This document shows positions 1-38,651 of a stretch of DNA of 38,651 bases, one piece after another; the first letter of the stretch is position 1, and each line of letters opens with the position of its first letter. The stretch is taken from the NCBI GenBank assembly GCA_027619545.1, contig JAQCFT010000007.1:1-38651 (forward strand). The letters run 5' to 3'. This DNA comes from Verrucomicrobiota bacterium. GTDB lineage: Bacteria > Verrucomicrobiota > Verrucomicrobiia > Limisphaerales > AAA164-E04. The notes beneath the pieces are model-generated. The model saw only the letters and a program-made list of their open reading frames with translations. It was not told where the DNA came from and ran no database searches. The position numbers and the translations under genes are program-made.

Positions 1-482
1 GCTTGAGCAGCGATTCGGTGGGGGTATGTTTTGACTTTGGAAACAATCTATCCTTGCTCGAAGATCCCCACGTGCAGGCGGAGGCCTTGGCTCCATTCGT
101 TATCACAACCCACCTGAAAGATATGGGGGTGCAGGAGTATGAGGATGGTTTTCTGCTGAGCGAAGTGCCATTGGGGGAGGGGTTGCTTGATCTGAAAAAA
201 CTTTGCGATCTATGTGAGGCATCCTTTCCGGATGTTCAGTTCAATCTGGAAATGATCACGCGAGATCCTTTGAAAGTCCCGGTCTGGCGCGAGGATTACT
301 GGTTGACCCTGCAGGATTTGCCTGCCGTCGAACTATCCCGGATCATGGCTCTCGTAAAGAATAATCCTCCCAAGAAACCTTTGCCCATCGTGAGCGATAA
401 AACCGACGGGGAACGTTTGGCCTATGAGGAGGCCAATGTACGCGCCTGCTTTGCATACGCGAAAGAACATTTAGGATTATAA
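1..482 (+). CDS. Sugar phosphate isomerase/epimerase (TIM barrel), C-terminal part
   Basis: The gene starts before the window; about 160 C-terminal residues are visible, ending at the TAA at 480-482. The segment VCFDFGNN, followed by a THLKDM segment and then PLGEG, is typical of the C-terminal half of the xylose-isomerase-like/AP-endonuclease-2 TIM-barrel family, in which Asp, His and Glu residues on the late strands bind a divalent metal. These cytoplasmic enzymes isomerise or epimerise sugars and sugar acids; the substrate cannot be read from this fragment. An SDR dehydrogenase starts 22 nt downstream on the same strand, so the two probably form an operon for an uncommon sugar or sugar acid (inference). 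The last ~40 residues (from about NNPPKKPLP) are more variable. Family call good, reaction unknown. Confidence 0.75.
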   Translation, partial: LSSDSVGVCFDFGNNLSLLEDPHVQAEALAPFVITTHLKDMGVQEYEDGFLLSEVPLGEGLLDLKKLCDLCEASFPDVQFNLEMITRDPLKVPVWREDYWLTLQDLPAVELSRIMALVKNNPPKKPLPIVSDKTDGERLAYEEANVRACFAYAKEHLGL

Positions 483-504
483 ACCGATTAGCAGATTGAG
501 AATC

Positions 505-1296
505 ATGTCAGATACAGTGAAGAATTTACCCGGAATCAAACAGTTTCAACTCGACGGACAGGCCGCCATTGTCACCGGCGGTTCCAAAGGACTCGGTCTC
601 GCCATGGCCGCGGGGCTGGCATCCGCTGGAGCCAATGTGATGTTGGTTAGCCGGCACCTCGATGAAGCTGAATCGGCGGCGTGCGAACTTGCGGATGGTT
701 TTGGGGTTCAGGCCATCGGTTTTCAGGCGGACGTAACCGATCAGGCTCAATCCGAAGCCATGGTCGCGGAAGCTTTGGCGCGGTTTGGAAGGGTGGATAT
801 TCTCATCAACAGTGCAGGCATCAATATTCGCGGCGCCATTGATGCGGTGACCGCGGACGAATTCAAACAGGTCATGGACATCAACGTCAATGGCACCTGG
901 CTGGCATCGCGTGCTGTCACGCCGGTGATGAAGAAAGCTCAATATGGTCGCATCATCAATCTGGCCAGTGCCCTTGGATTAGTCGGAGTGGCCAATCGAA
1001 CGCCTTATGCGTCGAGCAAAGGGGCTGTTGTCCAAATGACCCGCGCCCTGGCGCTTGAACTTGCTGACCAGGGAATCACCGTCAACGCTATTTGTCCCGG
1101 ACCTTTTCTGACCGAAATGAACATTCCCATCGCCGATACGGAAGATGGAAAAAAATTCATCGTCGGAGCAACGGCTCTCAAACGTTGGGGACGCCTTGAG
1201 GAAATTCAGGGATCAGCGATTTTTCTGGCCAGTCCATCGGCGAGTTATGTCACCGGGAGCATGCTTTCTGTGGATGGAGGGTGGACGGCTCAATAG
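505..1296 (+). CDS. SDR family oxidoreductase, gluconate 5-dehydrogenase-like
   Basis: A 263-residue classical short-chain dehydrogenase. Visible motifs are the nucleotide-binding TGGSKGLG (25-32), NSAG (102-105), and the catalytic Ser155, Tyr168 and Lys172 (YASSK). The C-terminus VTGSMLSVDGGWTAQ is the usual SDR ending. An in-frame TTG lies at 496, but the ATG at 505 is the better start; neither has a strong Shine-Dalgarno sequence. The overall pattern resembles gluconate 5-dehydrogenase/2-deoxygluconate dehydrogenase enzymes, which interconvert keto- and hydroxy-sugar acids with NAD(P)H in the cytoplasm; the exact substrate is inference. It follows the sugar isomerase by 22 nt and converges on the propeller-cytochrome gene, whose stop is 15 nt away. 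Confidence 0.85.
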   Translation: MSDTVKNLPGIKQFQLDGQAAIVTGGSKGLGLAMAAGLASAGANVMLVSRHLDEAESAACELADGFGVQAIGFQADVTDQAQSEAMVAEALARFGRVDILINSAGINIRGAIDAVTADEFKQVMDINVNGTWLASRAVTPVMKKAQYGRIINLASALGLVGVANRTPYASSKGAVVQMTRALALELADQGITVNAICPGPFLTEMNIPIADTEDGKKFIVGATALKRWGRLEEIQGSAIFLASPSASYVTGSMLSVDGGWTAQ

Positions 1297-1311
1297 TTCC
1301 TTTCCAGCAGT

Positions 1312-4014
1312 TCAAAGTTCATTGACTTTAATGCGGAAAAAGGCCTTCTCCTGATCCATGGATTCGAGGTCCACGGACTGTTCGGCTTCCGATGCCGGGA
1401 AGAAAAAGGCATTTTCAGATATATCCAGAGTGTTCCACGAGTCCGGATCTCCCGGAGTTTCCGTCCATTCCACTTCTATATAACGATTGGGCACCCCGGG
1501 AATTTCCATGCTCACCGTTTCACCTGTTACCGTAAAACTGAGTGAGAGATTGTCTTCATCGTCGAGAGGATTGGTTCGCGTCAGAGATTCATAAAGGTTT
1601 GAAAATCCATCTTCATCCGGATCCTCGGTCAAAGCCGCATCCGGATGGTTCAAGTCATCAAAATACTGAGCGGCCCACTCCGGGTAGGTATGGGGTTTGG
1701 AGAGGTCTTCGAGTATCCAACGTTGAATGAGTTCGATGGCGTTGTGGTCCAGTTCGGTGCTGCCCAGTGGAGGCATGCGTTCGATTCCGTTTTGCGCGAT
1801 GCGTTGGAGCAAAATGGATTTGGAGGGATCTGATCGGTGAACCAAACGCGCACCGGTCACGTTCATATCGTTGTACGGCCGGACGTCGATCAATTTCGTT
1901 TCGGCGTTTGAGACGCGTAAGGTGGCGTTCCAGTGAAGTCTGGATTTGCTGGTGAGTCCTTCGTGGCAGGCTTCACAGTTGGCGGCAAGATAAGATCGCA
2001 CCCGGTAATTGAGGCTCGCTTCTTCATTGTCGGCAGTAACCAGCTTTGGGAGGAGTTCGGCCGAAGAAGCAAATGGAGGGATCAGTATCTCGGCCTGGTT
2101 CAAAGCGTCCAGCTGGTTATAGGTTTCCTGTCCGTGTGTCACTTCCCTGTTCAGTTGCGGCGTGTTGAAACCAAGAGCAAATCGACCGTGCCTTCCTTTC
2201 GCCTTGAAGGCCGGGCCGCCATTGTGACAGGCCATGCAGTCATGTCGGCCTGGGTAATGCCATTCCTGATCGCGAAGCTTGCCGTTTTCCTCAATCTGTA
2301 TGGTCTCCTTCCATCCGGTTGGTGGCACCAGTACCGCATCATCCTGAGTTTCGTTCCACCTGTAGGTCAGGCCGTAAAAGCCGCCCAAGGAAGTGATTAC
2401 CAGGAAACGAGTTTCAAGTCGGCGCTTGGTACTCGGATCGCCTCTGCGAAGTTCCAGGTCGAAATGCTTCATGAAAACCGTGCCGGGTGGGAATCCCCAG
2501 GTGTCGTTTTCCCTGAAACTGATCGCTGTTTTCTTGTCGGCAAAACTGATCCATCTGGATTTGATGGCGTAGTCTGACCAAAAAGGAACATTGATCTGGT
2601 AAGGGACAAAGCTCGGATCGATGGTGAACGATGCGGTGTCCCGAAGGGCTCCCGTTTCAGAAAGCAAATTTGGGATATCGTCAAAGTCGTTTTCCTCGGG
2701 TGGGACAAATTGTTTGATGCGGCCTTCGACCATGTCTGCCAGCAGGATATTGTCATCGGCCGGATCAATCGCAATGTCAGCAATGTGATGGTCCAGTGAA
2801 AACCATTCAATCGGTGAAGTGCCGGCATCGGTCAGTTTGACCCGGCCTATCCACCCACCAAAGTAATCCGAAAACAAGATGCAGCCATCCAGGTCTGGAA
2901 ACTTTGTGCCGCGATAAACCGTCATGCCTGCTATGTCGTTTCCGTCCTCCCGGCCATATTCAGCCAACGGATCGAGGAATGAATGATCTCCCGGACTGAT
3001 GGTGTGGTTAGGTGGGCCTTTTAAACTTCCTTCGCGGTGCGGCCAGCCGTAGTTGCCGCCGGCAATGATTTCATTGATTTCTTCACGTGTATGATCGCCG
3101 GTGTCGCCTGAGTAAAGTTTGCCTGTGAGTGGATCAAACGCAAACCGCCATGCGTTTCGCATTCCGATGGCATAGAATTCAGTGCGTAGTTTCTCTGTGT
3201 CCAAGGTTGATCCACCGTATGATTCGATTCCGACAAAGGGATTATCGGCTGGGATGGCATACGCATCCGATGCTGCGGGATGGGGGGAAGGGGGCAGGTT
3301 GCCTTCTCGTTTGTCGACATCAATGCGAAGCATGCCGGCAAAGAAATTTTCGGTTAATTTTTGACCGTTTTCGAAAAGATCATAAAACTGGCCTTCATCA
3401 CCAATGGTCAGATACAGATAACCGTCGGGACCGAACAACATCCCTCCGCCGTTATGATCCACGTGGCGATCGGGTTGATTGATGAGTATTTTTTCTGATT
3501 GCTTCAGCCCCTGACGAATGTTGTTCGGGTCAACATTGAATTCTGACAGACGATTGAAATACTGCCATGCTTCTCCCCTTTTTTCTGTGGCACAGTAGTA
3601 GACAAAAAATCGACCATTGATTTCAAAATTTGGATGAAAGGCCAATGAGAGTAGTCCTGATTCTGAAGAGTTGTAAACGCGGTCGGTGATGTCCAGGAAG
3701 TTTGTTGCTTCGGAGGGTTCGGATTGATCTGTTACAAATTTGATCCGACCGACTTTTTCCACAACGAACAATCCATCTTCGTAACTTGATTGAAAAACAA
3801 CTTGAATCGGTTGGTAGAAACGAAGATTCGGAAAACGATCTTTGGTGGCGTAATTCAACCATTTAGGTACGTCTGGAAACTTGAGCGCGGTATTGGGAAC
3901 AATCTTGTCCCAAGGTGTGGACGCTCCCCATCCCTGAACAGATATGCAAGCCAGCAGCATCAGAGTTGTAATTGGGTGAACGAAGTTGCCGCGTATTAGG
4001 GTGCCCCAAGTCAT
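1312..4014 (-). CDS. Exported PQQ-type sugar dehydrogenase-like propeller fused to a diheme cytochrome module (tandem copy 2)
   Basis: 900 residues from the ATG at 4014. A TTG 12 codons upstream is rejected because the paralogous neighbour aligns from its own MT(V/W)G start. Residues 1-33 form a signal peptide. Residues ~38-440 are a glucose/sorbosone dehydrogenase-type six-bladed propeller (DHNGGGMLFGPDGYLYLTIGD; YSGDTGDHTREEINEI; NYGWPHREG). Residues ~447-770 resemble the SO2930-type diheme cytochrome module: a NVPFWSDYA.KSRWI segment, heme motif CMACH at 593-597 and CEACH at 680-684, then RMPPLGS. The C-terminus (~795-900) has a calcium-loop-like DPDEDGFSNLYES motif and a beta domain. Probable role: periplasmic or surface oxidation of a sugar-like substrate with electrons passed to the hemes; substrate and need for PQQ are unknown. 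Copy 1 lies 49 nt upstream. Confidence 0.8.
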   Translation of the reverse strand: MTWGTLIRGNFVHPITTLMLLACISVQGWGASTPWDKIVPNTALKFPDVPKWLNYATKDRFPNLRFYQPIQVVFQSSYEDGLFVVEKVGRIKFVTDQSEPSEATNFLDITDRVYNSSESGLLSLAFHPNFEINGRFFVYYCATEKRGEAWQYFNRLSEFNVDPNNIRQGLKQSEKILINQPDRHVDHNGGGMLFGPDGYLYLTIGDEGQFYDLFENGQKLTENFFAGMLRIDVDKREGNLPPSPHPAASDAYAIPADNPFVGIESYGGSTLDTEKLRTEFYAIGMRNAWRFAFDPLTGKLYSGDTGDHTREEINEIIAGGNYGWPHREGSLKGPPNHTISPGDHSFLDPLAEYGREDGNDIAGMTVYRGTKFPDLDGCILFSDYFGGWIGRVKLTDAGTSPIEWFSLDHHIADIAIDPADDNILLADMVEGRIKQFVPPEENDFDDIPNLLSETGALRDTASFTIDPSFVPYQINVPFWSDYAIKSRWISFADKKTAISFRENDTWGFPPGTVFMKHFDLELRRGDPSTKRRLETRFLVITSLGGFYGLTYRWNETQDDAVLVPPTGWKETIQIEENGKLRDQEWHYPGRHDCMACHNGGPAFKAKGRHGRFALGFNTPQLNREVTHGQETYNQLDALNQAEILIPPFASSAELLPKLVTADNEEASLNYRVRSYLAANCEACHEGLTSKSRLHWNATLRVSNAETKLIDVRPYNDMNVTGARLVHRSDPSKSILLQRIAQNGIERMPPLGSTELDHNAIELIQRWILEDLSKPHTYPEWAAQYFDDLNHPDAALTEDPDEDGFSNLYESLTRTNPLDDEDNLSLSFTVTGETVSMEIPGVPNRYIEVEWTETPGDPDSWNTLDISENAFFFPASEAEQSVDLESMDQEKAFFRIKVNEL

Positions 4015-4054
4015 GGGAATTACGTTTAAGCAAATGCGGTACGAGTTCAAACCT
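4015..4054 (-). promoter_or_regulatory. Conserved 40-nt leader of tandem copy 2
   Basis: The 40 nt directly before the ATG at 4014 align without gaps to the 40 nt before the ATG at 6766, with 30 of 40 positions identical by hand count. The shared core is TTTGA near the distal end and CTTAA-N-CGTAA just before the start. Neither has a Shine-Dalgarno sequence. Beyond 40 nt the similarity falls away. A promoter or translation-start element kept through the duplication is the likely explanation, but no canonical -35/-10 pair is clear. Confidence 0.45.
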
Positions 4055-4063
4055 TAACTTGCC

Positions 4064-6766
4064 TTATTGACGCACTTTGACCCTGAAAAAAGCTTTGCTC
4101 AGATCCGATTTCTCCAGATCAAGGGTTCTGGGAGCTGACGAAGCCGGAAGGAAAAAGCCGTTTTCCTGCACATTCAGGAATTGCCAGGAACTCGCAATGG
4201 AGGGTGTTTCCGTCCATTCCACCCACGCATACCGGTTGGAAAGTCCGGGAAGTTCCAGACTCAACTTGTTGCCTTCCCGCCTCATCTTCACCGCGTAAAA
4301 ATCTTGAGGGTCCAGAGGATTGGAGAGCGTCAAAGCTTCAAAAAAATTCCAAACCCCATCGCCATCGGGATCTGAAAACAGGAAGGATTCCGGTGATGCA
4401 AGGTCGTCGAAGTAGAGTTGAGCCCAATCTGCATAGGATTGAGGTTTGCCGAGATCTTCGAGAATCCAGCGTTGGATCAAATCGATGGCGGTGTGATCCA
4501 GCTCAGAGCTGCCAAGGGGCGGCATTCGCTCAAGGCCATTGCGGCTGATGCGTTGCAGCAGGATGGATTTGGTGGGATCGGATCGATGGATCAGTCTTCC
4601 CCCGGTGATGCCCAGGTTGTTGTAGGCCGAGTGGTCGATCAGTTTTACCTGATCATTGGCAGCCCGGAAAGTCGCATTCCACGAGAGACGCGCCGTTCCT
4701 GCTATCCCTTCGTGACAGGATTCACAGTTGGCGGCAAGGTAAGATCGGACGCGGTAATAGAGACTGGCTTCTTCATTGTTGGCGTCAACCAGTTTCGGCA
4801 GAAGGCCGACGGGTTTGTCCAATGGAGGGGTGAGAATGCCGGCTCGGTCCATGGCGGCGAGTTGGTTGAATGAGTCTGTTCCGGTGTGTATTTCCTTGTT
4901 CAACTGTGCCGTGCCGAATCCGAGCGCGTAACGGCCAAATCGGGTGGGTGAAAGAAACCCGGGCCCCCCGTTGTGGCAGGTCATGCAGTCGTGACGTCCC
5001 GGATAGTGCCAGGTTTGTTCACGTTCCACGTTTTCTTCACGTATTTGAATCGCCTCTTTGAGTCCGTCTGGAGATATCAGTATCGCGTCGTCTTGTGTTT
5101 CATTCCATTTGTAGGTCAGACCGTAGAAGCCCCCGAACGCGGTGAGAACCAGAAAACGGGTTTCGAGTCGTTTTGCGGTAGCACGATTTCCCCGCTCAAG
5201 TTCGAGGTCAAAGTGTTTCATGAAGACAGTGCCCGGAGGAAAGCCCCAGGTATCTTCTTCGTGATAGTTTATTTTGGCCTCGGAACTCGAAAAGCTGATC
5301 CACCTTGATTTGACGGCATGGTCCGACCAAAAAGGGACATTGATCTGGTAAGGGATGAAGCTTGGGTCGAGCGTGAATGTTTTTGTGTCGAGGAAAGCAC
5401 CCGTTTCGGACAGCAGCGTTGGGATGTCTTCAAAGTTGTTTTCAGAGGGAGGGATAAATTCTTTGATGATCCCTTCCATCATGTCCACCAATAGAATGTT
5501 TCCGTCTGTAGGGTCGATGGTCATGTCGGCGATATGCACATCCCAGGCGAACCACTCTATGGGAGAAGGCTCTTGTTGGTTGATTTTGGTTTTCCCGAGC
5601 CAGCCTCCGTAAAAGTCGGAGAACAGCACACATCCGTCCAACTCGGGGAAAGCAGTGCCTCTGTAAACAGTCATGGCTGCAATATCATTGCCATCCTCCC
5701 TGCCATATTCCGCCATGGGATCAATGAATCCATGATCTCCCTGGTGGATGGCGTGATCGGGTGGTCCCGGCAGGCTGCCTTCCCTGTGTGGCCAACCATA
5801 ATTGCCGCCGGAAACGATCTCATTGATCTCTTCGCGTGTATGGTCACCTGTGTCGCCTGAGTAGAGTTTGCCGGTAAGAGGATCGAAAACGAAGCGCCAT
5901 GGGTTGCGCATTCCGATGGCGTAGAATTCAGTACGCAGTTTGTCCGTTTCCAAATCCTGACCGCGATAGGATTCGATTCCCACGAACGGGTTGTCCGCGG
6001 GGATGGCGTATCCATCCGTCACCGCTGCATGCGGAGCGGGGGGGGGATTGCCCGGTTTCTTGTCCACATCGATTCTCAACATGCCCGCGAACAGGTCGCG
6101 GGTTAGTTTTTGGCCGTGTCCGAAGAAATCATAAAACCTGCCTTCATCCCCGATGCTTAGGTACAAATAGCCGTCCGGACCGAACAACATGCCTCCTCCG
6201 TTGTGGTCGTGATGTCGGTCGGGCAGGTTGATCAATAACTTTTCAGACTCCTTCAATGCCTGACTGGGAAGGTTGGGGTCGACTTTGAATTCTGAGAGTC
6301 GGTTGTAATAAAAGAAGGTTCTGTCGATGTTTTCCCTGGCGGTGTAGAAAACAAAGAAACGGCCGTTTTCGTGAAAGTTTGGATGAAATGCCATCGACAA
6401 CAGGCCCGATTCGGAGAAATTGTAAACGCGATCACGTAAGTCGAGAAAAGGGGTCGATTCGGATTGTTCGCGATGTTGGACTAGGCGGATGATGCCAGGC
6501 TTCTCCACAACAAAGAAACCATCTTCAAACGTTGATTGAAAAACAATCTGAACCGGTTGATCAAAGCTCAGGTTCGGAAAACGATTATGGGTCGCATAGT
6601 TCAGCCACTTTGGTTGGTCCGGTAACTTCAACGCCGTGTTTGGGATAATCTTGTCCCATGGAGTTACCGCGCTCCATGCTGGCATGGAAGCCGTGAGAAA
6701 CGTGAGGGCCAGGAGCATACCGGACAACCGTTCCAAGGTGTGTGGCTTTAAGCAACCAACAGTCAT
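4064..6766 (-). CDS. Exported PQQ-type sugar dehydrogenase-like propeller fused to a diheme cytochrome module (tandem copy 1)
   Basis: Also exactly 900 residues, from the ATG at 6766; the longer reading from 6886 adds 40 residues with no export or domain signal. The signal peptide (~1-34, hydrophobic MLLALTFLTAS, then PAWSA) precedes a TPWDKIIPNTALKLPD segment shared with copy 2. The domain order is the same: glucose/sorbosone-dehydrogenase-like propeller, SO2930-like diheme module with CMTCH and CESCH motifs at about residues 594 and 681, and a C-terminal DPDGDGVWNFFEA calcium-loop-like segment with a beta domain. Identity to copy 2 is high, about 80% by eye across the propeller core, and lower in the signal peptide and C-terminal domain. 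Being first of the two on the minus strand, it may be co-transcribed with copy 2. Substrate unknown. Confidence 0.8.
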   Translation of the reverse strand: MTVGCLKPHTLERLSGMLLALTFLTASMPAWSAVTPWDKIIPNTALKLPDQPKWLNYATHNRFPNLSFDQPVQIVFQSTFEDGFFVVEKPGIIRLVQHREQSESTPFLDLRDRVYNFSESGLLSMAFHPNFHENGRFFVFYTARENIDRTFFYYNRLSEFKVDPNLPSQALKESEKLLINLPDRHHDHNGGGMLFGPDGYLYLSIGDEGRFYDFFGHGQKLTRDLFAGMLRIDVDKKPGNPPPAPHAAVTDGYAIPADNPFVGIESYRGQDLETDKLRTEFYAIGMRNPWRFVFDPLTGKLYSGDTGDHTREEINEIVSGGNYGWPHREGSLPGPPDHAIHQGDHGFIDPMAEYGREDGNDIAAMTVYRGTAFPELDGCVLFSDFYGGWLGKTKINQQEPSPIEWFAWDVHIADMTIDPTDGNILLVDMMEGIIKEFIPPSENNFEDIPTLLSETGAFLDTKTFTLDPSFIPYQINVPFWSDHAVKSRWISFSSSEAKINYHEEDTWGFPPGTVFMKHFDLELERGNRATAKRLETRFLVLTAFGGFYGLTYKWNETQDDAILISPDGLKEAIQIREENVEREQTWHYPGRHDCMTCHNGGPGFLSPTRFGRYALGFGTAQLNKEIHTGTDSFNQLAAMDRAGILTPPLDKPVGLLPKLVDANNEEASLYYRVRSYLAANCESCHEGIAGTARLSWNATFRAANDQVKLIDHSAYNNLGITGGRLIHRSDPTKSILLQRISRNGLERMPPLGSSELDHTAIDLIQRWILEDLGKPQSYADWAQLYFDDLASPESFLFSDPDGDGVWNFFEALTLSNPLDPQDFYAVKMRREGNKLSLELPGLSNRYAWVEWTETPSIASSWQFLNVQENGFFLPASSAPRTLDLEKSDLSKAFFRVKVRQ

Positions 6767-6806
6767 GGCATTTACGGTTAAGGAAATGAAGTGCCAGATC
6801 AAACTT
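6767..6806 (-). promoter_or_regulatory. Conserved 40-nt leader of tandem copy 1
   Basis: This is the counterpart of the leader at 4015-4054 (30/40 identical). It lies inside the 242-nt divergent gap (6767-7008) shared with the secretin operon, so both promoters should be here. The rest of the gap is AT-rich around 6905-6935 but has no clear -35/-10 pair that I could defend. Confidence 0.4.
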
Positions 6807-6998
6807 AAAGTGCTCGAAGATGTGTGAGGCGTGTATGTGATATGATGAATTCGTGCCTTCCTGCATGCAGAAAGTGAATGCCTCATGACTTAGCTGTTGT
6901 ATGCAATTAGGTTGATTGTTTTTAAAATTTATGGCACCATCTGTCCTCTCTAGCGGATTCTACGGCGGGTGAGCCTCCTGGCGAAGAATTCATATCAC

Positions 6999-7003
6999 AG
7001 GAG
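6999..7003 (+). promoter_or_regulatory. Shine-Dalgarno of the secretin gene
   Basis: AGGAG sits 5 nt before the ATG at 7009 and fixes that start. Confidence 0.7.
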
Positions 7004-7008
7004 TCATA

Positions 7009-8823
7009 ATGAGGAGTAAAATCATCTTTTTGTGCATTTTTTTTCATGCACTCGCGGCATGTTGCGGCCTTAAGGCGGAGGATCTATCGCGCCTGGTTCC
7101 CTTGCCTAAAATGAGCGAAGTGGAGTTGTCCGAGCTGGTGGATACTTTGAATCTGCAACTCACACTCGAGCATGGTTACAGAACTGTGGTTGAAGCGGCT
7201 TCGAAAGAAACCTTTCCGCAAGGTTTGACTCATCGGTCAGTGCTGGAAAAGGAAAACCAACGACTGTTTTTTGCCATTAAAGTGTTTCTATCCCGCCCTC
7301 CCATGTTCTGGGTTCACGGAATGATTGAATCCAATGATGCAACAAAAAGGAATCCCGATGTGGATGTCGTTGAGCAAATGATTGCCGATTCCATCCAGTC
7401 CATTCAAACCATGCGTGAAGGGTTGCGTCAGGAGGATTTAAGCTACGAAATTGTTCAGTTGAGTTACATTGATATCAAAGGCTCATTGGAGGCACTCAAG
7501 GGTTTTGGCTTCAATGCGTTGAATTCTGTGGGGGAAATTACCTGGCCCCTTGCGTTCGATCAATTGCCCTTGGTGGCCCCGATGCCCACTCCTTCCAGCG
7601 AACAGACGGCCTTGGTTGGAGGCACTAAAGTCCAGGAAAACAAATCCAACTTCAATGTTTCCGTCAGCCCTCAGATGTCCACGGAGATCCCGAACAACGC
7701 CAATTCGGCCAGGTCCGACCAACTGCTGGTTTACTACCATGCGGCGCATCCTGATCAGTGGGGGCGTTTGCGTGACGTGCTCAAGCATCATATCGATCAA
7801 CCTGCCATCCAGATTTTTGTGGAAGGCTTGGTGTTGGAAATCAGTGAGGAAGGGCTCAAGGATCTTGGGATTGATTGGGCATTTCAGGAGGGGAAGTTCA
7901 ATGTGGCCGGAGGTGACCTTGCTCCAGGTGTGAATGCTGCGGAAACCCTGGGGTTTACCTTTGACAGCGCACAGGATTTGGCCAAGGAATGGCAGGCGAG
8001 GGTGCGGGCTTTGATCGAAGATGGTAAGGCGGAAATTCTGTCACGCCCCAGTGTGCTGACCCTGAACAACCGACAAGCAACCATTCGCGTGGGGACCGAC
8101 ATTCCGATCGCCACTTCGCAGGAAGGGGTTGCCGACAATTCGAACAAGATTGCTTTTCAATTCAATTATCTGCCAACAGGTATCTCGCTGAATGTTCGCC
8201 CGCGCGTTGCCGAATCAAAGCGAGAGGTCAGCATGATGGTGGATACCATTGTATCCTCCCCCATTCCAGGTGCGGACCTTGAACTGAAGGCAAGAACAGG
8301 TGAAATACTTGCCGCCGCCCCCACAGTGGCCACGCGTCGTGTTCAGACCTATGCCCGCATCGAGAACAACACGCCTTTTATTATCGGCGGTCTGGTCACG
8401 CGCGACCAGGTTACTCAACGCCGACGGGTGCCTTTGCTGAGTTCCACTCCTTATCTCGGTAAACTGTTTCGTTCCTCGCGCGTGACCTCGTCCAAACGGG
8501 AGGTGATCATTGTTCTGACCCCACACGTGCTGGCTGATCGCTTGTCCGAAGAGGCATTGGGCAGGTTTCTGCCAAAGGATGAGGATCGTTTTGACCAGTT
8601 CTCCAATGCTCTGTTTCGTGATGCCTATCGCATAAGAGCCGAAGATGTTTTTGACCTGTCCTTTCTGGAACAAAATGAAGCCCTTGGTGAATGGCGTTCA
8701 CGGGTGCGGCGTTGGGCTGTGGAGAATCCGACCCTCACCCTGCGATATCCATTCAACCAATTCATTGATGAACGCATCGCCGGTGAAGATGTATTGGTAC
8801 ATCGCAGATTTATGAAGTCCTGA
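7009..8823 (+). CDS. Secretin (type II/III secretion outer-membrane channel family), possible liposecretin
   Basis: 604 residues. The N-terminus carries a signal peptide with a lipobox-like LAAC (15-18), so Cys18 could be lipidated; cleavage after LKA (21-23) is the alternative. A ring-building segment (YEIVQLSYIDIKGSLEAL, ~145-162) and the segment QPAIQIFVEGLVLEISEEGLKDLGIDW (~264-290) match N3/secretin junctions. The secretin core has the hallmark EILSRPSVLTLNNRQATIRVG starting at residue 342 and ends with FIIGGLV, VPLLSSTPYLGKLF and REVIIVLTPHVL near residue 508. A ~95-residue C-terminal extension follows. Secretins form gated outer-membrane rings for secretion or pili. No ATPase, pseudopilin or inner-membrane platform gene is in the window. 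It starts an operon with the next two genes (29-nt and 4-nt gaps). Confidence 0.88.
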   Translation: MRSKIIFLCIFFHALAACCGLKAEDLSRLVPLPKMSEVELSELVDTLNLQLTLEHGYRTVVEAASKETFPQGLTHRSVLEKENQRLFFAIKVFLSRPPMFWVHGMIESNDATKRNPDVDVVEQMIADSIQSIQTMREGLRQEDLSYEIVQLSYIDIKGSLEALKGFGFNALNSVGEITWPLAFDQLPLVAPMPTPSSEQTALVGGTKVQENKSNFNVSVSPQMSTEIPNNANSARSDQLLVYYHAAHPDQWGRLRDVLKHHIDQPAIQIFVEGLVLEISEEGLKDLGIDWAFQEGKFNVAGGDLAPGVNAAETLGFTFDSAQDLAKEWQARVRALIEDGKAEILSRPSVLTLNNRQATIRVGTDIPIATSQEGVADNSNKIAFQFNYLPTGISLNVRPRVAESKREVSMMVDTIVSSPIPGADLELKARTGEILAAAPTVATRRVQTYARIENNTPFIIGGLVTRDQVTQRRRVPLLSSTPYLGKLFRSSRVTSSKREVIIVLTPHVLADRLSEEALGRFLPKDEDRFDQFSNALFRDAYRIRAEDVFDLSFLEQNEALGEWRSRVRRWAVENPTLTLRYPFNQFIDERIAGEDVLVHRRFMKS

Positions 8824-8838
8824 AACGGTTGTCCGGTC

Positions 8839-8844
8839 AGGAGG
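8839..8844 (+). promoter_or_regulatory. Shine-Dalgarno deciding the start of the 204-residue ORF
   Basis: A full AGGAGG lies 8 nt before the ATG at 8853. It excludes the TTG at 8829, which lies upstream of it. Confidence 0.7.
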
Positions 8845-8852
8845 CGGATTGG

Positions 8853-9467
8853 ATGGATCAGCGAGTGGGATTGGGGCGTATCATTTATTTCGCCGGTCAA
8901 CGGGATGGCGGGTATGATGTGAAGTTTTTGTCAGACGCGCTGGAATTGGATCTTTCAGGGGATGGACAAGCCCTCAATGGCTGGTTTGAATCGCATCCCA
9001 AGCAGGCACTTGTGTTTCAGTATGTCGATACGGATTCGGTCTCGGTGACCTCCACCCTCAATGAATCTGCGATTCCGCAGATTCAAGTCATTGAGTGTCC
9101 AGACGAGGACTCCTGGGGGAAAATTCTGTGGGAATACAATCAGCCTGATGATCAAGGGCGTCCTCGTTCTGCCATCGTGTTGCATCATCCGGATGATTTG
9201 GAGCGTCTGAGAAAGGCGGTGCTCCTTAAAGAAGTCATCGGATTGAACGGCGGAACGTCGCAGATCAATCTGAACAAATTCCGTTATGGAAAAGTGTTGC
9301 TCATTCCTGATCCGAATCCCCAGGAGACCCATTTGATTGACCGTGAAGTGGCCACATACTTTTTCCATAGTGAGCATTATTACGCCGCCGCCTTGAATCA
9401 ACTGGACCGCGCCATGGCGGATCTTGAGAAAGCATCGGCCCAGCTGCAATTCAACGAGGAGGATTGA
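8853..9467 (+). CDS. Hypothetical protein between secretin and MscS-type channel
   Basis: 204 residues, not recognised. No signal peptide or membrane helix is visible, so it is probably cytoplasmic. The sequence is acidic and mixed alpha/beta, with a segment VLHHPDDLERLRKAVLLKEVIGLNGG (~113-138) and a C-terminal amphipathic helix (EHYYAAALNQLDRAMADLEKASAQL, ~177-201) that could mediate oligomerisation. The start is fixed by AGGAGG at 8839-8844. It sits 29 nt after the secretin and 4 nt before the channel gene, so it is almost certainly co-expressed and may couple or regulate the two; that role is inference only. Confidence 0.7.
   Translation: MDQRVGLGRIIYFAGQRDGGYDVKFLSDALELDLSGDGQALNGWFESHPKQALVFQYVDTDSVSVTSTLNESAIPQIQVIECPDEDSWGKILWEYNQPDDQGRPRSAIVLHHPDDLERLRKAVLLKEVIGLNGGTSQINLNKFRYGKVLLIPDPNPQETHLIDREVATYFFHSEHYYAAALNQLDRAMADLEKASAQLQFNEED
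9457..9462 (+). promoter_or_regulatory. Shine-Dalgarno deciding the start of the MscS-cNBD gene
   Basis: AGGAGG inside the end of the preceding gene, 9 nt before the ATG at 9472. It rejects the longer reading from 9424. Confidence 0.7.
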
Positions 9468-9471
9468 TCTC

Positions 9472-10932
9472 ATGTGGGTGGATGCTTTGAAAAAGTTGCT
9501 GTGGCCCATCGCGATCCTGACCCTGCTGCTGCTGCCGGGGTGGGAGATCATCGACAGATGGGATCAACAGGCCACCGACGCGCTGGAACGTGTGCTGAAA
9601 TGGGGTTTCGGGACGGGGGTTGGTTTTGCATTGGCCTGGCTGGTGGTGAGATTGGTGGATGTTTTCGTGTGGACCTTGCTCGAGAAGCGTCTTTCCTCAC
9701 CTGTTCCCAGACTGCTCAAGGATCTTTTTGCCGGCATCATCTTTTTGATGGCGGCCATGACCATTGCGAGTTTGGTGTTCGGTCAATCTGTGGCGGGCAT
9801 CTGGGCCACTTCGGGGGTGATGGGGATTGTTGTGGGTTTCGCCTTGCGCAATATGATAGCAGACGTTTTTTCGGGTATCGCCCTGAACATTGATCAGCCT
9901 TTCAAGATAGGGGAATGGGTTGAATTGCATCCCCGCAGCGTGGAGCCCATGCGTGGGCGTGTTGTTGAAATCAGTTGGCGATCCACCCGGATTCAGAAAA
10001 ACGACAACACCACCATTGCTATTCCCAACAGCATGATCAGCAGCATCGTGATGGTGAATCTGAGCCGGCCCGAACCCAAAAGTCGTTTTGATCATTCGTT
10101 TTGTCTGGAGTTTGGGATTCCGACCGAACGTGCGCTGCGTGTGTTGAGCGCAGGTGTGTGTGCTGCGAAGGGCGTGTTGAAAGATCCCAAACCGAAAGCG
10201 ATGGTGGATTCCGTGACCTCCAATGGAGTGGAATATAAAGTGCGATACTGGCTCGATCCTGTCCAGACATCACCCCGTAAGGGCAGACATGCAGTGACTC
10301 GAAGCGTATTGGAGCACATGCACCATGCTGGACTCAGTCTGGCCTACCCCAAACAGGACCTTTACCTGGCACGCATGCCGCATCGACAATTGGATCGTCA
10401 ACACGACCGTGAAGCCATCCTGCAGAGGGTGGAGCTTTTTGGTTCCTTTCAGTCGGAGGAGTTCCGATTGCTCTCAGAACATGTGACGGAGCACACCTGC
10501 AAAGCGGGTGATTCGGTGGTGGTCAAAGGGCAGCAAGGTTCCTCGATGTTTCTGGTGGTCGAGGGCTTGCTGGATGTCTGCACCGAATCCGAAATGGACG
10601 GTCAGGTTGTCCACGTGTCTGAAATCGGGCCGGGGGATTATTTTGGCGAAATGTGTCTGCTTACCGGAGCGGAACGTTCCGCAACGGTCATGGCTGCCAC
10701 TGATACAGTGTTGTTCGAGATCGACAAACCAGCGATGGAAGAAATTCTGACACGTCGGCCAGATGTGGCCAGGCATCTTGCCGAGACGGCAGCCATACGC
10801 AAGAAACACCTGATGGAGGCAGGCCGTTTGCCGCGAGAAGAAGTCGAACAAACACAGGAGAGTGTCAAAGATTACATCCTGAAGCGAATGGGACACGTTT
10901 TTAAATCACTGAAAAACGCTTTTCTGATGTGA
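9472..10932 (+). CDS. MscS-family channel with C-terminal cyclic-nucleotide-binding domain (bCNG type)
   Basis: 486 residues. Hydrophobic segments lie at ~9-22, 44-66 and 82-103, followed by the glycine/alanine-rich MscS pore helix and beta-domain entry (GVMGIVVGFALRNMIADVFSGIALNIDQPFKIGEWVEL, 115-152) and the MscS beta domain (VVEISWRSTRIQ; IAIPNSMI). A cNMP-binding domain occupies ~318-437, with its phosphate-binding cassette at 387-408: Phe391-Gly392-Glu393 and Arg402-Ser-Ala are in canonical positions, so cAMP or cGMP binding is plausible. Such fusions are known as bCNG channels, several of which respond weakly or not at all to membrane tension. It acts in the inner membrane. The tight link to a secretin is unusual. 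Confidence 0.92.
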   Translation: MWVDALKKLLWPIAILTLLLLPGWEIIDRWDQQATDALERVLKWGFGTGVGFALAWLVVRLVDVFVWTLLEKRLSSPVPRLLKDLFAGIIFLMAAMTIASLVFGQSVAGIWATSGVMGIVVGFALRNMIADVFSGIALNIDQPFKIGEWVELHPRSVEPMRGRVVEISWRSTRIQKNDNTTIAIPNSMISSIVMVNLSRPEPKSRFDHSFCLEFGIPTERALRVLSAGVCAAKGVLKDPKPKAMVDSVTSNGVEYKVRYWLDPVQTSPRKGRHAVTRSVLEHMHHAGLSLAYPKQDLYLARMPHRQLDRQHDREAILQRVELFGSFQSEEFRLLSEHVTEHTCKAGDSVVVKGQQGSSMFLVVEGLLDVCTESEMDGQVVHVSEIGPGDYFGEMCLLTGAERSATVMAATDTVLFEIDKPAMEEILTRRPDVARHLAETAAIRKKHLMEAGRLPREEVEQTQESVKDYILKRMGHVFKSLKNAFLM

Positions 10933-10976
10933 TTGATCTTCTTGCCGGTTGTTTCCCTGCCGGGAACGGTGAATGC

Positions 10977-12800
10977 TTATTTTCTAATCTCGATCTGGTG
11001 TGGTCCCATGACATTGGTGCCACGGGAAAGATTGGCTTTGATCTTCTTTTTGCCTGGAGTCGAGATGGCGATTTGGAAGGAAAACGTTCCTTGAGATTCA
11101 TTGACAGACTGGGACCATTCCTGTTCCCCGATGGTGAGTGTGACGGCATCGGGTGCCGTGGCGTTCTTGTCATGGAGAATGACCTCATAGCTTCCGGCGT
11201 GAAGGAACTCCACCCACCATTCGCCATTAGAATCCGCTCCCCATGGACGCCCCTTGAGGTGACGCCAGTCCTGACGCGTTAGAATCGTCGGATTTTCCTT
11301 CGGCGATCCGATCAGGATGCTCGGAGGGGCGTAGTTGTCGGGACGCGTGCTGCTCACATCGTCGAACCATGCGTCATAAGCTGATTTCATATATTGAACG
11401 ATGTGGGGAAAGGTGGATGCGAGGTTGTTTTCTTCGTAAGCATCGAGATCCATGTCATAAAGCTCGAACCTGGGTTCACCTTCGAAGGATTCATTGCCAA
11501 AACCGGAAGCATGGAGCAGTTTCCATCTCTGGGTGCGTGCCGCAAAATGATGATAACGAACCGGTGTGTCACCACGGTGGGATTGAATGACCACCATGCG
11601 ATCGGTCCAGAGAGGTTTGCGTCCGGTCAGAAAGCCCAGAAAGCTGCGTCCGTCCATTTCCGGACCTTTGCTGGACCGGATACCACAGGCATCCAGAATA
11701 GTTGGAGCAATGTCGATGTGTGCGGTGACGGTGTCGGAGCTGGTTCCCGGCTTCAAGCGTGCGGGCCAGTGGAGGAGCAGGGGGGAACGGATGCCTCCCT
11801 CGTGGACGTGTGATTTCATGCCCTGGTGACCGGCGACGTAGCGGCGTCCGTTAGGGCCGTTGTCGACCATGAACAAGATCAGTGTGTTGTCCAACAGTTC
11901 CATCGATTCCAGGCCTTGTTTCAGCTTTCCGATGTTTTGATCGATGTTATCGATCATGGCGAAAATACGTGCGCGTTTGTCCAGATCCGCATTCTGAGGG
12001 AGGCGATGTCCTTTGCTTTGCGGAAACTGGTCGTTCGCAAGGTTGATGGATTTGTAGTAATCATACTCTTTTTGCGGAACGTCGTGAAAGGGGCCGTGCG
12101 GCGCGTTGGTGGGAAGGTAAACGAAGAAGGGTCTGTTACGTTCTTTGCTTTGCTGCATAAAACGTAAAGCGTGGTCAAAGTAGATGTCCGTACAGTAGCC
12201 TTTCATTTCCACCGCCTTCCCGTTGTGGAACAGTGTGGGGTCGGTGTATTTGCCTTCAGCTCCGATCGGGTCGGAGGGTTGCCCGATCCCGCCGCCTCGC
12301 AGCACCAGGGCTTCCTCAAACCCCTGGTCAATAGCTCGCAAGGGATAGTTGTCGCCCATGTGCCATTTTCCGAAAATCCCAGTCGCGTATCCCTGTTCAA
12401 ACAACCTTTCCGCCAATGTTTTTTCCTCCGGATCCATCATGGCGCGTCCGATGTAGGTATCGATGCATCGGGTGCGATAGTTGTAGCGACCGGTCATCAG
12501 GCAGGCCCGGGTTGGGGCGCAAACTGGACTCACATAGTATTGGGTCATTTTCGCGCTGGCAGCTTCCAGTGCGTCAAGATGCGGTGTGCGGAGGATCGGA
12601 TTGCCATTGAACCCGAAATCTCCGTATCCCTGGTCGTCGGTGATGACGACAATGACGTTGGGACGATCCCCTTTCCGGGCGGCTTGCAAGTGAAGCGAAA
12701 GACAAGATCCCGACGCCAACAAAGCCAGGCAGGTCGCCCATTTTGTTCCCTGACGGAAAAAGGCGTTTATGTGAAACAATAAGGACTTGGTTTGTTGCAT
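10977..12800 (-). CDS. Exported arylsulfatase-type sulfatase
   Basis: 607 residues from the ATG at 12800. The open frame runs further to 13136, but that would overlap manA and puts no signal peptide at the N-terminus; the chosen start gives one (hydrophobic ~21-36, A-x-A-like QAA near 39-41). The sulfatase signature is present: Asp55-Asp56 (TDDQGYGD) for calcium, and Cys94-Ala-Pro-Thr-Arg98, the C-x-P-x-R motif whose Cys is converted to formylglycine, then GR-containing LMTGRYNYRTR. Residues ~495-607 form an extra C-terminal beta domain (carbohydrate-associated by appearance; inference). It would remove sulfate esters from sulfated polysaccharides or glycans outside the cytoplasm. No formylglycine-generating enzyme lies in the window. 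Confidence 0.9.
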   Translation of the reverse strand: MQQTKSLLFHINAFFRQGTKWATCLALLASGSCLSLHLQAARKGDRPNVIVVITDDQGYGDFGFNGNPILRTPHLDALEAASAKMTQYYVSPVCAPTRACLMTGRYNYRTRCIDTYIGRAMMDPEEKTLAERLFEQGYATGIFGKWHMGDNYPLRAIDQGFEEALVLRGGGIGQPSDPIGAEGKYTDPTLFHNGKAVEMKGYCTDIYFDHALRFMQQSKERNRPFFVYLPTNAPHGPFHDVPQKEYDYYKSINLANDQFPQSKGHRLPQNADLDKRARIFAMIDNIDQNIGKLKQGLESMELLDNTLILFMVDNGPNGRRYVAGHQGMKSHVHEGGIRSPLLLHWPARLKPGTSSDTVTAHIDIAPTILDACGIRSSKGPEMDGRSFLGFLTGRKPLWTDRMVVIQSHRGDTPVRYHHFAARTQRWKLLHASGFGNESFEGEPRFELYDMDLDAYEENNLASTFPHIVQYMKSAYDAWFDDVSSTRPDNYAPPSILIGSPKENPTILTRQDWRHLKGRPWGADSNGEWWVEFLHAGSYEVILHDKNATAPDAVTLTIGEQEWSQSVNESQGTFSFQIAISTPGKKKIKANLSRGTNVMGPHQIEIRK

Positions 12801-12806
12801 GGGGGG

Positions 12807-12835
12807 AGTGTAAAAGAAGGGATTCTTGTAGGCAA
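12807..12835 (-). promoter_or_regulatory. Candidate sigma70-type promoter of the sulfatase
   Basis: On the minus strand TTGCCT (12835-12830), a 17-nt spacer and TACACT (12812-12807) lie just before the sulfatase ATG at 12800. Each box matches consensus at 4 of 6 positions. Transcription would start at or within a few nt of the start codon, giving a leaderless or nearly leaderless mRNA, in line with the absence of a Shine-Dalgarno. Confidence 0.35.
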
Positions 12836-12892
12836 TGACAGTCTGCGGGTTTCCTCGTTGACAGATGGGGGGACTGCCGCTTTGTTTTGAGA

Positions 12893-14140
12893 ATGGAAAA
12901 GCTGGTTCCGGACATCTATCCCTTAAGGGCGCATATGCAGCACTATGCATGGGGGGATCCTGTGGCCATTCCTCGCATGCTGCATCTGGAGAACCCTTCA
13001 GGGAAACCTTGTGCAGAATACTGGATGGGGGCGCACCCTGACCTTCCTTGTGATGCGGAATTGGGAGGGCATGTTGTTCCGTTGAATGAGCTGATCGCGA
13101 AGCATCCACGAGTTGTTTTGGGGAATGAGGTTGCAAGAGCTTTTGATGATCGGTTGCCGTTTCTGTTCAAACTTCTGGCGGCTGCCGAACCGCTTTCCAT
13201 TCAGGTTCACCCGTCCAAAAAGGCAGCTGAACAGGGGTTTTTGAAAGAGAATGAATTAGGTGTTCCGCTGAATGCTCCGCATAGAAATTACAGGGACAAC
13301 AACCATAAGCCTGAATTGATGATGGCGTTGGAACCTTTTTATGGACTGAGAGGGTTTCGACCTTTTGAAGCCATCAAGGAAACGCTGGAATCCGTGCCCG
13401 AATTCAATTCCTTCGCCGAGCAGTTTTCCGGTGATGCGGCATCATTGAAAGCCGTTTATGAACGCTTCATGCGCATGAAGGATGAAGAGGTGCATCAAGT
13501 GTTGCATCCGGTAGTGGAACGGTTGAAGTCCAATCACCTGTCCTCCCCTTATTCCAAATCAGACCGTGAATACTGGGTGTTGAGATCGGATGCTTGTTAT
13601 TCCGGAGGTGGGCGACATGACCGAGGGCTGTTTGCCGTATTCCTTTTGAACCTGGTCTGCCTTCAGCCGGGACAGGCGATGTTCCTTCCGGCCGGTGTGC
13701 TGCATGCTTACCTTGAGGGGGTGGGGATGGAATTAATGGCCAATTCCAACAACGTCCTTCGGGGCGGGTTAACGCCCAAACATGTGGATGTGGGGGAATT
13801 GATCAGGGAAGTGGCCTTTGAAGGTGAATCGATTGAAATACTTGAAGCATTGCCTGATACAGACATTCCGGGGCTGGCGCGATTTGTGACAACGGCATCC
13901 GAGTTTGAATTGCAACGAATGGATGCCAAAGGCGGTCCTCGGAGCTTCGAGTTAACATCCAGGAGCCCGGAAATTTTGTTTCCCTCCCGCGCAAACGCAA
14001 AGGAAGCGCCCATTATTCGCGGCGAGCGTGACTCATTGACCCTCACGGATCCAAAGCCGGTGTTGATTTGTTGCGGTTTGAATTATACTGTGGAACTTCC
14101 TGAAGGCCTGACCCTGTTTCGGGCCATTGTACCGATATAG
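12893..14140 (+). CDS. manA: Mannose-6-phosphate isomerase, class I
   Basis: 415 residues from the ATG at 12893 (a TTG two codons upstream is less likely). Class I PMI landmarks are HYAWGDP near the N-terminus, AEYWMGAHPD, and the zinc ligands Gln104 and His106 (SIQVHPSK), Glu141 (NHKPELMMAL) and His271 (LPAGVLHAYLEG), followed by NNVLRGGLTPKHVDV. It interconverts fructose-6-phosphate and mannose-6-phosphate in the cytoplasm. A phosphohexomutase starts 2 nt after its stop, so the pair can deliver mannose-1-phosphate for GDP-mannose and surface glycans, or work in the opposite direction for mannose use. It diverges from the sulfatase with a 92-nt gap. A TTGACA at 12858-12863 lies upstream but lacks a convincing -10. 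Confidence 0.95.
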   Translation: MEKLVPDIYPLRAHMQHYAWGDPVAIPRMLHLENPSGKPCAEYWMGAHPDLPCDAELGGHVVPLNELIAKHPRVVLGNEVARAFDDRLPFLFKLLAAAEPLSIQVHPSKKAAEQGFLKENELGVPLNAPHRNYRDNNHKPELMMALEPFYGLRGFRPFEAIKETLESVPEFNSFAEQFSGDAASLKAVYERFMRMKDEEVHQVLHPVVERLKSNHLSSPYSKSDREYWVLRSDACYSGGGRHDRGLFAVFLLNLVCLQPGQAMFLPAGVLHAYLEGVGMELMANSNNVLRGGLTPKHVDVGELIREVAFEGESIEILEALPDTDIPGLARFVTTASEFELQRMDAKGGPRSFELTSRSPEILFPSRANAKEAPIIRGERDSLTLTDPKPVLICCGLNYTVELPEGLTLFRAIVPI

Positions 14141-14142
14141 AC

Positions 14143-15849
14143 ATGATATCATCCAATAATCATCACAACGACAAAACTTTTCGCGGTCAGGTGCCCGGCA
14201 CATTGAAGTTTGGGACCAGCGGACTTCGGGGTTTGGTTGAGGAAATGACCGATCTGGAAGTGTATGTCAACACAGCCGGCTTTCTGGATTTTCTGATCGA
14301 ACAACAACTGATACAGGTTGGGGAAGCGGTTTGCCTGGCGGGAGATTTGCGGCCCAGTACGGACAGTCCTGACAGAAGCATCTTGCGCGCGGTGGTCAAG
14401 GCGGTGGAGGATTCCGGGTTGAAACCCCGTTACCTGGGAAGAATTCCGACTCCCGCCCTGACTGCTTACGCCGTGCATCATGGGTGGGCGAGCATCATGG
14501 TGACCGGGAGTCATATTCCATTTGATCGTAACGGCATTAAATTCAACAAACCCTCCGGGGAAGTGCTCAAGTCGGATGAGTCCGCGATCCTGTCCTCCGT
14601 ATTGGGGGTTCGAAGCATTCAATATGCGATGCCCAAAGATCCCTCCCTCTTTGATGATTCAGGATGGTTCAAGCCGGAACACATTCCAACGCTGCCAGAC
14701 CTGGAAGAGGAGGCTGGGGGATGGTATTTGAAGCGTTATCGAGATTTTTTTCCTCAAGATTTTCTCAAGGACCGGAGATTGTTGGTGTACCAACACTCGG
14801 CGGTGGGACGGGACATGCTGGTGACGTTGCTGGAGTCGTTTGGAGCCACGGTCATTGTTGTTGGAAGAAGCGAGTCCTTTGTTCCCATAGACACCGAGGA
14901 CATATCGGTGGAACGACTCAATCAATTGCAATCATTTCTCGAAACGCATACCGAAGAAGGCAAAACCATCGATGCCTTGCTCTCCACGGACGGTGACAGT
15001 GATCGCCCACTGATCTGCGGTGTAGACGGGTGGAACAGGCTGCAGTTTTTGAACGGAGATTTACTGGGGGTGTTGGTTGCCGACTTTCTACAGGCCCAAG
15101 CAGTGGTGGTTCCGATCAGTGCCAATGATGCCGTGGACGCACATTTCGCCGCCAGAGGCATTCATCCTTACAAAACAAGAATCGGTTCGCCTCATGTGAT
15201 CCAAACGATGAATGCCCTCCGGGCGCAGGGAGTGGATTCCGTGGTGGGCTGGGAGGCCAATGGAGGTTTTCTGACGGGTTCCGATATTCAGGTCGACGGG
15301 CGCAAGCTGTCCGCATTGGCGACGCGTGATGCGTTCCTTCCTATTCTGGCCGTATTGCACGCCTCGCTGGGGCGGCAGATACCTTTGGTGGATTTGATGG
15401 GAACGCTTCCCGCCCGGTTTGGGAAGGCTGGATTGATAGATGCGTTTGCGCAGGAGTCCAGTCGCGCGCTTCTCAAGAAATGGACGCCGGACATACAGGG
15501 CTTACTTGACTGGGAACTCAGAGATGGAGGCGCTCATCTGAGGTTGAATGACGGCGAGAGACGTCCGGCGACCGATGAAGAAAACCTGACCATTGCACAT
15601 TTATGTGAAGCAGCTTCCGAATATTTCACTGTCGAACACGGGTATGGTTGCATTCAACGAATCAATTACATCGATGGGGTTCGCTTTTACTTCGACAATG
15701 GTGACATTGCGCATATCCGTCCTTCCGGCAACGCTCCTCAATTGCGATTCTACGCCGTCGCCAATGCACAGGATCGGGTGAGTGCGATGGTATCCCATGC
15801 CATTCTTGAGCCTGACGGTTTGTTGAGAAGCATGGAAGCTGAACTATGA
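14143..15849 (+). CDS. Phosphohexomutase (phosphomannomutase/phosphoglucomutase family)
   Basis: 568 residues. All four alpha-D-phosphohexomutase loops are visible: FGTSGLRG near the N-terminus (23-30); the catalytic phosphoserine loop TGSHIPFDRNG with Ser123; the magnesium loop STDGDSDR (Asp283, Asp285, Asp287); the sugar loop GWEANGG (369-375); and the phosphate-binding loop RPSGNAPQLR (526-535). The TGSHIP.DRNG form is the variant I associate with a phosphomannomutase subgroup rather than the common TASHNP. It converts hexose-6-phosphate to hexose-1-phosphate, most likely mannose given manA 2 nt upstream. The start has no Shine-Dalgarno, so translation may be coupled to manA. Longer than the usual 450-470 residues; the extra length is spread through the middle. 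Confidence 0.9.
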   Translation: MISSNNHHNDKTFRGQVPGTLKFGTSGLRGLVEEMTDLEVYVNTAGFLDFLIEQQLIQVGEAVCLAGDLRPSTDSPDRSILRAVVKAVEDSGLKPRYLGRIPTPALTAYAVHHGWASIMVTGSHIPFDRNGIKFNKPSGEVLKSDESAILSSVLGVRSIQYAMPKDPSLFDDSGWFKPEHIPTLPDLEEEAGGWYLKRYRDFFPQDFLKDRRLLVYQHSAVGRDMLVTLLESFGATVIVVGRSESFVPIDTEDISVERLNQLQSFLETHTEEGKTIDALLSTDGDSDRPLICGVDGWNRLQFLNGDLLGVLVADFLQAQAVVVPISANDAVDAHFAARGIHPYKTRIGSPHVIQTMNALRAQGVDSVVGWEANGGFLTGSDIQVDGRKLSALATRDAFLPILAVLHASLGRQIPLVDLMGTLPARFGKAGLIDAFAQESSRALLKKWTPDIQGLLDWELRDGGAHLRLNDGERRPATDEENLTIAHLCEAASEYFTVEHGYGCIQRINYIDGVRFYFDNGDIAHIRPSGNAPQLRFYAVANAQDRVSAMVSHAILEPDGLLRSMEAEL

Positions 15850-15980
15850 AGGGGCTTTTGACCTTGGTGGTTTTTGATTGGATGAACGTGATGTTCAGGG
15901 TGACGAAAGGCGTTTTAGAGGATCACCAACTCCCCGCATTCATCACTTCGATTGATATCGGAACGGGCGTGAAAAAATAA
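15846..15980 (+). CDS. Possible 44-residue small protein, coupled to the phosphohexomutase
   Basis: The ATG at 15846 overlaps the TGA stop of the phosphohexomutase in an ATGA arrangement. The frame stays open for 44 codons, to TAA at 15978-15980, filling most of the gap before the convergent WYL gene. The product starts MKGLLTLVVFDWMNVMF, moderately hydrophobic, then turns polar. I recognise no family; it could equally be a chance ORF. Confidence 0.25.
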   Translation: MKGLLTLVVFDWMNVMFRVTKGVLEDHQLPAFITSIDIGTGVKK

Positions 15981-15996
15981 AGCCTTGATGCATTCG

Positions 15997-16992
15997 TTAA
16001 TGCAGTTCCTTGTCGTAAGTGGATAGGATGTCTTCTGCACTTTTACGCAATCGATCACGTAAATTTTTTGGCTCGATCACTTCGGCGTGTTCGCCCCAAC
16101 CGAGCACCCATCGATGAATCTCAACGAGACTGCTCAGGGTGATGGCCAGTTCAATGCCGTCGTTGGGGAGTGATTTGATTACTTGAGTCGGGTGCCATGT
16201 TTTTTCTCGTATGTAATCGGCTACTTGTGGCGAGAAGCGGATGATCACCTTGAAATTCTCCTTGCCAGCATGTACCCCGAAACTGCCCTGTAATCGGTCT
16301 TCGATGGAAAATCGTTTGGGGCGCTGAAATGACTGGCCGGTTTCTTTGATCGAAAGGATGCGGGCCGGAGCAAAGGTGCGAAGGTCCTTTCTCAAATGAC
16401 AGTGAGCAAATAGAAACCATTCCCCGTTGATGTTGGCCAGATGGTAGGGATCGACAACACGTGCTTCGCCCTGCTTTTGCCCGGGCTTGCGGTATTGCAG
16501 TTCGAGTTGTTTCTTTCTGGAGACCGCTTTGGCCAGCTGATCGAAGATGTCCAGGTCCAACTGGGGAATAGCGCTGGTACGAAAGGAAATTGATTCGTCC
16601 CATTCCGACAAGTTCAACGAAATGGTGTCGGGCAACGCTTCCTCGATTTTTTGAAAAGCGCTGAGCAGCGGTTTTTCGAAAGTGGTTCCGCGGTATTGCT
16701 GCAGGGCCTTTTCCGCCACCAGCAGAGCGACCATCTCACCTTCGGTTACCTGAAAGGTGGGAAATGCGCTGACTTCCTCCGAATAGTGGTAGCCGTATTT
16801 GGCGGGATTATATTCCACGGGCAGATCGAGTCGATCCCGCATGAATTCAATGTCACGGTGGATGGATTTGGTGCTCACTTCCAATTGTTCTGCGAGCCGG
16901 GTGGCGTTCGGATACCCTCCGGCCTGGATGGCATGGTGGATTTTGAGCATCCGCTCCATCGGAGGGCGGGAATGTAGTTTTGAACGTGACAT
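15997..16992 (-). CDS. WYL-domain transcriptional regulator
   Basis: 331 residues from the ATG at 16992. A TTG at 17046 is excluded because the extension would run through an intrinsic terminator. The N-terminus (~12-60) is a DeoR/HTH_11-type winged helix (YPNATRLAEQLEVSTKSIHRDIEFMRDRL). The WYL domain lies at ~145-220, with the signature as Trp-Phe-Leu (EWFLFAHC, 191-198) and conserved arginines in LRTFAPARI; a C-terminal WCX-like region follows (~235-320). Such proteins are cytoplasmic DNA-binding regulators whose WYL domain senses a small ligand or nucleic acid. The target is unknown. The start lies 17 nt from the end of rho's terminator, so its promoter must overlap the terminator or it depends on read-through. 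Confidence 0.88.
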   Translation of the reverse strand: MSRSKLHSRPPMERMLKIHHAIQAGGYPNATRLAEQLEVSTKSIHRDIEFMRDRLDLPVEYNPAKYGYHYSEEVSAFPTFQVTEGEMVALLVAEKALQQYRGTTFEKPLLSAFQKIEEALPDTISLNLSEWDESISFRTSAIPQLDLDIFDQLAKAVSRKKQLELQYRKPGQKQGEARVVDPYHLANINGEWFLFAHCHLRKDLRTFAPARILSIKETGQSFQRPKRFSIEDRLQGSFGVHAGKENFKVIIRFSPQVADYIREKTWHPTQVIKSLPNDGIELAITLSSLVEIHRWVLGWGEHAEVIEPKNLRDRLRKSAEDILSTYDKELH

Positions 16993-17003
16993 GTTGGTGT
17001 TGC

Positions 17004-17037
17004 AAAAAAGGCTCTGATGAATGGTTTCATCAGAGCC
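17004..17037 (-). terminator. Intrinsic terminator of rho
   Basis: A perfect 12-bp stem (17010-17021 with 17026-17037, 4-nt loop) is followed on the minus strand by six T (17009-17004). It lies 71 nt after the rho stop. Confidence 0.85.
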
Positions 17038-17108
17038 GGTCGTCAAATTGGACGATGAATCGTTCGGAGCGTTTGTGTGAATGACGTCGCTTCGAGCCGA
17101 TTGGCGCT

Positions 17109-18356
17109 TTACAGCAACCGTTTCAAAAACTCCTCATTGGTCTTGTACTTTTTGAGGGCCGAGGTCAATGTTTCCAAGGCCTCGATCGGATTGATGTCGA
17201 TCATCTCACGACGCAGCTTGTGAATCGCCTGGATCCATTGTGGTCCATAGAGTTTTTCCTCCTTGCGCGTCCCGCTTTTCGGGATGTCCAAAGCCGGGTA
17301 AAGGCGCCTGTCGGACAGTTTGCGGTCGAGAATCAATTCCATGTTGCCGGTTCCTTTGAATTCCTGGAAGATCAACTCATCCATGCGGGACCCGGTATCC
17401 ACCAGAGCGGTTGCCAGGATGGTCAGCGATCCGCCTTCTTCAATTTTGCGGGCTGATGCAAACATCTTGCGCGGGATTTCCAGTGCACGCGCATCCACAC
17501 CGCCGGTCATGGTGCGTCCGCTTCCGCCATGGACGCTGTTGTAGGCGCGTGCCACGCGTGTGATGGAGTCAAGGAGCACGAACACATCCTTGCCCATCTC
17601 CACACGACGACGGCAACGTTCGATGACGAAACGCGACAATCGCACATGGGTTTCAAGTTCCTGATCGTTGGAGGATGCAATCACTTCCGCATTGACCGAT
17701 CGTGTGAAATCGGTGACTTCTTCGGGACGTTCATCAATGAGCAACACGATGACTTCCACTTCTGGGTGGTTTGTCGTGATGGCGTTGGCGATTTGTTTGA
17801 GAATCGTTGTTTTCCCGGTGCGGGGAGGCGCGACGATGAGACCACGGGTTCCTTTTCCAATCGGAGTGACCAGGTCGATGATGCGTGTTTCGATCAGGTC
17901 GGGCGTTGTCTCAAGTTTGAATTTTTCAATGGGATCAATCGTGGTCAGATTTTCAATACGCATTGACTTGCCATACTCCTGTGGTGTCATGCCATTGATT
18001 TCGCGGATTTCACGCAACTGAGGATTGTTCCCGCGGTGTGGAGGTTGTGTGACGGCCTTGATGAAGGAACCCTCGCGCAGGTAATTGCGCTTGATGGTGT
18101 CCGGGGTCACGAAAATATCGGTGGGTTTCGGAGAGAAATGCTGGTCAGAGGATCGGAGAAATCCGAAACCCTTCTCTGCTATCTCCAGATAACCTTCACC
18201 GTCATCCAGTTTCACATCTTGGTTGATTGGACCTTTCGGGCCCTTGGGACCTTTCGGTCCTTTTTGACCTTTCGGTCCCTTGGGGCCTTTAGGTCCTTTT
18301 GGATGTTTCGATCCCTTATAAGGACCGTTGCCGCCTTTGGCGGATTTATTATTCAT
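17109..18356 (-). CDS. rho: Transcription termination factor Rho with collagen-like N-terminus
   Basis: 415 residues. The RNA-binding cold-shock-like domain (~55-130, with RNP1 GFGFLRS), Walker A (APPRTGKT, 176-183), Walker B region (VFVLLDSITR), Q-loop (GRTMTGGVDA) and R-loop (EFKGTGNMEL) are all conserved, so this should be an active hexameric RNA helicase that terminates transcription. The N-terminus is odd: the usual helical/SAP-like Rho_N domain is missing, replaced by a basic low-complexity tract in which Pro-Lys-Gly repeats about eight times (residues 19-42). The ATG at 18356 has only a distant AGGTG (13 nt). Downstream on the same strand come its own intrinsic terminator and a WYL regulator. 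Confidence 0.96.
   Translation of the reverse strand: MNNKSAKGGNGPYKGSKHPKGPKGPKGPKGQKGPKGPKGPKGPINQDVKLDDGEGYLEIAEKGFGFLRSSDQHFSPKPTDIFVTPDTIKRNYLREGSFIKAVTQPPHRGNNPQLREIREINGMTPQEYGKSMRIENLTTIDPIEKFKLETTPDLIETRIIDLVTPIGKGTRGLIVAPPRTGKTTILKQIANAITTNHPEVEVIVLLIDERPEEVTDFTRSVNAEVIASSNDQELETHVRLSRFVIERCRRRVEMGKDVFVLLDSITRVARAYNSVHGGSGRTMTGGVDARALEIPRKMFASARKIEEGGSLTILATALVDTGSRMDELIFQEFKGTGNMELILDRKLSDRRLYPALDIPKSGTRKEEKLYGPQWIQAIHKLRREMIDINPIEALETLTSALKKYKTNEEFLKRLL
18231..18302 (-). repeat. 9-bp (18-bp higher-order) tandem repeat inside rho
   Basis: Eight 9-nt units, each encoding Pro-Lys-Gly or a variant (one Gln-Lys-Gly). On the plus strand the units alternate GACCTTTCG-like and G(G/T)CCCTTGG-like forms, giving an 18-bp higher-order period. 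Gain or loss of units would keep the reading frame. Confidence 0.85.
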
Positions 18357-18538
18357 AATAGATTGAATTCACCTGTTTTGGCATGGCGTATTTTCACCAA
18401 TGGAAAACCGCCGCTGAAAATGCGTTCAAATCCTCCGTAACACTTGAACGCCAGAACCGAACAGAAATATATGCAAGCCCGCAGGATGATCAGGAGCTTG
18501 CGGTTTAATAAGCCATCGACAATGTTTTGGCAATCCTT

Positions 18539-18560
18539 AAAAGGTAAAAAAAGACCTTTT
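18539..18560 (-). terminator. Possible terminator after the RNA methyltransferase
   Basis: A 7-bp stem (AAAAGGT 18539-18545 with ACCTTTT 18554-18560, 8-nt loop) directly follows the stop at 18561. It is A/T-rich and could work in both directions. The remaining gap up to the rho start (18357-18538) shows no gene; it should contain the rho promoter. Confidence 0.4.
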
Positions 18561-19763
18561 TTATTTTTTGAGTCTTATATCAGTTACACACTCAACATGT
18601 TGGGTCTGTGGGAACATGTCCAGCGGAATGACCTGGTTCACTTCAAATAATTCGTCCGCACACAGGGCCTTGATGTCTCTTGAAAGTGTTGCCGGTTGGC
18701 AGGACACATAGATGATCTGTTTCGGTCTGGCTCTGCGCAGGACCTCAAGAATGGAGGCGTGGCATCCTTTGCGCGGCGGATCCAGGATGATGGTCGTCGC
18801 TTCGGGGTGGTATTTTTTAACGAGCTCTTCGATGACTTCCTCGGTGGTGGCTTCGATGAAGGATCCGTTCAGGCGTTGCATGGATTCAGCGTTTTTACGT
18901 GCTGATTGGATCGCCCGGTGATCCACTTCCACGCCGATGTAGGATTCCACAACATCAGCGAGTGACAGGCTGAAAAAACCGACTCCACAGTATGCGTCGA
19001 TCAGGAATTTCGTGCCGGCAGCTTTCAGGCAATCCGCAACAGCACCTACCATATTTGGCAGTTGATGATAATTGACCTGAAAAAAGGAGTCCGGAGGCAG
19101 ATCCCAATCTTTTGGAAATGCGCGCAAAGTAAATTTGATGCCGTTTTTGCGAGGTGGATCGATGCGGACTTCTTTCAATGACTCGTTAAGCTCCGGTTCC
19201 GCAATCGCGCATTCTGGGATGTCGACGACAAGGCGGCTGTGGTATCTGAGAAAACCCACATTCATCGCCTTGGTGTCCCGATTATACTGAGTGCGGACCA
19301 TGATTCGGTTGCGGTATCCGTACGGGATGGGGCAGCCGACAGCCGGTTGGACGATGTCTTTGGATTGCCCGCCGATCCGCTCGAAAAGGTCGCTGACTTG
19401 TTTGCGCTTGATGTTCAGTTGTTCATTATATTCGATGTGTTGATATTGGCAGCCGCCGCATTCTCCGTAGTAATGACAGGTGGAATCGATTCGATGTGCG
19501 GATGGTTCGAGGACCTCCATCAATTCGGCCCGCGCGAACTGTTTGTGAATCTCCGTAATGCGCGCCCGCACTTTTTCTCCCGTGATCACAAAGGGAACAA
19601 ATACCACAAACCCTTCGTGTCGTCCCACACCTTCACCGCCGAAGGCCACGTCGGTGATATTCAGCGTGACAATGTCTCCGATGTTTTTGTCAAAATCTCC
19701 TTCGGATTCGAAGGACGGCTCCAGTGTTGGGGGAGCGGGTTTTTTGCGGCGTTTTTTTCCCAT
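18561..19763 (-). CDS. rlmD: RNA (uracil-5-)-methyltransferase, RlmD/RlmCD/TrmA family
   Basis: 400 residues from the ATG at 19763; a TTG at 19811 is rejected because the extension passes through a hairpin. A lysine-rich tail (GKKRRKKPA) precedes a TRAM domain (~25-88). An iron-sulfur site is formed by Cys96, Cys102, Cys105 and Cys185. The SAM-binding DAYCGVGFFSLSLA (256-269), Gln229 (SFFQVN), LDPPRKGC (327-334), the nucleophile Cys355 in VSCQPATLSRD and Glu391 in TQHVEC are all present. It methylates U at C5 in 23S rRNA (or, in some relatives, tRNA). The exact position cannot be told from sequence, so the symbol is a best guess. It probably stands alone between two terminators. Confidence 0.88.
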   Translation of the reverse strand: MGKKRRKKPAPPTLEPSFESEGDFDKNIGDIVTLNITDVAFGGEGVGRHEGFVVFVPFVITGEKVRARITEIHKQFARAELMEVLEPSAHRIDSTCHYYGECGGCQYQHIEYNEQLNIKRKQVSDLFERIGGQSKDIVQPAVGCPIPYGYRNRIMVRTQYNRDTKAMNVGFLRYHSRLVVDIPECAIAEPELNESLKEVRIDPPRKNGIKFTLRAFPKDWDLPPDSFFQVNYHQLPNMVGAVADCLKAAGTKFLIDAYCGVGFFSLSLADVVESYIGVEVDHRAIQSARKNAESMQRLNGSFIEATTEEVIEELVKKYHPEATTIILDPPRKGCHASILEVLRRARPKQIIYVSCQPATLSRDIKALCADELFEVNQVIPLDMFPQTQHVECVTDIRLKK

Positions 19764-19782
19764 GAATTTAGTTTGGTTGATA

Positions 19783-19821
19783 AACAAATCCGCGGTGCGT
19801 CGTCGATTCAACGCACCGCGG
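19783..19821 (-). terminator. Putative intrinsic terminator of the DUF3500 gene
   Basis: A perfect 11-bp GC-rich stem (19790-19800 with 19811-19821, 10-nt loop) is followed on the minus strand by ATTTGTTT. It lies 45 nt after the DUF3500 stop and 26 nt before the start of the RNA methyltransferase. Confidence 0.55.
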
Positions 19822-19866
19822 TTGGCTGTAAAATAAAAAAGGAACGATCAGGGAATCAAGTCCTCA

Positions 19867-20901
19867 TTAATGGGCGAATTGTTCGTAGTGCCGTTTCAGG
19901 AGGTCACGTCCAAAATCGCCGTTGAAATCACGCCAGACGGCATGCACGTGGTTGGCGCCGTTCTGGATGTTGTCGTATTCCAATACGAAGGTGGGCCCTT
20001 GAATCCGGTAATAATGGGCGTCCCCTACATTGGATCCTCCCATCCAGGCGAATTTGATGTTTGCGATGCCTGCCTTTTCGATTTTTTCCAACTCAACTTC
20101 TGCTACCGCAGGTCTAACATGGTAGAGATATGTTTCAATGATACCCAAAAGGGCTTCTTTCTGACTCCAGCCCAAATCAGATGCCGCGATGCCCTTGTCT
20201 TCCAGTGGTCCAACTTCTTTTTCAGCGGCGGTGAAAATGTCGGACGGCGCCTTGTCGCTGATCATGGCTTTCTTGAATTGAGCAGGACGCAAGGATTTCA
20301 GCAGGGCGCGTGCTTGATTTTCTTCGTTGCCCAGAACTTGAAGTCCCTTGCGAGGGCCTTCTTTCACGTGAGCCGGATTGGTTCCCATGAAATGCGGTGT
20401 GGCAGAAATTTCCCGCCCTTTGACGATGGTGAAATTAACCGACAAGTGGTGTCCTTCAAAACTCCATGCCCATGTGCCGGTGTCACTGGGATGTCCGAAT
20501 ATGCAGACGTGGTAAAGCTCGGGGTCGCGTGGGAATCGACGGCCTGGGCCTTCCATGTCCTGAAGAATTTTTTCCAGAGTCATGATGGTGGAAGCCTGCA
20601 GATAGCCTTTCGAACTCAAGCCGCTGGACAACAGAGCCTGGGCCAAAGTCTTTTTTTCACCGGATATCTGGTTGATGGCCAATCCTTTTCTTTCTTTGGG
20701 GATGAAGTGCCAGTCGATCCGTTGATCGTCTTTGAATTCAAAACTGGCCGTTCCACGTTCCTCATCTGTCAGAGCATTCAGGAAATTGTTGGCAGCCCAG
20801 GCCATGTCGGCCACGACATTTGATACATCCGCCTTGACGGATGCAGACAAAGCAAACACGGCAGCACTTGCCAGTGTCAGTAGATATTTTCGGGAGTTCA
20901 T
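19867..20901 (-). CDS. Exported DUF3500 protein
   Basis: 344 residues from the ATG at 20901; the longer frame to 21036 would add 45 residues ahead of the signal peptide and overlap mobA. Residues 1-23 form a signal peptide (LLTLASAAVFALSASVKA). The rest matches the DUF3500 family along its length: FLNALTDEERG, IDWHFIPKERKGL, LSSGLSSKGYLQA, WAWSFEGHHLSVNFTIV, DKAPSDI, and near the C-terminus FAWMGG, HYYRIQGPTFVLEYDN and a histidine-rich NHVHAVWRDFNGDFG. The family has no established function; the conserved His/Asp/Glu residues hint at a metal-dependent envelope enzyme (inference). It diverges from mobA with a 121-nt gap and ends before a likely terminator. Confidence 0.85.
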   Translation of the reverse strand: MNSRKYLLTLASAAVFALSASVKADVSNVVADMAWAANNFLNALTDEERGTASFEFKDDQRIDWHFIPKERKGLAINQISGEKKTLAQALLSSGLSSKGYLQASTIMTLEKILQDMEGPGRRFPRDPELYHVCIFGHPSDTGTWAWSFEGHHLSVNFTIVKGREISATPHFMGTNPAHVKEGPRKGLQVLGNEENQARALLKSLRPAQFKKAMISDKAPSDIFTAAEKEVGPLEDKGIAASDLGWSQKEALLGIIETYLYHVRPAVAEVELEKIEKAGIANIKFAWMGGSNVGDAHYYRIQGPTFVLEYDNIQNGANHVHAVWRDFNGDFGRDLLKRHYEQFAH

Positions 20902-21008
20902 ATGCGCATCATTGATGCTGGATTTGATCCGGAAAATCAATGAAATTGTCCCGGATGCCACATCACACTCGAGACCGCACCGTGAAGCAAACATACCAGG
21001 CACGATCC

Positions 21009-21014
21009 GGAGAG
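21009..21014 (+). promoter_or_regulatory. Shine-Dalgarno of mobA
   Basis: GGAGAG, 8 nt before the ATG at 21023. It selects this start over an in-frame extension reaching back to 20732. Confidence 0.55.
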
Positions 21015-21022
21015 ATCCAGCT

Positions 21023-21616
21023 ATGACCCCTTCCACCGTGATTCATATCCTCGCAGGCGGCTCCAGTCGTCGCATGGGAACAGATAAATCGTTGCTCAAA
21101 CTGGATGGAAAACATTTGATCGATTGGGTTCGCCTGACTGCAGAAGCGGTGAGCAGCCCCGTCACCTTGATCTCAAAAGATCTGCAACCGGGAAAAGGCC
21201 CGCTGGCAGGAATTGAAACCGGTCTGCGCCACAGCGATGCGGATTTTCATCTCTTCCTCAGTTGTGATATGCCATTTGTTTCGGTTCCCACGTTGAAGGA
21301 TTTGACGATCAATGCTTCGAAATTGAACGGAATCGCTTGTATGCAGATGGAAAACCGCCGTGGGTTTCCATTGGTTGTTCCGCATCGATTTCTGTCCATG
21401 GTTCAAGCAGAGCTCAAAGCCGATCGACGATCCTTGTATGCGCTGTTTCACCATGAGGAAACGCAGGTCTTCCAATGGAGCGATGCAGATGGCATGGAAG
21501 CCTTCAACATCAACACTCCATCCGAATTCGAAACCGCCCGAGGCTGGGTTGCCGCTAACGGAATATACCCTCCAGTTGTAAGTCGTGTGATGGGAATCAT
21601 TCGGGTCACACATTAG
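21023..21616 (+). CDS. mobA: Molybdenum cofactor guanylyltransferase MobA
   Basis: 197 residues, the usual size for MobA. The N-terminus has the nucleotidyltransferase signature ILAGGSSRRMGTDKSLL (8-24), followed by GPLAGIETGL and the metal-binding LSCDMPFV. It attaches GMP from GTP to molybdopterin to make the bis-MGD type cofactor in the cytoplasm. No other molybdenum-cofactor gene or molybdoenzyme is in the window, so its partners are elsewhere. The C-terminal ~20 residues (AANGIYPP onwards) are not conserved in any way I recognise. It converges on the GntP gene, 79 nt away. Confidence 0.88.
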   Translation: MTPSTVIHILAGGSSRRMGTDKSLLKLDGKHLIDWVRLTAEAVSSPVTLISKDLQPGKGPLAGIETGLRHSDADFHLFLSCDMPFVSVPTLKDLTINASKLNGIACMQMENRRGFPLVVPHRFLSMVQAELKADRRSLYALFHHEETQVFQWSDADGMEAFNINTPSEFETARGWVAANGIYPPVVSRVMGIIRVTH

Positions 21617-21632
21617 GGATCCCAAGGTAAAC

Positions 21633-21679
21633 CATTTTTCAAACTGCCGAACAAGAGTCGTGACGGATGTTGAAAAATG
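21633..21679. repeat. 10-bp inverted repeat between convergent genes
   Basis: CATTTTTCAA (21633-21642) and TTGAAAAATG (21670-21679) with a 27-nt loop, between the mobA and GntP stops. It could act as a weak bidirectional terminator, but the stem is AT-rich. Confidence 0.3.
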
Positions 21680-21695
21680 ATCAGGCGGCTTGAGT

Positions 21696-23138
21696 TTATT
21701 TGAGCGGGATCACCAGGGCGGCCAGCATGATGACGATGAGGCCGGCCAGTCCCATGAGCGAGATCATGAAGGAAAAATACCGGAAGGTCTCTTTTTCTTC
21801 CATACCGCTCATGCGTCCGATGATCCAGAATCCGCTGTCATTCATCCATGGGAAAGGTTTGGATCCGCATCCGATGGCCAAAGCCAGGTAAAGTGGATGA
21901 AAGGCCAGTTCTCCAGATTCTGCCATGCCGCCGAATATGCCCACCGTCGTGATCATGGCCACGGTGGCTGAGCCTTGGGCGGTGCGGACGAGTGTCGTGA
22001 CAAAAAATGCCAGAGGCAGCAAAGCCAATTGATAACCGCTTGCCCATTCCTGGATGTGGGTGGCGATTCCGGTATGCTGCAGGATGCCTCCAAAGGCTCC
22101 TCCTGCGGAAGTGATCAAGAGGATCAATCCTCCCTGGCTCAATGCATCTTCCAGTGAAGTTCGTATCTTGCCCTTTGCTTGCCCGGGAAAACGGTAGAGC
22201 AGCAGCAACCCTGTAATGGCTGACAGGGTCAAGGCGGTGTTTTTTTCTCCGACCACGTTCACCAGATTCAGCAAACCCGACAACACGTTGTTTTGAATGG
22301 ATTCGGGAGTCCATTGAAGTGAGGTTGCCAAGGATTGAAGGCCAATGAGAATCACCGGCAGTACAATGGGGAGCAAAGACCAGAGCAGTGGGGGAAGTTT
22401 GGAATCGTCCGTTTCGATTTGTTGCTTGAGTTCTTCGACAGTCACTCCCCCTGAATTCCTGATGGGCAGGGGCCATTTTTGGTTGGCCCAGCGCGCGTAC
22501 ATCTGTCCGATCCAGCAGGTGAATACGCCCACCAGCAATCCCCCGATCATCATCCATCCAAGCGGAACGTCCAGTTGCGTGGCGACTAAGAGTGGACCGG
22601 GGGTGGGGGGGACGAGTGAGTGGGCCATGGTGCCGCCGGCGATGATGGACATGACCAATAGCGCGTATTTGTTTTTCTCCCGAAAACCGAGGGATTTGGC
22701 GAGCGGGATCATGAGGTAAAACAAGGTGTCAAAAAACACGGGGATACCCAATAGAAAACCGCTGCCTGTAAAGGCCCACGGAGCATTCCTGATACCAATG
22801 ACCTTCAAAGCCGACCTGACGATACGATCGGCGCCGCCGCTTGCCAGGAGGCATTTGCCTATGACAGATGCCATGGCGATGATGATCCCCACCTTGCCAA
22901 AAGTTTCTGCCAGTTCGGTCGCGACACGTTTGATGGAGGTCTGCTTGATAAAGGATGCGGTTTCCGTTTCATTCCATCCCTGTGATGTCGCGTAGGTGCT
23001 CAGGGCGGTGTCTGGCGTCAGGGCGGCGGTCAGCCATGCTGCTCCGATCAGAGCGAGAAATGCCGGCAACCTCCACACCAGGATACACCCCAGCACCATC
23101 GCCATGCCGGCAAAAAGGATGAGAAAGGAACTAAGCAT
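21696..23138 (-). CDS. GntP-family permease (gluconate:H+ symporter type)
   Basis: 480 residues from the ATG at 23138 (a GTG one codon earlier is possible). About 12-14 hydrophobic segments span the chain. GntP hallmarks include FGKVGIIIAMASVIGKCL, GIPVFFDTLFYLMIPLA, and a PPTPGPL motif preceded by HSLVP. Members import gluconate and related sugar acids with protons through the inner membrane; the true substrate is not readable. A gluconate 5-dehydrogenase-like SDR lies at 505-1296, but 20 kb away, so a functional link is only suggestive. No gluconokinase or GntR-type regulator is adjacent. Confidence 0.92.
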   Translation of the reverse strand: MLSSFLILFAGMAMVLGCILVWRLPAFLALIGAAWLTAALTPDTALSTYATSQGWNETETASFIKQTSIKRVATELAETFGKVGIIIAMASVIGKCLLASGGADRIVRSALKVIGIRNAPWAFTGSGFLLGIPVFFDTLFYLMIPLAKSLGFREKNKYALLVMSIIAGGTMAHSLVPPTPGPLLVATQLDVPLGWMMIGGLLVGVFTCWIGQMYARWANQKWPLPIRNSGGVTVEELKQQIETDDSKLPPLLWSLLPIVLPVILIGLQSLATSLQWTPESIQNNVLSGLLNLVNVVGEKNTALTLSAITGLLLLYRFPGQAKGKIRTSLEDALSQGGLILLITSAGGAFGGILQHTGIATHIQEWASGYQLALLPLAFFVTTLVRTAQGSATVAMITTVGIFGGMAESGELAFHPLYLALAIGCGSKPFPWMNDSGFWIIGRMSGMEEKETFRYFSFMISLMGLAGLIVIMLAALVIPLK

Positions 23139-23243
23139 CACGCATTTTTCTAATACAGGTCATCACTGATACCAATCAATAAATCAGAGCGATTCTGGTG
23201 AGGGAGGCGAACTCTGTTGCCTGTCGATTGAATCCTTTTCAAC

Positions 23244-23252
23244 CACGGATCA
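23244..23252. repeat. Possible degenerate intergenic repeat relic
   Basis: The 182-nt gap 23142-23323 has no gene. A short segment around CACGGATCA recurs in inverted form at 37219-37227 inside the inverted-repeat element. Nine shared bases are weak evidence alone. Confidence 0.2.
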
Positions 23253-23323
23253 TATGGACTGTAATGTATTCCATGGGGCCGGTTTGGCTATTGGATTTAC
23301 GGTGGGAATCTTTCGTGTTTTCA

Positions 23324-23542
23324 TTACTTCTGCGTTTCCTCCAGATCGATGCGTATGGGGCGGTTGCCTCCGGCAAAATCAATGGTTAAGTTTGATGGAA
23401 TGCGAATTTCATTCGGTCTTTTTGATGCTGCGGCCCTTTCAAGGCTTCGTCCAAAGGTGGTGATGGCGCTTGACATGATGCTTGCCGATATCACCAGGGC
23501 AATCGATGCAATAAGTGTCACAAGAACGGCGGGACTTTTCAT
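23324..23542 (-). CDS. Possible small membrane protein
   Basis: 72 residues. One N-terminal hydrophobic helix (VLVTLIASIALVISASIM, ~6-23) is followed by a polar, basic stretch (FGRSLERAAASKRPNE) and a short beta-like tail. The one-helix-plus-soluble-tail layout and acceptable codon use suggest a real gene, but there is no Shine-Dalgarno and no family I recognise. No overlapping gene competes on either strand. Confidence 0.5.
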   Translation of the reverse strand: MKSPAVLVTLIASIALVISASIMSSAITTFGRSLERAAASKRPNEIRIPSNLTIDFAGGNRPIRIDLEETQK

Positions 23543-23729
23543 AATGTTGGAATGAACAAGATATTGAGCAGTTGATCACAGCAAAGCAAGCAAAAGACAA
23601 TCAGGGGATCAGCAGCTCCCATTCCAAGTAATTGAGTGGATATGATGTGACACTTTGCTGCGGGTGGGCCGGATGAATCGCATCGATAAAACAATCTGAA
23701 CACAACTACTCATTGACAACCGAACCCGT

Positions 23730-23990
23730 ATGGAATTGTTGGGGCAAAGTAGTAGTGTGTTGCTGGATCATCAGGCCCCGGAAAGTCTGGTGTCAAAGGT
23801 GCGACTCTTGATTGAAGCGGAAGGCGCAGTTGTGACCGATCTTCACGTTTGGTCGATTGGTCCTGATATCTATGCTGCTGCCGTCTCGTTGTCGGTGAAT
23901 GCTTCTGCAGAGCCTGATAGGTTCAAACTCCTTCTTGCAGAGCCATCCCAAATTGTCCATTCCACTGTCGAGATCCATGTGGGGCGATAA
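23730..23990 (+). pseudogene. Remnant of a CDF metal-cation transporter (C-terminal cytoplasmic domain only)
   Basis: 86 codons encode VLLDHQAPESLVSKVRLLIE, then TDLHVWSIGPDIYAAAVSLSV and IVHSTVEIHV, which match the cytoplasmic C-terminal domain of cation diffusion facilitators (DmeF/CzcD type). The six-helix membrane part is missing: upstream, the frame hits a stop at 23697-23699 and no hydrophobic coding is seen back to the small ORF at 23542. It is most likely the decayed end of a transporter removed by deletion or rearrangement. A stand-alone CDF C-terminal-domain protein is the alternative, since the ORF itself is intact. Confidence 0.55.
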
Positions 23991-24032
23991 TTGGGAACTG
24001 AAAAAAAACATTTTCCTTACCCTGAGATGCTC

Positions 24033-24042
24033 TATAATGGAG
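24033..24042 (+). promoter_or_regulatory. Possible -10 box and Shine-Dalgarno of the PSD1 gene
   Basis: A perfect TATAAT (24033-24038) is followed by GGAG (24039-24042), 11 nt before the ATG at 24054. They cannot both act on the same mRNA. No good -35 is found 16-18 nt upstream. Confidence 0.25.
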
Positions 24043-24053
24043 CCATCAGCTAT

Positions 24054-27000
24054 ATGATTGCACCGCGAGCATTGTACTTTACTTGTGTCCGGGATTGGCA
24101 GAAAACGGTTGGGAAACTGGTGGTTGCCATGCTGGCAGCATCATCCCAAGTCTGGATTCTTGGCCAGGAGGATGATTCGTCCAAAGTCAGCTATTACCAG
24201 CATATTCGACCTGTTTTTCAAGCCAAATGCCATGGGTGTCATCAGCCAGCCAAACCGGAAGGCGATTATGTGATGACCCACTTTGAGCGACTGATTCAAG
24301 GCGGCGAGAGTGGGGGGAAAGCCATCCTGCCGGGAAATGCAGCGCAGAGTTATCTCGTCGAGTTGATCACACCGGTGAACGGCAAGGCAGAGATGCCCCG
24401 CAAGGAGGAGCCTTTGTCGAGTGTTGAAATCGATCTGGTTCGACGCTGGATTGATCAAGGCGCGATCAATGACACTCCGCCTAATGCCGTTCCGCGTTAT
24501 GATTTGGAAAACCCTCCCGTTTATCAGCGACCACCTTTGATCACCTCACTGGATTATTCACCTGATGGTCGTTGGTTGGCGGTTTCAGGTTTTCACGAAG
24601 TGTTATTGCACAAGGCCGATGGTTCCGGTTTGGAAAAGCGCTTGATCGGATTGTCCCAACGTATTGAGTCTGTCCGCTTCTCACCCGATGCCACCAAACT
24701 GGCTGTCGCCGGCGGCTCTCCCGGTCGCATGGGGGAACTTCAGATTTGGGATGTCGCCAGTGGAGAACTGGATTTGTCGGTTCCTGTTTCATACGACACC
24801 GTTTATGGAGCCAGTTGGTCGCCTGATGGAACCCTGATCGCGTTGGGATGTGCCGACAACACATTGAGAGCCTTTCGGGTCAAAGATGGAAAACAGGTTC
24901 TGTTTCAGGGGTCTCACAATGATTGGGTGATCGATACGGTATTCAATGTCAAAGGTGATCACCTTGTTTCCGTCGGACGTGACCAGACGGCCAAACTGAC
25001 CGAAGTCGCCACCGAGCGGTTCATTGACAACATCACGTCCATTACTCCGGGAGCTTTGAGAGGCGGGATTCAGTCTGTGGCACGGCATCCTTCCAAGGAT
25101 GAAATCCTTATCGGTGCAGCAGACGGAACGCCGCAGATTTACCGCATGTTCCGTCAGACCAAACGTGTCATCGGAGACAATGCCAACCTGATCCGTCGTT
25201 TTCCCGGCATGACAGGACGTATTTTTGGCGTTGACTACAGCCCGGACGGAAAGCGGATTGTGGCGGTGAGCAGTTTGGACGGCAAGGGGTTTGCAAGTGT
25301 TTACGACAGTGATGTGGACAGCACTCTGTCGGATGAACTCAAGGCCATCATGCAAAAAGTCGCTTCCAGTCGAAATGCCGAGGAGCGGCAAAAAGTCGAG
25401 GCATTCTGGACCCAGGGCATCAAGAGGCTGGCCGACAGTTCCTTTGAAACGGCGCTTTATGCTGTGGCTTTTCACACCGATGGTCATCGGTTGGCTATCG
25501 GGGGGGCGGATGGAGTTGTGCGTGTGTTGAGTGCCGACACTTTGTCCTTAAGGCAGGCATTTGTTCCTGTTCCATTGAATGACGCCGATGCTGACGCGAT
25601 TTACACCATGAGCGTTTCACCATCCCAAGTTCGGTTTGAAAATGCCTATGAGTCATTCCAGCTGGTCGTTCAGGGGTGGACTGCTTCCGGGCAATCTGTT
25701 GATCTGACGCGTTTGGTCACCATCAAGGCGGGTGGTGAACGGGTCTCCATATCATCCAGGGGCATCATCACACCTGAAGCAGATGGAAGCGATACCGTCC
25801 TGGTGCAGTATGAGGGACATCAAGTCAAACTACCCGTCAGCGTGGATGGTTATACCCGGCCATTGCGCCCCGACTTTGTTCAGGATGTGAATCCGGTGAT
25901 TTCCAAAATGGGTTGCAACTCCGGTACGTGTCACGGCGCCAAGGACGGCAGGAATGGATTCAAATTATCCCTGCGCGGATACGATCCCCTGTATGACGTG
26001 CGGGCGTTTACTGATGATCTCGCCGGACGACGCATCAACTTCGCTTCGCCAGATGACAGCCTGATGTTGTTGAAATCCACTTCGGCCGTGCCACATGAAG
26101 GGGGGCAACGCACCCGCATGGGGGAACCGTTTTATGAGATACTGAAACAATGGATTGCTCAGGGTTGTGAATTGAATACTGAAAGCCCCAAAGCCAGCTC
26201 CATTGAAATCATTCCTCAGAATCCCGTCATACGATCCATTGGTGATCTGCAGCAATTGCGTGTTGTGGCACGTTTTCCCGATGGTTCGCATCGTGATGTG
26301 ACACGTGAGGCTTTCGTGGAAACCGGGAATTCCGAAGTTGCCACCGTGGATGAACTTGGTTTGGTTTCTTCAGTGCGGCGGGGAGAAGCGCCTATGCTGG
26401 CGCGTTATGAGGGCGCGTATGCTTCAACGACCGTCACGGTGATGGGAGATCGTTCCGGTTTTGAGTGGGTGGATGTCGAAACCTACAACAAGGTCGATGA
26501 AGCCGCTGTCGCCAAATGGAAACGGATGCGCATCCTGCCTTCCGGTTTGTGCACGGATACTGAATTTGCGCGGCGTGTGTATCTGGACCTGACCGGACTG
26601 CCTCCCTCGGTTCTGCAGCTTCAGGATTTTCTCGATGACCCGAAGCCTTCCCGGGAAAAACGGAATGCCTTGATCGATCATCTGGTGGGGAACCGGGATT
26701 TTGTGGATTATTGGACCAACAAATGGGCCGACCTGTTGCAGGTCAACCGCAAGTTTCTGGGGCCCGAAGGAGCTTCGATGTTCCGGGACTGGATCCGGAA
26801 AGAAGTCGAATCCAACACTCCTTACGATCAATTTGCCCGCAAGATCCTGACCGCAAACGGTTCCAATAAAGAAAATCCGGCGGCTTCCTATTACAAAATC
26901 CTCCGCGATCCCGAAGCTATCATGGAGAACACCACGCACCTTTTCCTCGCGACGCGGTTCAATTGTAACAAATGCCATGACCACCCCTTTGAACGTTGGA

Positions 27001-29108
27001 CTCAGGATCAGTACTATGAAATGTCCGCCTACTTTGCCAGGGTTTCATTGAAAGGTGATCCTGAAAGCAAGGATCAATTCATCGGCGGAACCGCTGTTGA
27101 AGGTCGCAAACCTTTATACGAGGTTGTTTACGAAGCGGACAAAGGAGAAGTGACGCATCTGCGCACTGGACAGGCCACTCCCCCGGCTTTTCCTTATGAG
27201 GCAGCATTCAACGAGCCATCAGAGGAAGCCACACGCCGCGATACCTTGGCTTCCTGGATGACCAGTCCGGACAATGATTATTTCGCCAAGAGTTATGTCA
27301 ACCGCATCTGGGGTTACTTGATGGGAGTGGGCTTGATCGAACCACTCGACGACATTCGAGCCGGCAATCCTCCTTCCAATCCGGAGTTGCTGGATTGGTT
27401 GACACAGGATTTCGTGGACCATGGGTTTGATGTGCAACACCTGATCCGCACCATTTGCAAATCACGTGTGTATCAATTGTCCATCGAGACCAATGCATGG
27501 AATGAAGATGACGCCATCAATTTTTCCCATGCCACGCCCAAGCGACTTCCTGCCGAAGTGTTGCATGACGCCATATATTTTGTGACAGGGGCGGATCCTG
27601 CCTTTCCCGGAGTCCCGAGAGGTACCCGCGCCGTGCAGTTGCCTGATGTGGGGGTTAAATTGGACGATGGATTTTTGGCGAACCTTGGGCGTCCCGTCCG
27701 CGAGAGTGCCTGCGAATGCGAACGTTCGAGCGAACTGCAGTTGGGTTCCATCCTGTCCCTGGTAAGCGGTCCTACGGTGGATCAGGCCATCTCCGATTCT
27801 GCGAATGCCATCGCCGAGTTGGTCAAGAAAGAAGCCAGTAATGAAAAAGTGGTGGAGCAGTTGTATTGGCGCATTTTGAATCGCGCTCCGGCAAGCTCTG
27901 AAATAGAACGCAACATGAAAGTTTTCGATCTGGTGGCCGATCACCACGCCACCGTGGAGCAACAATTGGCAGCTTACGAAAAGGACTATGCCCCTATTCA
28001 GAAACGCCAGGAAGCCGAGCGTGAACAACGGATCACCGAAGCCAGGAGGGATGTAAGTGACTATGAAGCTGAAATCGCCCCCAGAGAAGCCAAACTGGAG
28101 GCCGATCGGCAGGAGAAAATCGCCAGCGCCGAAGCGGCTTTGAAACAGCATGAAACCGAATGGCGTCAGGGGTTCGAATCCTGGTTGAGGAACCCTCAAT
28201 CGAGTGTTGAATGGAAGGCCATGGATATTCGGAACGTAACGGCCTCCAATGACACCAAACTGGTGCTTCAACGAGATGCATCCGTCAAAGCCGAAGGCAA
28301 GCTGGGGCAAACGATCTACATCATTCAGGGCCGGACCGGCGGGACGGCGTTGAATGCTCTGCGCTTGGAGACTCTCCTGGATGAATCATTGCCGAAGAAC
28401 GGGCCGGGACGGGCGGATGATGGTAACTTTGTGCTGACCGAAATCGAGGCGCGGTGGGCACCGGTATCCAATCCTTCCAAATGGACCGATCTCAAACTGC
28501 ACAAAGCCCAAGCTGATTTCAGTCAGGGAAATTTTCCGGTTGGCAATGCCGTTGACGGCAACAAGGGCGGCAACAATGGGTGGGCGGTTTCTCCTCAGTT
28601 GGGGCAGTATCATGTGGCTGTTTTTGAATTGAAGGAATCCCTGCCAGCAGGTGAATCCGTGTTGATCGAAGTCAGGATGACCCAGAACTACCAAAGCAAC
28701 AAACACGCCATCGGCCGGTTCCGCTTGTCCCTGACCGATGCCGTGGAGCATATAGATTTGGGGATTCCTTCCGCCATTGAATCATTACTTGCGTTGGATG
28801 CCGGTGATCGAAGTGACGATCAATTCAGGGAGTTGGAGACCTTTTACCGCTCCCGGGATGCCGAGCTTGCCAAGTTGGAAAAAACGTTGGAAGAAACCAG
28901 GAAACCGCGTCCCGAAGATCCCGAACTGACTCGTCTCAAGGCTCGTCTCGACCTGGTCAGCAAACCGTTGCCCATGGATCCGACACTGAAAGGCCTGCGT
29001 CGGGCATTTGAGTTGAGTTCGGAACAAATCAAACACTCAAGATTGACTGCCGCCCAGGATGTGGCTTGGGCATTGATCAATAATCCATCCTTTTTATTCA
29101 ATCACTAA
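24054..29108 (+). CDS. Giant exported PSD1 protein: cytochrome + WD40 + BIG2 + DUF1549/DUF1553
   Basis: 1684 residues from the ATG at 24054 (other in-frame starts at 24027 and 23991). A signal peptide ([15 protein letters not shown]) leads into a planctomycete-type cytochrome domain with CHGCH at 59-63. A WD40-like propeller follows (~159-507), then a BIG_2-like domain (~519-600), a second cysteine motif GCNSGTCHG (Cys621, C-x4-CH), another BIG_2-like domain (~717-797), DUF1549/PSCyt2 (~816-1012, with CNKCH at 971-975) and DUF1553/PSD1 (~1061-1300). The C-terminal end holds a charged coiled coil (~1293-1370), a discoidin-like beta domain (~1426-1572), more coiled coil and the PSD1 end NNPSFLFNH. 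It is exported, probably heme-bearing and of unknown function. The coiled coil and discoidin-like insertion lie inside the PSD1 region. The DUF1501 partner follows after 29 nt. Confidence 0.9.
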
Positions 29109-29137
29109 ACCAGATTCATCCAGAAAGACAACGACCT

Positions 29138-30607
29138 ATGATCAGCATACCAGGAGGCTTCAACAGCGACCTTTGCGATGGCGGCATGAAGATGACCCGC
29201 CGTGACCTGCTCAAAATCGGCGGCTCCGGCCTGCTCGGGCTTTCGCTCGGGTCCATGCTAGAGATGCAATCCAAGGCCAGCACCGCAGCCCACAGCGGCG
29301 GTCCGGGATGGGGACGTGCCAAGAGTATTATCTTGGTTTATCTTCAAGGTGGCCCGAGTCATCTGGACCTCTGGGATCCCAAACTGAATGTGCCGGACAA
29401 TGTGCGCAGCGTGTTCAATACCATTCCGACCAAGATCCCTGGTGTGCATTTTACGGAGCTGTTACCCAAACTGGCCAAGATCAATGACAAGATGACCATG
29501 ATCCGTTCGATGAGTTATACCCCGAACGGATTGTTCAATCACACGGCGGCCATTTACCAGATGATGACCGGTTACACCACCGACAAGGTCAGTCCGTCCG
29601 GTCAATTGGAACCACCCAGTCCCAAGGATTTTCCAAACTTTGGTTCAAACATCATCCGATTGCGTCCGCCCACCGAGCCGGTGCTGCCATTCGTGATGCT
29701 GCCGCGTCCGTTGCAGGAGAGCAATGTGGTGGGCAAGGGCGGCACGGCCGGTTTTCTTGGGAAAGGGTTTGATCCCTATTATCTCTACCCTGAAGGCGAC
29801 GACATGAACATGGGCAAGATGGACAACGTCAAGGTGGACGACCTGGAGATGCGCCCCGACGTGTTCGCTTTGCGTCTTCAGCGCCGGGCTCAGTTGCGCG
29901 ACAACATCAACGCCGCCATGCCGGAAATTGAGAAAGCGGTGGAGAGCTATAATCTGAACGAATACTACAGCCGCGCTTTGAATCTGATCGTCTCCGGCAA
30001 AACCAGGGATGCTTTTGATCTGGAACAGGAACCCATTCCAGTGCGGGATTGGTACGGACGCAACACTTTTGGTCAAAGCTGCCTTTTGGCCCGCCGACTG
30101 GTGGAAGCCGGAACACGTGTGGTGGAAGTGATCTGGCCTAAGGTTGCCAATTCCGACAACCATTCATGGGACGTGCACGTCAATCTCAGTCAACGCATGA
30201 AAAACCAATCCGCACCGATGCTCGACGGTGGATTGTCCGCGTTGATCGCGGATCTGGATCAGCGCGGTATGCTTGAAGAAACGATGGTGGTGGCGGTAGG
30301 CGAATTCGGTCGCAGCCCGCAACGCGGCGTGAGTACTTCCGGCAACAGCAACAGCGATGACGGACGTGATCACTGGCCATATTGTTATACTTCGGTCATT
30401 GCTGGTGGCGGTGCCAAACGTGGTTATGTGCATGGTGAATCGGACAAAACGGGTTCCGCCCCATTGATCGATCCCGTTCATCCGGGTGAGTTGCTGGCTT
30501 CCATTTACCACGGTTTCGGCATCGATCCCGAAACCATTGTTTACAACCACCTCAACCAACCCCGTGAACTGGTCAAATCCAAAGCGGTAACGAAGTTGTT
30601 TGGTTAA
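29138..30607 (+). CDS. Tat-exported DUF1501 protein
   Basis: 489 residues. The N-terminus has CDG followed by [23 protein letters not shown], a twin-arginine signal; the CDG..RRD.L spacing is common in this family and supports the ATG at 29138 rather than the internal ATGs. The body has family segments [20 protein letters not shown] (~61-80), [42 protein letters not shown], and [12 protein letters not shown] with GRDHWP. DUF1501 is thought to share the alkaline-phosphatase/sulfatase fold, and the His/Asp-rich motifs are consistent with a metal site. It is encoded right after the PSD1 protein, a pairing seen throughout Planctomycetota and Verrucomicrobiota, so the two probably act as a complex in the periplasm. 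Reaction unknown. Confidence 0.93.
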
Positions 30608-30702
30608 ATGGCAAATCCGCTTGATTGGGAATACCAGAACCTGTCCCCCACATATCAAATGCTGTGTCGAGCCCCATCACCTCAAATTTGATCCTCTGGT
30701 TT

Positions 30703-32064
30703 TTATTTTCCGGAGGTGGAAGTTGATTCTGTGGTTGCTGCTGCAGGCGCTGATTCCAGTCCGTAGCGCCGCATCATCTCCTCATCCAGGATGGCTTCGT
30801 CGGTGAATCCCCGGTCTATTTGATTCAACCAATGCGCGTAATTCTCCTTTTTGTAAGCTTCGAATCCTTCCTGGCCAATGGATTCCACAAAGAGAGATTC
30901 TGTTTCGGATCGGATGCCCTGAAGCATCTCCCGTTTTTGAGCCATGTCCAGTTGTTGATTGTTGCGCACTTGGTTGGCGGTTTCCTGTGCGGTTTTCATG
31001 GAGTTGTAGAGGTCTTTGGCAACGGCGACATCGATATCGTTGCGTTCGGCGGTTTTTTTGATGCCCTGGTATGTGTAGTCCTGGGACATTTTGTAATCTC
31101 CGTATCGTTCTTCTCCCAAAACCGATTTGACGCCTTGCTCGAACTCTTGCTGCGCTGACTGATAGCGCTCTCGATCTTCGGAATTTGTCATGCTCCTCCC
31201 ATAGGAACCGAATTCGTCATCCATGACCTTCTTCAGGTCGAAAATTTGTTCGAATTCTTCTTTGGTGGGTTGAAATCCGTTCATCTGGGAGCGCAGCATC
31301 ATGGAGGTTTCCGACATCCTTAATTCGAAATCTCGCAACTCCTCCGGAGACAGGAGATCAGCCAGCTCGGCATTACGTGCTCGCTGAAGGTCAGCCAATG
31401 CTTTCATGTCCTCCTGATCCATCGCACCTCCCTGTACCAGCTCCGCCTGTTTCAGGGCGTAGCTCTGATAGATTTCCATGATCGAGGCGCGTTTGCTGGA
31501 AGGAATGGAGTCCAGCATGCGTTCGTATGGATCGAAAGCCACCATGGATTCCACCCAGCTGGTTTCCGGTTCGTAATCTTCGCCAAGCAGTGTTTTCAGG
31601 ACGCTTCGTTTTTCTTTGTTCAGATCGTTTTGTGCCTGCATGGATTCCGGGTTGGGCTGCATGGCGGCTATCCAGGCGTTGCCGGTTTTCCAGTATTCGA
31701 AAGGTTCGGTTTCGGGTTGCAGTTCTTTTGACTTGGATTTGTAGAGCTTGTCCACATCGGCCTTGATAATGTCGCGGATGGTTTCCTCCGGACAACCAAT
31801 GGAACGTAGGTTTGCGATGTAGTCACGGTAATCTTCTGATTCCACCTGATGCCAGTCAAAAGTCATGGAGGGCACATTGGGTGACGCTGCAGGATCAATC
31901 GTTTCCGGTTTGTTTTGATCGACGTTCCTGGCCTGGTTTTCGGATTTGGCTGCTGTTCCTTCAACTGGTGCGACCGCTCGTTGAGACTCTTGATACCATT
32001 TGAGGCTCATAAAGATGTTGATGATTAACGAGAGAACGAGCAGGGGAATTGTAAGGGATTTCAT
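30703..32064 (-). CDS. Membrane-anchored hypothetical protein
   Basis: 453 residues, no family I can name. A single N-terminal helix (IPLLVLSLIINIFMSLKW, ~6-23) is an uncleaved anchor or signal. A low-complexity linker (~30-65) leads to a segment FDWHQVESEDYRDYIANLRSIGCPEETIRDIIKADVDKLY (~69-108), a pattern I associate with verrucomicrobial proteins of unknown role. The rest is highly charged and helical (long Glu/Gln/Arg-rich heptads, ~140-420), and the C-terminus is a Ala/Thr/Ser tail. It is probably a periplasmic, coiled-coil-rich structural or stress protein (inference). It is convergent to the DUF1501 gene (95-nt gap) and divergent from the five-heme cytochrome gene. Confidence 0.8.
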   Translation of the reverse strand: MKSLTIPLLVLSLIINIFMSLKWYQESQRAVAPVEGTAAKSENQARNVDQNKPETIDPAASPNVPSMTFDWHQVESEDYRDYIANLRSIGCPEETIRDIIKADVDKLYKSKSKELQPETEPFEYWKTGNAWIAAMQPNPESMQAQNDLNKEKRSVLKTLLGEDYEPETSWVESMVAFDPYERMLDSIPSSKRASIMEIYQSYALKQAELVQGGAMDQEDMKALADLQRARNAELADLLSPEELRDFELRMSETSMMLRSQMNGFQPTKEEFEQIFDLKKVMDDEFGSYGRSMTNSEDRERYQSAQQEFEQGVKSVLGEERYGDYKMSQDYTYQGIKKTAERNDIDVAVAKDLYNSMKTAQETANQVRNNQQLDMAQKREMLQGIRSETESLFVESIGQEGFEAYKKENYAHWLNQIDRGFTDEAILDEEMMRRYGLESAPAAATTESTSTSGK

Positions 32065-32339
32065 GACGGTGCCGAAACTACGTCAGGAATAACGAAAAAT
32101 CAACCCGTGAACACTTGTTTGGCTTGGGCATTGGGGTGGAATGCTCATTTTTACCCATTAAGTCACGAAGGGTGGTGGAGTTAACCCGTTCTAAATGAGA
32201 AAATAAAAAAACATTCATATGCCTCCTGACTTCGCCGTTACAAATCACTCCTTTGTTCGTAATTAATCGCCCGTATCCATTTGGAGCAATTATCGTTGCT
32301 TGATCCGAAAGATTCGGCATAGTGATTGCCATTCCAGAG
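32065..32339. other. Divergent intergenic region
   Basis: 275 nt between divergent genes, with no coding signal. It should hold both promoters. A small hairpin (CCGAA/TTCGG, 32305-32317) lies near the start of the cytochrome gene. I could not place a convincing promoter. Confidence 0.5.
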
Positions 32340-35279
32340 ATGAAACATCGCTTTCGATTACCAAAGGTCCCATTTGTTATCCACTGGCGATCCCGGCACT
32401 GCTTGCTGGTGGTTTGCCTTTTGATATTTTCAACCTGTGCTCAGGCTCAATCCAGTCGTGGCGATATGCTGCACACCATGCTCGGTTTCGCTGTTGGAGA
32501 AGGTGTGGATCCGGGGGAATTGCTGCTCGGTGAATTGAACTGCGTGGCTTGCCACCAGGCTACGGACGCCACCATCGCACGGTTGTCTTCCAAACAAGGC
32601 CCCATCCTGGGCGAGGGGGGCATCAGATTAACGCCTCAATTTGTTCGTAACCTATTGATGAATCCGGCTTCCACCGGTCAAGTAAGGACCATGCCGGATT
32701 TGCTGCGTGATTATGAGTCTGATGAAAAAGCCGCCATTGTGGATGCCTTGACCCATTACCTGATGGATGCCCAAGGTGAATTCACTGAAACCCCCGCCGC
32801 AGCGGATCCATTTTCCATGCAGGCTGGACGTCGCTTGTTTCATGAAACGGGATGTGTAGCCTGTCACGAACCGCATCAGGATGCCAATGAACTGGAAGAT
32901 CCCTCTCTGCCTCCGCCCGACAGCCGGGTGCCGGGTGAATTTGAATCGGCATTGGGCCATTCGGTCATCATGGGCAAACTGGACAGCAAAACGACGGTTT
33001 CCGAGCTGGCCCGCTTCCTGAAAAATCCTCTGGAGACGCGTCCTTCCGGGCGAATGCCTCATTTCAATCTGAGCGACATTGAAGCGACCAGCATCGCCAT
33101 GTATCTCCTGCGCGGTCAAGCGAAGGGGCTTTTTGGGGAGGCTTCTGAGCTGAAGAAAGCCAAAGGATTGAAATATGCCTACATGGAGTTCGGCTCCCCC
33201 ACCGCCGATCCACATGGTTTCGTGGATGATTTTATTCAACACTTTCCCGGCAGCGTGCCAGACTCCCAACGAGCTTCCACCCACTTTGTCTCCAGCGGCA
33301 TCACGCACGAAATCTCGGATGCCTTGAAAAAAAGACAGGAACAGATCGCCCTGGTGTTCTCCGGGTATGTCTCCATTCCCGCTGACGGAGAATATACTTT
33401 TTTCACCAATTCGGATGATGGTTCCCGTTTGTATGTCGGTTCCGATCTGGTGGTCAACAACGACGGTGACCATGGCATGACCGAGCGCAACGGCAAAGTT
33501 CGACTCAAAGCAGGGGATCATTCGTTGAAAGTGACTTACTTCAATCACGGCGGACCGGCCGGGTTGAGCGTATATATTGAGGGTCCCGGTCTGGATAAAC
33601 AACCGATCCCAGCCGACTGGTTTTCGCATCTAGGACAGCCGATGGTTCCAGTGGGAAGCGGAGAGTTTGCGGTGGACAAAACCAAGGCGTCCCAAGGCAA
33701 GGCGTGGTTTGCCAAGCTGGGTTGCGGTTCCTGTCACAATATTGCAGATGCCAGCGCCACCGCTATTGATGCGTTCGCAGCGAAACCGTTTGCTGAACTG
33801 GTTGCGGATGCGGATGGGGGTTGTTTGTCGTCAAATCCCTCCGCCGGCGCTGCGTTTTATTACCTCACTGCAGCCGAACGGAATGCCATCCTGACAACCC
33901 TCGCTCACCGCGACCAGTTGGCGCATCCTCTGGAGCCCTCCCGTCAGGCGCAAAAACTGATGACAGCGATGAATTGTTTTGCCTGTCATCAAAGGGGGGA
34001 ACTGGGTGGCCCCAGTACCTATCGCCAGCAGTTTTTTGGAACGATCGGTGAAGTGGACATGGGCGATGAAGGACGCTTTCCGCCCAACTTGAGCGGTGTA
34101 GGAGTCAAACTCAAGCCCGAATGGCTGAACAAGGTGCTGAATGAGGGAGCTTCGGTGCGTCCTTACATGGCCACCCGCATGCCGTCATTTGGTGCCGCTA
34201 ATTTGAAAGGTTTGGCCGAGGCCTTTGTCACAGCAGACGCGCCGGCTGAGAGTGGTTCCCACGAAGTTATTTCGCTGGATGACGCCAAATACGGACGTAA
34301 ATTGGTCGGAGTGGGGGGGATGGCCTGCATCACCTGTCACACTTTTGGGAAATTTGGTTCGCTTGGGATACCTGCAATGGATTTGACCACTGCCGACGAT
34401 CGTTTGAACAAGGATTGGTTTGTTCGGTATCTGAAAGATCCCTCCTCCCTGCGTCCCGGAACAAGAATGCCGAGCTTTTGGCCAGAAGGGGTGAGTGTGA
34501 ACCGCGACGTATTTGACGGTGACACCCAACGTCAGATCGACGCCATCTGGTCCTACTTGAACCTTGCCGATGACAACAACCCCCCGACAGGATTGATTCA
34601 GGGGCAGAAAGAAATTGTCGCCGAAGGAGAAGCCACGATCTACCGGAACTTTATCGAAGGAGCCGGATCCCGTGCGATTGGTGTGGGTTACCCCGAAAAA
34701 GCCAACCTTGCCTTTGATGCCAATCAGATGCGGGTGGCCATGCTGTGGCAGGGGCCCTTCATCGATGGAGCACGTCACAGCTCGGGACGCGGCGCCGGAT
34801 TTGAACCGCCTCTGGGTCATAATCTTGTTCAACTGCCCGATGGCCCTCCCTTCGCGTTTTCCGTAGACCCCGAAAACACGGCCTGGCCGAAATTGTCTGG
34901 GAAGGAGGCTGGATATGAATTCAAGGGCTACTGGCTGGATTCCAAACGTCGACCGAAGTTCAAATACGAATTCCTGGCCATGGAAGTCGAGGACTATTGG
35001 GTGGCAGTGCCCGGTGAACTGGACTCTTTTTTCCGACGTTACCTTACCTTTCATTCCAGGGCTCACTACGTCAACTTATGGATGCGAGCAGCCAAGGGCG
35101 CTTCCATTGTTCAGGAAGAAGATGGTAATTATCTTGTCGATCAGAAAATCCGTATGAAATTCGAAACCTCAGGAGACGAACAACCCGTCATCAAAACCGA
35201 TGATACTGGTATGGAACTTCTGGTCCCGGTGCAACTCTCACACGGCAAAGCCAACATCATGCAGGAGATTGTCTGGTGA
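32340..35279 (+). CDS. Exported five-heme c-type cytochrome with PA14 domain
   Basis: 979 residues from the ATG at 32340 (a GTG at 32322 is possible). The signal peptide has a long basic N-region, a hydrophobic core ([13 protein letters not shown]) and an AQA cleavage site. Five CxxCH heme motifs start at residues 68 (CVACH), 172 (CVACH), 462 (CGSCH), 546 (CFACH) and 663 (CITCH), each followed by the Met-bearing RMP segment typical of small class I cytochrome domains. A PA14 domain, which often binds carbohydrate, sits between hemes 2 and 3 (~276-420: [20 protein letters not shown]). A C-terminal beta-rich domain (~760-979) has no name I can defend. It probably relays electrons from the beta-propeller protein encoded 290 nt downstream. 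Confidence 0.88.
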
Positions 35280-35569
35280 TGAAAACGGATACGATGAACC
35301 GCCAAGGTGCGAAGCACACGAAGCGAAGCGTGCACCCCCAGCAACGGAGGGGCAAGTTCCACCTTGAATCCACTTCAGACCTTTTCATGTACGAATCCCA
35401 ATCAAACTGCAATGAGAACACTGCAGGCTGGCAAAAAAACAAGACTGTCCGCGTTCCACGTCATTTGCTGATGGATATTCACAAGGAAGAAGAATGGGGC
35501 TGGGTGGAATCATTCCCTCCAATTCAACAAAAGCTGAACCACGTTTCTGAAATTTTACCCAAACGAGTC
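35280..35569 (+). other. 290-nt spacer between cytochrome and propeller genes
   Basis: The frame is open through this spacer, but the encoded 98 residues are polar, without domain features, and precede the signal peptide; I treat it as non-coding. Near its start (about 35296-35325) is a CACACGAAG-containing segment resembling the arm of the inverted repeat at 37143. No promoter or riboswitch recognised. Confidence 0.5.
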
Positions 35570-37063
35570 ATGAATCATAACATCACTCAAATCTGGAAGA
35601 CTGCCTGGCTGCTGACTCTTGTCACTGCCTGTCTTTGCGGCAAGCACGATGCTCATGCCGCAGAACAGTCGGACTATTATAAAACCCTCACCTTACCCGT
35701 GCCCGACGGAGTCGTTCTGGAAGCGGGAGCTTTGCAATGGTTGGGGAACGATGAGGTCGCAGTATCCACCCGGCTCGGTGAAATCTACGTGGTGGACAAT
35801 GCGCTGGCGGACGATCCGTCCCAAGTGAAATTCACCCGCTTTGCCAGCGGACTGCACGAAGTGCTCGGACTGGCGAAGAAGGACGATTGGCTGTATTGCA
35901 TGCAACGCTGCGAACTGACGCGCATGAAAGATCTGGACAATGACGGTCGCGCCGATGTGTTCGAAACCGTCAACGATGACTGGGGCATCACCGGCGATTA
36001 CCACGAATACGCTTTCAGTTCCAAATTCGACAAAGAAGGAAACATCTGGATCGTGCTCTGCCTCACTGGTTCGTTTACCAGCGAGATCGATTACCGTGGC
36101 TGGTGCCTGCGTGTGACTCCGGACGGTCGGATGATCCCGACCGCCAGCGGCATCCGATCCCCCGGCGGTATCGGGATGAATGCCTTGGGCGACGTCTTTT
36201 ACACCGACAACCAGGGAGTTTGGAACGGAACCTGCGGACTGAAACACCTCAAACCGGGAGGTTTCATGGGGAACCCCAGCGGAAACACCTGGTATCAACT
36301 AACCGACGCTCTGGGACCGCGCCCGCTGGATCCGGTCAGTGGCAGTCGCATGCATATCGAAGCAGCCAAGATTCCCGAACTGGTGCCAACTGCTGTTTAC
36401 TTTCCCTACGGCAAAATGGGACAGTCCGCGAGCGGGATCGTCTGCGATCAAACCGGTGGTAAGTTTGGTCCCTTCGAGGACCAATTGCTCGTTGGCGACC
36501 AAACCCACAGTACGGTGATGCGAGTTGATCTGGAGCAAGTCAACGGAGTCTATCAAGGAGCCTGTTTCCCATTCCTGACCGAACTCGATTCCGGAACCCT
36601 CAGCATGGAATTCGCGCCGGACGGATCCCTGTTCGTCGGAGGAACCGACCGGGGGTGGGGAGCTCGCGGTGGAAAACCCTTTGCTCTCCAACGCGTGGTC
36701 TGGACCGGAAAAAACCCCTTCGAAGTTCAAACCATGCGAGCCCGCAAAGACGGATTCGAAATCACCTTCACCGAACCCGTCGACAAAACAACGGCCACCG
36801 ATCCCAAATCCTACACCATTCAAACCTACACCTACATTTACCAAAGCAGCTACGGAAGCCCCGAGGTTGACCAAACCACTCCCAAGATTGTCAGCGTAGA
36901 CGTCAGCGAAGATGGCAAACGCGTCCGCCTCAAAATTGACAAACTTCAAATAGGCCATGTCCATGAACTCAAACTCCAAGGTGTGCGATCCAAGTCAGAT
37001 GGAGCATTGTGGAATCCTGTTGCTTACTACACGCTGAATGATGTGCCGAAGGATATTTTGTAG
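35570..37063 (+). CDS. Exported beta-propeller protein (PVC dehydrogenase-like)
   Basis: 497 residues from the ATG at 35570, which sits directly before the signal peptide ([19 protein letters not shown], cut near residue 30). The chain is a six-bladed propeller of the sort found in putative PVC membrane-bound dehydrogenases ([105 protein letters not shown]), ending in an Ig-like C-terminal domain (~375-497). No heme motif is present. It lies next to the five-heme cytochrome, so it probably oxidises a sugar-like substrate and hands electrons to it (inference). Cofactor (PQQ or none) not determined. Confidence 0.82.
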
Positions 37064-37091
37064 ACAGACTGAATTCTGTCGGTCTTTTTTT
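37063..37091 (+). terminator. Intrinsic terminator of the propeller gene
   Basis: A 6-bp stem, GACAGA (37063-37068) with TCTGTC (37075-37080), starts at the last base of the stop codon and is followed by GGTC and seven T (37085-37091). Confidence 0.6.
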
Positions 37092-37142
37092 GACAGGATG
37101 AAGATGATTTCGGGTGAGTTTATAAATAGTCTATTTTTTTAT

Positions 37143-37294
37143 CTCACACGAAGGCAGAAAGAAACGAAGAAAATTTTTCGATGAATTTGCAATGTGGACA
37201 GCTGTTACGTTCATTGTGTGATCCGTGTCGTTCAATTGAATGTGGATCACTATGAGAAAAACAACTACTTTGTGTCATTCTGCCTTCGTGTGAG
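37143..37294. repeat. 152-bp element bounded by 17-bp perfect inverted repeats
   Basis: The left arm 37143-37159 (CTCACACGAAGGCAGAA) is the exact reverse complement of 37278-37294. The 118-nt interior has no ORF. The right arm lies inside the 3' end of the FG-GAP gene and encodes part of its last residues. No target-site duplication is visible. It resembles a small dispersed intergenic repeat or MITE-like relic. Confidence 0.6.
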
Positions 37295-38651
37295 TTCCTG
37301 CTTGATTTCAGGGAATGGGGATTGGTTTTCGAATAGGCGAATGCCGTGTTTGGTGTCGTAGACGACGAAGTCGGGTTTTTCGTCCTGGTTGAAATCGGTA
37401 ACGCCGGGAGAGCCTTGTTGTCCGGTGAGGTTGATGCCGGATGCATTTGGTTTGATGGGGGTCCATTGGCCTGTGCCGTCTCCTGACAAAAGCAATCCTT
37501 TTCCGGATGTCATGGGAGCCCATTGGGTGTTTTCGTAGCCCCAGTTTTGGCTGAGGAAGATGTCCAGGTGACCGTCGAGATTGAAGTCTGCAATGGCTGT
37601 TCCGGTGGCGGGCGCCCATTGGGCCCTGGCGGGGAGGGGGTGCCATACATAGCTGTCGGGGAGGTTCAGGAGGACTCCGGTTTCGAGGGTGTTGATTTCA
37701 AAGTGTTGGGTAGGTTCCTCCATATCTTCCAGGATGTCATCCATGGTCAGGTCGGCGTATGCTTGATGGGATGCGATGGTCTTTTCGGTCAAGGACAACC
37801 AGGGCATGGCTTCTTCCATGCTCGAGATGGGCCACCATTGTTCGTTTTTGTTGTAGCCGGCAAGGGTAAGGTGGATGGTATTGTCATTTGTGCCTGGGAT
37901 GTAATATCGGAATGGGCCGCTGCCCCATTGGGCCCAAGGGGTGTTGGATCCCAGGTTGCAGGCGATGATGTCGGGACGACCATTCTCATCAAAATCTCCC
38001 GTTGCCAGTGAGAGCCAGATGCCTTTAAGGTCATGAAATCCCATTTCTTCGGTGTAACGGGTGAAGATGCCATGTTCATTGAGTAAAAACTCCAGGCTGC
38101 CCCATTCACATGCCACCAGCAGATCCAGGTCGCCGTCCAGATCCCAATCGACCCATTCGGCATCGGTGGCGCGTTGGATCTTGTCGAGTGCGGGGTGGTT
38201 GGTTTGATCCCATTGGTATCCGCCATCGGTAGCTTTCAGTAACAGGGATGCGCTTGGGTTCTGCAGCGGCGTTATTGGGGAGTGATTGCTCAAATAGATG
38301 TCGGGTAGGTTGTCGCCGGTGTAGTCACCGACTTTAATGAGTGTGGTCGCTTTCGGGATTTCCACTGACACGAAATCCAGCCTTGTGTCGGAATGCCAGT
38401 GAACCAATTGATCCCCCGGTATCGGGCTGAATGCGGGACGGATGGCCAGAGCGCCTGTCGTGCCATTCGGATGCTGAAAGGATGCGAGGGGGGAATGCGG
38501 GGTCAGTTCGGATATTTGATCAGGGGCGTGGGCCACGGCAAAGTTGCCTGATCCATCGTTCTCCAACCATTGTGTCGCATTGCTCTGCCCGCTGATCACC
38601 AGATCATCATCTCCGTCGTTATCCATGTCTGCCCAGATGATCCTGGGGGTG
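37265..38651 (-). CDS. FG-GAP/VCBS repeat protein, C-terminal part
   Basis: 462 residues are visible; the N-terminus lies beyond the window, because the frame stays open past the ATG at 38626 (codons for RIIWAD precede it and complete a repeat motif). Repeated D-x-D-x-D/N-G-x-x-D calcium loops are spread along the chain (DMDNDGDDDL, GDYTGDNLPDIYL, DWDLDGDLDLL, GDFDENGRPDII, ADFNLDGHLDIF, TDFNQDEKPDFV), each closing one blade of an integrin-alpha-like seven-bladed propeller. Such proteins are exported and act in adhesion or glycan binding; this one's target is unknown. The last residues (LTRRQNDTK) are encoded by the arm of the inverted-repeat element, so its natural C-terminus may have been altered. 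Confidence 0.85.
   Translation of the reverse strand, partial: TPRIIWADMDNDGDDDLVISGQSNATQWLENDGSGNFAVAHAPDQISELTPHSPLASFQHPNGTTGALAIRPAFSPIPGDQLVHWHSDTRLDFVSVEIPKATTLIKVGDYTGDNLPDIYLSNHSPITPLQNPSASLLLKATDGGYQWDQTNHPALDKIQRATDAEWVDWDLDGDLDLLVACEWGSLEFLLNEHGIFTRYTEEMGFHDLKGIWLSLATGDFDENGRPDIIACNLGSNTPWAQWGSGPFRYYIPGTNDNTIHLTLAGYNKNEQWWPISSMEEAMPWLSLTEKTIASHQAYADLTMDDILEDMEEPTQHFEINTLETGVLLNLPDSYVWHPLPARAQWAPATGTAIADFNLDGHLDIFLSQNWGYENTQWAPMTSGKGLLLSGDGTGQWTPIKPNASGINLTGQQGSPGVTDFNQDEKPDFVVYDTKHGIRLFENQSPFPEIKQELTRRQNDTK

Follow-up and report, generated by a model that had tools for sequence, protein, structure and literature searches.

A secretin gene paired with an MscS channel gene in a Verrucomicrobiota bacterium, and a candidate trans-envelope transport system of PVC bacteria

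The window described here (the whole analysed stretch of 38,651 nucleotides, contig JAQCFT010000007.1 of a Verrucomicrobiota bacterium) contains a real operon at positions 7009–10932, composed of two genes and not three, in which the gene for an outer-membrane secretin is followed by the gene for an inner-membrane MscS channel with a C-terminal cyclic nucleotide-binding domain (cNBD). Secretins of this family show tight and conserved linkage to genes of inner-membrane transport proteins, the type of transporter is exchanged on the secretin tree, and there is strong evidence that secretin and transporter are functionally linked. Their physical coupling and their cargo are inferred. We put at about even the chance that the two products of the locus form a single trans-envelope transport unit. 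The broader proposal, that PVC bacteria have an undescribed class of transport system whose secretin, with a helix-grip-like N-terminal domain and a novel C-terminal domain, plays the part of TolC and is coupled to interchangeable ABC, MscS (with or without a cNBD) or TLC-type transporters, seems to us just as evenly poised between right and wrong.

A secretin gene divided by a frame change

All features of the locus are on the forward strand. The first part of the secretin gene (7009–8823), preceded by an SD-like AGGAG at 6999–7003, encodes the N-terminal domains and the secretin domain in 604 codons up to a premature stop. It begins with a putative signal peptide (7009–7062) with a lipobox-like LAAC and a candidate lipidated Cys18, followed by a helix-grip-like N-terminal domain with approximate limits 7081–7443, placed by alignment and with its fold taken from the AF2 model of a relative, L059. 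The secretin domain itself, which corresponds to the outer-membrane gate and barrel, lies at 8008–8532 (PF00263, residues 334–508, E = 3e-38). An ORF of 204 aa follows at 8853–9467 with an SD-like GGAGG at 8840–8844, and then the channel gene (486 aa, 9472–10932; PF00924 at residues 127–199 and PF00027 at residues 342–428) with an SD-like GAGGAGG at 9456–9462. The gaps between the three ORFs are 29 and 4 nt, and from this layout the secretin and channel genes are probably co-transcribed. A previous sequence-only reading had described three genes, for a lone secretin, an unrecognised protein and an MscS-cNBD channel; its ORFs, gaps and SD-like motifs stand, as do the assignments of the secretin and the channel, but the three ORFs are not independent genes. 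In agreement with that reading, the window genes that were tested yielded no secretion ATPase, no pseudopilin and no platform protein.

The middle ORF is the end of the secretin. It has no significant sequence match in Pfam, NCBIfam or the PDB, and when its product was used as a query against 146 genomes of the same order, 17 relatives were found (the window's own genome aside), lying inside frames of 720–1600 aa. In the first-found relatives (16–17, from tblastn of the three window proteins and from translations) the secretin and the 204-aa part share one frame, and this is also the case in relatives from a later, wider scan; in the two most distant of the 17, tblastn does not recover the 204-aa part above its cut-off, but the secretin frame continues and aligns through it. 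A profile built from the end of the secretin domain and the C-terminal region matches the window in two different frames, with model positions 1–97 at 8515–8808 and 95–310 at 8799–9452. The second frame is open 5′ of the supposed ATG at 8853, where it reads IYEVLKRLSGQEADWMDQRV, resembling the relatives (MIYEVIKRLS...). We conclude that there is one gene, split by a one-base change within 8799–8823, and that the ATG and SD-like motif at 8840–8855 are inside a conserved coding stretch, because the second frame continues the secretin and is joined to it in relatives. The secretin C-terminal region thus spans 8533–9467, and a separate 204-residue protein acting as coupler, as had been suggested, is rejected. 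The frame change could be an assembly error or a true mutation, which these data do not distinguish; the source assembly is a draft of 515 contigs. Conservation 3′ of the change is high, suggesting that any decay of the gene would be recent. We note that the window's secretin gene is broken as assembled, and this counts against reading the locus as a transport unit.

The window secretin departs from the usual domain plan. Neither PF21305 (N0) nor PF03958 (Secretin_N) matches it at E 0.5, and all matches to GspD, PilQ, SctC, MshL and Amuc_1098-type profiles (TIGR02517, TIGR02515, TIGR02516, TIGR02519, NF042912) are under the curated cut-offs (e.g. TIGR02517, 167 bits against 351; TIGR02515, 115 against 284; NF042912, 44 against 750). 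For L059 (801 aa), AF2 gives a model (pLDDT 75.7) with a helix-grip-like N-terminal domain (residues 1–120), N-type domains, a secretin core (126–501) and a C-terminal region. It matches PulD with E = 5e-16 in Foldseek, which confirms the secretin core, and residues 126–501 align to pIV, InvG and GspD at Z about 12. Residues 1–120 give moderate similarity to the BamC N-domain (Z 7.7) and KICSTOR (Z 8.5). Kinship with BamC was considered and rejected, with a Foldseek E of about 0.01 and VIA Z scores of 7–8 that tie with unrelated helix-grip proteins; the likeness of the models would reflect a common arrangement. The conserved C-terminal region is about 300 residues long, with no PDB match to the final 200. 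The 204-aa part is predicted to have a confident fold (AF2 pLDDT 86.9, pTM 0.80), and in the PDB there is no Foldseek match with E < 0.9 and a best VIA-align Z of only 2.0–2.8, an absence that does not make the predicted fold a new one. Both the N- and C-terminal domains are specific to the family, and conserved whatever the type of transporter partner.

Transporter partners of the secretin family

A wider scan used one genome per species (GTDB r220), and the best 80 of 139 relatives were taken. With the same-order loci these gave 82 proteins, 81 of which are in the tree, and the addition of three short-contig loci with partners brings the total to 85 loci. The best 80 of 139 are all from Planctomycetota, Verrucomicrobiota or Kiritimatiellota with the exception of two records: one carries the label Acidobacteriota and clusters with a planctomycete, and the other is named simply 'bacterium'. 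Partners were typed by running channel, cNBD and ABC exporter profiles on all frames of each locus. An inner-membrane transport protein adjoins the secretin or shares its frame in 79 of the 85 loci (those of the wider scan being the best 80 of 139 relatives), and at least three of the six without any partner are at contig ends. In this same set (best 80 of 139 relatives plus same-order loci) the partner is an MsbA-like ABC exporter in 44 loci, an MscS-cNBD channel in 25, an MscS channel without a cNBD in 8 (5 loci, to which L079, L092 and L096 are added) and a TLC-type transporter in 2, where a small cNBD protein follows a TLC-transporter/HEAT protein. The MscS-cNBD gene is downstream of the secretin in 13 loci, the window included, and upstream in 12. 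Separate partner genes mostly lie between short overlaps and a few tens of nt from the secretin, a few MscS-only loci being wider (up to 247 nt), and genes outside the pair are largely unconserved between families. Among the annotated neighbours of the family loci there is no secretion ATPase or platform protein, with one weak N_methyl match (L064:8559-9494), and no TolC-type outer-membrane factor or HlyD-type adaptor. Within a few genes of the pair, one planctomycete clade encodes a TAXI-type binding protein that is joined to a K-channel-like pore and an RCK domain, which hints at ions or osmolytes.

The ABC exporter is a separate gene just upstream of the secretin in 18 loci, and is in the secretin frame in 26. 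ABC_membrane, ABC_tran and Secretin are all recognised by Pfam in a single frame in L065, L113 and L128, and two of the in-frame genes are on complete chromosomes (CP066225.1, locus L115, and CP087563.1, locus L128). In NCBIfam the closest families to these exporters are MsbA-like and type I secretion exporters, with every match listed scoring under its cut-off. A Walker A motif was found by a simple pattern in 40 of the 44 ABC cases, and use of ATP by these partners is likely on this evidence. Signal-like sequence precedes the secretin, and in the in-frame genes the nucleotide-binding domain and the secretin are separated by hydrophobic, signal-like sequence that frequently includes a lipobox; the secretin part can therefore reach the periplasm. 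The in-frame product may be cut by signal peptidase or arise by translation restart, and one mature protein is not necessary.

Thirteen of the 146 same-order genomes have both a close channel and the secretin, five have the secretin only and one (locus L139, with no family secretin nearby) has the channel only. The close channel (E ≤ about 1e-79) thus adjoins a family secretin in 13 of the 14 genomes that have such a channel, and occurs in 13 of 18 secretin-bearing genomes against 1 of 128 without (Fisher p = 9e-14, a value that ignores phylogeny). The secretin-MscS pair is kept in relatives, with its order flipped in one clade. On the secretin tree there are three changes of partner between ABC and MscS, compared with 25 for shuffled labels. 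The two MscS-cNBD groups are on separate secretin branches (a single clade is rejected, AU p = 8e-33), and in a third clade the partner is an MscS channel that has no cNBD; the paired MscS-cNBD channels themselves form one kin group, and the test does not reject their forming a single clade (p = 0.076). Repeated pairing with MscS on separate secretin branches would be best explained by a functional need, and not by co-inheritance alone.

The window cNBD has a phosphate-cassette-like motif, YFGEMCLLTGAERSA, and retains the Gly-Glu and Arg-Ser typical of ligand-binding domains; the channel is perhaps responsive to a cyclic nucleotide. The conserved phosphate-cassette Glu is lost in some channels of the clade in which the channel gene is upstream, and cyclic-nucleotide control is consequently not general. 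The cNBD was considered as a constant element of the system and rejected, being absent from one MscS clade and from every ABC locus. The idea of a two-membrane conduit gated by a second messenger survives in part: the linkage reaches further than the earlier reading had supposed, and the 26 loci with ABC exporters in the secretin frame fit a conduit, but second-messenger gating as a general rule fails on the cNBD-free MscS clade, the many ABC loci and the lost Glu.

A proposed transport unit and its alternatives

In the arrangement we propose, the secretin would form the outer-membrane pore, bearing its own N- and C-terminal periplasmic domains, and the MscS channel would sit in the inner membrane with its cNBD in the cytoplasm. 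The secretin would dock onto, or align with, the inner-membrane transporter, probably through its non-standard periplasmic domains. The transporter would be swapped by lineage, an ATP-driven MsbA-like exporter serving in many planctomycetes, often in the same frame, and in the Verrucomicrobiota form an MscS channel that opens in response to membrane tension, a cyclic nucleotide or both. In the window version, small solutes or osmolytes would thereby leave the cytoplasm for the outside in a controlled way. The sequences themselves show the single frame in relatives, the tight linkage, the partner exchange, the signal-like sequence ahead of the secretin and the lack of matches to the usual secretin N-domains; the physical coupling, direction, cargo and gating ligand are inferences. 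MscS heptamers are normally non-selective and open to the periplasm, and a sealed conduit is therefore not required.

The alternatives differ chiefly in what they make of the neighbouring transporter. In a two-step export, cargo brought into the periplasm by the ABC exporter or MscS channel would leave through the secretin expressed with it, and the two would form no stable complex. The partners are structurally unrelated and yet interchangeable, which is easier to understand without a specific interface, and MscS needs no periplasmic docking partner; against this, the 26 one-frame ABC-secretin loci suggest fixed stoichiometry or proximity, and the domains at both ends of the secretin stay conserved whichever partner is present, so that we regard two-step export as rather unlikely, if still a serious competitor. 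The channel could alternatively be protective: expressing the secretin, or inserting it wrongly into the inner membrane, would put the membrane or the osmotic balance under stress, which the channel would relieve. Mis-inserted secretins do stress the inner membrane in enterobacteria, and channel and secretin are co-transcribed by layout, but the partner in 44 loci is an ABC exporter, which is no safety valve, and in the stretches surrounding the genome's other secretins no MscS or cNBD neighbour was found; we consider a protective role very improbable. A real and functional split of the secretin gene, with re-initiation at 8853 yielding a separate C-terminal protein and a true three-gene operon, draws some support from the good SD and ATG shortly 3′ of the stop and from the continued sequence conservation of the C-terminal domain and channel. 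It is nonetheless very improbable, with a single frame in the relatives, conserved second-frame sequence extending 5′ of the ATG at 8853, and a one-base error being possible in a draft of so many contigs.

The last alternative, that the secretin serves a type II secretion (T2SS) or type IV pilus (T4P) machine encoded elsewhere and that the channel is a chance neighbour, bears on the other secretins of the genome. There are six secretin domains including that of the window: contigs C273 and C51 have a secretin with a T2SSE ATPase, C139 and C407 have GspD-like secretins with N0 domains, and C343 has one at a contig edge. (A second frameshift at the C407 locus, which would have pointed to poor base quality of the assembly, was considered and rejected: translation showed a pair of genes there, and a signal-like sequence opens the second of them.) T2SSE/T2SSF clusters on C17 and C90 have no secretin on their own contigs, which favours this alternative, but the GspD-like proteins of C139 and C407 can serve them, and these clusters therefore have candidates other than the window secretin. 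A machine that lacks a secretin and clearly uses the one in the window was not found among the T2SS/T4P genes of the genome, which have their own secretins or N0-bearing candidates. With the window secretin also having no N0 or standard Secretin_N match, and its family tracking ABC and MscS genes across three phyla, a role as a T2SS/T4P outlet is not supported and we give it scarcely any weight.

Comparison with known systems

Secretins are known components of type II and III secretion systems, of type IV pili and of the machinery by which filamentous phages are exported, and bCNG channels have been described as stand-alone proteins. The component families are thus familiar, but their combination, and above all the ABC-secretin genes, was not found in the open-licence papers searched, in which we found neither a secretin linked to an ABC transporter or MscS/bCNG channel nor such a system in Planctomycetes or Verrucomicrobia; the earlier remark that no secretin-bCNG system had been described holds within that literature. 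The part analysed of a Chem Rev survey of tripartite and type I systems does not mention such a use of secretins (PMC8277102), and a survey of type IV filaments mentions neither Planctomycetes nor ABC transporters (PMC6668835). The system appears new in kind, with a function proposed from genomic evidence. If the proposal is correct, a widespread secretin family has a further use as a partner of ABC exporters and MscS channels, an ABC exporter can have an exit through the outer membrane other than TolC, and there is a testable export system for PVC bacteria, a group in which little is known of transport across the envelope. An in-frame ABC-secretin gene is present in the cultured strain Poriferisphaera heterotrophicis ZRK32 (genome CP066225.1), which has been described (PMC10945688), and the main claim is therefore testable. 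The proposal also raises the question of whether solutes can pass straight to the outside through an MscS channel.

The window secretin resembles GspD, PilQ, SctC and pIV in having PF00263, with the L059 model matching PulD, pIV, InvG and GspD, but its family differs from them in the lack of N0 and standard Secretin_N matches, in the helix-grip-like N-terminal domain, in the conserved C-terminal region and in its surroundings, where neither pilus genes nor a secretion ATPase gene were identified; in comparison with T2SS GspD, no GspE/F or pseudopilins were identified among the window genes tested. The Amuc_1098-type T4P secretin (NF042912) is likewise from Verrucomicrobiota, with a weak 44-bit match over the last secretin strands, but the window protein is far under the cut-off of 750 and pilus genes were not identified nearby. 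Like bCNG channels, the window channel has an MscS pore and then a C-terminal cNBD in one protein, with a phosphate-cassette-like motif; unlike those stand-alone proteins, close channels adjoin a family secretin in 13 of the 14 same-order genomes that have one of these channels. The likeness to type I secretion and tripartite ABC efflux is that an MsbA/HlyB-like ATP-driven exporter, as in related loci, would function in a similar way if coupled to an outer-membrane pore. The differences are that the outer-membrane part is a secretin, adjoining the exporter or in frame with it, and that, relative to type I secretion, the partner in the window is MscS, the ABC exporter being that of 44 related loci.

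Secretins and channels in the same genome and order

Within the order Limisphaerales, the sole close MscS-cNBD channel without an adjoining secretin of the family is at L139:5901-7874, in genome G137. On contig C407 of the window's own genome, which carries a GspD-like secretin, the N0/Secretin_N domains have a gene separate from that of the secretin domain (L053:1045-2568 and L053:2-997), and the second of these two genes has a signal-like sequence of its own. In the window itself, a tandem pair of adjacent paralogous genes of the glucose/sorbosone dehydrogenase type lies on the minus strand (1312-6886), both with cytochrome-c-like regions.

Neighbors of the family secretins

In family f2, the secretin is preceded by a 1522-residue protein that combines a BamB-like propeller and HEAT repeats with a TLC ATP/ADP-transporter region; a 145-residue cNBD protein comes next, only a few nucleotides downstream (L048:1542-6548; likewise in L049). 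In one planctomycete clade, a protein that fuses an ion-channel pore (Ion_trans_2) to an NMT1/TAXI-type binding domain and an RCK domain is encoded no more than a few genes from the secretin and MscS (L074:7020-9212, L094:4281-6476, L082:768-2996, L087:664-2895, L099:494-2719 and L079:2678-4891). In some Phycisphaerales, MacB/FtsX-like permease genes lie immediately 5′ of the in-frame ABC-secretin gene (L113:2-1885; similar in L103, L104 and L110). In the clade with the channel upstream of the secretin, a Sel1/TPR-repeat protein gene lies 3′ of the secretin (L117:4860-6293, L045:10544-11956, and the relatives L123, L132, L134 and L135), and its product may be a third component in this clade.

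Taxon labels of two records

The secretin of L070, labelled Vicinamibacteraceae, is very near that of planctomycete L065, and that of L062, labelled Akkermansia muciniphila, is very near that of Pedosphaera record L063; both labels look wrong.
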